Shown here: positions 1 through 64,000 of the stretch, one piece after another
How positions within the stretch are numbered: the stretch's first letter is position 1
Layout of the letters: every line of letters begins with the position of its first letter
Source of the DNA: Noviherbaspirillum sp. UKPF54
GTDB lineage: Bacteria > Pseudomonadota > Gammaproteobacteria > Burkholderiales > Burkholderiaceae_D
Assembly (NCBI RefSeq): GCF_007874125.1
Contig: NZ_CP040128.1
Coordinates: 2,356,001-2,420,000, forward strand
Reading direction: 5' to 3'
Length of the DNA: 64,000 nucleotides
Notes under the pieces: generated by a model
Told to the model about the DNA's origin: nothing
Database searches by the model: none
Seen by the model: only the letters and a program-made list of their open reading frames with translations
Made by a program: the position numbers and the translations under genes

Positions 1-255
1 ACGCCGGTGAAAGGCCCGGCCAATTACCTGTCGCTGCTGGTGAACCGCGCGCGCATGGAAGGCATCGTGGTGTTCGATTACGCGGACCGTTACCACCTTG
101 GCGTTGCCGAAATGGCCAAATGGATGAAGGAAGGCACGTTCAAGACGCGCGAGGATATCGTCGAGGGATTGGAAAACTTCCCGGAAGCGCTCTTGATGCT
201 GTTCGAAGGCAAAAACTTCGGCAAGCTGGTGCTGCAAGTCGCCAAGGACGAATAA
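1..255 (+). CDS. NADP-dependent oxidoreductase, C-terminal part (5' end outside window)
   Basis: The reading frame is open from base 1 and ends at the TAA at 253-255, so only about the last 84 residues are present. The C-terminal pattern (GPANYLSLL, the ARMEGIVVFDY stretch, a late GLENFPEALLMLFEGKNFGKLV segment) is typical of the zinc-independent medium-chain dehydrogenase/reductase family that includes CurA and leukotriene B4 12-hydroxydehydrogenase-like NADPH-dependent reductases of alpha,beta-unsaturated carbonyls. The Rossmann NADPH-binding part lies upstream of the window, so substrate and length cannot be judged. A strong terminator follows, so this is the last gene of its transcript. 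Confidence 0.75.
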   Translation, partial: TPVKGPANYLSLLVNRARMEGIVVFDYADRYHLGVAEMAKWMKEGTFKTREDIVEGLENFPEALLMLFEGKNFGKLVLQVAKDE

Positions 256-291
256 GCCCTGTATTAAATCAGTATCATCGTCTCATGGTTT

Positions 292-322
292 GCCCCTTGC
301 CCGTTCGGGAAGGGGCTTTTTT
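292..322 (+). terminator. Rho-independent terminator of the oxidoreductase gene
   Basis: A GCCCCTTGCC / GGAAGGGGC hairpin closes over the short loop CGTTC and is followed by a run of T. It lies 37 bases after the stop codon of the oxidoreductase and just before the converging lipoprotein gene. Confidence 0.85.
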
Positions 323-326
323 CATG

Positions 327-722
327 TCAATGCATTGGCCGGCACTGGCGCAGTTCGCATCGCGCCATGAACACCGTGCCGTTGTCGCACTGCATGCGGT
401 ACACCTCGACCGGCCCCTTTACTGTGAGCAGTCCGGCGCCGGCGCTGCCGGCACAATCATGCTGCTTCGCGAGCCGCTCCACGCTGGCCGATGAAACGCC
501 TGGGCGGAATGCGACCTTCTCAACTTCGACACGCCCGCCGTTGTCTTCGACGACCATGCGATAGGCGGATGCGGTTGCGGCATTGCCTTGCCTCGTCTGC
601 CCGGTCCCCGCTGCTGCCTGTGCGGCCTGCGACGCATTGTCTCCGCTCGCTGGCATGAATGAACAACCGGCCACCCATGCCGACGCCGCCAGCACAAGAA
701 AATGGATTTTTGATTTCATCAT
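327..722 (-). CDS. Small predicted outer-membrane or periplasmic lipoprotein, unknown function
   Basis: This encodes 131 residues. The start is the first of two consecutive ATG codons (722 and 719), preceded by a good AGGAG ribosome site 7 bases upstream. The N-terminus has two Lys-containing positions, a hydrophobic stretch and a lipobox V-A-G-C with the lipidated Cys at residue 20, so signal peptidase II processing is expected. The mature part begins with a low-complexity Ala/Gln/Ser-rich linker, then a compact C-terminal domain containing four further cysteines that could form disulfides in the periplasm. I do not recognise the family. It converges on the upstream oxidoreductase and shares no operon with it. 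Confidence 0.6.
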   Translation of the reverse strand: MMKSKIHFLVLAASAWVAGCSFMPASGDNASQAAQAAAGTGQTRQGNAATASAYRMVVEDNGGRVEVEKVAFRPGVSSASVERLAKQHDCAGSAGAGLLTVKGPVEVYRMQCDNGTVFMARCELRQCRPMH

Positions 723-842
723 TTTTTGGCTCCTTCACACTTCGCTACACGTGCCGATGTCATGCGCCATTCCGGTCTCGCATTACAGCCGGCAAGTGTA
801 TACCGTACGGAATCGATCGTGCAAAGCCCAGTTTTGGAGGGC

Positions 843-876
843 AAAAAAAAAACGCTGCCGTGCAGGCAGCGTTTTC
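843..876 (-). terminator. Terminator of efp
   Basis: Read on the minus strand, the inverted repeat AACGCTGCC-TGCA-GGCAGCGTT ends in a run of ten T (the A run at 843-852). It lies just after the efp stop codon. Confidence 0.9.
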
Positions 877-891
877 TTGAAGCACGGCGGC

Positions 892-1467
892 TTAGTTACG
901 CACGACGCGCTTGTACTCGTTGGTGCGGGTATCGATTTCGATCACGTCGTCGGTGCTGACAAACAGCGGCACTTGAACGATGTGGCAATGCGCTTCGATA
1001 GCGTTTTCGATCTTGGCTTCCTTCAGGACGTTGCCGGAGGTATTGCCCTTGACTGCCGGCTCGGAATACACCACCTTGCGGGCGATCGTGATCGGCAGTT
1101 CGACGGAAATCGCCTTGCCATCATAGAAAACGGCTTCGCATTCCATGCCGTCTTTCAGGTAATGCAATGCATCGCCCAGGTTTTCCTCTTCGATTTCATA
1201 CTGGTTGTATTCTTCGTCCATGAATACATACAGCGGATCGGCGAAATACGAGAAAGTCACCGGCTTCTTGTCGAGGACAACGACGTCGAACTTGTCGTCG
1301 CCGCGGAACACGTTTTCCAGCGGAGCGTTGGTCAGAAGATTCTTCATCTTCCACTTATAGGTGAAGCCGGTGCGGCTCGAACCGTTGACGTCGGAACGCA
1401 GCACGATAAAAGGCTTGCCGTCAACCATAATGATGTTGCCAACACGAACTTCTTTTGCAGGTTTCAT
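892..1467 (-). CDS. efp: Elongation factor P (Arg32, EarP-modified type)
   Basis: EF-P binds between the P and E sites of the ribosome and rescues stalls at consecutive prolines. The 191-residue protein shows the three-domain EF-P pattern: the KOW-like N-terminal domain (1-65), an OB domain, and the C-terminal OB domain ending in [16 protein letters not shown], the EF-P signature. The start is the ATG of [11 protein letters not shown]; the frame is open 30 codons further upstream, but those residues are not EF-P-like. The loop tip residue 32 is arginine (SSR32TG) rather than lysine, which marks the class activated by rhamnosylation. The cognate enzyme EarP is encoded immediately upstream on the same strand, and a strong terminator follows the gene. 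Confidence 0.97.
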
Positions 1468-1578
1468 AGTGAGTGTACGTAAAAAATAAGTTGCGTAAAA
1501 ATCTGCCGCTTCATGGTCATGGCCAACGGCGCTTAGCCTACGTTTGACCGCAATCAAACGATTTAGATTAACCGCGCA

Positions 1579-2775
1579 TTATACCTCGTTTTTCGGGGCA
1601 ACCGAACGAAGCGACGCGGCGAACTTCAGTAAATTGGCGGCCAAATCCCCATTTGCAAGTACCTGCCGCCGCCATTCCTCAGTTCTGCGCGTAATCATTG
1701 GAATGTCGGCTTGAAATTGCTTCCACAAATCGGGCCATCCGGGCTGCCCCTCCACATCTCCGCTCGTCGCGCCGTTCCAGCGCAGGGAGAGTGCATTCAC
1801 GCTGCTCATATCAGGGGAATATCGTTGCAGGAACGCGCGTAATTTCACGTGATGCAGGTTCTTGTCCTGCGGGTAAATGTGCCAGATGAAAGGCTTGCCG
1901 GCCCATTGCGCGCGCACGAAGGAATCCTCGCCGCGCACGAAATTCAGGTCGCAAGCCCATAGCAGCCTGTCGTAGTCGGGCTGCGCGACAAAGGGCATGA
2001 TTCGCACCGTAAGCGCGCCGCGGGTCATTGCGGCGCCCGATGCAGCCTCGCCCGCGAAGAACGATTTTACCGCATCGGCCGCCACCCCTTCGGGCACAAG
2101 GCAGGTAACCGGTGCGCTACCGCCCTGCCATGCTTCAAACAGCGCGGAAACCGGCGCATGCGGATAACAGAATAACGACACCTTCAGCGCATCCATTTCT
2201 GCCGCCGTTAGACCTAGCCGCGCAAGAAATTCCCCCTTCGCCGCCCGGTCCGCCTGAAATTGCTGGCGCTGCTGCTCTAGGCCAGATTCATGCAGCAGGC
2301 CACCCGTTTTGCTCGTGAAGCCCGGGAAAAAAAAATGTTTCGTCAACGGCAAGCGCGGATGCGATGAAGGCAAGGTATGACAGCCCTCGACCCACTCCTC
2401 GGCGCTCAAGCCTTCGAGGTTGAGCCACACCGGACGCGGATGGCGTTCAGCCATCGCAGAGATATAGCCGGGAGGGATATCGCAGCCAAAAAATTCGATG
2501 ACAATGTCAGCAACTTCATCGACGGAAAACACCCCCTCCTGATCGCGCCAGTACCGCACTGTCACACCGAAAACTTCCTGCGCTTCGGCATCGACTACGA
2601 CCTGCGGACAAATCCGCCGAAAACTGCGCAGATCGTCCACCCACAAAACGACGGCAATGCCATGCTCCTGACGCAACTGCCTTGCCAGGCGCCAGCAGAT
2701 GCCGATGTCGCCATAGTTGTCGACCACCTTGCAGAACAAGGCAAGAGATATAACGGAGGTTTTATTGGATGACAT
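1579..2775 (-). CDS. earP: EF-P arginine rhamnosyltransferase EarP
   Basis: EarP transfers rhamnose from dTDP-L-rhamnose to Arg32 of EF-P in the cytoplasm. The 398-residue protein has the family hallmarks. Near the N-terminus is VVDNYGDIGICWRLARQL, with Asp19 and Asp23 matching the catalytic aspartates of this GT-B inverting enzyme. In the C-terminal half is RGEDSFVRAQWAGKPFIWHI, with Glu282 and Asp283 in the nucleotide-sugar site. Length fits the family (about 370-400). It is 111 bp upstream of efp on the same strand, and since EF-P here carries Arg32, enzyme and target match. No dTDP-rhamnose synthesis genes are in the window, so that supply must come from elsewhere in the genome. Confidence 0.95.
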   Translation of the reverse strand: MSSNKTSVISLALFCKVVDNYGDIGICWRLARQLRQEHGIAVVLWVDDLRSFRRICPQVVVDAEAQEVFGVTVRYWRDQEGVFSVDEVADIVIEFFGCDIPPGYISAMAERHPRPVWLNLEGLSAEEWVEGCHTLPSSHPRLPLTKHFFFPGFTSKTGGLLHESGLEQQRQQFQADRAAKGEFLARLGLTAAEMDALKVSLFCYPHAPVSALFEAWQGGSAPVTCLVPEGVAADAVKSFFAGEAASGAAMTRGALTVRIMPFVAQPDYDRLLWACDLNFVRGEDSFVRAQWAGKPFIWHIYPQDKNLHHVKLRAFLQRYSPDMSSVNALSLRWNGATSGDVEGQPGWPDLWKQFQADIPMITRRTEEWRRQVLANGDLAANLLKFAASLRSVAPKNEV

Positions 2776-2900
2776 ATTTGACGGTGCAGGCAGCTACTTG
2801 GCGCAGGCCCGCGCTGTCGATGGCACATGCTGCGGCAGCATGAAAGCACACCCGCGCTTGCCCGGCGCATTCATGCTTGGAATGCTACCGAAGCGGCCGA

Positions 2901-2936
2901 AAAAAGCAAAACGCCACGCGATTGCGTGGCGTTTTA
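2901..2936 (-). terminator. Terminator downstream of the distal tRNA-Glu
   Basis: On the minus strand, the hairpin ACGCCACGC-AATC-GCGTGGCGT is followed by a TTTTGCTTTTTT tract (A-rich bases 2901-2910). It ends the gltX/tRNA transcript just after the second tRNA-Glu. Confidence 0.85.
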
Positions 2937-2938
2937 TC

Positions 2939-3014
2939 TGGCGTCCCCACGGGGATTCGAACCCCGGTTATCGCCGTGAAAGGGCGGTGTCCTAGGCCTC
3001 TAGACGATGGGGAC
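2939..3014 (-). tRNA. tRNA-Glu (anticodon TTC), copy 1
   Basis: A 76-base cloverleaf that includes an encoded CCA. The acceptor stem is GTCCCCA/TGGGGAC, the anticodon loop CTTTCAC gives anticodon TTC, the T-arm contains GGTTCGAATCC, and the discriminator base is G. It is identical to the copy at 3187-3262. Confidence 0.98.
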
Positions 3015-3141
3015 AGAAATCTGTCGTTACTGCGGCCTACCAATCCTGCAATTATAGCACATTTCTTTGCGGCATGTTTTCCGATCAAAGCAGAAAACGC
3101 GTGAGCGCCACTCCAACAACTTGAAGCACTCACTCTAAAAC

Positions 3142-3173
3142 AAAAAGACCCGGCAAGTCTGCCGGGTCTTTTT
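3142..3173. terminator. Bidirectional terminator-like hairpin between the two tRNA-Glu genes
   Basis: AAAAAGACCCGGCA...TGCCGGGTCTTTTT forms a strong stem flanked by A and T runs, so it can act on either strand. On the minus strand it sits just after the proximal tRNA-Glu and might reduce read-through into the distal copy. Confidence 0.8.
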
Positions 3174-3186
3174 AGCCAGAATATCC

Positions 3187-3262
3187 TGGCGTCCCCACGG
3201 GGATTCGAACCCCGGTTATCGCCGTGAAAGGGCGGTGTCCTAGGCCTCTAGACGATGGGGAC
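3187..3262 (-). tRNA. tRNA-Glu (anticodon TTC), copy 2
   Basis: A 76-base cloverleaf with encoded CCA, identical in every base to the copy at 2939-3014, including the acceptor stem, the TTC anticodon and the T-loop. It is 38 bases downstream of tRNA-Ala on the same strand. Confidence 0.98.
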
Positions 3263-3300
3263 TGAAGCCGTTCTTCGTAACCTTCAATGACCTCTTGAAG

Positions 3301-3376
<76 letters not shown>

Positions 3377-3436
3377 CTTGCGAAGAAACGAGAGTATAGC
3401 AAAGTTTTTTCTCCCGTGTAAATCCTCTTTCGACGA

Positions 3437-4843
3437 TTACCCGATAAATTTTTTCAGACGCGCCAAGACCGTTTCACGGCCAAACAATTCCAGCACCGCG
3501 TCGATCGACGGCGTCTGCAACTGGCCGGTCACCAGCAGGCGCAACGGCATGGCCAGCTGCGGCGTCTTCAGCTTGTGCGCGGCAAGCACCTCCTTCATTG
3601 CGCCGGAGAGCGCCGCCTTACTCCATTCCACCGTTTCGCACACGACCGAGAAACGTTCCAGCGCAGGTTTCACTGCTTCCGTCACATGCTGCGCAATCAG
3701 CGCAGGATCAGGAGATGGCTGTCGATAGAACAGCATGGCGGCCTCGGCCAACTCGTTGATCGTGTTCGCGCGTTCCTTCAGGAGTGCAATTGCCGATTGG
3801 AGATTCGGCGCGCCGTCGAACTGCGCACCATCCTGCTCCATCAGCGGGCGCACCAGCCCTTCCAAGCGCGCATTGTCGGATTGCTTGATGTAGTGGTTGT
3901 TCAGCCAAGCCAGCTTTTCCGGATTGAATTGCGCGGGCGACTTCGACAGATGGTCGACGTCGAACCACTGGCAGAACTGCTCCATCGAGAAAATCTCGTC
4001 GTCGCCATGGCTCCAGCCGAGGCGCGCCAGATAGTTCAGCATCGCTTCCGGCAGATAACCCTGCGCCGGGTAATCCATCACGCTCACCGCGCCGTGGCGC
4101 TTGGACAGCTTCTCGCCGTCGGCGCCAAGAATCATTGGCACGTGGCCATATTGCGGCAGCGGCGCCCCCAGTGCGCGCAGAATATTGATCTGGCGCGGCG
4201 TGTTGTTCACATGGTCATCGCCGCGGATCACGTGGGTCATCTTCATGTCCCAGTCGTCGATCGCGACACAGAAGTTGTAGGTCGGCGTACCATCTGGACG
4301 CGCGATCACCAGGTCGTCCAGTTCACGGTTGGAGATCGTGATCGAGCCCTTCACCATATCGTCCCAGGTCACGTCGCCGTCGAGCGGATTCTTGAAGCGC
4401 ACCACCGGCTTGCGGCCTTCGGGGATGGCTGGCAAGGTCTTTCCCGGCTCCGGACGCCATGTGCCGTCGTAGCGCGGCTTCTCGCCCGCGGCACGCATGC
4501 GCTCGCGCATCGCCTCGACTTCTTCCGGCGACGAATAGCAATAGTAGGCAGTGCCCGCTTCCAGCATCTGCGCGACCACATCGCGGTAGCGGTCCATGCG
4601 CTTCATCTGGTAGAACGGGCCTTCGTCGTGATGCAGGCCGAGCCAGTTCATGCCATCCAAAATCGCCTGCACCGCTTCCGGCGTGGAACGCTCCAGGTCG
4701 GTGTCTTCGATGCGCAGGATGAAGGTGCCGCCGAAATGACGTGCGAAGGCCCAGGAAAACAGCGCGGTGCGCGCGCCGCCGAGATGGAGATAGCCAGTCG
4801 GGCTGGGAGCAAAGCGGGTACGAACAGGGGTACGGACAGTCAT
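3437..4843 (-). CDS. gltX: Glutamate--tRNA ligase
   Basis: This cytoplasmic class I synthetase charges tRNA-Glu with glutamate. The 468-residue protein has the HIGH-like motif HLGG at 20-23 in a Rossmann fold ([19 protein letters not shown]), the RIEDTD motif at 44-49, the KMSKS-like KLSKR at 245-249, and an alpha-helical anticodon-binding C-terminus. Length is normal for a bacterial GluRS. The insertion that binds zinc in E. coli keeps only one cysteine here (Cys102), so it is probably a zinc-free form. It is followed on the same strand by tRNA-Ala and two copies of its own substrate tRNA-Glu, with no terminator visible before tRNA-Ala, which suggests possible co-transcription. Confidence 0.97.
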
Positions 4844-4948
4844 GGCAAATAAAAACGGCCTTGGGGCGCCAAAGCCGTGTTAGAGAAAGATAAAGAATGC
4901 GCTATTTTACCTTGTCGGCAACAGGGGTGAAACGCGCGCCAAATGCAC

Positions 4949-6037
4949 TCAATCGTTCTTGATCACGATGTTGGGGAACTTGCTGGTCATGTCCTTCGCT
5001 TTTTCCGCAACCTTTACCGCCACCTTGCGCGCAATTTCCATGTAGATCTTTGCCACTTGCCCGTCCGGGTCAGCCACCACAGTAGGCTTGCCGGAGTCGG
5101 TCTGTTCGCGAATCGACATGGTCAGAGGCAGCGCACCAAGGAAATCGACGCCGTAATCCGCGCACATCTTCTGTCCGCCCCCCTGCCCGAAGATCGGCTC
5201 CGCATGGCCGCAGTTCGAGCAGATGTGCACGCTCATGTTCTCGACGATGCCGAGAATCGGAATGTCGACCTTCTCGAACATTTTGAGGCCCTTGCGCGCG
5301 TCGAGCAGCGCGATGTCCTGCGGCGTGGTGACGATTACGGCGCCGGTGACCGGCACCTTTTGCGATAGCGTGAGCTGGATGTCGCCGGTGCCAGGCGGCA
5401 TGTCAACGATCAAATAATCGAGGTTGCGCCAGTTGGTCTGTTCCAGCAGTTGCTGCAGTGCCTGCGTGACCATCGGGCCACGCCAGACCATCGGCTGGTC
5501 GGGATCGATCATGAAGCCGATCGACGATACCTGCAGGCCGTAGTTTTCCAGCGGCTCCATGGTCTTGCCATCGAGCGATTCTGGCTGCCCGGAAATACCC
5601 ATCATCATCGGCTGCGACGGGCCATAGATGTCGGCATCGAGAATGCCGACCGACGCGCCTTCGGCTGCCAGCGCCAGCGCCAGATTGACAGCAGTGGTGG
5701 ACTTGCCGACGCCGCCCTTGCCCGACGCGACAGCGATAATATTCTTTACGTTCGACAACAGCTTGACGCCGCGCTGCACCGAGTGTGCGACGATCTTCGA
5801 CGACACGTTTACCGTAACGCTGCCGACGCCCGGAATGGCTCGAATGGCGTCGGTCGCCGCTTGGCGGATCGGAGCGAACTGGCTCTTGGCCGGATAGCCG
5901 AGTTCCACGTCGAGGGTGACGTCGGCGCCGTTTACCTGGATGTTTTTGGCGGATTTGCCGGCCACCAAGTCCTTGCCGGTATTCGGATCGACTACGCCGG
6001 AAAGCGCCGCCTTGATGGCTTCAACGTTGATGCTCAT
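4949..6037 (-). CDS. apbC: Iron-sulfur cluster carrier protein ApbC (Mrp/NBP35 family)
   Basis: This P-loop ATPase carries and delivers Fe-S clusters in the cytoplasm. Residues 1-80 form the DUF59/MIP18-type domain. The deviant Walker A motif GKGGVGKS (106-113, with the signature Lys of the MinD/ParA superfamily) begins the ATPase domain. Cys273 and Cys276 (HICSNCGH) are the CxxC that bridges a cluster in the dimer. I chose the ATG of MSINVEAIK at 6037, which has an adjacent GGAGAA ribosome site, over an in-frame start 18 codons further out. That gives 362 residues, the usual length. It is divergent from metG, a pairing common in proteobacteria. Confidence 0.95.
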   Translation of the reverse strand: MSINVEAIKAALSGVVDPNTGKDLVAGKSAKNIQVNGADVTLDVELGYPAKSQFAPIRQAATDAIRAIPGVGSVTVNVSSKIVAHSVQRGVKLLSNVKNIIAVASGKGGVGKSTTAVNLALALAAEGASVGILDADIYGPSQPMMMGISGQPESLDGKTMEPLENYGLQVSSIGFMIDPDQPMVWRGPMVTQALQQLLEQTNWRNLDYLIVDMPPGTGDIQLTLSQKVPVTGAVIVTTPQDIALLDARKGLKMFEKVDIPILGIVENMSVHICSNCGHAEPIFGQGGGQKMCADYGVDFLGALPLTMSIREQTDSGKPTVVADPDGQVAKIYMEIARKVAVKVAEKAKDMTSKFPNIVIKND

Positions 6038-6198
6038 TACTTCTCCTGAAATTTGTTGCAATAAGTCTAAACGAATTCCCGGTCCAGACAAGTCACCGGT
6101 CGACGCTCGTTATTTGACAGCGCAATCCTGCCATTAGCGCCACCTCGGCACTCCCGCACTGCTAAAATGGCAGTTTTTCCTTCAACAAGCATTGCCAA

Positions 6199-8277
6199 AT
6201 GAGCACCACACCGCACCGCAAGCTGTTTGTCACCACCGCCCTGCCCTACGCCAACGGCGCGTTCCACATCGGCCATATCATGGAATACATCCAGGCTGAC
6301 ATCTGGGTGCGCTTCCAGCGAATGCAAGGCAACGAGGTGCATTTCGTCGGCGCGGACGATGCCCATGGCGCGCCGATCATGATCGCGGCCGAAAAAGCCG
6401 GCGTGACGCCGCAGGAATTCGTCGCGAAGATCGCCGCCGGCCGCGCACAGTACCTCGACGGCTTCCACATCAGCTTCGACAACTGGCACTCGACCGATGC
6501 GCCGGAAAACCATGAATTATCGCAGGACATCTACCGCCGTCTGCGCGACCATGCGAAATTAATCACGACCAAGACCATCGAACAGTTCTTCGACCCGGTC
6601 AAGAACATGTTCCTGCCGGACCGCTACATCAAGGGCGAATGCCCGAAATGCGGCGCCAAGGACCAGTACGGCGATTCCTGCGAAGTATGCAGCGCGGTCT
6701 ATGCGCCGACCGACCTGAAGAACCCGTATTCGACGCTGTCGGGTGCGACGCCGGTATTGAAGTCATCCGAACACTACTTCTTCCAGTTGTCCGATGCGAA
6801 GTGCGTCGAATTCCTGCGCGAATGGACACAGACGCCGAACCGTCTGCAACCGGAAGTCGTGAACAAGGCCAAGGAATGGCTGGAAGGCGACGAAGGCCTG
6901 GGCGACTGGGACATCAGCCGCGACGCGCCCTATTTCGGCATCGAGATTCCCGATGCGCCGGGCAAGTATTTCTATGTGTGGCTGGATGCGCCGGTTGGCT
7001 ATCTCGCATCGCTGAAGAATTACTTCGACAAGACCGGGCGCGACTTCACCGCCTTCATGAACGATGCATCGACCGAGCAGTACCACTTCATCGGCAAGGA
7101 CATCATCTACTTCCATACGCTGTTCTGGCCGGCCATGCTGAAGTTCTCCGGACTGAAGGTGCCCACCAATGTATTTGTGCACGGCTTCATCACGGTTTCC
7201 GGCGAAAAGATGTCGAAGTCGCGCGGCACCGGCATTTCGCCGCTGCGCTACCTGGAACTCGGCATGAATCCGGAATGGCTGCGCTATTACATCGCCGCCA
7301 AGCTCAACGCCAAGGTGGAAGACGTCGACTTCAACCCGGATGATTTCGTATCGCGCGTAAACTCCGACCTGATCGGCAAGTACGTCAACATCGCCAGCCG
7401 CGCGGCCGGCTTCATCACCAAGCGTTTCGGCGGCAAGCTCTCCGACGAGGTGACCGGCGATGCCGCCATGACCTGGCGCCTGCGCTTCGGCGAACACGAA
7501 GCCGCAATCCGGGAAGCGTTCGAAGCGCGCGAGTACGGCAAGGCGATCCGCCAGATCATGGCGCTGGCCGACGAGGTCAACCAGTACGTCGACACCAAAA
7601 AGCCGTGGGAACTGGCGAAGGATCCGGCCAACAACCAGGAACTGCAGGATGTCTGCAGCAACCTGTTGCGCTCGTTCTACTGCCTGACGATCTACCTCGC
7701 GCCGATCCTGCCGGCGCTGGCGCGCAAGGTGTCGGCACTGTTCGGCATCGAACACGACCTGACCTGGGCAGATCTTCAGACGATGCCGCATTCGATCGGC
7801 ACCTTCGAGCACCTGATGACGCGGGTCGACCCGAAGATGCTGGATGCGCTGTTCGAAGCGCCGGAGCAGCCTGCGGCTGCGAAGCCTGCCGAGGCAGCGC
7901 AAGACGCTGGCTCCGCGACGATTGAGCCGATTGCTCCGGAAATCAAGATCGACGATTTTGCCAAGGTTGATCTGCGCATCGCGAAGATCGTCAATTGCGA
8001 GCATGTCGAAGGCTCCGACAAACTGCTGCGCCTGACGCTCGACGTGGGCGAAGGCCGCATGCGCAACGTCTTCTCCGGTATCAAGTCGGCTTACCAGCCG
8101 GAAGACCTGATCGGCAAGCTGACGGTAATGGTGGCTAACCTGGCGCCGCGCAAGATGAAGTTCGGGATTTCGGAAGGCATGGTGCTGGCCGCATCCGCCG
8201 CCGACGAAAAATCCACCCCGGGCATTTACGTCCTGAATCCCTGGCCGGGCGCCGAACCAGGCATGCGGGTGCGCTGA
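6199..8277 (+). CDS. metG: Methionine--tRNA ligase
   Basis: This class I synthetase charges both initiator and elongator tRNA-Met. The 692 residues contain HIGH at 23-26, a zinc knuckle with Cys148, Cys151, Cys161 and Cys164, the KMSKS motif at 337-341, a helical anticodon-binding domain, and a C-terminal Trbp111/EMAP-like OB domain from about residue 580 ([14 protein letters not shown]) that dimerises and binds tRNA. An Ala/Pro/Glu-rich linker (about 555-575) joins the two. Length matches the long dimeric MetG of E. coli type. A TAAAAT box at 6163-6168 is a plausible -10 element about 30 bases before the start. Confidence 0.97.
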
Positions 8278-8320
8278 CCATGCCTTGCGAGGATATGGGC
8301 GGCAGTTGCCAGAGGGGGCG

Positions 8321-8800
8321 ATGAGCGTCGTCGTTCGCGAAGCCGTCCTCGACGACGCGCCGCTGATCGCGGAACTGACCCGCGCCGCCTGGTTCGGCAA
8401 GGTCGCCGCCACCTCGAGCGGGCATCGCGAAACGGCGGAGCGGGTCACAGTACACCTGCTGCAGGGTGGCGGCTTCATCCTGCTGAAGAACGACCTGCCG
8501 GTCGGCTCGGTACGCTGGGTGCCCCTCGACGGCGAAGCGAACGTCTGGGAAATCCTGCGCATGGGTGTGCTGCCGGCATATCGTGGCGAGCATCTGTCCG
8601 AGCACTTGCTGGAAGCGGTGATCCATCGGGCACAGGTGGCCGACATTGAAGAGCTTCGCCTTGCGGTGCGCGCCGATCAGCCGCGCCTGCTGGACCTGTA
8701 CGCGGCGTTCGGCTTTGAATTCGCGCCCGAACTCGAATACACCCATGCCAATCCGGCCGAACCCGCGCCAACGGTGATGCGCCGACTGCTGGGCTACTGA
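8321..8800 (+). CDS. GNAT family N-acetyltransferase
   Basis: This encodes 159 residues. The ATG at 8321 follows an AGAGGGGG ribosome site and fits better than the in-frame TTG at 8285. The fold pattern is that of a GNAT acyltransferase: a first helix after VREAVLDDAPLIAELT, a beta4 strand (EILRMGVLPAYRGE) leading into the acetyl-CoA loop, and a late strand-helix (RLAVRADQPRLLDLYAAFGFEF) typical of the family's end. The acetyl-CoA loop reads YRGEHLSEHLLEAV, so the R/Q-x-x-G-x-G/A signature is degenerate. The substrate cannot be told from sequence. It starts 43 bases after metG and may be co-transcribed with it. Confidence 0.8.
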   Translation: MSVVVREAVLDDAPLIAELTRAAWFGKVAATSSGHRETAERVTVHLLQGGGFILLKNDLPVGSVRWVPLDGEANVWEILRMGVLPAYRGEHLSEHLLEAVIHRAQVADIEELRLAVRADQPRLLDLYAAFGFEFAPELEYTHANPAEPAPTVMRRLLGY

Positions 8801-8937
8801 TGGAATAGCCACACCGGCGTGCAGTTTGATGTAAATGCTTGGCGTACCTGTTACCGCAGGTGCAAAATACTTGCACCTGTGGCCGACGCCTGAATTGCAT
8901 TCCCGTCGCGCCCGCCTGTCCTGAGGAGCACGATTGC

Positions 8938-10650
8938 ATGAACCTGCCCAGCATCGGTTTTCGCCCCCGCCTGCTCGATTCCCTGAAAGATTACGACCGC
9001 ACGCACCTGATGGCGGACATCAACGCCGGCCTGACCGTGGGCGTGGTTGCGCTGCCGCTGGCGATGGCATTCGCGATTGCTTCCGGCGCCAAGCCGGAAG
9101 CCGGCATCTTCACCGCGATCATCGCCGGCTTCCTGATTTCCTCGCTGGGCGGTTCGCGCGTGCAGATCGGCGGCCCTGCCGGTGCGTTCATCGTGATCAT
9201 CTATGGCATCATCGAAAAATACGGTCTGGCCAACCTGCTGATCTCCACCATTTTCGCCGGCATGCTGCTGTTTGCGATGGGCGTGTTCCGGCTGGGTTCG
9301 CTGATCCGGTACATTCCGGTGCCGATCGTGATCGGCTTCACCAACGGCATCGCGGTGCTGGTCGCCTTGTCGCAGCTGAAAGACTTCCTCGGACTGAAGA
9401 TCGACAAGATGCCCGGGGATTTTTTTGAGCAGATCCGGATATTGGCACTGAACGCGCACACGCTGGACCTCACGACGCTTGCGCTGGCCGGAGCATCGCT
9501 CGTGATCATGTTCAGCTGGCCGGCGGTGTTCCGTGCCCGGCAGGATGGTACGCGCAGCATGCTTTACCGGCATCCGCGCCTGGTGCAATTGCTCAAGCCA
9601 TTGCCAAGCCCGATCATCGTGCTGATATTGAGCACGCTAGCCGTGACAGTGCTTGATCTTTCGGTGGAAACCATCGGCACCAAATTCGGCGGCATTCCGC
9701 AGGGCTTGCCGCAATTTCAGCTGCCCCAGTTTTCCTGGATCCTGGTCAAGCAGCTCATCGCGCCGACCGTCACCATCGCCCTGCTGGGTGCGATCGAATC
9801 ACTGCTGTGCGCCCGCGTATCGGACAACCTGACCGGCGACCGGCACGATCCAAACCAGGAACTGATGGCGCAGGGCATTGCCAATGTCGTTACGCCCTTC
9901 TTCGGCGGCCTGCCCGCGACCGGCACGGTAGCCCGCACCGTCACCAATATCCGCACCGGCGCCAGCTCGCCGATTGCCGGCATGGTGCACGCGCTCACCC
10001 TGGTCGCGATCGTGCTGGTGGCAGCACCGCTCGCAAAGAATATTCCGCTGGCCGCGCTGGCGGCAATCCTGCTGCACGTCGCCTACAACATGGGCGAATG
10101 GCATGAATTCGTCCGCCTTGTCCATTTTTCGCTCAACTACCGCATCCTGTTGCTGTCGACCTTCCTGCTGACGGTGATCATCGACCTGACGGCGGCGGTG
10201 GAAGTCGGCCTGGTGCTGGCGTGCGTGTTCTTCATTTACCGCGTTTCGAGCCTAACGCGCATCGAGCGCCTGGCACCGGAATCCCTGCCCCACCCGCCGC
10301 TTCCCGGCGTGGCCGTCTATTCGATTTTCGGTTCGCTGTTTTTCGGCGCGGTCGGCAAGATGGAGGCGCTGCTCGACCCGCAAGCCGCTCCCGGCGCTGC
10401 GATGGTCCTCAAGCTGCAGCAACTGATCAATCTCGACACCACCGGCCTCGATGCGCTGGAGACGCTGAACAAGACACTGCTTGCGCGCGGCTGCCAGCTG
10501 ATCCTGGCGGGACCGAATCACCAGCCGCTCAGCCTGATGACGCGGACCGGCTTTCTCGACCGGCTCGGGGCGGAAAACTGTGTCGCCGATCTATCCCATG
10601 CTCTGGACCGGGCCAATTTCCTGGCAGGAGCGAAAGCGGCCGCAGCCTGA
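8938..10650 (+). CDS. SulP family anion transporter
   Basis: This is a 570-residue inner-membrane protein of the SulP/SLC26 family, whose members import sulfate, bicarbonate or dicarboxylates. The N-terminal Sulfate_transp domain begins after about 30 residues (INAGLTVGVVALPLAMAFAI is the family hallmark), with about 12-14 membrane helices and a GGPAGAFIVIIYGII segment. The cytoplasmic C-terminal STAS domain (about 460-560) retains LDTTGLDALETLNKTL. The start is the ATG at 8938 with TGAGGAG upstream; the frame extends further out but those residues are not membrane-like. The transported anion cannot be assigned, and the sulfur genes at 35-42 kb are too far away to be evidence. Confidence 0.88.
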   Translation: MNLPSIGFRPRLLDSLKDYDRTHLMADINAGLTVGVVALPLAMAFAIASGAKPEAGIFTAIIAGFLISSLGGSRVQIGGPAGAFIVIIYGIIEKYGLANLLISTIFAGMLLFAMGVFRLGSLIRYIPVPIVIGFTNGIAVLVALSQLKDFLGLKIDKMPGDFFEQIRILALNAHTLDLTTLALAGASLVIMFSWPAVFRARQDGTRSMLYRHPRLVQLLKPLPSPIIVLILSTLAVTVLDLSVETIGTKFGGIPQGLPQFQLPQFSWILVKQLIAPTVTIALLGAIESLLCARVSDNLTGDRHDPNQELMAQGIANVVTPFFGGLPATGTVARTVTNIRTGASSPIAGMVHALTLVAIVLVAAPLAKNIPLAALAAILLHVAYNMGEWHEFVRLVHFSLNYRILLLSTFLLTVIIDLTAAVEVGLVLACVFFIYRVSSLTRIERLAPESLPHPPLPGVAVYSIFGSLFFGAVGKMEALLDPQAAPGAAMVLKLQQLINLDTTGLDALETLNKTLLARGCQLILAGPNHQPLSLMTRTGFLDRLGAENCVADLSHALDRANFLAGAKAAAA

Positions 10651-10779
10651 ACACGACATGGCGCAGCCGGATGCAATGCTTGCCAAAGCGACATGCATTC
10701 ACAAAAATATTTGTTTGGCGGCAAGCATGTCAACCCGATGTAAAATACCGCCTGCCTTTCCATTGTGATTGAAGACACC

Positions 10780-10989
10780 ATGAAATTCAGCAAGCAAGAT
10801 ACGCGTTACGAATCCGAATTCACGAAATTCCTGAAGGAACTCAAGCAGAAAGATCCGACGCTGGAACAGAAGCAGCGCGAAGGCCGTGCCCTGCTGTGGG
10901 ACAAGGCGCCGCTAGACCTTGACGCCCGCCAGCGCGCCGAAGCGTCGCGCATCAAGCAACAGCCTTACGTCTACCAGACCAAACACTGA
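10780..10989 (+). CDS. DUF3460 family small protein
   Basis: This is a 69-residue, highly charged, soluble protein starting MKFSKQDTRYESEFTKFLKE, with a conserved-looking core around GRALLWDKAPLDLD and the ending KQQPYVYQTKH. It matches my memory of the DUF3460 family, short proteins of unknown function found in Burkholderiales, usually next to scpA and panC as here. The start is the ATG at 10780, five codons inside the longer open frame. A TAAAAT -10-like box lies at 10741-10746. It is 2 bases from scpA, so the two are very likely co-transcribed. Confidence 0.75.
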   Translation: MKFSKQDTRYESEFTKFLKELKQKDPTLEQKQREGRALLWDKAPLDLDARQRAEASRIKQQPYVYQTKH

Positions 10990-10991
10990 GT

Positions 10992-12769
<1,778 letters not shown>

Positions 12770-12789
12770 TTGCCGCGGTCGGGCACGCC

Positions 12790-13680
12790 GTGACTTTACG
12801 ATTGTTGCCGGCATGCGCGCTGGCGGCTGTGGCGCTGCTATGTGCGGCAGCCCAGCCTGCCGTGGCCTCTGTCTCGGCCGTCGATGATACGCAGCGCACC
12901 GTCACCCTGCCCGGCCCGGCGCGCCGCATCGTCAGCCTGGCGCCGCATACCACCGAAATGCTGTTCGCCGCCGGCGCAGGTTCCCATGTGGTCGGCGTGA
13001 CCGAGTACAGCGACTATCCGCCCGAGGCGAAGCGCATCGCGTCGGTCGGCAGCGGCATTTCCCTCGACCTGGAACGCATTCTCCAGCTCAAGCCCGACCT
13101 GATCGTGGGCTGGAACAACGGCAGTGCCGCGGCACAGCTGGCAAAACTCGACGCGCTCGGCATCCCTGTCTTCAGGAGCGAGCCGCATGGCTTTTCCGCC
13201 ATCGCCACGTCGCTCGAGCGTCTGGCGCACCTGGCCGGCACTGACGCCGCCGGGCATGCCGCCGCCGCTTCCTTCCGCGCCCGCCTGCAAGGCCTCGATG
13301 CAGCCTATCGGCAGCGCTCCAGGCTCAAGGTGTTCTACCAGATCTGGCGTTCGCCGCTGATGACCCTGAACGACGCAACGACACCGGCGGCGGTATTGCG
13401 CCTTTGCGGCGCCGAAAACATTTTCGGTGGACTGCCGCAGCTTGCGCCGACGGTAAGCATCGAAGCCGTGCTAAAAGCCGATCCCGACGTCGTCATTGCA
13501 AGCATCGGAGAACAGGATGACGTATTCGGCACCTGGCGCCGGTTCCCGCAACTGAAAGCCGTTGCGCGCGGAAACATGCTGCTGGTCGACGGCGGCATAT
13601 TGAACCGTTCCGGCCCGCGCATTCTCGATGGCGCCGAAACACTGTGCCGGCAGCTCGACGCCGTGCGCAACAAGCGTTAA
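12790..13680 (+). CDS. Periplasmic cobalamin/heme-type ABC substrate-binding protein (BtuF-like), exported copy
   Basis: This 296-residue protein starts at a GTG 20 bases after panC. It has a clear Sec signal peptide (RLLPACALAAVALLCAAAQPA, cleavage near residue 27), followed by a class III binding-protein fold. The features are TVTLPGPARRIVSLAPHTTEML, an IGVTEYSDYP-type loop (here VVGVTEYSDYPPEA), ERILQLKPDLIVGW, and a late PQLKAVARGNMLLVDG. These are typical of BtuF-type vitamin B12 binding proteins. No transporter genes adjoin it, so it may serve the BtuCD pair encoded at 22.1-23.9 kb, whose own BtuF-like protein lacks a signal peptide. Iron-siderophore binding is the main alternative. Confidence 0.8.
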   Translation: MTLRLLPACALAAVALLCAAAQPAVASVSAVDDTQRTVTLPGPARRIVSLAPHTTEMLFAAGAGSHVVGVTEYSDYPPEAKRIASVGSGISLDLERILQLKPDLIVGWNNGSAAAQLAKLDALGIPVFRSEPHGFSAIATSLERLAHLAGTDAAGHAAAASFRARLQGLDAAYRQRSRLKVFYQIWRSPLMTLNDATTPAAVLRLCGAENIFGGLPQLAPTVSIEAVLKADPDVVIASIGEQDDVFGTWRRFPQLKAVARGNMLLVDGGILNRSGPRILDGAETLCRQLDAVRNKR

Positions 13681-13822
13681 TCCCGCCTCGGCCCAGCCCC
13701 GAATCGCCGCAGCCGCGCCGCGACATCAATGCCGTCGCGTCTTTTTATTGCCCAAAATCAACACTTATTTATGGGATTGACCGCATTCTTTCTGTTCATA
13801 TAATCGATGGCTCTTGCGGGGC

Positions 13823-14278
13823 ATGACACGCTTTCTCGCCGAAACATCCGGTTTGTTCGACGCCGGGCGCCAGAGTCCGTTTTTTGCCGCATCGCTGATT
13901 CAGTGGACACGTATGAGCAATCTGAACGAAAAATCCGCCGTCAACATCTCCCGCAAGCCGCTATGGCAGCGTGCCCTGATCATGCTGGCCGGAGCCGCGT
14001 CCTGCGCGCTTTTTGCACTGACTTTCTTCCCGTCGGCATATGAACGGGTCGCTCGCATGATCGGCCAGCCGATCTCCAGTGCGGCGGCGTCTGAAGGCGA
14101 AAATTTCGTATCGCCGGCTGTCGCCAGGGGACAAAAGCTGGCGAACGCCAAAACCGTGGTGCACGGCATGTTCGTGAAAGACCCCTATGGCTGCGCCTAC
14201 ATGTTCCAGTACCTGTCCGCGCAACTAGTCCTCACCCCGGTGCTGGACGAAAACAAGCATCCGGTCTGCAACCGGTAG
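13823..14278 (+). CDS. Hypothetical single-span membrane protein
   Basis: I do not recognise this protein. From the ATG at 13823 it has 151 residues; an ATG at 13913 would give 121. One membrane helix (ALIMLAGAASCALFALTFFP) follows a short basic cytoplasmic part, so the C-terminal 80 residues are predicted to be periplasmic. That part contains two cysteines (PYGCAYMF and HPVCNR) that could pair. The stretch GQKLANAKTVVHGMFVKDPYG is its most distinctive segment. It converges on the ParA gene, 3 bases apart. Confidence 0.55.
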   Translation: MTRFLAETSGLFDAGRQSPFFAASLIQWTRMSNLNEKSAVNISRKPLWQRALIMLAGAASCALFALTFFPSAYERVARMIGQPISSAAASEGENFVSPAVARGQKLANAKTVVHGMFVKDPYGCAYMFQYLSAQLVLTPVLDENKHPVCNR

Positions 14279-14281
14279 GCA

Positions 14282-14893
14282 TTACAGCTGCGCCCACCGC
14301 ACCAGCGCGCCCCACTGCTCGACATCCTTTTCCACGCGTGATTGGGCCACGTCCCACAAGGTCGCGCCATGCGCGGCCAGTTGCACGTAATTCTGCGTCT
14401 CGCGCAGATATCCCAGGACCGGCACACCAAGATTACTGACATAATGCGCAAGCTGGTCGGCGGCGCGGGTGCGCACGTTGACCCGCATGCCAAGCACGCC
14501 GATGTTGCGGGCGCCGTGCCTTGCCTTCACCCCCTCCAGGAAGGCCTGGGTCGCCAGAATGTCGAACATCGATGCCTGCAGCGGCACGATCACCTTGTCG
14601 GCGATGCGCAGCACTTCTTCCAGGCGCGCGCCGCCCAGCCCGGCCGGCGTGTCGAGCACGATGTGCGTGGTTCCCTTGGGCGGGCGCGCCACAGAACCGT
14701 TGTCAATTTCCCATGCCGCGATCGGCGGCAGGCTGCCGGCCCGCAGCGCCAGCCAGGCGCGCGACGACTGTTGTGCATCGGCGTCTCCCAGCATGACCTT
14801 GTGGCCCTGCCGGGCAAAATAACCGGCAAGATTGGTGGCAATCGTGCTCTTGCCGACGCCGCCCTTGGGATTGGCGATGACGATGACCGGCAT
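14282..14893 (-). CDS. ParA family ATPase, orphan
   Basis: This is a 203-residue P-loop protein with the deviant Walker A motif NPKGGVGKST (residues 8-17), a Walker A' region DADAQQSS, and Walker B VLDTPAG. These define a short ParA/MinD-type ATPase without the N-terminal DNA-binding domain of plasmid ParA. The start ATG has a strong GGAGGAG site. No ParB or parS is visible beside it. It is divergent from the SMC-like operon, with 148 bases between the starts, so a role in positioning DNA or another cargo together with that complex is possible but unproven. Single ParA-like genes of this kind also occur alone in many betaproteobacteria. Confidence 0.85.
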   Translation of the reverse strand: MPVIVIANPKGGVGKSTIATNLAGYFARQGHKVMLGDADAQQSSRAWLALRAGSLPPIAAWEIDNGSVARPPKGTTHIVLDTPAGLGGARLEEVLRIADKVIVPLQASMFDILATQAFLEGVKARHGARNIGVLGMRVNVRTRAADQLAHYVSNLGVPVLGYLRETQNYVQLAAHGATLWDVAQSRVEKDVEQWGALVRWAQL

Positions 14894-15006
14894 GTTCTCC
14901 TCCGCTCAAATTAATGTTTTGGCATCAATTTTCCATTTGGAAACAGCATTTTTGCAAGCATAGCACGCAGATTTTCGGCTTCCAGGCGCCCGTGGCCGAT
15001 TTCAGG

Positions 15007-15035
15007 TTCTTTCCTATGGGGCACTGCCTTAAAAT
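15007..15035 (+). promoter_or_regulatory. Possible promoter giving a leaderless transcript of the SMC-like operon
   Basis: TAAAAT at 15030-15035 is a good -10 box, but the matching -35 position (TTCTTT, 15007-15012, 17-base spacer) is weak. A start 7 bases downstream of the -10 box falls at the A of the ATG at 15042, and no spaced ribosome site precedes that ATG. Confidence 0.35.
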
Positions 15036-15041
15036 ACTGGG

Positions 15042-16370
15042 ATGCAAAACTTATCGACCAATTCCGGCCCCGTGCCGGATGACGAACAACCGACCTCGCT
15101 GCAAGCCTACTTCAAGCCCCAGATTTCCCCGGACGATATCGAACAGGTATTTCGCCTGAAACAGGCGCAGCCGCTGCTGCAGGCATTTACCGCGCTGTTC
15201 CATGGCGGCTCGGACAGCGTCCTGGTGCGCTTGCTGGTGTTGCAGGAACTGGCATCCGATGCACAGGCGACGTCCCTGTCACGCGCCGACATCAACACCA
15301 GGCTCGGCTACCTCGATCCGGACAGCCTGGAAACGGTGCTGGCACGCCTGCGGTCGCACCACTTGCTGGCGTGGGACGCCGCGCAGGGCGTGTACCGCAT
15401 CACCCCGATGGCGCGCAATATCCTGGCGGCGCTCGACGCGCTGTTGGGACTGGGCCAGGACGAGGACGATGCGGAAATGGGCTTTCTGCTGTCACAGGTG
15501 GCCGGGTCGCAAGCAGTAGGCGGCGTCTCGGTGGAACAGCTGCAGCACCTGCTGGGCCGCATGGTCGACCTGACCGAGGAATTCCGCGATGCGATCGCCT
15601 CCGGGTCGGAATTCCGCCTGCGCGCCGCGCAGCAGAAATGGCACACCGCCTGCGACTGGGTCGATAAGGGCTCGCAGATCATCCAGCAGATCACGACCGA
15701 CCCCGATGCCGACGCGGCCACGCACCGTGCCGCGCAGGCGATCGGCCGCGCGCAAAGCGCCCTGCTCAACATGCAGGGCATGTTCTCGCGCGCGCTCAAC
15801 CAGATCGAGCGCCAGCGCGTGCATCTCGGCCAGTCGGGCCTGTCGACCACCGACATCAAGACCTGGCTGATGCAGCACGAAGACCTGGCGGGACTTGCCA
15901 GCAGTGCCGTTGCCCTGCCGGTCACGCCGATGTTCATCACGCCGTCCGAGATGATCGACGTGGCCGAGGCCGAGCTTTTCGCCGACAAGAACAACCGCGC
16001 CGACGACGTGCTGCCGACCGGCGAAAATGCGCACGTCACGCAAAGCGAGGCTGCGGCCATTCCGGTGGAACTCGATACCTGGCTGACACGCCTGACGTCC
16101 TTTGCCTCGTCCACCGGTTCCGCCTCCACGGTGCACGACACGCTGCTGCCCGCGACCTTCGCGATCGCTTCCTACCGCGCTTCGCTTCTGCCATTGCTGG
16201 GCGACGAGAGCGAGGCGGCGCTGCAGGGCGGCACCGCGACCATGGCGCGCCTGCCGCTGGAGTTCGCGCCGCAGGACGACATGGTGAAGCTGAAAGACCC
16301 GCACGTGGCGGCCATCTCGATGGCCACCCTGACACCGACATCAGATACGGAAACACAGAATGACCGATGA
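15042..16370 (+). CDS. MksF/JetA-like kleisin subunit of an SMC-like complex (putative)
   Basis: This 442-residue soluble protein is mostly helical. Residues about 40-130 look like a winged-helix domain (SLSRADINTRLGYLDPDSLETVLARLRSHHLL... then YRITPMARNILAAL). A central coiled-coil region (160-290: QLQHLLGRMVDLTEEFRDAI, AIGRAQSALLNMQGMFSRALN) follows, then a C-terminal helical part. This architecture, and its place as first gene before a small winged-helix protein and an SMC-like ATPase, matches the kleisin MksF (JetA in Wadjet). The assignment rests on architecture and gene order rather than a recognised motif. Its stop codon overlaps the next gene by 11 bases, implying translational coupling. 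Confidence 0.55.
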   Translation: MQNLSTNSGPVPDDEQPTSLQAYFKPQISPDDIEQVFRLKQAQPLLQAFTALFHGGSDSVLVRLLVLQELASDAQATSLSRADINTRLGYLDPDSLETVLARLRSHHLLAWDAAQGVYRITPMARNILAALDALLGLGQDEDDAEMGFLLSQVAGSQAVGGVSVEQLQHLLGRMVDLTEEFRDAIASGSEFRLRAAQQKWHTACDWVDKGSQIIQQITTDPDADAATHRAAQAIGRAQSALLNMQGMFSRALNQIERQRVHLGQSGLSTTDIKTWLMQHEDLAGLASSAVALPVTPMFITPSEMIDVAEAELFADKNNRADDVLPTGENAHVTQSEAAAIPVELDTWLTRLTSFASSTGSASTVHDTLLPATFAIASYRASLLPLLGDESEAALQGGTATMARLPLEFAPQDDMVKLKDPHVAAISMATLTPTSDTETQNDR

Positions 16371-17028
16371 CGCACAAATCCTGATCGCGCAGCTGCTCAC
16401 GCACCAGACCCTGGCGCGCGAGAACAAGCTGGTGAAACGAGCGCTGACCGACGAATTGTTCCGCCAGGACCTCGATGCGCGGCTGGCCGCCTGCGGCATG
16501 AAGTTCGTCGACAACGTCTACGCGGACAACGTCACGCTTGCGCTTGCGCGCGAGATCGAGCCGAAGATCTTCGGCTCGCGCGAAGTCTGGCAGAACAACA
16601 ACATGGGCCTGGCGCGCGACGGCGTCGCCTTGCTGGTGGTGCTGTGGGCGATGATTATCCTGCCCAAGCGCGAGCGCCAGGAAGCGCATCAGGCCGCGCT
16701 GGAAGACCAGGAAGACATGTTCGGCAAGGAGAAACCGATGCCGCGCGCGGAAGACGCGTCGATGGGCATTTCCTACAAGGCGCTATTGGCCGATTTCGGC
16801 GACAAGCTGGGCAAGAAGACGCGCATGGACATGAACCTTGGCCAGTTGAACAAGCTCGGCTTCATCGAGCGGCGCGGCGACATGATCGTGGAAGGGCCGC
16901 TCTTGGACCTGATGATGGATACCGACACGCTGCGCGACCGCATCATCAACGGCGCGCTAGCCGACATCTTCCATCGCCCGCCGCCCAAGGAAGCGGCCAT
17001 CCTCACATTCCCGCAAGCAGAACAATAA
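16360..17028 (+). CDS. MksE/JetB-like winged-helix subunit of an SMC-like complex (putative)
   Basis: This 222-residue protein has an N-terminal helical part (QILIAQLLTHQTLARENKLVKR) and a middle resembling the tandem winged-helix KITE-type partners of SMC complexes. A first domain ends near LARDGVALLVVLWAMIILPK. An acidic linker follows, then a second domain (ISYKALLADFGDKLGKKTRM ... LGQLNKLGFIERRGDMIVEG) with the wing-like beta hairpin. It overlaps the upstream gene by 11 bases and lies 15 bases before the ATPase. Size and position fit MksE/JetB (DUF4194-like). No catalytic motif is visible, consistent with a structural subunit. Confidence 0.55.
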   Translation: MTDDAQILIAQLLTHQTLARENKLVKRALTDELFRQDLDARLAACGMKFVDNVYADNVTLALAREIEPKIFGSREVWQNNNMGLARDGVALLVVLWAMIILPKRERQEAHQAALEDQEDMFGKEKPMPRAEDASMGISYKALLADFGDKLGKKTRMDMNLGQLNKLGFIERRGDMIVEGPLLDLMMDTDTLRDRIINGALADIFHRPPPKEAAILTFPQAEQ

Positions 17029-17043
17029 GCAGACAGGATACGC

Positions 17044-19863
17044 ATGTTTCATATCAAATCGCTGGAGATGGTCCACTGGGACTACTGGCAACGCGTCAAG
17101 AACATTCCGCTGGACGCGAAGATCATCACCATCGCCGGCCAGAACGGCTCGGGCAAGACCACGCTCCTGGACGCGCTGCGCACCCTGTTCGGCCTCGACT
17201 GCTCGATGGGCCGCTCGTACAAGCACTATGCGCGCCACGCCGGCCAGCAAACTTCCTGGCTGCGCGCGGTGGTCGACAACCGCCCTGTCGGACGGCAGCT
17301 GTCGAATAGACCGTTCCGCTCGTCCGGTTTCTTCAGCGAAGACGAGGTGACGCTGTTCTGCCAGATCCAGAAGAACGGCGGCGACTGGAAGCGCCAGTAC
17401 CTGATGCGCGGCGGCGTGGTCGACATCGAGGAAGTGCGGGAAGCGAACGACTGGCTGGGCCTGGAAACCTATCGCAAGCGTCTGGCCAACGCAGGTCTCT
17501 CGCCCGCGATGGCAAAAGTGCTGGCACTCGAGCAAGGCGAAACCGACAAGCTGTGCGAATACGCGCCGCGCCAGCTGCTGGACCTGGTGTTCCAGGTGTT
17601 CGGCGACAAGGAAGTGCTCGATGCCTATGACGAAGCAAAGCGCCACCAGCACGACACCGAAATCGAGCTGCAGCGCTTCGAGACCGAGCTGGAAGCGGCG
17701 CAGACCAACCTGGAGCGGCTGCGCCTGCGCGCGGCCAACTTCCACCAATGGGAAGGACTGAACAAGGAACAGCGCGACCTGCAGGAGGAAATCCTGCCGA
17801 CGCTGCAGTACCACGAAGTGCGCGAAAAGGCGAGCGCGACCAGCCGCATGCTGCGAGAGTCGAAGGCGTCGATGGCGCAGCAGGATGTCCAGCTGTCCGA
17901 ACGACGCACAGAACTGGCCGAGCGCGCCAACGCGCTCTCCGCCGCGCATCAGCAAGAGACGGCGCTGGAAGAGGAAAAGTCTGTCCTGGAAAAGCGCCTC
18001 GGCGAACTCAACGCCAAGCTCAAGCCGCTGGAAAGCCTGCTCGAACAAAAGGCGCGCCTGCAAAAGCTGGCGGCGGATGAAGGCGCCGACATCGCCGACG
18101 TGGCCGCGCAACTGGAGCAGAAGGAAGCCGAGTACATGCGCCTGCGCCAGTCGCGCGACGAGCTTGCCGCGCGCATAGCAGGCGAGCGCGCCGCGATTGC
18201 CGCGCTGGAGGGCAAATCCGCCCTGCCCGACCCGGAACATGTGCGTTCGATGCGCCGTGCCTTGGCCGACGCGAAGATCGAGCATGCAATGCTGCCCGAT
18301 ATCGTCGAAGTGACCGATCCGCGCTGGCAAGGCGCGGTCGAAGGCGTGTTGCGCGGCTATACCTCGGTCGTGCTGCTGGAAAATGCGCGCGACGCGTCGG
18401 CGGCCTACCGCATCGGCGAGAAGGAGCGCTACGGCCACTTCATCGTATCCGACCGCGTGCGCGCGCCGGAGGTGAAGGACCAGAGCCTCTTGTCGGTAGT
18501 GCGCTTTACCGCGCCGGCGCCGTCCTGGCTGATCGACCAGCTCGCGCGCATCGCCCGCGTCGATTCGGTCGACGCCGGCATGAAGCAGCGCTCCGGCGAC
18601 GAATGGATCACGCCGGAAGCCTATCATCATGAGCGCCGCGGCGGCCGTTCGCTGTTCGTGGAGGCCGCGCGCTACCGCTTCGGCCAGGCAGGCCGCGCGC
18701 AGCGCCTGGCGGCGCTGCTGCAGTCGCTGCCCAAGCTGGAAGCGCAGGAAGACCAGCTCACGCTGAAGATCAACAAGCTCGCCGGCGAAGTCAGCGCGTT
18801 GAAGGCGCGCATCGCCGGCGTCGACGCGGCCAAGGAACTGGTGGCGCGCCAGGCGGAGTTCGACGAAGCCACGCACGGCGCGGCACCGCTGAAGGCGGCC
18901 CGCACCGAAGTCGGCAGCCGATTGGGCGAGCTGTTCCCGCTGACGAAGAAAGCGACGGAAGACCGCACGCTGGCCGACAACGCCTGGCAAAACGCCAAGC
19001 GCGCGCTGGCCGACGGCGAAGCCAACCTGCGCCAGTCGCAGAAGCGCCAGCGCGAGGAACGCGAAGCGCATGGCAAGGTCTTGCGCGAAATCCGCCAGAC
19101 CTGGCGCCACCTGCCGCACGCCTGGCGCAAGCCGGCGCGCCGCCTGGAACTGGTGGAAGAACATCAGAATGCGCACCAGGTCGAGCTGCGCCTGAAACAC
19201 TTGGCCACCGACCTGGCGCGCGACGACTGGGAAACCGACTCCACCGTGGTCGATCAGCATGTGCGCCTGACCGCGCTGCTGCAGGGGCGCCAGGCGGAAA
19301 CCGAGGAGCGCCGCTACCAGAACAACCGTGCGCGCGAAGCGACCGAGAATGCGCGCGGCGCCTACATCGAGCGCCTGCGCTACACGATCAAGACCTACAG
19401 CCGCAACATCAAGGAGCTGGGCGAACTGGCCGGCATCGAGGTGCATACCGATCCGGTGCGGCTGGAAAACGACGATGTGCAGCTGGCGCAGGCCGGCCTG
19501 CACGTGCGCTTCAAGTTCGACGGCAAGGGCCCGATCGGCCTGAACGACGGCGAAGCCTCCGGCGGCCAGCAGGTGATGAAGTCGCTGATCCTCTTGATCG
19601 GCCTGTTGAAGTCGGACGACGGCTCCGGCGGCTTCGTGTTCATCGACGAGCCGTTCGCCCACCTGGACATCCGCAACATCCAGCTGGTCGGCGAGTTCCT
19701 GAAGAACACCGATGCGCAGTACCTGATGACGACGCCGCTCACCCACAACACCGACGTCTACGATCCGTCCGAACTGACGCTCATTACGAGCAAGAAGAAA
19801 AAGGACACGCACTGGGCGCAGCCGATCTTCGTGCTGCAGCGGCGCACGCAGGAAGCGGCGTAA
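17044..19863 (+). CDS. SMC-like ATPase, MksB/JetC type (putative)
   Basis: This is a 939-residue split ABC ATPase with long coiled coils. The Walker A motif GQNGSGKT is at 32-39, an EQGETD segment is near 165-170, and the coiled-coil arms run about 200-385 and 560-800. Between them is a non-coiled hinge (about 395-545, including DPRWQGAVEGVLRGYTSVVL). The ABC signature is SGGQQ at 839-843, Walker B FVFIDE at 864-869, and the D-loop PFAHLD follows. It is shorter than Smc (about 1150) or MukB (about 1480) and similar in size to MksB/JetC. Such complexes extrude DNA loops, either for chromosome organisation or, with a nuclease subunit, for plasmid defence. No JetD/MksG nuclease gene follows: the next gene is cobQ on the opposite strand, 29 bases away. 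Confidence 0.8.
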   Translation: MFHIKSLEMVHWDYWQRVKNIPLDAKIITIAGQNGSGKTTLLDALRTLFGLDCSMGRSYKHYARHAGQQTSWLRAVVDNRPVGRQLSNRPFRSSGFFSEDEVTLFCQIQKNGGDWKRQYLMRGGVVDIEEVREANDWLGLETYRKRLANAGLSPAMAKVLALEQGETDKLCEYAPRQLLDLVFQVFGDKEVLDAYDEAKRHQHDTEIELQRFETELEAAQTNLERLRLRAANFHQWEGLNKEQRDLQEEILPTLQYHEVREKASATSRMLRESKASMAQQDVQLSERRTELAERANALSAAHQQETALEEEKSVLEKRLGELNAKLKPLESLLEQKARLQKLAADEGADIADVAAQLEQKEAEYMRLRQSRDELAARIAGERAAIAALEGKSALPDPEHVRSMRRALADAKIEHAMLPDIVEVTDPRWQGAVEGVLRGYTSVVLLENARDASAAYRIGEKERYGHFIVSDRVRAPEVKDQSLLSVVRFTAPAPSWLIDQLARIARVDSVDAGMKQRSGDEWITPEAYHHERRGGRSLFVEAARYRFGQAGRAQRLAALLQSLPKLEAQEDQLTLKINKLAGEVSALKARIAGVDAAKELVARQAEFDEATHGAAPLKAARTEVGSRLGELFPLTKKATEDRTLADNAWQNAKRALADGEANLRQSQKRQREEREAHGKVLREIRQTWRHLPHAWRKPARRLELVEEHQNAHQVELRLKHLATDLARDDWETDSTVVDQHVRLTALLQGRQAETEERRYQNNRAREATENARGAYIERLRYTIKTYSRNIKELGELAGIEVHTDPVRLENDDVQLAQAGLHVRFKFDGKGPIGLNDGEASGGQQVMKSLILLIGLLKSDDGSGGFVFIDEPFAHLDIRNIQLVGEFLKNTDAQYLMTTPLTHNTDVYDPSELTLITSKKKKDTHWAQPIFVLQRRTQEAA

Positions 19864-19891
19864 AAATCGGCGGCGGGCGCGGCCGCCCGCC
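19862..19891 (-). terminator. Terminator of the cobalamin operon, shared convergent hairpin
   Basis: GGCGGGCG-CGGC-CGCCCGCC forms a perfect 8-base stem between the converging stops of the SMC-like gene and cobQ. On the minus strand it is followed by GATTTTTA. Confidence 0.75.
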
Positions 19892-19892
19892 C

Positions 19893-21329
19893 TTATTTCC
19901 GGAGCGCCTGCAGCACCGGCGCAGCCGCGTCGGCGATGCGGTCGATGCTTTGCTCGCGCAGTTGCGCCAGGTCGACCGGCGTCACCTGCGTCAGCCCGGC
20001 CCAGTTCAGCAATGCGCGAAGCGCCTGCGGACGGTCGAACAGGCCATGCAGGTAAGTCCCCAGGATCTGGTCATCCGGCGAGCGCGCTCCTTCCGGTCGA
20101 GCGGCGATACGGAAGGCGGGATTCGCCGTGGCGGAGCCCCGGGTGATGCCCATGTGGATCTCGTATCCGCTCACCGTCGCATCGGCGAACGCGCAACGGC
20201 CTTCGACCTGCGCCAGCCGCTTGTCCCGCGTCAGTTCCGTGTCGATATCAAGCAGGCCGAATCCCTGCGACACGCCGGGATTTCCTTCCACGCCCGATGG
20301 ATCGGTAATGGTTTTCCCCAACATCTGGTAGCCGCCGCACACGCCGATCACCTTGCCGCCGTAGCGCAGATGCTTGAACAGCGCGTCGCGCCAGCCACGT
20401 TCCATCAGCCAGGCGAGATCGGCGCGGGTGTTCTTGCTGCCGGGGAGGATGATCAGGTCGGCCGGCGGAATCGGCCGACCCGGACCGACGAAATGCAGAT
20501 CGATCTCCGGCTGCGCCCGCAGCGCATCGAAATCGGTATGGTTGCTGATGCGCGGCGGCACGGGAACCACGACGCGGAACGTCCCGCGCGCGCCCTGCGC
20601 CTGCTCGATCGCGTCTTCCGCATCCAGCTGCAGCCCGTGCAGGTAGGGCAGCACGGCCAGCACCGGCTTGCCGGTCCGCTTTTCCAGCCACTCCAGCCCC
20701 GGCTCCAGCAAGCGGATGTCGCCGCGAAAGCGGTTGATGACGAAGCCGATGATGCGCCTGCGTTCGCTTTCGGACAGGCAGTCCAAGGTGCCGACGATAT
20801 GCGCGAACACGCCGCCGCGGTCGATGTCGGCGACCAGGATCACCGGGCAGTCGACCGCTTCCGCAAATCCCATGTTAGCGATGTCGCGGTCGCGCAGGTT
20901 GATTTCGGCCGGGCTGCCCGCGCCTTCGACGATCACGGCATCGTAAGCGGAGGACAGCCGTCGATAGGATGCAAGCACCGCCCGCATCGCCACGGTCTTG
21001 TACCGATGGTAGTCGCACGCTTCCATCTCGGCGCACGGCTTGCCGTGAATGATCACCTGCGCACCGGTGTCGCTCGACGGCTTGAGCAGCACCGGGTTCA
21101 TGTCGGTATGCGGCGCCAGCCCGGCCGCCTGCGCCTGCAGCGCCTGCGCACGGCCGATCTCGCCGCCGTCGATGGTGACGGCGCTGTTGAGGGCCATGTT
21201 CTGCGGCTTGAACGGTACAACCCTTACGTCTTCGCGCGCCAGCAGACGGCACAGCGCAGCGACCAGGGTGCTTTTTCCCGCATCCGAGGTCGTGCCCTGC
21301 ACCATCAGGGTGTGATACGGGAACGTCAT
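19893..21329 (-). CDS. cobQ: Cobyric acid synthase
   Basis: CobQ (CbiP) amidates four side chains of adenosylcobyrinic acid a,c-diamide using glutamine and ATP. The 478-residue protein has the dethiobiotin-synthetase-like P-loop GTTSDAGKS (12-20) and a class I glutamine amidotransferase domain with the nucleophile Cys in [10 protein letters not shown] and the catalytic His near TYLHGLFD. Length is normal. Its ATG overlaps the stop of the preceding btuF-like gene (ATGA). As last gene of a riboswitch-controlled operon, it suggests that imported corrinoids are processed by salvage; the other cob genes are not in the window. Confidence 0.95.
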
Positions 21330-22144
21330 AGTTGCGCGCGCTGCCAGCGCTCGACCAGGGCGGCGATTTGCGGCAATCCTTCAGTGATGACCGACGGTCC
21401 CGGCGACAGGATGTCGGCCGACTTGATCTCCGCAACCATGCCGTTGCGCACCGCCGGGATGCAGTCCCATCCGGGACGTCCGCGCACGCTGTCGGGCTGG
21501 AACTTCTTGCCGCACCAGGAGCCGATGATGATATCCGGCTCCCGCCGCACCACCTCGAAGGGATCGGCGATGATGCGCTCCTTCGCGCCCGCGTGGCTGG
21601 CAAGCTCGGCAAACGCATCGTCGCCGCCGGCGATAGAAATCAGCTCGGAAACCCATCCGATGCCGCTGATGAGCGGATCGTTCCATTCCTCGAAATAAAC
21701 CCTGGGCCGGGCAGTCCATCGGCTCGCGCTTAAGCGCGCCGCGTCGATGTGCGCCTGCAGTCCGGCGAGCAGTTCCCGCCCCTGCTCCTGCCGGTCGACC
21801 AGCATGGCCAACACGCGCACCATATGAAAAATGCCGGCGATATCGCGCTGGTTGAACAAGTGCACTTCCACACCCGCCGCAGCCAGATCGCGGCAGATCT
21901 CGGCCTGCATGTCGGAAAAGCCGATCACCAGATCGGGCTCGACCGCCAGGATGCGTTCAATGCGCGATGACGAAAAGCCGCTGACCTTGGGCTTTTCCCG
22001 GCGAGCACGCGCCGGCCGCGTGGTGAACCCGGAAATGCCGGCGATCGCATCTTGCGCGCCGAGCGCGTACAGCGTTTCGACCGCCTCGGTGCACAGGCAG
22101 ACGATGCGGCGGTAACAGGCCTGCCCGCTTGCGTATTCATTCAT
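21326..22144 (-). CDS. btuF: BtuF-like cobalamin-binding protein without a signal peptide
   Basis: This 272-residue protein belongs to the BtuF/FecB helical-backbone binding-protein family. The evidence is [40 protein letters not shown], and a late C-terminal lobe with [20 protein letters not shown]. The start MNEYASGQ at 22144 overlaps btuD by 8 bases. A longer start 14 codons upstream adds no hydrophobic segment, so no signal peptide is predicted either way. It is fourth in the btuB-C-D-F-cobQ operon. It could act in the cytoplasm as a corrinoid-binding protein, be exported by an unrecognised route, or be replaced in transport by the secreted BtuF-like protein at 12790-13680. Confidence 0.82.
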
Positions 22145-22916
22145 GATGGGAGCGCTGCGTTGGAATAAAAATGGTCCGTCCGCCATGCTGGACGGTTTCG
22201 ATCGGATACCCGAGGCAGGCGCTCAGCAGCGACGGTTTCATCGCGTTGGCGGCATCGGCCGCAATCCAGCGTCCGTCGCCCATCAACAGCAGCGCATGGG
22301 TGGCTGCGCTGTGGGCCAGGTTCAGGTCGTGGCTGACCATGACGATCGACTTGTTGTCGCGGCGGCACAGGCTCGCCATCAGCTCCATCACGCCCACCTG
22401 GTGCGCCAGGTCGAGGGCATTGGCCGGCTCGTCCAGCAGCAGCAGCGGCGTGTCCTGGGCGAGCGCCGCCGCAATCGCGACGCGCTGCCGCTCGCCGCCG
22501 GACAGCGTGCGGATGTCGCGCTGCGCCAGGGCATCGACATCGAGCGCGCGCAGCGCTGCGTGCGCTCTCTGGTGATCCTGCTCGGCATCCCAGTAATGCG
22601 CATCCTGATAGGGGTGTCGCGCAGCCAGCACGGTTTCGATGACGCGGTAACCGAACGCGTCATTGCGGTTCTGCGGCAGATAAGCCCGCTGGCGCGCCAG
22701 CTCCAGTAATGGCCACGCGGCCAGATCGCGGCCGCCGACACATACGCGCCCGCCGTCCGGCTCGCGCAAGCCGGCCAGCGTGCGCAGCAGCGTGCTCTTG
22801 CCGGCGCCGTTGCGGCCGATCACGCACCAGCATTCCCCGGGGCGGACCTGCCAGTCCAGCGCATCGACCAGCAGGCGGCCGCGGACGCGCAGCGATAAAC
22901 CGGCGGCCTGCATCAT
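22137..22916 (-). CDS. btuD: Cobalamin ABC transporter ATP-binding protein
   Basis: This 259-residue ABC ATPase energises the BtuC permease. Walker A is GRNGAGKST (34-42), the Q-loop is in AYLPQNRND, the signature is LSGGERQRV, Walker B is LLLLDEPANALD, and the H-loop is MVSHDLNL. The start is the ATG ATG pair at 22916/22913, of which the first overlaps the btuC stop as ATGA. The frame runs open far upstream through btuC in another phase, which is not coding. The BtuD assignment is by operon; on sequence alone it is a FecE/BtuD-type ATPase. Confidence 0.93.
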   Translation of the reverse strand: MMQAAGLSLRVRGRLLVDALDWQVRPGECWCVIGRNGAGKSTLLRTLAGLREPDGGRVCVGGRDLAAWPLLELARQRAYLPQNRNDAFGYRVIETVLAARHPYQDAHYWDAEQDHQRAHAALRALDVDALAQRDIRTLSGGERQRVAIAAALAQDTPLLLLDEPANALDLAHQVGVMELMASLCRRDNKSIVMVSHDLNLAHSAATHALLLMGDGRWIAADAANAMKPSLLSACLGYPIETVQHGGRTIFIPTQRSHHE

Positions 22917-23911
22917 GCCCTCCTCTGGACATGATGCAGCTGTAACAGAAACACCGGCACGCCGATCAGCGCGGTGATCACGCCGACCGGCAGTTGCTGC
23001 GGCGCCGCGACGGTGCGCGCCAGCGTATCGGCCAGCACCAGGAAGCTTCCGCCGGCCAGGGTGGCGGCCGGCAGCAGCAGTCGGTGATCGGAGCCCCAGG
23101 CGAAGCGGCAGGCATGCGGCACGATCAGGCCGACGAAGCCGATGCTGCCAGCGCTGCTCACCGCGCTTGCGGTCAGCAGCGCTGCGCACAGGAACAGCCC
23201 TTTCCGCAATCGATCGACGCGGATTCCCAGCGTCGCCGCCGCTTCCGCATACAGCGCGACGACATTGATCGCGCGCGCCATGCGCAGCGCAAATCCGAGC
23301 GCGGCCAGCCAGATCAGCCATGGCAGAAGGCGTGGCTGGGTCGAAGACAGGTCGCCGATCAGCCAGAACACCATGCCGCGCAGGCGGTTTTCCGGCGCGA
23401 TGGACAACATCAAGGTAACCAGCGCGGCGCAACCGGACGACACGATGACGCCGGTCAGCAACAGCATCGGCGCGCTGCCTTCCGCGCCGCCGCGCAAGTC
23501 GCGGCGCGCAAGGAGAAACAGCAGCAGCGCCACCACGACGGCGCCGCCAAAGGCCGCGGCATCGACGATCCAGGCAGCGCCGAACAACAGCATGGCGCCC
23601 AGCGCTCCCACGGCGGCGCCGCCGGAAACCCCTAGCACATAGGGATCGGCCAGCGGATTGCGCAGCAATGCCTGCATCATGACGCCGGCCAGCGACAGGG
23701 CGGCGCCGGTGACGAAGGCGGACAGGGCGCGGCCCAGGCGCAACTCCAGGAGAGTGGCGGTGAGCGAAGAAGGTTGGCCGCGCAGGATCTCGCCGAATGC
23801 CGCAATTAAATCGGGGACAGGGGTGGCAACCGAACCGACGACACTGGCGAACAATAGGCTGCCACAGGCCAGCAGGGCCAGCACAGCCATGAGGAAGTTC
23901 GCCTGTCGCAT
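22913..23911 (-). CDS. btuC: Cobalamin ABC transporter permease
   Basis: This 332-residue inner-membrane protein of the FecCD/BtuC family is expected to form a homodimeric channel with about ten helices. Family hallmarks are LRLGRALSAFVTGAALSLAG, MMQALLRNPLADPYVLGVSG, a GSIGFVGLIVPHACRFAWGS segment, and a DTLARTVAAPQQLPVGVITA cytoplasmic coupling region. It starts 19 bases after the btuB stop codon and overlaps btuD by 4 bases. Together with the operon's cobalamin riboswitch, this makes vitamin B12 the likely substrate. Confidence 0.93.
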   Translation of the reverse strand: MRQANFLMAVLALLACGSLLFASVVGSVATPVPDLIAAFGEILRGQPSSLTATLLELRLGRALSAFVTGAALSLAGVMMQALLRNPLADPYVLGVSGGAAVGALGAMLLFGAAWIVDAAAFGGAVVVALLLFLLARRDLRGGAEGSAPMLLLTGVIVSSGCAALVTLMLSIAPENRLRGMVFWLIGDLSSTQPRLLPWLIWLAALGFALRMARAINVVALYAEAAATLGIRVDRLRKGLFLCAALLTASAVSSAGSIGFVGLIVPHACRFAWGSDHRLLLPAATLAGGSFLVLADTLARTVAAPQQLPVGVITALIGVPVFLLQLHHVQRRA

Positions 23912-23930
23912 CGTCTTGTCCGGTACCAGG

Positions 23931-25793
23931 TTACAAAGGTTGCCAGTTTACGCCGACGAATACGCCGCGCGGAGGCTGGTTGTAGCCGTAAGCGGTCTGG
24001 TAATCACGATCGAACAGATTTTCGATTCGCCCGAACAGCGAAAGCCCTTTCTTGATCTCATACCTTGAAGTCAGGTTGCCGATCCAATACGCGCCCAGCT
24101 CGCGTGTTCCATCCTGGCGAACCCCGGTATAGCCCAGATCTCCGCCCACCTGCCAATGACCAAAAGTCTTGTTCGCGGAGAGCGACGCGAGCGTCCGTGC
24201 GCGTCGACGCGAACGCTGGCCGGTCGTATCGTCGCGCGGATCCTGAAGGGTCAGGCTCGCGCGCAAATCGGTATCAAGGCAGGTACCGCTGGCGCTCAGC
24301 TCAAGGCCCTCGTTGCTGGCACGCGCAACATTTTCGAAGCGGTTCGCCACCAGGTCGTATTGCAGCTGATCGGTAACACGCGTTTTAAACAGGGTCGCGC
24401 GCAGCAATGCAGCCGAAGTTGCGTACTGCAGACCGAGTTCTGCCGAGCGGGAATGCTCCGGCTTCAGGTTCGGATTGCCGAAGAACGGCGAGTACAGGTA
24501 ACCGAGCGGAGGCACGCTGAATCCGGAAGACAAGCTAGCGGTCGCCTTGAACGCCTTCGTGAAATTGAATCCGTAACCGAGATATCCCGTGGTCGCCGAA
24601 TCGACCTTATCGGTCTGATCGTGCCGCACGTTCACTTGCCACTGATGCGCATCCAGTCTGCCTTGCAACCCGGCGAAGATACTGTTGGCATTGCGGTTCG
24701 TTGCAAACACGGTACCGAATCCGTCGTCGCTGTCCAGCGCCTGCCACTGCCGCTCGGCTCCCGCCGTTGCGGTCCAAGTGGGCGACAAGGTGATTTCGTT
24801 ATTCCATTGCAGGCTGCGCGTCTTGCTGACGAAGCGGTCATCCGAAACGCCGAATGCCGTATCGTAGTGATTTGCGTTCTTGTCGCGGGACTCGGAGTAC
24901 ATCACGCGGGAAGACCAGTTCGAGGCAAATCGGTTTTGGGTAAACAGTGTGAAAGTGTCGACATTGGTCTTGCCGAAATGGACGTCGGTCGGGGCGCCGA
25001 AGCTGCTGTCGAAATCGAATTTACCCTCCGCGCTTGAAAAGCGCAGGCCCAGCTCCTGCCCCTTCGACCACTCCTGGGAAACCATTCCGCTGACGCTGGT
25101 ATTCCGGTAGCCGTCTTTGTCGGGGTTGGCGCTCGCAATCTGGTCATGATTCAGCGCCGAGAATCCGTCAGTCCGGAAGTCGGAAGCTGCAAGCGAATAA
25201 CGCGTAGCGCCTGATGAGCCATTGACACCTGCCGATACCCGCGTCGTGCCGCGCGATCCCGCTTCCGCGTTGACGTTGAGGCTCGGCGCTCCTTCTCCAC
25301 GTTTAGTGAAGACTTGAATGACCCCGCCGATGGCGCCGGAGCCGTAAATGCTCGAGACGTTACCGCGCACGATCTCGATCCGGTCAATCTGGTCGAGCAT
25401 CAGGTGCTCGATGCTGACCGTGCCGGTAGCGTCCTGCTTGGTCAGCGGCACACCGTCAATCAGCACCAACGTCTGCCGAGTTTCAGCGCCGCGCACGAAC
25501 ATGCCGCTGGCTTGGCCGGGGCCGCCGTTTTGCGTTATTTGAACGCCCGCTTCGCGCTTGAGAAGCGCAGGCAGGTCAACTGCCTGCGAATTGCGGATTT
25601 CCTGTGCAGTCAGCACCGTCGTATGCGGCAACGCTTCGGTCTGCAGCTGCTCGGTGCGCGACGCAGTCACTACGACCGGAGCCAGCGTCTTTTCGCTGTC
25701 TGTCTGAGCGTAAACGGGCGCGACGGTCAATGCGGAAACGAGCGCGATCGGCGTCCATGCCGCGTTGACTGGACGTGAGGTGAAAAAAGTCAT
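23931..25793 (-). CDS. btuB: TonB-dependent outer-membrane cobalamin receptor
   Basis: BtuB imports cobalamins across the outer membrane using TonB energy. From the ATG at 25793 it has 620 residues: a signal peptide (ending near VAPVYAQ), a TonB box-like APVVVTASR, and a plug domain (about 45-150, with MFVRGAETRQTLVLIDGVPL and GSGAIGGVIQVFT). A 22-strand barrel follows, ending in an aromatic-rich C-terminus FVGVNWQPL. The length equals E. coli BtuB. An alternative ATG at 25823 would add 10 residues and has a GGGGAA just upstream. The cobalamin riboswitch in its leader supports the substrate. It heads the btuB-C-D-F-cobQ operon. Confidence 0.93.
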   Translation of the reverse strand: MTFFTSRPVNAAWTPIALVSALTVAPVYAQTDSEKTLAPVVVTASRTEQLQTEALPHTTVLTAQEIRNSQAVDLPALLKREAGVQITQNGGPGQASGMFVRGAETRQTLVLIDGVPLTKQDATGTVSIEHLMLDQIDRIEIVRGNVSSIYGSGAIGGVIQVFTKRGEGAPSLNVNAEAGSRGTTRVSAGVNGSSGATRYSLAASDFRTDGFSALNHDQIASANPDKDGYRNTSVSGMVSQEWSKGQELGLRFSSAEGKFDFDSSFGAPTDVHFGKTNVDTFTLFTQNRFASNWSSRVMYSESRDKNANHYDTAFGVSDDRFVSKTRSLQWNNEITLSPTWTATAGAERQWQALDSDDGFGTVFATNRNANSIFAGLQGRLDAHQWQVNVRHDQTDKVDSATTGYLGYGFNFTKAFKATASLSSGFSVPPLGYLYSPFFGNPNLKPEHSRSAELGLQYATSAALLRATLFKTRVTDQLQYDLVANRFENVARASNEGLELSASGTCLDTDLRASLTLQDPRDDTTGQRSRRRARTLASLSANKTFGHWQVGGDLGYTGVRQDGTRELGAYWIGNLTSRYEIKKGLSLFGRIENLFDRDYQTAYGYNQPPRGVFVGVNWQPL

Positions 25794-25956
25794 GATGGTG
25801 TTTTCGAAAAAGGCTTTCGGCATGCTTCCCCGCACACCGAATTCAACAGAAGTCCCGACGGGATGATCGAAAACGAATGAACCAGAACCGGTACCGGCTT
25901 AGCCGGCAAACCAGCGCGCGTTCGCGAACCTCCCCGTCGCAGCACTTCCTCCTTGT

Positions 25957-26100
25957 CCTGGCCGGTATCCGGGCTAACAAGCCAAAGCAATCCACCTTCC
26001 CATGCAGCTTGCACAGTGGTGTCGAGAGATCGCCTGTCACCTCAGGGTGACGCTTGTTTACCGTTGCGGGGGCAGCACACGTTAGCTATATGACAAGCCT
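25957..26100 (-). promoter_or_regulatory. Cobalamin riboswitch in the btuB leader
   Basis: Read on the minus strand, the conserved B12 elements appear in order: GCCCCCGCAACGGTAA (26058-26073), the B12-box region ACCACTGTGC (26011-26020), GGGAAGGTGGATTGC, then TTAGCCCGGATACCGGCC (25960-25977). These form the conserved core of the adenosylcobalamin-type aptamer. It lies about 165 bases upstream of btuB and should repress the operon when cobalamin is abundant. The expression platform between 25794 and 25956 is not obvious. The rest of the 25836-26295 gap should hold the divergent promoters of btuB and the hydrolase gene. Confidence 0.95.
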
Positions 26101-26295
26101 CGTGTTTCCCGTTTAACTGCGCTCATGAACATGGGCGCGGGCACCAAAACGCGCGTAGTTTACGTGCCACAAGACGTCGAGTCAAATGAACAATTCTTCT
26201 CCGGTCGTTGCGACAGCGCTGACAAACACATGGCCTGTCTCATGACAAACCAGTAAACTATGCGCCTTCATTTTTCCGATTGATGCCGCATATCC

Positions 26296-27192
26296 ATGTC
26301 AATAAATCAAGCCGAATACTATAGCCAGCAATACAACGCCCGCGCCGCGATCCCCGATCATCCGCGCATCTTCACCCGCTGGCTGAAGGATTCGGCGACC
26401 GTGCGGCGCAGTCACGCGGCGCTGTTCGACCTTGCCTATGGCGAGGCCAGCGGCGAGCGGCTGGATTTCTTCCCGGCGCCGAAGAGCGGCGCGCCGCTGC
26501 TGGTATTCATCCACGGCGGCTGGTGGCGTTCGCTCGACAAGTCGGATTTCTCGTTCATTGCGCCGGCCTTTACCCGCGCCGGGTTCAATGTCGCGCTGAC
26601 CAATTATTCGCTGGCGCCGGAAGTCCCGATCGCCGAGATCGTGCGCCAGCAGTTGCGTGCCCTGGCGTGGCTGTACCGGCACGCCGACGCCTACGATTTC
26701 GATGCTCAGCGCATCGTGGTTGCCGGGCATTCGGCCGGCGCCCATCTGACCGCGATGATGCTCGCGGCGCTATGGCCGACGTTCGATCCGGAACTGCCGC
26801 CGGACCTGGTCAAGGCTGCAGTGCTGATGTCTGGCATTTACGATCTGGAGCCGGTACGGCATGCCGGCTTCGTCAACGTCGACCTGAAACTGACGGAAGA
26901 CGATATCGCGCCCCTGTCGCCCAGCGCCATGCCGCAGGCGCATGCGGCGCCGTTCATCACGGCCGTCGGCGGCCTCGAATCGGACGAATTCAAGCGCCAG
27001 ACCGGCCTCATCGCAAATGCCTGGCAAGCGAATCACCGCGCGGATATCGCGCTGCCGGACGCCAATCACCTCACCATCTGCGATGCATTCGCCACACCGG
27101 GACACCCCTTGCATGAAGCCAGCATCGCGCTGTTTTCCGACGCCGGATGCGTCCGTCCTGCCGGCGAAGAAGCATCGGTACAACAGATTTAA
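26296..27192 (+). CDS. Alpha/beta hydrolase (kynurenine formamidase/esterase-like)
   Basis: This is a 298-residue cytoplasmic hydrolase. The oxyanion-hole motif HGGWW (73-77) and the nucleophile elbow GHSAGAH with Ser146 are the hormone-sensitive-lipase-like pattern shared with KynB-type arylformamidases. The catalytic His is probably in PDANHLTICD, and the acid is likely the Asp/Glu in VGGLESDEFKRQ. The start ATG at 26296 is clear. It stands alone, divergent from the btuB operon across the riboswitch region, and no kynurenine pathway genes adjoin it. Formamidase is therefore only one option among esterases of this group. Confidence 0.8.
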   Translation: MSINQAEYYSQQYNARAAIPDHPRIFTRWLKDSATVRRSHAALFDLAYGEASGERLDFFPAPKSGAPLLVFIHGGWWRSLDKSDFSFIAPAFTRAGFNVALTNYSLAPEVPIAEIVRQQLRALAWLYRHADAYDFDAQRIVVAGHSAGAHLTAMMLAALWPTFDPELPPDLVKAAVLMSGIYDLEPVRHAGFVNVDLKLTEDDIAPLSPSAMPQAHAAPFITAVGGLESDEFKRQTGLIANAWQANHRADIALPDANHLTICDAFATPGHPLHEASIALFSDAGCVRPAGEEASVQQI

Positions 27193-27368
27193 AGCGTGTC
27201 CTTGGCCGTGCCAGACGGCCAGTATTATGATGTGGCAAATACGAAGTTGCGAATAGTCAACTCGTGACTGATAATCGTGTTTCAAAACGTTACAAAATGC
27301 CGGACACAGACCTGCGACAGGGTCGATTGTAAGAACAACGCCGACATCCATATTGGGAAAGCACTGAC

Positions 27369-28157
27369 ATGACCGACGCTGCAGATGATCTTGAAGCACT
27401 ATTTGACCAGGTAGCCGCACAGCGCGCGCAGACAGTACCCGACCCAGCCCCCGCAGCGGCGGAACAGGCCGCCGAACCCGTCGCCGTCGATGTCGCATGC
27501 GCCGTCAGCGCCGAACTGCAGGACGGCGATGCGGCATGCGTTGTACAGGACCAGTCGGGCAAGCCGATGTACGAGCGCCTGGGCGGCATCGTGCGCATGC
27601 TGCACGACTCGCTGCGCCAGCTCGGCTACGACCGCTCGCTGTCGAACGTCGCCGACCAGATCAGCGATGCGCAGGGTCGCCTCGACCACATCGCCGCGCT
27701 GACCGAGCAGGCGGCCAACAAGGTGCTCAACACGGTCGACACCTGCATGCCGGAACAGGAAGAACTGGGCAAGAAAGCCTCGGACATGGAAGGCCGCTGG
27801 GCGCAGCTGTTCGATGGCAAGCTCAGCATCGACGAATTCAAGGTGCTGGCCGGCGATTCGAAACAGTTCGCCACCGCCGTGCTGGCGGCCAGCGACGCCG
27901 AGAAGGCGCGGCTGCTCGACATCATGATGGCGCAGGATTTCCAGGACATTACCGGCCAGTTGATCAAGAAGATTATCGCCATCACGAACACCGTCGAGCT
28001 CGAGCTGGCGCAGCTGCTGCGCGATAATGCGCCGCCGGAGGTGAAGGCCGCGATCGCGGAACAGAAGCCGGTCGAACTGATGCAAGGTCCGTCGGCGCCG
28101 GAGACGGCGCTGGCGCAAAACGATGTCGACAGCTTGCTTGCCGATCTGGGGTTCTAA
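27369..28157 (+). CDS. cheZ: CheY-P phosphatase CheZ
   Basis: CheZ dephosphorylates CheY-P. The 262-residue protein is a long helical hairpin. The catalytic segment MMAQDFQDITGQ carries Asp193 and Gln197, equivalent to the Asp143 and Gln147 of E. coli CheZ. The extreme C-terminus QNDVDSLLADLGF is the amphipathic CheY-binding helix. A low-complexity Ala/Pro/Val segment (20-60) is family-specific filler. Its stop codon overlaps the ATG of cheA (TAATG), giving tight coupling. It is unusual in being next to cheA without cheY, cheW, receptors or flagellar genes. Confidence 0.9.
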   Translation: MTDAADDLEALFDQVAAQRAQTVPDPAPAAAEQAAEPVAVDVACAVSAELQDGDAACVVQDQSGKPMYERLGGIVRMLHDSLRQLGYDRSLSNVADQISDAQGRLDHIAALTEQAANKVLNTVDTCMPEQEELGKKASDMEGRWAQLFDGKLSIDEFKVLAGDSKQFATAVLAASDAEKARLLDIMMAQDFQDITGQLIKKIIAITNTVELELAQLLRDNAPPEVKAAIAEQKPVELMQGPSAPETALAQNDVDSLLADLGF

Positions 28158-29965
28158 TGGATGACATGCTCAAGGATTTCGTCGTCGAGGCGCTCGACCT
28201 CGCGACGAACGTGGAAGAGCACCTGCTCTCGCTGGAACGGCATCCGAACGACACGGATACCTTGAACGCGCTGTTCCGCTCCTTCCACACCATCAAGGGC
28301 GGCGCCGGCTTCATGAACCTTCCGGCCATCGTATCCGCCTGCCACCTGACCGAAAACCTGTTCGACGGCCTGCGCACCGGCAAGGTGCCGGTGACGCCGA
28401 CAGCGATCGAAGCCGGCCTGCAGGCCAGCGGGTTTGTCGGCGACCAGTTGAAACAGCTGGCCAACGGCGCCGCGCCGGAAACGTTGCCGGCGATGCCGGA
28501 CGCACTCAAGGATATCCTGACTCAAGCCATCGAAGGCAAGGCCGCGGCGGCAGTCGCAGCGGCACCGGCCGAAGCGCCGCAGGCCGCCCCGGCCACGGCC
28601 GCGCCAGCGGCTGCCACCCTGCCCGGCGGCGAGCTGGACTGGGAAGCGCTGTACCGCGCGGTTGTCCCGGCAGGCACGCTGCCCGCCCCGCAGGCGCCGG
28701 CCGCACCTGCGGCGGCGACCGTGACGCCGATTGCCAAGGCCGCGACCGAAGAGGGCGCCAAACCGGTCATCGCGCAGGTCAAGGAAGACACCATCCGCAT
28801 CGATGCGGTCAAGCTCGACGCCCTGCTGGAAGTCGCCGGCGAATCGGTGCAGGCCGCGAACCAGGCCGCCGTGCTGCTGGAAAAGCTGGCGCAGTTCAAG
28901 TTCGAAGGCCAGGCCGCCGCGCTCATGTCGACCTTGGCCGAAACCCTGGCGCGGGCGTCGCGCTATTCGACCGAACTGCAGCGCGCCACCCTGTCCACCC
29001 GCATGCAGCCGGTCGGTCGCCTGTTCCAGAAATTCCCGCGCCTGGTGCGCGAGCTGGCGAAGGATCTCGGCAAGGACGTGGATCTGGTGATCGAAGGCGC
29101 GGAAACGGAAGTCGATCGCGTCGTTGTCGACAGCCTGTACGATCCGCTGGTGCACATGCTGCGCAACGCGCTCGACCACGGCATCGAAACCGCCGACGAG
29201 CGCGCCGCCACGCCGAAGGCCGCGAAAGCCACCATCCGCCTGAAAGCCTGGCAGGAAGGCAGCAGCGTGATGATCGAGGTGTCGGACGACGGCAAGGGCA
29301 TGGATCCCGACCGCCTGCGCACCAAGGCGCTGTCCAAGGGACTGATCGGCGACAACGCGGCGCAGACCAAGGAAGAGGCGCTGCAGCTGATCTTCCTGCC
29401 GGGTTTCTCGACCAAGGAAGTCGCTTCCAGCGTTTCTGGACGCGGCGTGGGCATGGACGTGGTGAAGACGGCGGTGGAAAAGCACCGCGGCGCCATCCGC
29501 ATCGATTCCGAGCTGGGCGAAGGCACCCGCTTCACGATCCGCCTGCCGATCGAGCTGTCGATCGTGCCGACCATGCTGGTACGCACCTCCGGCGCCCTGC
29601 TGGCGATGCCGATGGCAGTGGTGCAGCGCGTGGTCGAACTGCCGGAAGAATTTTCCGCCGTCGGCGGCGCGCCGGTGCTGCGCGACCAGGGCCGGCCGCT
29701 GGCGGTGCGCTCGCTGGCGGAAATCCTCGGCTACGAACCGTGCCGTGAAAAGGTCGGGATCGTGATCGCCGCGCCGCACCCCTACATTCTCGCGGTGGAA
29801 GGCGTGGACGGCACGGCCGATCTCGTGATCAAGCCGCTGACCGCGCTGGCAGTCCCGGGCGTCAACGGCACGGCGCGTTCCGCCGAAGGCGAACTGGTGC
29901 TGGTGATCAGCCTCGCCTTCCTGCTGGACGGCTGCAAGATCATGTCCAACCGGCTGGCTGCATAA
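28157..29965 (+). CDS. cheA: Chemotaxis histidine kinase CheA, lacking a P2 domain
   Basis: This 602-residue CheA-type kinase has an HPt (P1) domain with the phosphorylated His44 in RSFHTIKGGAGFM. An Ala/Pro-rich linker (about 115-205) follows where P2 would be. Next come the dimerisation domain (STRMQPVGRLFQKFPRLVRE), the HATPase domain (N box HMLRNALDHGIE, G1 VSDDGKGMD, and a GFSTKEVASSVSGRGVGMDV stretch), and a C-terminal CheW-like domain (PTMLVRTSGALLAMPMAVVQ). No P2 CheY-binding domain is visible. It ends the cheZ-cheA pair and is followed by a convergent stem-loop. The partner receptor and response regulator must be encoded elsewhere. Confidence 0.92.
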   Translation: MDDMLKDFVVEALDLATNVEEHLLSLERHPNDTDTLNALFRSFHTIKGGAGFMNLPAIVSACHLTENLFDGLRTGKVPVTPTAIEAGLQASGFVGDQLKQLANGAAPETLPAMPDALKDILTQAIEGKAAAAVAAAPAEAPQAAPATAAPAAATLPGGELDWEALYRAVVPAGTLPAPQAPAAPAAATVTPIAKAATEEGAKPVIAQVKEDTIRIDAVKLDALLEVAGESVQAANQAAVLLEKLAQFKFEGQAAALMSTLAETLARASRYSTELQRATLSTRMQPVGRLFQKFPRLVRELAKDLGKDVDLVIEGAETEVDRVVVDSLYDPLVHMLRNALDHGIETADERAATPKAAKATIRLKAWQEGSSVMIEVSDDGKGMDPDRLRTKALSKGLIGDNAAQTKEEALQLIFLPGFSTKEVASSVSGRGVGMDVVKTAVEKHRGAIRIDSELGEGTRFTIRLPIELSIVPTMLVRTSGALLAMPMAVVQRVVELPEEFSAVGGAPVLRDQGRPLAVRSLAEILGYEPCREKVGIVIAAPHPYILAVEGVDGTADLVIKPLTALAVPGVNGTARSAEGELVLVISLAFLLDGCKIMSNRLAA

Positions 29966-29977
29966 ATCTGCGCCCGC

Positions 29978-30006
29978 GCGTCCTGCCGCCAATGCCGGCA
30001 GGACGC
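29978..30006. terminator. Palindromic stem-loop between convergent genes
   Basis: GCGTCCTGCCG ... CGGCAGGACGC is an 11-base perfect stem between the ends of cheA and the LysE-family gene. There is no T run on either side, so its termination role is uncertain. Confidence 0.45.
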
Positions 30007-30014
30007 TACCCCGC

Positions 30015-30662
30015 CTACTTTGCGCCGCGCCCGCCGGCTGCAGCAGTAAATACGCCAAGTCCGATGAAAGCGCCGGCCGTTACATAGCGGCCGATCGCTC
30101 CTGCGCTGCGCACCCGCGTCAGCAACGGCCCGACGATGCTGGCGGCCAGCACATAAATCGAGTCGGTCGCCACCGCGATGACGACAAAGATCGCCCCCAG
30201 GAGCACGCTCTGCGGCATGGCCGGAGCCCCCGGCTGCATGAACTGCGGCAGGAACGCAGCGAAAAAAATGGTGGTTTTCGGATTGAACAGCGCGACCACG
30301 AAGCCATCACGAAAAATCCTGGTCAGGCGCGCCGGAGCGAATTGCGTCTGGGCCGCTTGCTGCGCAGGCGCGCGCCAGGCCTTTATCCCCAGATAAATGA
30401 GATATGCCGCGCCGGCGTACTTGACCACGGTGAATGCCAGCGATGAAATCGCAAACAGCGCGGCCAGCCCGATCGCGGCCCCGACGGCATTGCCAAGGTT
30501 GCCCAGCGCGACGCCCGCCACGGAAGCCAGCCCGGCCGGCCGCCCCTGGGCCAGCGTGCGCGTGACCACGTAAATCACGGCGGGTCCGGGCGTCAGGGTA
30601 AGCGCGAGGCTCGCCACGAAAAATGCCGCCATCAGCGGCCATGCAGGGAACAGTTCGCTCAT
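30015..30662 (-). CDS. LysE/RhtB family exporter
   Basis: This 215-residue inner-membrane protein is of the LysE/RhtB family, which exports amino acids such as homoserine, threonine or leucine. The family N-terminus reads SLALTLTPGPAVIYVVTRTL. A GVALGNLGNAVGAAIGLAAL helix and the FNPKTTIFFAAFLPQF motif after the central loop follow, with about six membrane helices. The start is the ATG at 30662; the longer open frame upstream is not membrane-like and runs into the gap before the VOC gene. The substrate cannot be assigned. Confidence 0.88.
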   Translation of the reverse strand: MSELFPAWPLMAAFFVASLALTLTPGPAVIYVVTRTLAQGRPAGLASVAGVALGNLGNAVGAAIGLAALFAISSLAFTVVKYAGAAYLIYLGIKAWRAPAQQAAQTQFAPARLTRIFRDGFVVALFNPKTTIFFAAFLPQFMQPGAPAMPQSVLLGAIFVVIAVATDSIYVLAASIVGPLLTRVRSAGAIGRYVTAGAFIGLGVFTAAAGGRGAK

Positions 30663-30772
30663 CTCGGTTCTCCGAATTTTCCATTCCCGCCGATGATGCC
30701 ACACCGCGCGCCCGGCTTCACGCTCCGGCTCGACACCGCGTTCCTGCGGCAAAGCGCCGCGCCACGGATTGC

Positions 30773-31336
30773 TTATTTGCTGGCGAGCCGCTCCGCCTTT
30801 TCCTTCGACCAGGCGGCAAGCTTGTCGCGAATGCCCTTCTGCTCGGCAAACATCTGCGAATTGGACGCCAGTTGCGCGCACAATTCGAGGCGGATGCCGT
30901 TCGGATCGAAGAAGTAGATCGACTTGAACACGCGGTGATCGGTCACGCCGAGCACCTCGATGCCATGCGCTTCCAGCCGCGCCTTCATCGCTTCCAGCTG
31001 CTCGACGGTGTCGACGCGCAACGCAATGTGGTTCACCCAGGCCGGCGTATTTGGCGATGGCGCGGGCGCCACGTCGTCGCCCAGGTCGAAGAACGCGAGA
31101 CAGGAACCGTCCGTCATGCGGAAGAAGATATGCACGTACGGGCAGTATTCGCCGGTCGACGGCACGATGTCGGAGCGGATGTAGTGAAACAGCGGCAGGC
31201 CGAGGATGTCTTCATAAAAATGCCTCGTTTCTTCCGCATCGCGACAGCGGTAGGCGAAATGATGCAGTCCGTGAACCGGCACGGAGGCCGGCAAGGCAGC
31301 CGGCAGTCCGATCTGGGTAGTGGTTACCGAGTCCAT
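30773..31336 (-). CDS. VOC family (glyoxalase/extradiol dioxygenase-like) metalloprotein
   Basis: This 187-residue protein is built of paired beta-alpha-beta-beta-beta modules of the vicinal oxygen chelate superfamily. The metal ligands are likely His25 or His26 (HGLHHFAYRC), His103 (WVNHIALRV) and Glu151 (GIRLELCAQ). FFDPNGIRLEL is the common last strand. It is 9 bases downstream of the FAH-family gene on the same strand, so the two form an operon. The reaction is probably ring cleavage or isomerisation in an aromatic or related catabolic route, but the substrate is not readable. Confidence 0.82.
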   Translation of the reverse strand: MDSVTTTQIGLPAALPASVPVHGLHHFAYRCRDAEETRHFYEDILGLPLFHYIRSDIVPSTGEYCPYVHIFFRMTDGSCLAFFDLGDDVAPAPSPNTPAWVNHIALRVDTVEQLEAMKARLEAHGIEVLGVTDHRVFKSIYFFDPNGIRLELCAQLASNSQMFAEQKGIRDKLAAWSKEKAERLASK

Positions 31337-31345
31337 GACGCCTCC

Positions 31346-32341
31346 TTACTTCCGGGTTAGCTCAGCCGGCGCAACCTGCTGGTCGATCGCGCCGAAAATC
31401 GATTTTCCGTTCGCGTCGAGCATCTCGATGCGAATCCGGTCGCCGAATTTCATGAACGGCGTCTTGGCCGCGCCGTCGGCGATCATTTCGAGGCAACGCT
31501 TTTCGGCGATACAGCTGTATCCCTTCTTCGCATCCTTGTTCGACACCGTGCCGGAACCGACGATGGTTCCGGCGCGCGCGTTGCGCGTCCTGGTCAGATG
31601 CGCGATCAGCTGCGGAAAATTGAATACCATGTCGACGCCGGCATCGGGCTGGCCGACCAGCGCGCCGTTCCAGGTCACGCGCAGCGGCAGGTGCACCTTC
31701 CCCTCCTTCCAGGCTTCGCCAAGCTCGTCCGGCGTGACCGCAACCGGCGAAAAGCTCGAAGCCGGCTTGGACTGGAAGAAGCCGAAGCCCTTCGCCAGCT
31801 CCGCCGGAATCAGATTGCGCAGCGAGACATCGTTGACCAGCATGAGCAGCCTGATGTGCGATAACGCCCGTTCCGGTGTCGTCCCCATCGGCACGTCGTC
31901 GGTAACGACCGCCACCTCGCCCTCGAAATCGATGCCCCACTCTTCCGACGCCAGTACGATATCGTCAGCCGGGCCGATGAAGTCGTCGGAGCCGCCCTGG
32001 TACATCAGCGGATCGTGCCAGAACGATTCCGGCATCTCGGCATTGCGCGCCTTGCGCACCAACTCGACGTGGTTGACGTAGGCCGAGCCGTCGGCCCACT
32101 GGAAGGCGCGCGGCAGCGGCGCCATGCAGCGTTTCGGATCGAAGTCAAAGGCACGCGGCGCCTTGCCGGCATTGAGCTGTTCGTAAATCCGCTCCAGTTG
32201 CGGCGCGACGAAGCCCCAGTCGTCCAGCGCGCGCTGCAGCGTCGGCGCGATGCCGTCGGCGATATGCGCCGACTTGAGATCGCGCGACACGACGGCAAGC
32301 TGGCCGTCGCGGGTGCCGTCTTTAAGTGTGGCAAGTTTCAT
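31346..32341 (-). CDS. Fumarylacetoacetate hydrolase family protein
   Basis: This 331-residue member of the FAH superfamily hydrolyses or decarboxylates 2-oxo/dioxo acids at the end of aromatic degradation. The metal-binding core shows the acidic ligands in WGIDFEGEVAVVTDDV, and the GSGTVSNKD segment is typical. An N-terminal domain (MKLATLKDGTRDGQLAVVS) is as in FAA-hydrolase of Burkholderiales. The likely substrate class is fumarylpyruvate/fumarylacetoacetate or an oxalocrotonate-like acid. It is followed by the VOC gene and lies divergent to an IclR regulator, 110 bases away, that probably controls both. Confidence 0.87.
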   Translation of the reverse strand: MKLATLKDGTRDGQLAVVSRDLKSAHIADGIAPTLQRALDDWGFVAPQLERIYEQLNAGKAPRAFDFDPKRCMAPLPRAFQWADGSAYVNHVELVRKARNAEMPESFWHDPLMYQGGSDDFIGPADDIVLASEEWGIDFEGEVAVVTDDVPMGTTPERALSHIRLLMLVNDVSLRNLIPAELAKGFGFFQSKPASSFSPVAVTPDELGEAWKEGKVHLPLRVTWNGALVGQPDAGVDMVFNFPQLIAHLTRTRNARAGTIVGSGTVSNKDAKKGYSCIAEKRCLEMIADGAAKTPFMKFGDRIRIEMLDANGKSIFGAIDQQVAPAELTRK

Positions 32342-32404
32342 CCGGTCTCCTTGAAAGGTGGCGCAGGGTAGCGTGTAGAGGCAAACTGCTTTACCATTGC
32401 GACA

Positions 32405-32440
32405 ATTACGTATTATTAAATTAATTCACCATATCGTAAT
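32405..32440. promoter_or_regulatory. Possible operator in the IclR/FAH divergent region
   Basis: ATTACG at 32405-32410 and CGTAAT at 32435-32440 form an inverted repeat 24 bases apart within an AT-rich 36-base block, standing out from the GC-rich surroundings. It could hold the -10/-35 boxes and an IclR operator for the divergent genes. Identification is by position only. Confidence 0.35.
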
Positions 32441-32451
32441 CCCGCTCCAGC

Positions 32452-33324
32452 ATGAAATCAACCACCCTCTCGCCGGTCACGCCAGCCGAAACCGACGCCG
32501 TTAACGCGCGTCAAGGCATCCAGTCGGTGGAAGTGGCCGGCCCGCTGCTCCTGGCGCTGGCCAAGGCGCCCGGCCCGCTTGCGCTCTCCGCGCTGGCGAA
32601 AGGCGCCGGCATGCCGGCCGCCAAGGCCCACCGGTATCTGGTCAGCCTGATCCGCATCGGCCTGGTCGAGCAGGATGCGGCCAGCGGACTGTACGACCTT
32701 GGGACGCTCGCGCTCGAACTGGGGTTGGTTTCGCTGGGCAGGCTGGATGCGGTGCGGCTGGCGGACCGGACACTGGAGGCATTGCGCGATGCCACCAGCG
32801 AGACGGTCGCCTTGTCGGCCTGGGGCACTTTCGGCCCGACCTATATCCGCTTGCTGCAGTCGCGCCGGCCGGTCGCAATCAACCTGCAGATCGGCAGCGT
32901 GATGCCGATGACGTACACCGCCAGCGGGCTGTGTTTTGCGGCATTCATGCCGAAAGATGAAACGAAGGAACTGTTGCACGCCGAACTGATGCAGAATCGC
33001 CGCGAGCAGCTGGATGCGCCGCAATCGGAACAGGAATTCGCGCCGCTATTGCAGGAAACGCGGCAGCACGGGATGGCGCGCATGATCGGCCATCTCGATC
33101 CGGCGGCAGCGCGCGCACCCGGCCGCACGCGTGCCGCGGAACGCCTGATCGCCGGCTTCAACGCCTTCTCCGCCCCGGTGTTCGACCACGAGGGCAGGAT
33201 GCGCTTCGCACTGACGGTGGTCGGTTCCGCCGCCCAGATCGACCATGAGTGGGAAGGCCCGGTCGCGCAACAAACCAGGGCGCATGCGCGGCAGCTGTCG
33301 CAGCGCCTCGGCTACCGGGAATAA
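32452..33324 (+). CDS. IclR family transcriptional regulator
   Basis: This 290-residue regulator has an N-terminal winged helix-turn-helix (about 25-95; LALSALAKGAGMPAAKAHRY is the recognition region) and a C-terminal effector-binding domain (about 105-285) of the IclR type. The domain contains a ring-fold segment with ASGLCFAAF and a GFNAFSAPVFDHEGRMRFAL stretch. Divergent from the FAH-VOC pair, it is the likely local repressor or activator. The effector is presumably the aromatic or keto acid handled by these enzymes. Confidence 0.88.
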   Translation: MKSTTLSPVTPAETDAVNARQGIQSVEVAGPLLLALAKAPGPLALSALAKGAGMPAAKAHRYLVSLIRIGLVEQDAASGLYDLGTLALELGLVSLGRLDAVRLADRTLEALRDATSETVALSAWGTFGPTYIRLLQSRRPVAINLQIGSVMPMTYTASGLCFAAFMPKDETKELLHAELMQNRREQLDAPQSEQEFAPLLQETRQHGMARMIGHLDPAAARAPGRTRAAERLIAGFNAFSAPVFDHEGRMRFALTVVGSAAQIDHEWEGPVAQQTRAHARQLSQRLGYRE

Positions 33325-33894
33325 CTAGAACAAGCTGCCGACATTGAGCAGGGTGAGCACGCCCAGCACCGCGAAAATCGCCGCCGCAACCGCGTGCACC
33401 AGCTTCATCGAAACAGCCTTCGTGATTTTGCTGCCGAGCAGCACGGCGGGCGCGTTAGCGAGCATCATGCCGAACGTGGTGCCGGCCACGACCGCCCACA
33501 ACTGCTCGTATTTCGCCGCCAGTGCAACGGTGGCGATCTGCGTCTTGTCGCCCATTTCCGCGAGGAAGAATGCGATCACGGTCGCGCCGAACACGCCGAA
33601 GCGCGCCGGCTTGGCTTCCACATCATCCAGCTCGTCCGGCACCAGCATCCACGCCGCCATCGCGAGGAAGGACAGGCCGAGCACCCAGCGCATGGCATCC
33701 TTGCCCACATAAGCAGTGATCCAGTTGCCGACGGCACCGGCAAACGCATGGTTGAATATTGTTGCGACGAAAATACCGAGGATGATCGGAATCGGACGGC
33801 GGAACTTGGCGGCAAGCAGCAGCGACAGCAGTTGCGTCTTGTCGCCCATTTCGGCCAGGGCGACGATGCCGGATGAGACGAGGAAAGCTTCCAT
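33325..33894 (-). CDS. mneA: Mn2+ exporter of the GDT1/TMEM165 (UPF0016) family
   Basis: This 189-residue, six-helix inner-membrane protein has two copies of the family signature E-x-G-D-K-T: AEMGDKTQLLSLLLAA and AEMGDKTQIATVALAA, one in each inverted repeat, which is the expected cation-binding pair. The start ATG at 33894 gives the canonical N-terminus MEAFLVSSGIVALAEMGDKT; the frame extends 7 codons further. The Mn2+-sensing yybP-ykoY riboswitch in its leader supports a role in exporting excess manganese, as for MneA of Vibrio. Its stop directly abuts the converging IclR gene. Confidence 0.92.
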   Translation of the reverse strand: MEAFLVSSGIVALAEMGDKTQLLSLLLAAKFRRPIPIILGIFVATIFNHAFAGAVGNWITAYVGKDAMRWVLGLSFLAMAAWMLVPDELDDVEAKPARFGVFGATVIAFFLAEMGDKTQIATVALAAKYEQLWAVVAGTTFGMMLANAPAVLLGSKITKAVSMKLVHAVAAAIFAVLGVLTLLNVGSLF

Positions 33895-33959
33895 GAAAAC
33901 TCCAGGGCCGGACATGAACCGATGACCATGCGCACCCTCCGGCCCAAAGCAGAAGCGGC

Positions 33960-34068
33960 ATGGTCAAAGGTCTCGCCAAACCTGAAGTCGCTTGCGCCAT
34001 GATCGCGGATGGATCAAGTCTGTTGACGCAAGCCCCTCTCGCAATTCGGAGGGCGGCTACTCCCCAAT
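33960..34068 (-). promoter_or_regulatory. yybP-ykoY (Mn2+) riboswitch
   Basis: On the minus strand the leader contains GGGGAGTAG (34057-34065), then GCGTCAACAG, and finally GGCGAGACCTTTGACC (33962-33977). These are the conserved L1 and L3 sequences of the manganese-sensing aptamer. It lies 66 bases upstream of the GDT1-family gene, which it should switch on when Mn2+ is high. A ribosome-site-blocking hairpin is plausible but not verified. Confidence 0.93.
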
Positions 34069-34122
34069 GACGGACAGGATTCTAAGTCATTGCAGACAGG
34101 ATGTCGAGCCGACGGAAAATAG

Positions 34123-35064
34123 TTATAACTCGTAGCTGTCTTTCACGCCGCTCATCACCTGCTCGATCAGCTTGCGATTCATCGTGGGCGTCAGCAATTC
34201 GATGAAACTGTATACATAGCCGCGCAAATAGGCGCCTTGCTTCAACGCCACCCGGGAGACGTTAGTGCCGAACAGGTGGCCGGCGGAAATAGCCCGCAAG
34301 CCCTTGTCGCGCTCTTCGTTGAATGCCATTCCCGCAATGATGCCGATCCCCATGCCCAGTTCCACATAGGTCTTGATCACGTCGGCGTCGATCGCTTCCA
34401 GCAATACATCGGGCTTGAGGCTTCTTATCGCGAAAGCATGGTCGATCTTGGCGCGGCCGGTAAAGGCGCTGTCGTAAGTAATCAGAGGAAAGGTGGCGAT
34501 TTCTTCCAGGGTGATGGTGCTGGATTTGAGCAAGGGGTGCTCCGGCGGCACCACCACGACATGCTCCCATTGATAGCATGGCAAGGTCACCAGGCCGTCC
34601 ACGCTGGCAATCGCTTCGGTTGCGATCGCCATGTCCGCCTGGTCCTTGAGCACCATTTCCGCGATCTGCTTGGGATTTCCTTGCAATAGCGACAATCGTA
34701 CCTTGGGGAACCGGTGCATGAATGCCTGCACCACCGGCGGCAGCGCATAGCGCGCCTGGGTATGCGTGGTGGCGATGGTGAAGCTGCCGGTGTCCTGCGC
34801 CGCGAACTCCTTGCCGATGCGCTTGAGGCCGTCGATTTCCTGCATGATCAGCTCGACCGAGCGCAGCACCGCCCTGCCCGGCTCGGTCAGACCGCGGATG
34901 CGTTTGCCATGGCGGGTAAAGATATCCACGCCCAACTCTTCTTCCAGCTCGATGATGGCCTTGGACACGCCCGGCTGCGAGGTGTACAGCGCCTTGGCGG
35001 CCTCGGTCAGGTTGAAATTTTGCCGGACGGCTTCGCGCACGAAGCGAAGTTGATGCAGGTTCAT
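34123..35064 (-). CDS. cysB: LysR-type regulator CysB
   Basis: CysB activates sulfur assimilation genes, with O/N-acetylserine as effector. The 313-residue protein has the LysR helix-turn-helix (NLTEAAKALYTSQPGVSKAI, about residues 18-37) and a CysB-type effector domain with THTQARYALPPV (the TxTQARY effector/sulfate motif), LQGNPKQIAEMV, and a GMGIGIIAGMAF pocket loop. It is transcribed away from the TauE-cys operon, 133 bases apart, so it almost certainly regulates that operon. Confidence 0.93.
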   Translation of the reverse strand: MNLHQLRFVREAVRQNFNLTEAAKALYTSQPGVSKAIIELEEELGVDIFTRHGKRIRGLTEPGRAVLRSVELIMQEIDGLKRIGKEFAAQDTGSFTIATTHTQARYALPPVVQAFMHRFPKVRLSLLQGNPKQIAEMVLKDQADMAIATEAIASVDGLVTLPCYQWEHVVVVPPEHPLLKSSTITLEEIATFPLITYDSAFTGRAKIDHAFAIRSLKPDVLLEAIDADVIKTYVELGMGIGIIAGMAFNEERDKGLRAISAGHLFGTNVSRVALKQGAYLRGYVYSFIELLTPTMNRKLIEQVMSGVKDSYEL

Positions 35065-35197
35065 CGTTTCCCTTGATTCATTGCCAACTTATTCGCATTT
35101 TTGTTTATGCCAAATAAGCATATAAGCAAATAAATACTAAGTAGTTTGGAATAAGGAATTAGTTTATTACGATTCGTACTCCTTTGTGCGAGGCTTC
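35065..35197. promoter_or_regulatory. Divergent promoter region of cysB and the cys operon
   Basis: This 133-base AT-rich gap between the divergent starts contains the overlapping direct repeats ATAAGCATATAAGCAAATAA (35115-35134). This is the natural place for CysB sites, which are long and AT-rich. Exact -35 and -10 boxes are not clear. Confidence 0.5.
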
Positions 35198-35971
35198 ATG
35201 ACTCTCTCTTATGTATTTTCCGGGTTCGCGGTCGGTGCCCTGGTCGGCTTGACCGGCGTGGGCGGCGGGTCGCTGATGACACCGCTCCTGACGCTGCTGT
35301 TCGGCGTCTCCCCCACGGTGGCGGTCGGCACCGACCTGGCTTTTGCCTCGACCACCAAGGCCGCCGGCACGCTGGCGCACCGCGTGCGCGGCACGGTACG
35401 CTGGGAAGTGGTGCGCCATCTGTGCATGGGCGCGCTGCCGGCAGCCGTCCTGGCGACGCTGGGGTTGAAATACTTCGGGGCGCTGGACAAGGAAATCGCC
35501 CACATCATCCGTTACTCGATCGCCGGCTCGGTACTGCTGACCGTGGTCGCGCTTCTGTTTCGCGGCCGCATGCAGGCCTGGGTGATTGCCCACCCGGAAA
35601 AGCAGCTGCAAGGCGTCAAGCTCGCCATCGCCACCGTGGCTGTCGGAGCACTGCTCGGCACGCTGGTAACCATTTCCTCCATCGGCGCCGGCGCCGTGGG
35701 TGCAACGATCCTGGTATTACTGTATCCTCGCCTGTCCCCGGCGGAAATCGCCGGCACCGACATCGCCTACGCCGTGCCGCTGACGGCCATCGCCGCGTTC
35801 GGCCACTGGTGGCTGGGTTCGATCGACTGGGAACTCCTGATGACGCTGCTGCTGGGCTCCGTGCCCGGCATTACGATCGGTTCGCTCGCCGCCAAGGCGA
35901 TGCCCGAAAAGGTTCTGCGCGGCCTGCTGGCCACGACGCTCACCGGCGTCGCCGCGAAAATGGTTTTTTAA
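35198..35971 (+). CDS. TauE/SafE (TSUP) family membrane permease of the cys operon
   Basis: This 257-residue inner-membrane protein has about eight helices in two inverted halves. The first half begins with GFAVGALVGLTGVGGGSLMTPLL and the second with VAVGALLGTLVTISSIGAGAVG, the paired glycine-rich signatures of the TSUP family. It is the first gene of the cys operon, 15 bases before cysI. TSUP members transport sulfite, sulfate, sulfonates or sulfur-containing acids, and position suggests sulfate or sulfite traffic. The direction is unknown. The ATG at 35198 is preferred over a GTG at 35186. Confidence 0.85.
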   Translation: MTLSYVFSGFAVGALVGLTGVGGGSLMTPLLTLLFGVSPTVAVGTDLAFASTTKAAGTLAHRVRGTVRWEVVRHLCMGALPAAVLATLGLKYFGALDKEIAHIIRYSIAGSVLLTVVALLFRGRMQAWVIAHPEKQLQGVKLAIATVAVGALLGTLVTISSIGAGAVGATILVLLYPRLSPAEIAGTDIAYAVPLTAIAAFGHWWLGSIDWELLMTLLLGSVPGITIGSLAAKAMPEKVLRGLLATTLTGVAAKMVF

Positions 35972-35986
35972 GAGATTGGAAGAGAG

Positions 35987-37681
35987 ATGTATCGTTACGA
36001 CCAATATGATCACCTGATCGTGAAGGAGCGCCTCGCGCAGTTCCGCGATCAGGTGCGGCGCCGCCTCGCCAACGAGCTGACCGAAGAGGAATTCCTGCCG
36101 CTGCGCCTGCAGAACGGCCTGTACATGCAGCGCCATGCCTACATGTACCGCATCGCGATCCCGTACGGCCTGCTGTCGTCGACCCAGCTGCGCAAGCTCG
36201 CCTACATCGCGCGCAAGTACGACCGCGGCTACGGCCACTTCACGACCCGCCAGAACATCCAGTTCAACTGGATCAACCTGGAAGAAGTGCCGGACATCCT
36301 GGAGCACCTGAACTCGGTCGAGATGCACTCGATCCAGACTTCCGGCAACGACGTGCGCAACACCACCGCCGACGAGTATGCCGGCGTCGCGGCCGACGAG
36401 CTGGTCGATCCGCGCCCGTATGCCGAGCTGGTGCGCCAGTGGAGCACCTTCCATCCGGAATTCGCCTACTTGCCGCGCAAGTTCAAGATCGCCTTCAACG
36501 CCGCCAAGGAAGACCGCGCGGCGCTGCAGATGCATGACATCGGCATCGAGATCGTCAAGAACGCGCAAGGCGAAATCGGCTACCGCGTGCTGGTCGGCGG
36601 CGGCCTGGGCCGCACCCCGATCCTCGGCAGCTTCATCTGCGAGTTCCTGCCGTGGCAGCACCTGCTGACCTATATCGAAGCGATCCTGCGCGTCTACAAC
36701 CAGTATGGCCGCCGCGACAACAAGTTCAAGGCACGCATCAAGATCCTGCTGAAGGCCACCGGCGTCGAGGAATTCGCGCGCATGGTCGAGGAAGAATGGG
36801 CCGACCTGAAGGATGGTCCCGGCACCCTCACCGAAGAGGAATTCAACCGCATCGCCGCCTACTTCACGCCGCCGGCCTATGAAAAGCTGGAAAACGAAGA
36901 TGCGCTGCTCAAGCAGCAGCGCGCGGAAAGCAAGGCCTTCGACAACTGGATGAAGCGCAACGTCAAGCCGCACAAGGTGCCCGGCTATGCCGCCGTCGTC
37001 ATGTCGCTGAAAAAGCCCGGCGTACCGCCCGGTGACGCGACCGCCGAGCAAATGGATTTCGTGGCCGACATGGCCGACCGTTACAGCTTCGGCGAACTGC
37101 GCGTGACGCACGAGCAGAACCTGGTGCTGGCCGACGTCAAGCAATCGGAGCTGTTCGAGGTATGGCAGCAAGCCAAGGCGCATCATCTGGCCACGCCGAA
37201 CATCGGCCTGTTGACCGACGTGATCTGCTGCCCGGGCGGCGATTTCTGCTCGCTGGCCAACGCCAAGTCGATCCCGATCGCGGCGGCCATCACCGAGCGC
37301 TTCGAGGATATCGACTTCCAGCACGACATCGGCGAGATCGAGCTGAACATGTCCGGCTGCATCAACGCCTGCGGCCATCACCATATCGGCAACATCGGCA
37401 TCCTCGGCGTCGACAAGGACGGCTCCGAGTGGTACCAGATCTCGATCGGCGGCGCGCAGGGCAACCACAGCTCGGTCGGCAAGATCATCGGCCCGTCGTT
37501 CTCGGCACTGCAGGTGCCGGGCGTGGTCGATCGCCTGCTGCAGGTCTATGTGCGGGACCGCCTGCAGGGAGAGCGCTTCATCGATACGGTGCGCCGCATC
37601 GGTATCGAGCCTTTCAAGGAACATGTGTATGCGACGCCGATCGAAGGCGGCGCATTGGTAGGGGAAGACGAATATGCGTGA
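35987..37681 (+). CDS. cysI: Assimilatory sulfite reductase (ferredoxin/hemoprotein type)
   Basis: This 564-residue siroheme/4Fe-4S enzyme reduces sulfite to sulfide with six electrons. The two ferredoxin-like half domains precede the siroheme core. The cluster ligands are Cys415 and Cys421 (CCPGGDFC) and Cys458 and Cys462 (SGCINACGHHH), the last bridging to siroheme. It lacks a fused flavin module, so electrons come from a separate CysJ-like protein or ferredoxin. It overlaps the DUF934 gene by 8 bases and lies in the TauE-cysI-DUF934-cysH-cysD-cysN-cobA operon. Confidence 0.93.
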   Translation: MYRYDQYDHLIVKERLAQFRDQVRRRLANELTEEEFLPLRLQNGLYMQRHAYMYRIAIPYGLLSSTQLRKLAYIARKYDRGYGHFTTRQNIQFNWINLEEVPDILEHLNSVEMHSIQTSGNDVRNTTADEYAGVAADELVDPRPYAELVRQWSTFHPEFAYLPRKFKIAFNAAKEDRAALQMHDIGIEIVKNAQGEIGYRVLVGGGLGRTPILGSFICEFLPWQHLLTYIEAILRVYNQYGRRDNKFKARIKILLKATGVEEFARMVEEEWADLKDGPGTLTEEEFNRIAAYFTPPAYEKLENEDALLKQQRAESKAFDNWMKRNVKPHKVPGYAAVVMSLKKPGVPPGDATAEQMDFVADMADRYSFGELRVTHEQNLVLADVKQSELFEVWQQAKAHHLATPNIGLLTDVICCPGGDFCSLANAKSIPIAAAITERFEDIDFQHDIGEIELNMSGCINACGHHHIGNIGILGVDKDGSEWYQISIGGAQGNHSSVGKIIGPSFSALQVPGVVDRLLQVYVRDRLQGERFIDTVRRIGIEPFKEHVYATPIEGGALVGEDEYA

Positions 37682-38201
37682 AATCATCAAGGATAAGGCA
37701 GTCGTCAACGACGACTGGACCGTGCTGAAACTGGCCGAAGGCGAAACACCGGAGGCGGTTGCCGTCCCGGCTGGCAAGTTCATCGTGCCGCTGACGGTAT
37801 GGGAAGCGCAGCGCACCGAACTGAAGAAGCGCACGGACATCGGCGTATGGATCGCCAGCCACGAACGGCCGGAAGTGCTGAAGGAAGACGTGACACAGCT
37901 GCCGGTGATCGCGGTCGATTTCCCGAAGTTTTCCGATGGCCGCGGCTTTTCGATCGCCTACAACCTGCGCGTGCGCCTGGGATATGCCGGCGAACTGCGC
38001 GCCATCGGCGACGTGTTGCGCGACCAGATGTTTTACATGCAGCGCGTCGGCTTCAATGCGTTCGCCACGCGCGAGGATCGCAACATCCACGACGCACTGA
38101 AGAGCCTGTCCGATTTTTCGGAAGCCTATCAGGCCGCCTGGGACATGAAGCTGCCGCTGTACCGCCGCGCCGAGCGCGGTCAGAAAGCAGCGCAGGAATA
38201 A
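37674..38201 (+). CDS. DUF934 family protein of the cys operon
   Basis: This 175-residue soluble protein starts MREIIKDKAVVNDDWTVLKLA and has a core of FPKFSDGRGFSIAYNLRVRL and DQMFYMQRVGFNAFATRED. I recognise it as the DUF934 family, encoded almost only beside cysI and cysH in beta- and alphaproteobacteria and described as an oxidoreductase-like or sulfite-reductase accessory protein without proven function. It overlaps cysI by 8 bases and precedes cysH by 3 bases, so it is tightly coupled to sulfite reduction. No catalytic cysteine is visible, which argues against an Fe-S role of its own. Confidence 0.85.
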   Translation: MREIIKDKAVVNDDWTVLKLAEGETPEAVAVPAGKFIVPLTVWEAQRTELKKRTDIGVWIASHERPEVLKEDVTQLPVIAVDFPKFSDGRGFSIAYNLRVRLGYAGELRAIGDVLRDQMFYMQRVGFNAFATREDRNIHDALKSLSDFSEAYQAAWDMKLPLYRRAERGQKAAQE

Positions 38202-38204
38202 GCG

Positions 38205-38921
38205 ATGGCCGATTTCAACGCCTTGGTGGCCGCCACGCAGGCCACACTGAGCCGGATTGGCAGCGACTTCTCCCCGGCTGTGTTCGCCTCCAGCCTCGCG
38301 GCCGAGGACATGGTTCTGACCGACATGATCCTGCGCGCAAAGCTGCCGATCACAATCTTTTCGCTGGAGACCGGCCGCTTGCACAGGGAAACCTTGGGCA
38401 TGCTCGACCGCATCAGGGAAACCTACGACTACGAAGTAAAACTGTTCAAGCCGGAGCAATCCGCAGTGGATGCCTACGTCCAGCAGCATGGCTTGAACGC
38501 GTTCTATGACAGTGTCGAGATGCGCAAGGAATGCTGCCGCATCCGCAAGGTGGAGCCGCTGAAGCGCGCCCTAGCCGGCAACAAGGCCTGGATCACCGGA
38601 CAGCGCCGCGCGCAGTCGACCACCCGCGCCGAACTCGCAGTGCAGGAAGACGACGCCGCGCACGGCATGGCCAAGTTCAACCCGCTGGCCGACTGGTCGG
38701 AAGAGGATGTGTGGAACTACATCCGCAGCAATAACGTGCCGTATAACCCGCTGCACGACAAGGGTTATCCGTCGATCGGCTGCGAGCCCTGCACCCGCGC
38801 CATCCAGCCGGGCGAAGACGTGCGCGCCGGACGCTGGTGGTGGGAGAACCCGGAATCGAAGGAATGCGGCCTGCACGTGGTCGATGGCAAGCTCGTCAGA
38901 ATCAAATCGGTGGCAAACTAA
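38205..38921 (+). CDS. cysH: Adenylyl-sulfate (APS) reductase
   Basis: This enzyme reduces activated sulfate to sulfite with thioredoxin as electron donor. The 238-residue protein has the PAPS-reductase fold (IFSLETGRLHRET loop) and the four Cys that bind a 4Fe-4S cluster: Cys110-Cys111 (KECCRIRK) and Cys193/Cys196 (GCEPCTR). Cys221 in KECGLH is the catalytic residue. The CC...CxxC pattern marks the APS-using form, so the PAPS kinase step is not needed. That agrees with the absence of cysC. Confidence 0.94.
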   Translation: MADFNALVAATQATLSRIGSDFSPAVFASSLAAEDMVLTDMILRAKLPITIFSLETGRLHRETLGMLDRIRETYDYEVKLFKPEQSAVDAYVQQHGLNAFYDSVEMRKECCRIRKVEPLKRALAGNKAWITGQRRAQSTTRAELAVQEDDAAHGMAKFNPLADWSEEDVWNYIRSNNVPYNPLHDKGYPSIGCEPCTRAIQPGEDVRAGRWWWENPESKECGLHVVDGKLVRIKSVAN

Positions 38922-38924
38922 AAC

Positions 38925-39860
38925 ATGAATACAGCAGTCGAAAAACTCTTTTTGGATGCAGCCAGCAACCGGCACCTGGACTGGCTCGAATCGGAAGCGA
39001 TCCATATCATGCGCGAGGTGGCGGCAGAGTGCTCCAACCCGGCGCTTCTGTTCAGCGGCGGCAAGGACTCGGTGGTCCTGCTGCGCATCGCGGAGAAGGC
39101 ATTCCGTCCGGGCAAATTCCCGTTCCCGCTGGTGCACATCGATACCGGTCACAATTTTCCGGAAGTGATCGAATTCCGCGACCGCCGCGCCAAGGAACTG
39201 GGCGAGCGCCTGGTCGTGCGTTCGGTCGAGGACTCGATCAAGCGCGGCACGGTACGACTGCGCAATCCGCAAACCGATTCGCGTAACGCTGCGCAGGCGG
39301 TGACCCTGCTGGAAACCATCGACGAATTCAAGTTCGACGCCTGCATCGGCGGCGCCCGCCGCGATGAAGAGAAGGCCCGCGCAAAAGAGCGCATCTTCTC
39401 GTTCCGCGACGAATTCGGCCAATGGAACCCGAAGGCGCAGCGCCCCGAACTATGGGACCTGTATAACACCCGCGTCCATCCGGGCGAAAACATGCGCGTG
39501 TTCCCGATCTCGAACTGGACCGAACTCGACGTGTGGCAGTACATCGCGCGCGAACAGCTGGCACTGCCGCCGATCTACTTCGCGCACGAGCGCCAGGTGA
39601 TCCCGCGCAATGGCCTGCTGGTGCCGCTGACGAACCTCACTCCCGCGCGCGAAGGCGAGACGGTCGAAACCCGCGTGGTGCGCTTCCGCACCGTCGGCGA
39701 CATCTCCTGCACCTGCCCGGTCGCGTCCGACGCAGCCGATGTGGATGCGATCATCGCCGAAACCGCGGTCACGCAAATCACCGAGCGCGGAGCGACCCGC
39801 ATGGATGACCAGACTTCCGAAGCATCGATGGAAAAACGCAAGAAAGAAGGATATTTCTGA
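38925..39860 (+). CDS. cysD: Sulfate adenylyltransferase subunit 2 (ATP sulfurylase, small subunit)
   Basis: CysD adenylates sulfate with ATP to APS, driven by CysN GTP hydrolysis. The 311-residue protein has the PP-loop motif FSGGKDSVV (residues 45-53), the mid-protein CIGGARRDEEKARAKERIFS segment, and the family C-terminal end with ERGATRMDDQ and EKRKKEGYF. It overlaps cysN by one base (TGATG), consistent with heterodimer formation. Confidence 0.96.
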   Translation: MNTAVEKLFLDAASNRHLDWLESEAIHIMREVAAECSNPALLFSGGKDSVVLLRIAEKAFRPGKFPFPLVHIDTGHNFPEVIEFRDRRAKELGERLVVRSVEDSIKRGTVRLRNPQTDSRNAAQAVTLLETIDEFKFDACIGGARRDEEKARAKERIFSFRDEFGQWNPKAQRPELWDLYNTRVHPGENMRVFPISNWTELDVWQYIAREQLALPPIYFAHERQVIPRNGLLVPLTNLTPAREGETVETRVVRFRTVGDISCTCPVASDAADVDAIIAETAVTQITERGATRMDDQTSEASMEKRKKEGYF

Positions 39861-41182
39861 TGAACGCCGCAGTTGCAGAACAAGTACTTTCTAACGCCAG
39901 CGCCGAGCGCGGCCTGCTGCGCTTCATTACCGCCGGCTCGGTCGACGACGGCAAGAGCACGCTGATCGGCCGCCTGCTGTTCGACAGCAAAGGGATCTTC
40001 GCCGACCAGCTCGACGCGATTTCGCGCGCCAAGCACAAGCGCACCGTGGGCGACACGGTCGACCTTTCCCTGCTGACCGACGGCCTGGAAGCCGAGCGCG
40101 AGCAAGGCATCACGATCGATGTGGCGTACCGTTATTTCGCCACACCGAAGCGCAAGTTCATCATCGCCGACACCCCCGGCCACGAGCAGTACACCCGCAA
40201 CATGGTGACCGGCGCATCGACCGCCGACGCGGTGATCATCCTGATCGACGTGTCGAAAGTGAAGCTGGGCGACGACGGCAGCGTGGAACTGCTGACGCAG
40301 ACCAAGCGCCATTCGACCATCGCTCACCTGCTGCGCATCGAGCACGTGATCGTCGCGGTCAACAAGATGGACCTGGTGAATTACGACCAGACCGTGTACG
40401 ACCGCATCGTCGCGGCCTACAAGCAGTTCGCGCAACAGCTCGGCCTGGCCGACGTGCATCCGATTCCTCTGTCGGCGCTGGCCGGCGACAACGTGGTGGA
40501 AGCCTCCGACAAGATGCCCTGGTACAAGGGCCCCACGCTGATCAGCCTGCTCGAATCGCTGTCCGTCTACGACGAAGCGCACGAGCAGCCGCTGCGCTTC
40601 CCGGTGCAGCTGGTGGCACGCCATAACGGCCACGAAGCGAACGACTTCCGCGGCTATATGGGCCGTATCGAAGCCGGCAAGGTCAGGAAGGGCGACAAGC
40701 TGGTGGTGCAGCCGAGCGGCCAGAGCGCAACGGTCAAGGATATCCTGACGCTGGAAGGCTCCTTGCAGTCCGCCGTCGCCGGACAGTCGGTCACGATCCT
40801 GCTGGACGAGTATCTCGACATTTCGCGCGGCGACATGCTCTCCTCCGCGGAGCAGCCGGCCACGCTGCAGAAGACCGTCACCGCAGACGTCTGCTGGCTG
40901 TCGGAAGAACCGCTCGACATGCGTCGCAAGTACTGGCTCAAGCACACCACCAAGCAGGTGGCGGCGCGCGTGACGAAGATCGACACGCTGCTCGACATCA
41001 ATACACAGGAGTGCCGCCCCGCCGATGCGTTGAAGCTGAACGATATCGCGACCGTATCGATCAACGTGCAGCAGCCGCTGGCGGCCGATGCGTATGACGC
41101 GATCCGCTCCACCGGCGCGTTCATCCTGATCGACGAGGTGACGCACCAGACCGTCGCCGCCGGCATGATCCGCATCGCCTGA
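39860..41182 (+). CDS. cysN: Sulfate adenylyltransferase subunit 1 (GTPase)
   Basis: This 440-residue EF-Tu-like GTPase activates CysD. The G1 motif is GSVDDGKST (26-34), G3 is DTPGHEQ, and G4 is VNKMDL. Domains II and III then form beta barrels (GRIEAGKVRKGDKLVVQPSG). No APS-kinase (CysC) domain is fused at the C-terminus, in line with the APS-type reductase CysH. It is 12 bases upstream of cobA in the operon. Confidence 0.95.
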   Translation: MNAAVAEQVLSNASAERGLLRFITAGSVDDGKSTLIGRLLFDSKGIFADQLDAISRAKHKRTVGDTVDLSLLTDGLEAEREQGITIDVAYRYFATPKRKFIIADTPGHEQYTRNMVTGASTADAVIILIDVSKVKLGDDGSVELLTQTKRHSTIAHLLRIEHVIVAVNKMDLVNYDQTVYDRIVAAYKQFAQQLGLADVHPIPLSALAGDNVVEASDKMPWYKGPTLISLLESLSVYDEAHEQPLRFPVQLVARHNGHEANDFRGYMGRIEAGKVRKGDKLVVQPSGQSATVKDILTLEGSLQSAVAGQSVTILLDEYLDISRGDMLSSAEQPATLQKTVTADVCWLSEEPLDMRRKYWLKHTTKQVAARVTKIDTLLDINTQECRPADALKLNDIATVSINVQQPLAADAYDAIRSTGAFILIDEVTHQTVAAGMIRIA

Positions 41183-41194
41183 TTACAGCAGCTC

Positions 41195-41929
41195 ATGTCA
41201 AAACTGCCCGCGCAGAACACGTTCGGCAAAGTCGTTCTGCTCGGCGCCGGCCCGGGCGCCGCCGACCTGATCACGGTCCGCGGCGCCCGCATCCTTTCCC
41301 AGGCCGATGTCGTGCTGTACGACGCGCTGGTCACCGACGACATGCTGGCGCTGTGCCCGCAGGCGGAAAAGATCTCGGTCGGCAAGCGCTCCGGGCAACG
41401 CTCGACCGCGCAAACTTTCATCAATCAGCAACTGGTCTATTGCGCAAAGAAATACCAGCTGGTGGTACGCCTGAAAGGCGGCGACCCGATGATGTTCGGG
41501 CGCGCCGACGAGGAGCTGCACGCGCTGGAAGCCGAAGGCATCGAGGTTGAGATCGTGCCAGGCATCACGGCCGCGCTGGCCGCCGCCGCCTCGACCAAAC
41601 AGCCGCTGACCAAGCGCGGCGTGGCGCGCAGCGTCGCGTTTTTCACTTCCGCCACCGCGCCGAACCACCCTGAACACACCACCCTGCCCGACTGCGACAC
41701 CCTGATCCAGTACATGGGCGGCAGGGAGGCGATCGTCACCGCGCAAAAATTGCTGGCGCAGGGACGCTCTCCCGACTTGCCGCTCGTGGTGGTGGAGAAC
41801 TGCAGCCGCGACAACGAGCGCGTGCTGCGCCTGCGTCTGGCCGATCTGGAAAAAGGGCTGGCCGATTGCAGCGGGCCGGTGCTGGTGATGATAGGCGAGG
41901 CAATGGCGACACGAAACAAGCGCGGCTGA
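41195..41929 (+). CDS. cobA: Uroporphyrinogen-III C-methyltransferase
   Basis: This enzyme uses two S-adenosylmethionines to make precorrin-2 from uroporphyrinogen III, the first committed step to siroheme and cobalamin. The 244-residue methylase has the SAM signature VVLLGAGPGAADLITVRGA, VVRLKGGDPMMFGRADEE, and IQYMGG late in the chain. It lacks the CysG-type dehydrogenase/chelatase half. In the cys operon it supplies siroheme for CysI, with the convergent cbiX gene probably doing metal insertion. A separate precorrin-2 dehydrogenase is not in the window. Confidence 0.93.
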   Translation: MSKLPAQNTFGKVVLLGAGPGAADLITVRGARILSQADVVLYDALVTDDMLALCPQAEKISVGKRSGQRSTAQTFINQQLVYCAKKYQLVVRLKGGDPMMFGRADEELHALEAEGIEVEIVPGITAALAAAASTKQPLTKRGVARSVAFFTSATAPNHPEHTTLPDCDTLIQYMGGREAIVTAQKLLAQGRSPDLPLVVVENCSRDNERVLRLRLADLEKGLADCSGPVLVMIGEAMATRNKRG

Positions 41930-41952
41930 ATCCGATCCGGCGCCGCTACCCT

Positions 41953-42321
41953 TCAAAGCGTCGAGATGCAGTAGCGCGCAATCGCGCCGAGCACCTGTTC
42001 ATCCTCGCCTACAGCCTGGGCGGTCTTCAATGTGAGGCCGGGATATGCCTGGCGCAACTGCTCCATCATCAGCGGCAGGTCGCGCAGCACATGCCCGCCC
42101 TGCCCGAAGAATACCGGCACCACGGTGACGTCGCCGCAGCCGTCCCGCACCAGTTGTTCCACCAGTTCCGGCAGGCGCGGCGCCATCAGGTCGAGGAAGG
42201 CGAGCGACACCGACAGGTCGGGCGCCTGCGCCTGGATGATTTGCTGCAACTGCTGGAACGGTTCGGCCCAGCGCGGATCGCGGGCGCCGTGCGCAAACAG
42301 GACAAGTGCGCGTTTTTTCAT
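41953..42321 (-). CDS. cbiX: Sirohydrochlorin chelatase (CbiX/SirB-like)
   Basis: This 122-residue, single-domain CbiX-short protein inserts Fe2+ (or Co2+) into sirohydrochlorin. Metal/active residues are His11 (LFAHGARDPRW) and His77 (FFGQGGHVLRDLP). The start is the ATG at 42321; a longer frame of 7 residues would overlap lptG more. It lies at the end of the sulfur region on the opposite strand to cobA, with which it converges (23 bases between stops), so it likely works with CobA for siroheme but is transcribed with lptG-lptF. Confidence 0.85.
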   Translation of the reverse strand: MKKRALVLFAHGARDPRWAEPFQQLQQIIQAQAPDLSVSLAFLDLMAPRLPELVEQLVRDGCGDVTVVPVFFGQGGHVLRDLPLMMEQLRQAYPGLTLKTAQAVGEDEQVLGAIARYCISTL

Positions 42322-42323
42322 GG

Positions 42324-43451
42324 TCAATGTCTTTCCACCCAAAGCAGCGCGCCGATCGCCAGCACCAGGAAGGAAGCGCTCGGCAGCAGCGCCGTCGCCA
42401 GCGCCGGCCAGGTATTGAGCAAGCCCAGGTGCGAGAACAGGCTGTTAAGCAGCTGGAAACTCACGCCGATCATGATGCCGATGAAGATCTTCAGGCTCAC
42501 GCCGCCGGCGCGGAAATGCAGGTAGGCGAACGGCAATGCCAGCGCCATCATCACCAGCGCCGCGAACGGGTAGACCAGCTTCTTCCAGAACGCGATTTCA
42601 TAGCGCCCGGTGCTCTGGTTGTTTTCCGCCAGATGCTTGATGTAGGCCGACAGGTCGAGCGCCGACATGCGGTCCGGGTCGGCGAACAGCACCGACAGGA
42701 TGTCGGGCGTGATTTCCGAGATCAGCTTTCTTGACGGCTCGCGTGCCGTCTTCACGGTGGAGGTGACATCCGGAGCGCCGGTCGAGAAAGTTGTCTCCGC
42801 CACGTCCGACAAGCGCCAGGCGTTATTGCCCTGGTAGTCCGCATGGACTGCCGTCACCACCGCGGTCAGGTGAAAGTCGCGGTCGAAATCGTACAGCGTC
42901 ACCCCGCGCAACTGGCCGTCAGGAGTCACCTCGTGCACGTTCAAAAAGCGCGAGCCGATGGCTTCGCCGGTCAGCCCGTTCTCGCGGATCACATCCTTGG
43001 TCCAGTAGCCGGAACGGAATTCCTGCGAAATCATCGAGCCCTGCACCTGCAGCTTCAGCTTTTCCGCGAACTGGCTGGATGCCGGCGCAATGAATTCGCC
43101 GAACAGGAAAGTCAGCAGCACGAACACGATGCCGACCTTGGCCAGCATGAAGCCCGCCATCCGCGTGGACAGGCCGGAAGCGCGCATGATGGTGAATTCG
43201 GAGCGCGCCCCGAGCTGGGCGAGCGCATAGATCGTGCCGATCAACGCCGCGATCGGCATCAGTTCATACACGTAGCCGGGCAAGCCCAGCGCCACGTACA
43301 TGAACGCATGCTGCAGCTTGTAGCCGCCGCGCCCGACCTCGGGCAACTCGCTGATCAGGTCGAAGAACGCAAACAGCGCCAGGAAGGCCACCAGCACGAA
43401 GAAGACCGCGCCAACGATTTCGGACGCGACATATCTTTGCAAGACTTTCAT
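42324..43451 (-). CDS. lptG: LPS export ABC transporter permease LptG
   Basis: LptG is an inner-membrane subunit of the LptB2FG extractor, which pushes lipopolysaccharide onto LptC/LptA. The 375-residue protein has three N-terminal and three C-terminal membrane helices around a jellyroll-like periplasmic domain. Typical features are LQRYVASEIVGAVFFVLVAF, a LMPIAALIGTIYALAQLGARSE coupling segment, and a C-terminal GGVSLKIFIGIMIGVSFQLL. The start ATG at 43451 overlaps the lptF stop as ATGA. The frame is open much further upstream inside lptF, but that part is not coding. Confidence 0.94.
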   Translation of the reverse strand: MKVLQRYVASEIVGAVFFVLVAFLALFAFFDLISELPEVGRGGYKLQHAFMYVALGLPGYVYELMPIAALIGTIYALAQLGARSEFTIMRASGLSTRMAGFMLAKVGIVFVLLTFLFGEFIAPASSQFAEKLKLQVQGSMISQEFRSGYWTKDVIRENGLTGEAIGSRFLNVHEVTPDGQLRGVTLYDFDRDFHLTAVVTAVHADYQGNNAWRLSDVAETTFSTGAPDVTSTVKTAREPSRKLISEITPDILSVLFADPDRMSALDLSAYIKHLAENNQSTGRYEIAFWKKLVYPFAALVMMALALPFAYLHFRAGGVSLKIFIGIMIGVSFQLLNSLFSHLGLLNTWPALATALLPSASFLVLAIGALLWVERH

Positions 43452-44581
43452 GCCCGCGCGGCCTTTCTGAACATGACGGTGCGCTTGAATGCGCCCCACA
43501 GCGCCGCCGGATGGCGCGGGCTGTTGATGAACAGGCGCCAGGCGAACAGCAGCGCGATCAGCAGGGCGGCCGTCAGATGAATCGGCCACGACGCGACCCC
43601 GAGCGACAGGCGCTCCTGCACCACGGCGGCCTGCAGCACGCTGACCATATTGCTGTAGACAACGAAGAGCAGCAGCGCGATCAGCAAGTTGGCGGAGCGC
43701 CCGCCGCGCGGATTGACGAAGCCCAGGGGAATGGCAAGCAGCATCAGCAGCAGGCACATCAGGGGCAAGGAGGCGCGCCACAGCAATTCGCCGCGGTTGA
43801 ACTTGTTCGGATCGGCCAGCAGGGCCGGTGTGGGCAGCGAACGGGCCGACTTGTCCCCCACCACCGCCTGCGACTGGCGCCCCACCAGCACGCCGTAACG
43901 CTCGAACTCCATGACGCGAAAATCCGGCTGGTTGGTGATGCCGTCATAGCGGCGTCCCTTGCTCATGACCAGGAACTTGTCGCCATGCTGATCGAGCGCG
44001 ACCGAGCCTTCCCTGGCGACCACGACGCTGGTGCGCCCGTTCTGCACGGTGTTGACGAACACGTTCCTGACCTTGGTGGCGTCGCCGCTCACGCCCTCGA
44101 CGAAGAAGATGCGGTCGGCCGATGCCGATTCCTGGAATTTTCCCGGAGATACTTTTGCGATGTCTTCGCGCTTTTCGAAACGCTCCCGGAATTCGGCGCT
44201 CTGGCGCGCTGCCCAGGGTGTCAGGATGAAAGAGAGCAACGCGGTCAGCACCACGATCGGCACGCCGAACGACAGCACCGGCGCGATCCAGCGCGTCAGG
44301 GAAAGTCCGGACGCGAACCATACAACCATTTCAGAGTCCTGATAACTGCGCGTCACTACCACCAGGACGGAAATAAACCCTGTGAGAATAAGGATGACCG
44401 GCAGATAATTAAGTGCCGCGAAGCCGATCAGCGCGATCACATCCGACGATGCGACCTTGCCTCCCGCGGCCTGGCCGAGGATCTTGATGAGCATCACGGT
44501 GATGGTAATGGTGAAAAGCGTGGTGAAGACAGCGCCTGCGGTACTTACCAATTCGCGTCGGAGAGCGCGCTGAAAGATCAT
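43448..44581 (-). CDS. lptF: LPS export ABC transporter permease LptF
   Basis: This is the partner permease of LptG, 377 residues with the same six-helix plus periplasmic-domain layout. The N-terminus IFQRALRRELVSTAGAVFTT, the FGVPIVVLTALLSFILTPWA segment, and the C-terminal FVNPRGGRSANLLIALLLF are LptF-like. It is divergent from pepA with only 41 bases between the start codons, a conserved arrangement in gamma- and betaproteobacteria. Confidence 0.95.
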   Translation of the reverse strand: MIFQRALRRELVSTAGAVFTTLFTITITVMLIKILGQAAGGKVASSDVIALIGFAALNYLPVILILTGFISVLVVVTRSYQDSEMVVWFASGLSLTRWIAPVLSFGVPIVVLTALLSFILTPWAARQSAEFRERFEKREDIAKVSPGKFQESASADRIFFVEGVSGDATKVRNVFVNTVQNGRTSVVVAREGSVALDQHGDKFLVMSKGRRYDGITNQPDFRVMEFERYGVLVGRQSQAVVGDKSARSLPTPALLADPNKFNRGELLWRASLPLMCLLLMLLAIPLGFVNPRGGRSANLLIALLLFVVYSNMVSVLQAAVVQERLSLGVASWPIHLTAALLIALLFAWRLFINSPRHPAALWGAFKRTVMFRKAARA

Positions 44582-44606
44582 TGAATTGAAGACTATAATT
44601 GCGTCT
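44570..44606 (+). promoter_or_regulatory. pepA: Predicted promoter of pepA
   Basis: A perfect TATAAT -10 box (44594-44599) with a CTGAAA -35 box (44570-44575) and an 18-base spacer lies between the divergent lptF and pepA. The expected start is near 44606, giving a leader of about 17 bases that includes the AAGGAG ribosome site. Confidence 0.65.
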
Positions 44607-44622
44607 GGATAAGGAGCGACTC

Positions 44623-46140
44623 ATGGACTTTAGCATAAAAACATACGACGCAAAAACCGGCGTCGCCAGCATCAAAACGGGCTGCCTGGTCGTCGGCGTA
44701 TTTGAAAACAAGAAACTGTCGCAAGCCGCGCGCGAGCTCGACGGCAAGGGCGCCATCAGCGCCGCGCTCAAGTCGGGCGACATCAGCGGCAAGGCCGGCT
44801 CCACCCTGCTGCTGCGCGGACTGGACGGCGTCGCGGCCGAACGCGTACTGCTGGTCGGCCTCGGCAATGACGAAGCGGTGAGCGACAAGACCTTCGTCTC
44901 CGCCGTGCAGGCCGCCGGGCGCGTGTTTGCTTCGCTCGGCAGCAGCGATGCGCTGCTGGCGCTGCCGCTGGAAGGCGTCAAGGAGCGCGACGCCGCCTGG
45001 GCGACGCGCGCGGCGATCCTGGCCTTGCGCGACGGCGCCTACCGCTACGACACCACCAAGAGCAAGAAGGACGAAGCGCCGACAGGCGTGAAGAAGGTCG
45101 CGCTTGCCGCCTCCGGCGCCGCAACGCCTGCCGCCAAGGCCGCCGTGACGCAAGCCGTTGCGATTGCCAACGGCGTGGCCCTCACCAAGGACCTCGGCAA
45201 TCTTCCCAGTAATATCTGCACGCCGACCCACCTTGCCAATGTCGCGAAGAGCCTGGCGAAGGATTACAAGTTCGGCGTCGAAGTGCTGGACCGCAAGCAG
45301 ATCGAGGCGCTCAAGATGGGCAGCTTCCTGTCTGTCACCAAGGGCAGCGAAGAACCGCCGAAGTTCATCATCCTGAAGCACATGGGCGGCAAGGCCAAGG
45401 ATGCGCCGATCGTGTTGGTCGGCAAGGGCATCACCTTCGATACCGGCGGCATTTCGATCAAGCCGGGCGCCAACATGGACGAGATGAAGTACGACATGTG
45501 CGGCGCAGCGTCGGTGCTGGGCACCTTCCATGCGATCGGCGAGATGGGCCTGAAGCTCAACGTGATCGGCGTGATCCCGACCTGCGAAAACATGCCTTCC
45601 GGCCGCGCCTCCAAACCGGGCGACATCGTTGTCTCGATGTCGGGCCAGACCATCGAAATCCTCAACACCGACGCCGAAGGCCGCCTGATCCTGTGCGATG
45701 CGCTGACCTACGTCGAGCGCTTCAAGCCGGCGGCCGTGATCGACGTGGCGACGCTGACCGGCGCCTGCGTAACCGCGCTCGGCCATCACAACTCCGGCCT
45801 CTTCACGCGCAGCGACGACGCGCATGACGCGCTGGCCAACGAGCTGCTGGCCGCGGGCAAGACCGCCGGCGACACCGCGTGGCGCATGCCGATCGAGGAC
45901 GCCTACCAGGAACAGCTGAAGTCGAACTTCGCCGACATGGCCAATATCGGCGGGCCGCCCGGCGGCAGCATCACGGCAGCCTGCTTCCTGGAGCGCTACA
46001 CCCGCAAGTACACCTGGGCGCACCTGGATATCGCCGGCACTGCCTGGAAATCCGGCGCGGCCAAGGGCGCGACCGGGCGCCCAGTGCCGCTGCTGACCAC
46101 CTTCCTGATCAACAAGGCCAGCGGCAAGAAAGCGGCATAA
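44623..46140 (+). CDS. pepA: Cytosol aminopeptidase (leucyl aminopeptidase)
   Basis: This 505-residue M17 family dinuclear-metal peptidase removes N-terminal residues from peptides in the cytoplasm. Active-site residues are visible: Lys268 and Asp273 in [12 protein letters not shown], the third metal region in [16 protein letters not shown], and [10 protein letters not shown] (348-357, with Asp350, Glu352 and Arg354). The N-terminal domain (1-170) is the DNA/multimerisation part. The start is the ATG at 44623 with AAGGAG upstream. In E. coli PepA also acts as a DNA-binding accessory protein. It is 8 bases from xth. Confidence 0.95.
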
Positions 46141-46148
46141 GGAACGGC

Positions 46149-46913
46149 ATGAGGATCGCCACCTGGAATGTGAATTCGCTGAAGGTCCGCCTGCCGCAGG
46201 TGTTGCAGTGGCTGGCGGACAATCCTGTCGATGTGCTGTGCCTGCAGGAGACCAAGCTGACCGATGATAAATTCCCGGTCGGCGACATCGAGAAGATCGG
46301 CTACCAGGTCGTCTTCACCGGCCAGAAGACCTACAACGGCGTGGCGATCATCTCGAAATATCCGATGAGCGAGGTAGTGAAGAACAATCCTCGCTTCGAG
46401 GATGAGCAGCAGCGCATCATCGCCGCGACCATCGAAGGCATGCGCGTGGTGTGCGCCTACATTCCCAACGGCCAGGCGGTCGACTCCGACAAATACCAGT
46501 ACAAGCTGCGGTGGCTCGATGCGCTGCACGACTGGCTGGCCGACGAATCGAAGTCGCACGAAAACCTGGCGCTCCTGGGCGACTACAACATCGCGCCCGA
46601 GGACCGCGACGTGCACGATCCTGCCGCCTGGGCCGGGCAGGTGCTGTGCTCGGAGCCGGAGCGCGCGCAATTCCGGCGCCTGCTCGATCTCGGCTTCAAG
46701 GATGCGTTCCGCCTGTTCGAGCAGCCCGAGAAGCTGTACAGCTGGTGGGACTACCGCATGATGGCGTTCCGCCGCAACATGGGGCTGCGCATCGACCATA
46801 TCCTGCTGTCGAACACGCTGGCCGCGCGCTGCAATGCCTGCGCCATCGACAAGGCGCCGCGCAAGTGGGAGCAGCCGTCGGATCATGCGCCGGTGATCGC
46901 GACGCTTTCCTGA
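46149..46913 (+). CDS. xth: Exodeoxyribonuclease III
   Basis: This 254-residue AP endonuclease/3'-5' exonuclease acts in base-excision repair. The EEP nuclease fold is visible: MRIATWNVNSLKVRL (N-terminal metal-binding Asn), LCLQETKL with catalytic Glu, the LLGDYNIAPEDRD active-site Asp/Asn motif, LRIDHIL, and the C-terminal SDHAPV motif. The length is a little short of the 268 residues of E. coli Xth. It lies 8 bases after pepA, likely in one operon, and ends 3 bases before the converging giant kinase gene. Confidence 0.93.
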   Translation: MRIATWNVNSLKVRLPQVLQWLADNPVDVLCLQETKLTDDKFPVGDIEKIGYQVVFTGQKTYNGVAIISKYPMSEVVKNNPRFEDEQQRIIAATIEGMRVVCAYIPNGQAVDSDKYQYKLRWLDALHDWLADESKSHENLALLGDYNIAPEDRDVHDPAAWAGQVLCSEPERAQFRRLLDLGFKDAFRLFEQPEKLYSWWDYRMMAFRRNMGLRIDHILLSNTLAARCNACAIDKAPRKWEQPSDHAPVIATLS

Positions 46914-46916
46914 AGA

Positions 46917-52667
<5,751 letters not shown>

Positions 52668-52680
52668 GTCGTCCTCCTCG

Positions 52681-54894
52681 CTAATGAAGATTGAACCGGC
52701 CGCGCCTGATCATTTCCAGCGCTTCTTCGGTCGGCACCGGCTTGCTGAAATAATGGCCTTGCATCTCGTCGCAGCCGTGCTCGATGAGAAATGCCATCTG
52801 CTCGGCGGTCTCGACGCCTTCCGCGATCACGGTCAGGTTCAGGCTGTGCGCGAGCGTGATGATGGCCGACACGATGGCCGCGTCGTCCGGATCGGAAGCG
52901 ATATCGCGCACGAAGGCGGCGTCGACTTTCAGCTTGTCGAGCGGGAATCGCTTCAGGTAGGCCAGCGACGAGTAACCGGTGCCGAAGTCGTCCACCGAGA
53001 TCGACACGCCCAGGTCGCGGATCTGGTGCAACGCCTGGATCGTCTTTGCCGGATCGGCCATCACCGCCGACTCGGTCAGCTCGGCTTCCAACATGCCAGG
53101 CGGGATGCCCGTTCTTTGCAGCGCCATTTGAATATCCTGCGCCAGGCTATCCTGGTGAAACTGGCGCGCAGACACATTGACTGCTATCGGGCAGCATTTG
53201 GCGCCCGCCTCGATCCAATACCTGATCTGCCTGGCCGCTTCATGCAGCGCCCACTTGCCGATCGGCTCGATGCGCCCGGTTTCCTCGGCGATCGGAATGA
53301 ATTTGCTGGGCGCCATCCATTCGCCGTCCGGTTGCGGCCAGCGGATCAGCGCTTCGAAGCCGCGCAGTTCGCCGTCGGCCGCGCTGACCTTGGGCTGGTA
53401 ATACAGCATGAACTCGCCCTCCTGGATGGCGCGCTGCAAGGCGCTGCCGACGGCCAGCCGCTCGTTGGCGGCTTCATTCATCCTTGCGGTGAAAAAGGAA
53501 TAGCGGCCGCGCCCTTCCTGCTTGGCGTGGTACATCGCGGTGTCGGCGTTGCGCAGCAGCTCGTCCATGTTCTGCCCGTCGTCGGGAAAAATCGCGATCC
53601 CGATGCTGGGCGACACCCGCAGCTCCCGGCCGCCGAGCTGGCATGGTTCGCCGACCGCGCGCACGATCTTGCTGGCCACCAGTGCGGCGTCCTGCACATC
53701 GTGCAGGCCGGCCAGCAGCACCACGAACTCGTCCCCCGACAGGCGCGCCACGGTATCGCCCTCGCGCACGCAGCGGCCGAGGCGCTCCGCGACTTCCTGC
53801 AGCAAGCGGTCGCCGGAGGCATGGCCGAGCGTGTCGTTGATATCCTTGAAGCGGTCGAGGTCGATGAACAGCACCGCCACCGGCGCATGCTGGCGCCCCA
53901 GGTGGGCAGTGGCCTGGCGCATGCGGTCTTCCAGCAGCAGGCGGTTGGGCAAGCCGGTCAGGGTGTCGTGGAATGACTGGTGCAGGATGTAGGCTTCCAT
54001 TTCCTTGCGGTCAGTGATGTCGCGCGACACCATCACCACCTGCGACACCTTTCCGGACGGGCCGCGGATGGTACTGGCCTCCGACTCCAGATACCGTTCG
54101 CCGCGCTCGGGCTCGAGAACCCGGTACTGCAGGCGGCTATTCGCGCCATCCCCGACCAGTCGGGCGAAAGCTTCGCGCAACCGTTCCCGGTCGTCGGCAT
54201 GCACGATGTCGAAATAGCTGCCCGGCGCCCGGATCGCGTTGCCGAACGCCGCATGGCAGGAGGGGCTGGCGTACACCCAGGCGCCGTCGGCGTCGAGCAG
54301 CGACACGTAGTCGCCCGCATGCTGCGCGATCAGGCGCTCGATGTCGCTGCTGCCGCCGGCTTCCCGCGCATCGGCCGCCACCTGCCCGCACGCCGCTATC
54401 TCGGCGCGCAGCGTTTCGTTCAGGCGCGTCACGTGGTCCAGCTGCTGCCGCAGCTGGCGGTTCTGGGTTTCCAGGTCGGCGTCGCCGCGCTCGCGCCGGC
54501 GGGTGCTCCTGGCGAGATCGACGAAGGCTTGCACCTTCGATTTCAGCACCTCGGGCGCGACCGGCATGAACAGGTAGTCGACCGCGCCCAGCTCGTAGCC
54601 GGTGGCGCGGTCGAGGTCGGTGGCGCGGTGCGAGGTGAGGAAGATGATCGGCGTAGATTTCGTGCGCGGGCGCTGCCGGATCAGGCGCGCCGTTTCAAAG
54701 CCGTCGATACCCGTCATCTTGACGTCGAGGAGGATGACGGCGAAATCCTTCTTCAGAAGCAACATCAACGCCTCTTCGCCGGAGGCCGCGGTCTCGATCC
54801 CGGCGTCAAGATCGGTCAGGATGGTATGCAGTGCAAAACGCGATCCAGGGTCGTCGTTGACAAGCAAAACTCGGATCTCATCAGTCTGGACCAT
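52681..54894 (-). CDS. Response regulator with PAS, GGDEF and EAL domains (c-di-GMP enzyme)
   Basis: This 737-residue soluble protein has a receiver (1-125, phospho-Asp57 in VILLDVKMTG) and a coiled linker. A PAS domain (about 195-300) leads to GGDEF (about 310-470, active-site sequence SGDEF in RLSGDEFVVLL), then EAL (about 480-725, with EALIRW, DDFGTGYSSL and EGVETAEQ). The EAL residues for Mg2+ binding and catalysis look intact, while the GGDEF motif starts with Ser instead of Gly, so the protein may be mainly a phosphodiesterase with a GTP-binding or weakly active cyclase domain. It is first in an operon with the poly-HAMP kinase, which is a natural phospho-donor. Confidence 0.93.
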   Translation of the reverse strand: MVQTDEIRVLLVNDDPGSRFALHTILTDLDAGIETAASGEEALMLLLKKDFAVILLDVKMTGIDGFETARLIRQRPRTKSTPIIFLTSHRATDLDRATGYELGAVDYLFMPVAPEVLKSKVQAFVDLARSTRRRERGDADLETQNRQLRQQLDHVTRLNETLRAEIAACGQVAADAREAGGSSDIERLIAQHAGDYVSLLDADGAWVYASPSCHAAFGNAIRAPGSYFDIVHADDRERLREAFARLVGDGANSRLQYRVLEPERGERYLESEASTIRGPSGKVSQVVMVSRDITDRKEMEAYILHQSFHDTLTGLPNRLLLEDRMRQATAHLGRQHAPVAVLFIDLDRFKDINDTLGHASGDRLLQEVAERLGRCVREGDTVARLSGDEFVVLLAGLHDVQDAALVASKIVRAVGEPCQLGGRELRVSPSIGIAIFPDDGQNMDELLRNADTAMYHAKQEGRGRYSFFTARMNEAANERLAVGSALQRAIQEGEFMLYYQPKVSAADGELRGFEALIRWPQPDGEWMAPSKFIPIAEETGRIEPIGKWALHEAARQIRYWIEAGAKCCPIAVNVSARQFHQDSLAQDIQMALQRTGIPPGMLEAELTESAVMADPAKTIQALHQIRDLGVSISVDDFGTGYSSLAYLKRFPLDKLKVDAAFVRDIASDPDDAAIVSAIITLAHSLNLTVIAEGVETAEQMAFLIEHGCDEMQGHYFSKPVPTEEALEMIRRGRFNLH

Positions 54895-55157
54895 GGATCT
54901 TGCCTCTCGCGGTGTTTCGATCCACGGGGCTGCCGCAGACGAATGATCAGGACGTGGGGGGCATCATGCGGCATAGCCAAGGCATGTGCGGCGGCACGTC
55001 TGGCACGACGCCGCTGCATGCGCCGCACCGCCCCCTGTCAGACCGATGCCGATTACGCTTGGACGGGCAAAGGCAGGCGATGTTCCCCAAATGACACACC
55101 GGCTGGCCGATGCCGCATACTGATGTCCCTGACAGAAACAGATCAGCCATTCCCGTC

Positions 55158-55196
55158 TAAGTTCCGACACTTAAGTCCCCACCCTTACGTCCCCAC
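55158..55196. repeat. Three short imperfect direct repeats in a 290-base gene gap
   Basis: Three back-to-back copies of a roughly 13-base unit (CTAAGTTCCGACA, CTTAAGTCCCCAC, CTTACGTCCCCAC) end at the tail of the GGDEF gene. Apart from this, the gap 54895-55184 between the two c-di-GMP genes shows no convincing gene; short frames there lack ribosome sites. It should hold the promoter of the REC-PAS-GGDEF-EAL/kinase operon. Confidence 0.5.
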
Positions 55197-57290
55197 CTTG
55201 ATCTCCGGCTCAGGCGCTTCCTCCGCGCCGTAGACCATGGTGCGATTGCGCGTGTGCTTGGCTTGCATGAGCGCAATATCAGCGGCATGCAGGACCGCCT
55301 CCCATGTGTCGCCATGCTCCGGGAAAGAGGCCACGCCGAGCGAAATCGTGATCTGGCCGAGCGCGTGACCATCCATGGTCACGCTCAGGCCGCGCGCGCT
55401 GTCGCGCAGCTTTTCCGCCAGCTCGGCGGCGTTGCGCAATGCCGTCGCCGGCAGGATGACGGTGAATTCTTCGCCACCGTAACGGCATGCCAGATCGCCG
55501 CCGCGCATCTGCCGCTGCAGCATGCCGCCGACTTCGCGCAACAGCATGTCGCCGGCGGCATGGCCAAAGGTATCGTTGAAGCGCTTGAAATGATCGATGT
55601 CGATCATGACGATCGCCACAGGTGACTTGTTGCGCTGCGCATTGCGCATTTCGCGGCTAAGTGACTCTTCCATGAAGCGACGATTGAACAGACCAGTCAG
55701 CCCGTCGCGCATGGCCTGCGCATGCAGCGTGTCGCGCAGGCGCAGGTTCGCCAGCGTCAATGCTGTATGTTCGGCCACCGCCTGCACCAGCGGCTGTTCC
55801 CGCGAGCGGCTTCCGGCCCTGTCGTTCTCGATATGCAGCACGCCCAGCATTTCTCCCTGCACCATCAGGGGCACGCACACGTAATTGCCGGGCGGCGGCT
55901 CCTGCACATGGTGGCAGCGCGGCTGGTTGCCCTCGGCCTCGACCCGGTACATTTTTCCTCGGCGCACCGCCCAGCAATCCTGCGGCAGGAACTCGCCCAT
56001 CGCCGCCGGATCGTTCCAGCGGCTTTTCGCTTCCAGGTGATCGCCGCTCGAATGCATCAGGTAAAGCATGCCTGGCTGGTCGGGAAACAGGCGCAGCGCG
56101 AACTGGCGAACGATCGCCAGCACTTCGTCCTGCGTCACGCAGGACTGCAGCGCGTCGTTCATTTCCTTCAGTTCGCGCAGCTCGTCGCCATGGCGCTGCA
56201 ATTCGGCGACGCGGCTCTGGATGGAGTGCGCCATGTCATCGATGGCGGCGGCCAGCTGGCCGACCTCGTCCCCGGTGCGCGCCACTCCGCTGCGCGCGCC
56301 GAAGTCGCCGTTGCGGATGCGGTCGCTGACCCGGATCAGCGAGCGCATTTTCCTGACCACGAGGCGATGGCTGCCGACCCAGGCGATTCCCAGCGCCAGC
56401 AGCGACACCAGCGCGAGATTGAGCATGTTGGATTGGAATGCGCTATTCGCGCCGGCGTATGCCACCGCAGTAGGAATGCCGATGGCGAGATAGGCGGTCT
56501 GCTTCGGCGTCCTGTGGATCTTCGCGAAGGCGAACAGCCGCGACACGTCATCGGCGCCCATCAGGTCGTTCACGCCTTCCTCATCGAGGCTGCCGCGCAC
56601 CGAGCGCACGAGCGGCGAGTCGGCGATGCGGCGGGTGCCGCGCCAGCCCTGCGAATCGGGATAGCGCGCAAGGATCAGCCCGGAGTCGTCGAATATGAGG
56701 ATGACCGAATCGCGCGACAGCTGGGCCGCCGGCGGCAGGAGCTCGAACTGCGACAGGCTGAGCGACGCGAACAGCACGGCCTCGACGCGCGTCGTCGCGC
56801 CGGTCACCGGCACGCCGATGAACACCCGCGGCACCAACGTCACCGCATCGATTTCATAAGGCCCGACGCCGACATCATGCCTGACAATGGTATCGCTGAA
56901 AAACGGCATGCCCGCGACATTGTTATTGAGCCTGGAGGGGCTGGTCAGGCAGATGATGTCGCCATTGGGTCTGGCCAGCCCGATCTCTCCATAGCCAGGA
57001 AACGTCGGCGCAAGCTCGCTGCGCAGCAAGTTGCAGCGCCGCTTTCCATCTCCCCGCAGGGAGGGCAGCTGCGACATCGCCTTCAACTCGCCTTTCGCGT
57101 CGTCGATCATCTGCATATGGCTGGCCTTCATGACGCGCACCAGCCGCAACGCGGCCTCGCGCGCGTTCTCCTTCTGCGTTTCCATCTGCCGATAGGAATT
57201 GAACACGTACAACGCGAATGCTGGCGTCATGGCCATCAGGATCAACAGCACAAGGCGCGCCTTCAGATTGCCTCGAAAAAAGATTTTCAC
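55185..57290 (-). CDS. Membrane-bound GGDEF diguanylate cyclase with Cache-like sensor, HAMP and GAF
   Basis: This is a 701-residue inner-membrane sensor. A first helix (LVLLILMAMTPAFALYVFNSY) is followed by a periplasmic double-Cache-like domain (about 45-270), then a second helix (NLALVSLLALGIAWVGSHRL). HAMP, a GAF domain (about 390-530) and a C-terminal GGDEF domain with the active form RYGGEEF complete it. An I-site is not evident upstream of it. It probably makes c-di-GMP in response to an external signal. I use the GTG at 57290, which has a GGAG site; a TTG 22 codons upstream is possible. Confidence 0.88.
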   Translation of the reverse strand: MKIFFRGNLKARLVLLILMAMTPAFALYVFNSYRQMETQKENAREAALRLVRVMKASHMQMIDDAKGELKAMSQLPSLRGDGKRRCNLLRSELAPTFPGYGEIGLARPNGDIICLTSPSRLNNNVAGMPFFSDTIVRHDVGVGPYEIDAVTLVPRVFIGVPVTGATTRVEAVLFASLSLSQFELLPPAAQLSRDSVILIFDDSGLILARYPDSQGWRGTRRIADSPLVRSVRGSLDEEGVNDLMGADDVSRLFAFAKIHRTPKQTAYLAIGIPTAVAYAGANSAFQSNMLNLALVSLLALGIAWVGSHRLVVRKMRSLIRVSDRIRNGDFGARSGVARTGDEVGQLAAAIDDMAHSIQSRVAELQRHGDELRELKEMNDALQSCVTQDEVLAIVRQFALRLFPDQPGMLYLMHSSGDHLEAKSRWNDPAAMGEFLPQDCWAVRRGKMYRVEAEGNQPRCHHVQEPPPGNYVCVPLMVQGEMLGVLHIENDRAGSRSREQPLVQAVAEHTALTLANLRLRDTLHAQAMRDGLTGLFNRRFMEESLSREMRNAQRNKSPVAIVMIDIDHFKRFNDTFGHAAGDMLLREVGGMLQRQMRGGDLACRYGGEEFTVILPATALRNAAELAEKLRDSARGLSVTMDGHALGQITISLGVASFPEHGDTWEAVLHAADIALMQAKHTRNRTMVYGAEEAPEPEIKVGT

Positions 57291-57423
57291 GTCGCCCTGC
57301 TCCGCGGTTGGCAAACAACAAGTGCCTGCCCGGGTTCGACCCGAGAGCAACTTCAAGCGTTCCGAATAGATTGTCTTTTAATGAAACCTTTTCGGTGCAG
57401 CAATAAAAGGCGGTGCGGCGGGG

Positions 57424-57468
57424 AGAAAAAGAAGGCCGGGCGCGGCGCGATGAACACGCCGCGCCGGG
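57424..57468 (-). terminator. Terminator of prpE
   Basis: On the minus strand, a long GC hairpin (CCCGGCGCGGCG ... CGCCGCGCCCGG, one mismatch) is followed by CCTTCTTTTTCTCC. It lies just after the prpE stop codon. Confidence 0.7.
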
Positions 57469-57476
57469 TATGCGGA

Positions 57477-59363
57477 TCAGGCGACGAGGACTGCCTTGAT
57501 TTGCTGGAGTGAAGCCGGATCTTCGATCGTCGTCAGGTCGCCCGGATCGCGGCCTTCGCACAAGGCCTGGATCGAACGGCGCAAGAGCTTGCCGGAACGC
57601 GTCTTCGGCAGCAGCGAGACGAAATGCACGCGCGCCGGACGCGCCACCGCGCCGAGCTGCTTGTCGACCACCGCCATCACCTCCGCTTCCAGCGCCTTCC
57701 TGCCGTCCGGGGTGGATGCCGGGTCCGGATTCTTCAGGATCGCGAAGGCGACCGCGACCTGCCCCTTCAGCTTGTCTTCCACGCCTACGACCGCGACTTC
57801 CGACACGTTCGGGTGGCTGGAAATGCTTTCCTCGATTTCGCGCGTGCCGAGGCGGTGGCCCGCCACGTTGATCACGTCATCGGTGCGGCCGAGGATGAAG
57901 TAATAGCCGTCGGCGTCACGAATGCCCCAGTCGAAGGTCGAATACGCAGGCTCCCTGAAATTCGCCCAGTAGGTTTTCACGAAACGCTCGTCGTCGCCGT
58001 ACACGGTCTGCATGCAGCCCGGCGGCAGCGGGCCGTCGATCACCACCACGCCCTTCTCGTTCGGAGCGCATTCCGCGCCGGTCGATTCGTTCAAGACTTT
58101 CACCTTGTAGCCGTACATCGGCACGCCGGGGCTGCCCAGGCGCGTCGGCTTGTCTTCCACGCCCTTGGCGATCGACAGGATCGGCCAGCCGGTCTCGGTC
58201 TGCCAGTAGTTGTCGATGATCGGCACGCCAAGCTCCGAAGCGATCCACTGCGAGGTCGGCTCGTCCAGCGGCTCGCCGGCGAGATACAGCGCCTTCAACG
58301 ACGACAGGTCGTATTTCTTCATGAATTCCGGCGGCTGCTTCTTGAGCACGCGCACCGCAGTCGGCGCGGAGAACATGCGCGTCACCTTGTATTTCTCGAC
58401 GATGCTCCACCAGATGCCGGCGTCGGGACGGATCGGCAAGCCTTCGTACATGATGGTCGCCATGCCGGCGATCAGCGGGCCGTACACAATGTACGAGTGT
58501 CCCACCACCCAGCCGATGTCCGAGGTCGAGAAATACGCCTCGCCCGGATTTCCGCAGAATATATGCTTCATCGAGGATGCCAGTGCCACCGCATAGCCGC
58601 CGACGTCGCGCTGCACGCCCTTGGGCTTGCCGGTGGTGCCGGACGTGTACAGGATGTAGGACGGCTCGTTCGACTCCAGCCAGGTCACCGGCACTTGCGC
58701 ATGCATGTGCTGCTCGCGCATCGACGCGTAATCGACGTCGCGCATCGGCACCGTCTGCATCGATGCCAGCCCGCGGTTCACCAGCAGCACATGCGCCGGC
58801 TTGTGCTGCGCGAGGTTGATCGCCTCGTCCAGCAGCGGCTTGTACGGCACGCTCTTGCCGCCGCGCGAGCCGGCATCGGCCGACACGATCAGCTTAGGCT
58901 TGGCGTCGTCAATGCGTGTTGCCAGGCTGTTCGAAGCGAAGCCGCCGAACACCACCGAATGGATCGCGCCGATGCGCGCACAGGCCAGCATCGCGAACGC
59001 CGCTTCCGCAATCATCGGCATGTAGATCAGCACGCGGTCTCCCTTGCCCACGCCGAGCGTCTGCATGATGGCCGCGGTCCGCATCACTTCTTGCTGCAGT
59101 TCGGCAAACGAATACACCTTCTCGCTGTTGGTCTCGGTCGAGATCGCGATCAGCGCCGGCTTGTCGCCCTGACTTGCGGCCCAGCGGTCGACGGCGTTGT
59201 GGCACAGGTTGGTGGTGCCGCCGACGAACCATTTGGTGAAAGGCGGCTTGGAATAATCGAGCACCTGCGAATACGGCTGGTGCCAGTCGATGGCCTTGGC
59301 TTCGTTGCCCCAGAAGGTCTGGGGATCGTTGACGGATTGCTGGTAGAAGTCTGCGTAGTTCAT
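57477..59363 (-). CDS. prpE: Propionate--CoA ligase
   Basis: This enzyme activates propionate to propionyl-CoA, feeding the 2-methylcitrate cycle. The 628-residue ANL-family enzyme has the N-terminus typical of PrpE/AcsA (FYQQSVNDPQTFWGNEAKAIDW), the phosphate-binding loop YTSGTTGKPKGVQ, the hinge region GRTDDVINVAGHRLGTREIE, and the catalytic, acetylation-controlled Lys in KTRSGKLLRRSIQ. The short N-terminus and WFVGGTTNLCHNAVDRW are those of the propionyl-specific clade, and it sits with prpF, acnD and prpC. Confidence 0.92.
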   Translation of the reverse strand: MNYADFYQQSVNDPQTFWGNEAKAIDWHQPYSQVLDYSKPPFTKWFVGGTTNLCHNAVDRWAASQGDKPALIAISTETNSEKVYSFAELQQEVMRTAAIMQTLGVGKGDRVLIYMPMIAEAAFAMLACARIGAIHSVVFGGFASNSLATRIDDAKPKLIVSADAGSRGGKSVPYKPLLDEAINLAQHKPAHVLLVNRGLASMQTVPMRDVDYASMREQHMHAQVPVTWLESNEPSYILYTSGTTGKPKGVQRDVGGYAVALASSMKHIFCGNPGEAYFSTSDIGWVVGHSYIVYGPLIAGMATIMYEGLPIRPDAGIWWSIVEKYKVTRMFSAPTAVRVLKKQPPEFMKKYDLSSLKALYLAGEPLDEPTSQWIASELGVPIIDNYWQTETGWPILSIAKGVEDKPTRLGSPGVPMYGYKVKVLNESTGAECAPNEKGVVVIDGPLPPGCMQTVYGDDERFVKTYWANFREPAYSTFDWGIRDADGYYFILGRTDDVINVAGHRLGTREIEESISSHPNVSEVAVVGVEDKLKGQVAVAFAILKNPDPASTPDGRKALEAEVMAVVDKQLGAVARPARVHFVSLLPKTRSGKLLRRSIQALCEGRDPGDLTTIEDPASLQQIKAVLVA

Positions 59364-59472
59364 GATGTCTCCAACGTATGGATTATTTGTGCAGGGCGCG
59401 CCGCGATGCGCACCGCTCCTGTCTATAGCTTCAAGTTTGGGTAGGGCTACTTACAAAGGACTTACTGGGTCG

Positions 59473-59509
59473 AAAAAAAAGCGCATCGAAAATTGTCGGT
59501 GCGCTTTTT
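59473..59509 (-). terminator. Terminator between prpF and prpE
   Basis: On the minus strand, GCGCACCGA-CAATTT-TCGATGCGC forms a 9-base stem with one wobble, followed by a run of eight T (the A run 59473-59480). It lies after prpF, so prpE probably has its own promoter or depends on read-through. Confidence 0.85.
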
Positions 59510-59534
59510 CTTATTCATCATCAACTCATCGTGC

Positions 59535-60725
59535 TCAGAATGTATCGCCCGGCACGCGCACCCAGCCTTCCATCAGCACCCGCGCACTGCGGCTCATGAT
59601 GGCCTTGGTCACGCTCCAGTCGCCGTTGACCTGCTTTGCTTCGGCCCCCACGCGCAAGGTGCCCGACGGATGGCCAAAGCGCACCGCGGTGCGTTCGTCG
59701 CCGCCGGCGGCGAGATTAACCAGCGTGCCGGGAATGGCCGCGGCGGTGCCTATCGCGACGGCGGCCGTGCCCATCATCGCGTGATGCAACTTGCCCATCG
59801 ACAGCGCGCGCACCAGCAGGTCGACGTCGGAAGCCTTCACCGGTTTTCCGCTCGACGCAACATAGTCGGCCGGTTTGGCGACGAACGCGACCTTCGGCGT
59901 GTGCTGGCGCTTGGCGGCTTCGTCGACGTTCTTGATGAGCCCCATGCGCAGCGCGCCATAGGCGCGAATGGTCTCGAACATCGCCAGCGCCTTGGCGTCG
60001 CCGTTAATATCGTCCTGCAGTTCGGTGCCCTTGTAGCCGATCGCTTCCGCGTTCACGAAGATGGTCGGGATGCCGGCATTGATCATGGTCGCCTTGAGCG
60101 TGCCGATGCCGGGCACTTCGAGGTCATCGACCAGGTTCCCGGTCGGGAACATCGCGCCGCCCGCGCCCTCTTCCTCGGCCGCAGGGTCCATGAATTCGAG
60201 CTGCACCTCGGCTGCGGGAAAGGTCACGCCGTCCAGTTCGAAGTCGCCGGTTTCCTGCACCTGGCCGTTGGTGATCGGCACATGCGCAATGATGGTCTTG
60301 CCGATATTCGCCTGCCAGATACGCACGGTCGCAGTCCCGTTTTGCGGGATGCGACCGGCATCGACCAATCCGGCGCTGATGGCGAAGGATCCTACTGCCG
60401 CGGACAGGTTGCCGCAGTTGCCGCTCCAGTCGACGAACGGCTTGTCGATCGAGACCTGGCCGAACAGGTAATCGACGTCGTGGTCGGGTTTGCTGCTCTT
60501 GGACAGGATGACGGTCTTGCTGGTGCTGGAGGTCGCGCCGCCCATGCCGTCGATCTGCTTACCGTACGGGTCGGGGCTGCCGATCACGCGCAGCAGCAGC
60601 TTGTCGCGCGCTTCGCCCGGCACCTGCGCAGCTTCGGGCAAGTCCTGAAGGCGAAAGAACACGCCCTTGCTGGTGCCGCCTCGGATATAGGTGGCGGGAA
60701 TCTTGATTTGGGGTACGTGGGCCAT
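59535..60725 (-). CDS. prpF: 2-methylaconitate isomerase PrpF
   Basis: PrpF isomerises 4-methylaconitate made by AcnD to 2-methylaconitate. The 396-residue protein of the DapF-like fold begins QIKIPATYIRGGTSKGVFFR. Further conserved-looking parts are IDGMGGATSSTSKTVILSKS and WSGNCGNLSAAVGSFAI, with the Cys-containing isomerase signature in each half. The ATG at 60725 gives the normal length; the open frame extends 68 codons further without homology. It is 160 bases downstream of acnD in the prp cluster. Confidence 0.94.
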   Translation of the reverse strand: MAHVPQIKIPATYIRGGTSKGVFFRLQDLPEAAQVPGEARDKLLLRVIGSPDPYGKQIDGMGGATSSTSKTVILSKSSKPDHDVDYLFGQVSIDKPFVDWSGNCGNLSAAVGSFAISAGLVDAGRIPQNGTATVRIWQANIGKTIIAHVPITNGQVQETGDFELDGVTFPAAEVQLEFMDPAAEEEGAGGAMFPTGNLVDDLEVPGIGTLKATMINAGIPTIFVNAEAIGYKGTELQDDINGDAKALAMFETIRAYGALRMGLIKNVDEAAKRQHTPKVAFVAKPADYVASSGKPVKASDVDLLVRALSMGKLHHAMMGTAAVAIGTAAAIPGTLVNLAAGGDERTAVRFGHPSGTLRVGAEAKQVNGDWSVTKAIMSRSARVLMEGWVRVPGDTF

Positions 60726-60885
60726 GGAATGTTTTCCTGGTAAAACTAGGCGGCGCATTGCTGCACCGCTGTTCAAACTTTTTCTGCAATCGGGTTGAGG
60801 GATGGGTGCAATGCGAATGACAAAACCCATCCCCTCCCTGACACTCCCCTTGTGGGGGAGAAGCAAAAAGAACCAAAAGAGGCTG

Positions 60886-63489
60886 TTAGGCAGCCTTGGC
60901 CGACGACGATGCGAGGAAGTCCTGCGCAAAACGCTGCAGCACGCCGCCCGCTTCGTAGATCGACACCTCTTCGGCCGTATCGAGACGACAGGTCACCGGC
61001 ACTTCCACGCGCTCGCCGTTCTTGCGAGTGATGACGAGCGTCAGGTCGGCGCGCGGCTTGCGCTCACCGATCACGTCAAAGGTTTCGGTACCGTCGATGG
61101 CGAGCGTATTGCGATTGGTGCCCGGCTTGAACTCCAGCGGCAACACGCCCATGCCGATCAGGTTGGTACGATGGATGCGCTCGAAGCCTTCGGCCACGAT
61201 CGCTTCCACGCCCGCCAGGCGCACGCCCTTGGCTGCCCAGTCGCGCGACGAACCCTGTCCGTAGTCGGCACCGGCGATGATGCATAGCGGCTGCTTGCGC
61301 CCCATGTAGGTTTCGATCGCTTCCCACATGCGCATCACCTTGCCTTCCGGTTCGACGCGCGCAAGCGAACCCGGCTTCACCTTGCCGTCGGCGTCGCGCA
61401 CCATCTCGTTCTTCAGCGTCGGATTGGCGAACGTCGCGCGCTGCGCGGTGAGGTGGTCGCCACGGTGCGTGGCGTAGGAGTTGAAGTCCTCCTCCGGCAG
61501 GCCCATCTTGGCGAGGTATTCACCAGCAGCGGAATCTGCCAGGATCGCATTGGACGGCGACAGGTGGTCGGTCGTGATGTTGTCGGGCAGAACAGCCAGC
61601 GGACGCATGCCCTTGAGCGTGCGCTCGCCTGCCAGCGCGCCTTCCCAGTATGGCGGACGGCGGATGTAGGTCGACATCGGACGCCAGTTATACAACGGGC
61701 TCACCGAGGCAGACGACGCTGCACGCTGGTCGAACATCGGGATGTACACCTTGTTGAACATCTCCGGCTTCACGCTGGATTTGACGATCGCGTCGATCTC
61801 TTCATCCGACGGCCACAGGTCCTTCAACGTGACCGGCTTGCCGTTTGCATCGGTGCCGAACGAATCGCGCTCGATGTCGAAACGCACCGTGCCGGCGATT
61901 GCATACGCGACGACCAGCGGCGGCGAAGCCAGGAAAGCCTGTTTTGCATACGGGTGGATACGGCCGTCGAAGTTGCGGTTACCGGACAGGACAGCAGTCG
62001 CGTACAAATCACGGTCGATGATTTCCTGCTGAATCTTCGGATCCAGTGCGCCGGACATGCCGTTGCAGGTGGTGCAGGCAAAAGCGACGATGCCGAAGCC
62101 GAGCTTTTCCAGCTCTTCCTTCAGTCCCGCCTCTTCCAGGTAGAGCTCCACCGCCTTCGATCCCGGCGCGAGCGATGTCTTCACCCACGGCTTGCGGGTC
62201 AGGCCCAGGCGGTTGGCGTTGCGCGCCAACAGTGCGGCGGCAATCACGTTGCGCGGGTTGGAGGTGTTGGTGCAGCTGGTAATCGCTGCAATGATCACGG
62301 CGCCGTCCGGCATCTGGCCTGGGACTTCCTGCCACTTGCCGGCGATGCCCTTGGCTGCCAGATCGGTGGTCGCCACGCGCGCATGCGGGTTGGACGGGCC
62401 AGCCATGTTGCGCACGACGCTGGAAAGATCAAATTTCAGTACACGCTCGTACTTCGCATTCTTCAGCGTGTCAGACCACAGGCCCGCTTCCTTCGCATAG
62501 GTCTCGACCAGTTTCACTTGTTCTGCAGAGCGGCCGGTAAGCGTCAGGTAATCGAGCGTCTGCTGGTCGATGGAGAACAGCGCGGCGGTGGCGCCATATT
62601 CCGGTGCCATGTTGGAAATCGTTGCACGGTCGCCCAGTGTCAGCGAGGAAGCGCCGTCGCCGTAGAACTCGAGATAGGCGCCAACCACTTTCGACTTGCG
62701 CAGGAATTCGGTCAAGGCCAGCACGATATCGGTCGCAGTGATGCCAGGCTGTCGCTTGCCCGACAGCTCCACGCCGACGATTTCCGGCAGGCGCATCCAG
62801 GATGCGCGGCCCAGCATCACGTTTTCGGCTTCGAGGCCGCCCACGCCCACCGCGATTACGCCGAGCGCATCGACGTGCGGCGTGTGGCTGTCAGTGCCGA
62901 CGCAGGTATCTGGGTAGGCCACGCCATCGATTGCGTGAATGACCGGCGACATCTTCTCCAGATTAATCTGGTGCATGATGCCGTTACCCGCCGGGATCAC
63001 GTCCACGTTCTTGAACGCGTCCTTGGTCCACTCGATGAAGTGGAAACGATCTTCATTGCGGCGATCTTCGATCGCGCGATTTTTCTCGAACGCTTGCGGG
63101 TCGAAGCCGCCACATTCGACCGCCAGCGAGTGGTCGACGATCAGCTGCACCGGAACGACCGGGTTGACCTTGGCGGGATCGCCGCCCTGGTCGGCAATCG
63201 CGTCGCGCAGGCCGGCCAAGTCCACCAGCGCAGTCTGGCCGAGGATGTCGTGGCACACCACGCGCGCCGGAAACCACGGGAAGTCGCGCTCGCGCTTGAC
63301 CTCGATGATCTGTTTCAGGCATTCGGTGAGGATCGCGGGGTCGCAGCGGCGCACAAGGTTCTCGGCATGCACGCGGGAAGTATAGGGGAGCTTTTCCCAG
63401 GCGCCCGGCTGGATCGCCTCGACCGCTGCACGCGCGTCGAAATAATCCAGTTGGGTGCCCGGCAGGGGTTTGCGGTATGCGGTGTTCAT
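60886..63489 (-). CDS. acnD: 2-methylcitrate dehydratase (Fe-S, AcnD)
   Basis: This aconitase-family enzyme dehydrates 2-methylcitrate in the propionate pathway. The 867-residue protein has cluster cysteines in TSCTNTSNP and CTTCNGMSG, substrate residues in VGTDSHTPHVDALGV, and the C-terminal swivel domain with YGQGSSRDWAAKGVRLAGV. The absence of a PrpD gene and the adjacent prpF fit the AcnD/PrpF pathway variant. Length is typical of AcnD, slightly shorter than the general aconitase AcnA. It lies 68 bases after prpC. Confidence 0.95.
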   Translation of the reverse strand: MNTAYRKPLPGTQLDYFDARAAVEAIQPGAWEKLPYTSRVHAENLVRRCDPAILTECLKQIIEVKRERDFPWFPARVVCHDILGQTALVDLAGLRDAIADQGGDPAKVNPVVPVQLIVDHSLAVECGGFDPQAFEKNRAIEDRRNEDRFHFIEWTKDAFKNVDVIPAGNGIMHQINLEKMSPVIHAIDGVAYPDTCVGTDSHTPHVDALGVIAVGVGGLEAENVMLGRASWMRLPEIVGVELSGKRQPGITATDIVLALTEFLRKSKVVGAYLEFYGDGASSLTLGDRATISNMAPEYGATAALFSIDQQTLDYLTLTGRSAEQVKLVETYAKEAGLWSDTLKNAKYERVLKFDLSSVVRNMAGPSNPHARVATTDLAAKGIAGKWQEVPGQMPDGAVIIAAITSCTNTSNPRNVIAAALLARNANRLGLTRKPWVKTSLAPGSKAVELYLEEAGLKEELEKLGFGIVAFACTTCNGMSGALDPKIQQEIIDRDLYATAVLSGNRNFDGRIHPYAKQAFLASPPLVVAYAIAGTVRFDIERDSFGTDANGKPVTLKDLWPSDEEIDAIVKSSVKPEMFNKVYIPMFDQRAASSASVSPLYNWRPMSTYIRRPPYWEGALAGERTLKGMRPLAVLPDNITTDHLSPSNAILADSAAGEYLAKMGLPEEDFNSYATHRGDHLTAQRATFANPTLKNEMVRDADGKVKPGSLARVEPEGKVMRMWEAIETYMGRKQPLCIIAGADYGQGSSRDWAAKGVRLAGVEAIVAEGFERIHRTNLIGMGVLPLEFKPGTNRNTLAIDGTETFDVIGERKPRADLTLVITRKNGERVEVPVTCRLDTAEEVSIYEAGGVLQRFAQDFLASSSAKAA

Positions 63490-63520
63490 GGCTCGGTAAA
63501 AAAAAGGGTGGCGTCAAGGA

Positions 63521-63550
63521 GAAAAGCCTGTGATGCAATCATCACAGGCT
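63521..63550 (-). terminator. Hairpin between prpC and acnD (possible attenuator)
   Basis: AGCCTGTGATG-ATTG-CATCACAGGCT on the minus strand is a perfect 11-base stem just after prpC, followed by only a short TTTTC. It may be a weak terminator or an mRNA-stability element that sets the ratio of PrpC to AcnD. Confidence 0.5.
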
Positions 63551-63557
63551 CCCGGCT

Positions 63558-64000
63558 TTACTTGCGCTTGCTGATCGGGACAAACTTCAGGTCTTCCGGG
63601 CCAACGTAGTTGGCGCTCGGACGGATGATCTTGTTGTCGATGCGCTGCTCGATGATGTGCGCTGCCCAGCCCGAAGTACGCGCGATCACGAACAGCGGCG
63701 TGAACATCGCGGTCGGCACGCCCATCATGTGGTACGACACGGCGGAGAACCAGTCGAGGTTCGGGAACATCTTCTTGATTTCCCACATCACGGTTTCGAG
63801 GCGCTCGGCGATGTCGAACATCTTCATCGAGCCTGCTTCCTTCGACAGCTTGCGCGAGACTTCCTTGATTACCTTGTTGCGCGGGTCGGACACGGTGTAC
63901 ACCGGATGGCCGAAGCCGATCACCACTTCCTTGTTCTCGACGCGCTTGCGGATATCGGCTTCCGCCTCGTCCGGGTTGTCGTAGCGCTTCTGGATCTCGA
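63558..64000 (-). CDS. prpC: 2-methylcitrate synthase, C-terminal part (5' end outside window)
   Basis: The frame is open to the window edge, so only the last 147 or so residues are visible. [16 protein letters not shown] carries the active-site His of the citrate-synthase family, and [15 protein letters not shown] contains the catalytic region with its Asp equivalent at the PNLDWFSAV turn. The ending [20 protein letters not shown] and the [20 protein letters not shown] pattern are those of PrpC rather than GltA. It is the first prp gene seen here; prpB and the regulator probably lie upstream beyond the edge. Confidence 0.92.

Follow-up and report, generated by a model that had tools for sequence, protein, structure and literature searches.

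The window analysed here (the whole stretch of 64,000 nucleotides from Noviherbaspirillum sp. UKPF54) carries three adjacent genes on the forward strand, termed F, E and B, which form an intact operon: E starts 11 bases inside the 3′ end of F (an 11-base overlap), and B starts 15 bases past E (Table 1). The reading frames of 442, 222 and 939 residues lie exactly where the initial annotation had placed them, and the full set of ATPase motifs it listed for the longest product can be read directly from the sequence. A 951-aa antisense ORF overlies B, over which B was preferred on codon score. The coexistence with Smc–ScpAB proposed in the same annotation also holds, as the ORF at 10992 encodes ScpA (Pfam SMC_ScpA, 1.5e-33) and an Smc protein is encoded elsewhere in the genome, at G000:C1:1328483.

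Table 1. Features of the F-E-B locus and its flanks, in window positions
Feature	Position	Strand	Remark
ParA/MinD-like gene	14282-14893	-	left neighbour of F
Left junction, ParA/MinD-like gene to F	14894-15041	none	
Gene F, kleisin-like subunit (MukF/JetA position)	15042-16370	+	ORF, 442 aa
Gene E, KITE-like subunit (MukE/JetB position)	16360-17028	+	ORF, 222 aa
Gene B, SMC-type ATPase (MukB/JetC position)	17044-19863	+	ORF, 939 aa
Walker A GQNGSGKTT, B residues 32-40	17137-17163	+	read from sequence
ABC signature SGGQQ, B residues 839-843	19558-19572	+	read from sequence
Walker B FVFIDE, B residues 864-869, then PFAHLD	19633-19650	+	read from sequence
Right junction, B to cobQ	19864-19892	none	29 bases; a JetD-type gene would sit here
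cobQ	19893-21329	-	CobQ-type amidotransferase; 29 bases beyond B

The operon is real and stands above chance, as its homologues in the genus, its kept gene order and its substitution pattern attest. Homologues of B with 82–88% identity occur in six other genomes of the genus, the operon being present in seven of the 13 genus genomes and absent from six; in the order as a whole, it was found in 46 of 300 sampled genomes (about 15%). The F-E-B order, which the initial annotation had likened to that of Mks and Jet operons, recurs in 49 of the 51 relative loci, with the other two being contig fragments that hold B alone. The dN/dS values range from 0.06 to 0.38 over 21 comparisons—0.06–0.22 against five relatives within the genus and 0.17–0.38 against two that belong to the family but not to the genus—and, judging from these ratios, purifying selection acts on the nuclease-free genes. 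The lineage was found only in Burkholderiales (in the broad sense) and in two further families of its class, and 48 of 50 operon-bearing genomes have an Smc match; the complete genome G016 gave none. Phage records gave no B homologue at E ≤ 1e-5. In two plasmid records, the annotation of B goes no further than 'AAA family ATPase' or 'ATP-binding protein'.

By its sequence features, B qualifies as an SMC-type ATPase with a probable hinge between two arms, the match to Pfam SMC_hinge (0.021) lying below the cut-off. Across 18 aligned homologues, every Walker A residue except Q33, the whole SGGQQ signature and the stretch V865–D875 around Walker B are invariant. The Pfam matches of B comprise AAA_21 (2.3e-14), SMC_N (8e-13) and a weak, N-terminal one to MukB (5.6e-4), while PADLOC returned JetC at 3.8e-21 over the arm and hinge, a score that the coiled coil may inflate. 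In hhalign comparisons, the middle region of B came closest to JetC profiles (5.7e-10 and 7.4e-8) and reached only 40% probability against Smc, with no Mks, Muk, SbcC or RecN match; the N-terminal head alone matches Smc, Mks, SbcC and Muk as well. Against the Smc equivalog TIGR02168, B scored 68.5 bits, below the cut-off of 567.35. A tree of the heads places B on the Muk/Mks/Jet side of a weak split (74/55), with a backbone that gives no resolution among the Muk, Mks, Jet and window clades. The P-loop and coiled-coil matches of B to Rad50/SbcC models could suggest that B is a repair ATPase akin to SbcC/RecN and that its two partners are unrelated. We regard this as extremely improbable: the middle region gave 0.4% for SbcC and 0.1% for RecN (each judged on a single E. 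coli sequence), the predicted folds of the partners resemble JetB and MukF, and the gene linked to B in some relatives is of the JetD type (see below). The grouping of B with RecN or SbcC, against which the initial annotation had weighed its own reading, did not appear.

Sequence searches with F and E matched no family in Pfam, NCBIfam or PADLOC (Pfam and PADLOC at E ≤ 1), whereas two type I JetA/JetB control pairs matched PADLOC, the first at 5.7e-226 and 5.7e-95. Nothing useful came from PDB sequences with either single-sequence or profile queries (a second JetB-type control likewise found nothing there), and PHROGs gave no match. No sequence-level homology to known kleisins or KITEs was found in the libraries and controls compared. 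In particular, E and F had no sequence match to E. coli MukE and MukF, and E had none to Pfam MksE (PF21980) at E ≤ 1, a family without a match in the whole genome at E ≤ 0.001. Wadjet type III, which we take to be the DUF2397/DUF2398 kind, was equally silent, as neither F nor E matched its Pfam domains at E ≤ 1; DUF2398 had no match in 150 genomes of the order, but the controls were just as silent and this result is uninformative. Negative hhalign results between subunit groups were given little weight because the same procedure assigned 0.6% to the kinship between the nuclease gene G and JetD, which HMMER recovered at about 1e-21. Some candidate matches were rejected. The best PDB match of the F profile, Rv3488 (8.2e-4), is a transcriptional regulator aligned with the winged-helix part of F only, and weak reciprocal HMMER matches, such as that of the window's F to a JetB-type protein (9.4e-4), cross subunit types and were taken as chance. 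Separately, a helical part of the F protein of the relative L047 matched PADLOC JukB (7.7e-5). The F and E families, as far as sequence comparison tells, fall outside the libraries searched, in line with the suggestion in the initial annotation of a possible separate SMC family. That annotation had also looked for each of the three subunits to match Mks families significantly, in conserved order; the order stood, whereas the sequence matches did not, because F and E match no library family.

Structure prediction covered both partners. The model of E (mean pLDDT 64) has chains of JetABC entries as its top three Foldseek matches—8dk1_E (4.3e-5), 8as8_C (6.7e-5) and 8dk1_F (1.1e-4), the first two of these being named JetB—followed by lower matches to chains of Nse1/MAGE and ScpAB entries. 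With modest confidence, the model suggests that E is a KITE (tandem winged-helix) subunit with a JetB-like fold. In the model of F (mean pLDDT 77), winged-helix elements at the N-terminus are accompanied by long helices and, at the C-terminus, by a beta hairpin. Its four best PDB matches all stem from MukBEF or MukE–MukF entries, including 3euh_A, named MukF, with a best E-value of 2.3e-3 and low TM-scores (about 0.17). F is a putative kleisin.

The absence of a JetD/MksG nuclease, with cobQ following on the other strand, was confirmed as far as profiles reach, and it extends to the remainder of the genome, in which neither JetD_C (PF09983, E ≤ 1) nor the nuclease profile built from the operon family's own G (E ≤ 0.01) found a match. 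A JetD-type G gene does follow B directly in eight of the 51 relative loci and, within a second clade, in three of 13. When run against 25 genomes, the G profile matched only the three with a known copy; the 13 operon-bearing genomes from the window's family were all negative. In nine aligned copies of G, the Toprim glutamate, the first aspartate of the DxD motif and a C-terminal EQE (also present in ten of ten JetD controls) are invariant, the second aspartate being changed in one copy; the two copies scanned matched PADLOC JetD1 at 1.2e-21 and 3.9e-16. Mapped onto the B tree, in which N-terminal extensions were left in three rows, nuclease presence requires at least seven changes, five of them forced.

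The missing nuclease and the absence of the operon from part of the genus could also mark the remnant of a Wadjet system in decay, stripped of its nuclease and no longer functional. This explanation appears highly unlikely given the three intact frames with their ATPase motifs, the low dN/dS values noted above and the lack of any nuclease match among the family's operon-bearing genomes, which suggests that the nuclease-free state is old.

Of 61 loci, 26 lie near rplU and obg, and two more joined them once sequence further upstream was included. Among the relatives, an assignment of the f230 genomes to Pseudomonas was rejected, since their neighbourhoods do not resemble the mksFEB surroundings of PAO1; a Xanthomonadaceae/Lysobacter-like identity is a guess from gene content. 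We abandoned the notion of mobile nuclease-bearing operons and nuclease-free ones fixed at obg, since obg adjoins the nuclease-bearing loci L056 and L074; a first look had shown no obg near such loci, and the gene emerged further upstream (via L205 and L206). The rplU-obg pair lies upstream of L055 as well as of L056 and L074. At the window's own site, two operon-free genus genomes (loci L097 and L098) have about 101 and 96 bases (by tblastn ends) between the ParA-like gene and cobQ. Sequence comparison at this parA-cobQ junction shows a clean presence/absence pattern, as would follow from gain or loss of the operon as a unit. A role for the adjacent ParA/MinD-like gene was discarded because it stays beside cobQ where the operon is absent.

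Absence from six genus genomes indicates that the operon is dispensable, which also fits a role in defence. One such reading holds that the complex acts against plasmids or phages with no need of a dedicated nuclease, either by entrapping or compacting small circles or by passing them to a housekeeping nuclease. The patchy presence in genus and order, the way the operon is gained or lost as a unit between parA and cobQ, the JetD-bearing cousins and the partial operon copies on two Variovorax megaplasmids, in one of which G still follows, are all consistent with it. However, the operon sits among housekeeping genes in whole clades, inspection by eye found no defence genes in the gene lists of eight of the 11 nuclease-bearing loci, and the nuclease that executes Wadjet defence has no match here. 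We hold this reading to be rather improbable.

The closest known systems share the operon's layout to varying degrees. Wadjet type I (JetABCD) has the same order of kleisin, KITE and SMC genes, the JetB fold predicted for E, the profiles closest to the middle of B and the JetD1-type gene found directly after B in some relatives. It differs in that F and E match no PADLOC JetA or JetB model, that its SMC subunit has about 1120 residues and more against 939 in the window, and that Wadjet includes the Toprim nuclease JetD/MksG not found in this genome; in four cases, Wadjet type I and the window-type system co-occur in the same genome. MukBEF resembles the operon in gene order, in the structural matches of F and in the weak MukB match of B, but MukB has 1486 residues and the sequences of its partners are not recognised in E and F. 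Smc–ScpAB follows the same logic of SMC, kleisin and KITE, with ScpAB chains among the weaker fold matches of E, yet this genome encodes separate Smc and ScpA proteins and B falls below the Smc cut-off.

MksBEF is the remaining comparison. The operon could belong directly to MksBEF in its original sense (reportedly first defined by Petrushenko 2011, in terms that may be broad), hence part of a known branch and nothing separate. The gene order is the same, as are the sizes (B of 917–943 aa in four examples), and short arms together with frequent co-occurrence with other SMC complexes are given as MksBEF traits in PMC4255302. On the other side, neither E nor its own genome matches PF21980, the PF21980-linked B proteins of L146-L149 have a different Walker A and lack the SGG signature, their E aligns with MukE (93%), an alignment that the window's E did not give (by a weak method), and the heads fall in separate clades. 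This separation was judged on L146-L149, with P. aeruginosa MksBEF, which also coexists with Smc–ScpAB, compared by its description in the literature. Direct membership seems unlikely to us, though less so than nuclease-free defence.

We therefore favour, as somewhat better than an even bet, the reading that F, E and B encode a short-armed complex of the MukBEF/MksBEF/JetABC kind that forms its own deep branch and is, in this genome, nuclease-free and chromosome-acting. The kinship draws on the JetB-like fold of E, the weaker fold match of F to MukF, the JetC-like profile of B and the JetD-type genes after B in relatives; the interpretation in the initial annotation is partly supported. A bolder version, to which we give a little less than an even chance, sees a fourth major lineage of the MukBEF/MksBEF/Wadjet type, with kleisin and KITE families outside the libraries searched and a nuclease gained or lost at least five times, once at a shared chromosomal site. 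By analogy with known complexes, two B subunits would pair through their hinges, with F spanning the heads and E contacting both F and DNA; driven by ATP turnover, the complex would entrap DNA and probably extrude loops. We infer complex formation, loop extrusion, the chromosomal target and the direction of the nuclease changes. Relatives that carry G may cut plasmids as Wadjet does, whereas the complex of the window, with no nuclease found in its genome, most likely does no cutting and serves as an accessory condensin that organises or segregates the chromosome beside Smc–ScpAB. In PMC10586767, P. aeruginosa MksBEF is the reported model for such an accessory condensin and is proposed to be a Wadjet that lost its nuclease; the paper also proposes a possible past in defence for MukBEF and states that the relationships are not resolved.

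How SMC motors move between folding their own chromosome and destroying foreign circles is an open question, to which this three-gene operon is relevant, with its presence in about 15% of the order's sampled genomes and two subunits that no searched library recognises. Most of the relatives examined lack a DNA-cutting subunit, as does the window's operon, whose complex therefore probably works on the DNA of its own cell. Close relatives that differ in the nuclease (L055 versus L056, L074 and L075) exist among these operons and would allow a direct comparison of what the nuclease does. If the fourth lineage proves true, it would offer a natural series, from plasmid cutter to chromosome organiser, on one scaffold.

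The operon of putative kleisin (F), KITE (E) and SMC-type ATPase (B) genes is real and conserved. Its three reading frames were confirmed on the sequence as initially annotated, together with their lengths, their coupling, the distance to cobQ and the ATPase motifs: Walker A, the SGGQQ signature and Walker B are all present in B.

Coordinates of the operon genes and the neighboring cobQ gene (window positions)
Gene	Position	Strand	Remarks
F	15042-16370	+	442 aa
E	16360-17028	+	222 aa; overlaps F by 11 bases
B	17044-19863	+	939 aa; 15-base gap after E
cobQ	29 bases 3' of B	-	

The initial likening of the operon to MksF/E/B or JetABC held for B in profile searches and found no support there for the other two subunits. 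B matched SMC_N (8e-13), the NCBIfam Smc model (2.6e-19; 68.5 bits, far under the model cut-off), PADLOC JetC (3.8e-21) and LmuB (2e-16), numerous further P-loop models; MukB and SMC_hinge were matched weakly, and coiled coil possibly raises some of these scores. Among PDB sequences, the profile of B fitted JetC from P. aeruginosa PA14 best, at 2.6e-9 and most closely over residues 2-49. For F and E, no convincing Pfam, NCBIfam or PADLOC family was found at E ≤ 1 (the sole listings being TAD2, 0.11, and YajC, 0.066), PHROGs gave nothing at E ≤ 0.1, and PDB sequence searches returned no useful match. In contrast, JetA and JetB of a same-order type I Wadjet system, used as positive controls, matched PADLOC strongly (5.7e-226 and 5.7e-95). 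Since neither the nuclease nor the JetA/JetB families were found in the window operon, it is not classed as Wadjet; nor is it assigned to MksBEF of the Pfam MksE kind. The scan that included the type I controls matched F of one relative (L047) to JukB (7.7e-5) and gave no match for its E. Separately, a Pfam-MksE match at L159:3728-9356, with a 1259-aa ATPase-like ORF upstream (Walker A GTNASGKT) and a 406-aa ORF downstream, is possibly another Mks branch with a different gene order.

Structure prediction points to E as a KITE protein: the top three PDB matches of its model (pLDDT 64) fell on JetABC entry chains, at 4.3e-5 to 1.1e-4 and with two of the three named JetB, followed by Nse1 and ScpAB entry chains at E 7e-3 or worse. 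The four best matches of the F model (pLDDT 77) were MukBEF or MukE-MukF entry chains, including 3euh_A, named MukF; with a best match of 2.3e-3 and TM ~0.17, they are suggestive of a kleisin, short of proof. In hhalign comparisons, the N-head of B lay nearest to JetC (1e-11, 1.3e-10), with Smc (3e-9), Mks (2e-8), SbcC and Muk also matching, and its C-head nearest to Muk (89%), then JetC (83%). The middle region matched only JetC well (5.7e-10, 7.4e-8), Smc reaching 40% probability and Mks, Muk, SbcC and RecN giving no match. A grouping of B with RecN/SbcC, which would have spoken against the initial reading, was not recovered: the head tree places B on the Muk/Mks/Jet side, with a weak split from Smc/SbcC/RecN (74/55) and an unresolved branching order within that side. 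The window family forms its own clade (98/99), in keeping with a possible separate SMC family, as initially considered.

B homologues occur in 7/13 genomes of the genus and in 46/300 of the order at E ≤ 1e-20 (weakest match E 2e-180), the window genome being counted in both. Homologues from the genus and most of those in the wider family are 73-88% identical, a single family member drops to 45%, and the remainder fall at 41-46%. In the class sample, no more than 2/369 genomes, that of the window and G675, gave a B match at E ≤ 1e-40, and the six of 398 phylum-sample genomes matching the E profile at E ≤ 1e-5 each scored at least 286 bits, so that the family looks discrete. At least seven loci carry organism names (Massilia, Polaromonas, Nitrosospira, Azoarcus, Acidovorax, an Oxalobacteraceae bacterium and a Burkholderiales metagenome bin). 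A second clade, in family f230, has full-length B in 12/59 genomes, and one further genome has B split over two contig pieces. Gene order is conserved: F-E-B is kept in 49/51 relative loci, the remaining two being contig fragments, and in 12/13 f230 loci, the 13th being a contig piece. Among variants, E and B of one relative are separated by a GNAT acetyltransferase gene (L054:7889-8431), several-hundred-base gaps occur within the operon of some other relatives, and B at L095:6001-13668 runs on without a stop (frame ~2555 aa, similarity to window B reported only to residue 880), reflecting either a fusion or a frameshift.

Within the genus, all relative loci (6/6) have the operon in the neighborhood of cobQ and a ParA/MinD-like gene, and these two genes are directly adjacent in two genomes lacking the operon (L096 breaks off at cobQ and says nothing on this point; a close cobQ is missing from G002, G005 and G011). 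Across 61 loci examined, 26 have rplU and obg near the operon.

The JetD-type Toprim nuclease gene G was already missing in the initial annotation, and a genome-wide profile search of the window genome indeed gave no nuclease match; nor did searches of 12 further operon-bearing genomes of its family. Elsewhere, G (~400 aa) follows B in 8/51 loci, overlapping it or starting ≤ 72 bases after, and in 3/13 f230 loci; G of L071 is incomplete at a contig end. Two nuclease-bearing loci also proved to be near rplU/obg when a longer stretch was considered; L072 lies beside holA and a proA-like gene and L144 beside folE. PADLOC called G JetD1 in the two copies scanned (1.2e-21 and 3.9e-16), and Pfam at E ≤ 0.01 found DUF2399 in 3/9 and JetD_C in 2/9 copies. 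The nine aligned copies all keep the Toprim E, the first D of DxD and a C-terminal EQE; the second D is altered in L072. EQE is common to 10/10 JetD controls, and we infer that it corresponds to E349 and E351 of MksG, two conserved glutamates described in an excerpt of PMC10123090 as possible nucleophiles for JetD. G proteins and JetD controls fall on opposite sides of one branch (100/100). On the B tree, the nuclease state switches at least seven times, five of them forced by well-supported branches (by a quick method; gain and loss are indistinguishable). On two Variovorax megaplasmids (L197, L198), B copies adjoin IS1071 elements, one retaining the first half and the other the second; behind the second half come a JetD-type G of 393 aa (profile 2.5e-91) and xseAB.

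Smc was matched in 48/50 operon-bearing genomes (47 over cut-off), the exceptions being G001, a 420-contig draft, and G016. The type I Wadjet KITE (DUF4194) exceeded its cut-off in 23/150 order genomes, 4 of the 23 operon-bearing. G016 is a complete single-contig genome with the operon at C1:2240912-2243710 (L053) and no Smc match at E ≤ 1e-30; a B-homologue search gave no second SMC-like match, and the F-E-B complex is possibly its main condensin. In another operon-bearing genome, Smc lies in two adjacent pieces (G261:C1:113811-117280, model positions 1-660 and 671-1181). Across 21 comparisons of operon genes, in which 5/6 genus relatives and two members of other genera of the family were used, dN/dS was 0.06-0.38, against 0.04-0.08 in four reference comparisons of scpA and panC.

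Excerpts of earlier work report that C. glutamicum MksBEFG targets non-chromosomal DNA (PMC7083940), that P. aeruginosa dies when SMC, MksB and ParB are all lost (PMC7485682) and that a plasmid is extruded by JetABC, with JetD activation afterwards (PMC12647877). The F-E-B family was not described in the titles or abstract openings surveyed, which is no claim of its absence from print. F-E-B probably acts in a manner similar to MukBEF, MksBEF and JetABC, and most likely constitutes a nuclease-free SMC-kleisin-KITE motor working on chromosomal DNA.
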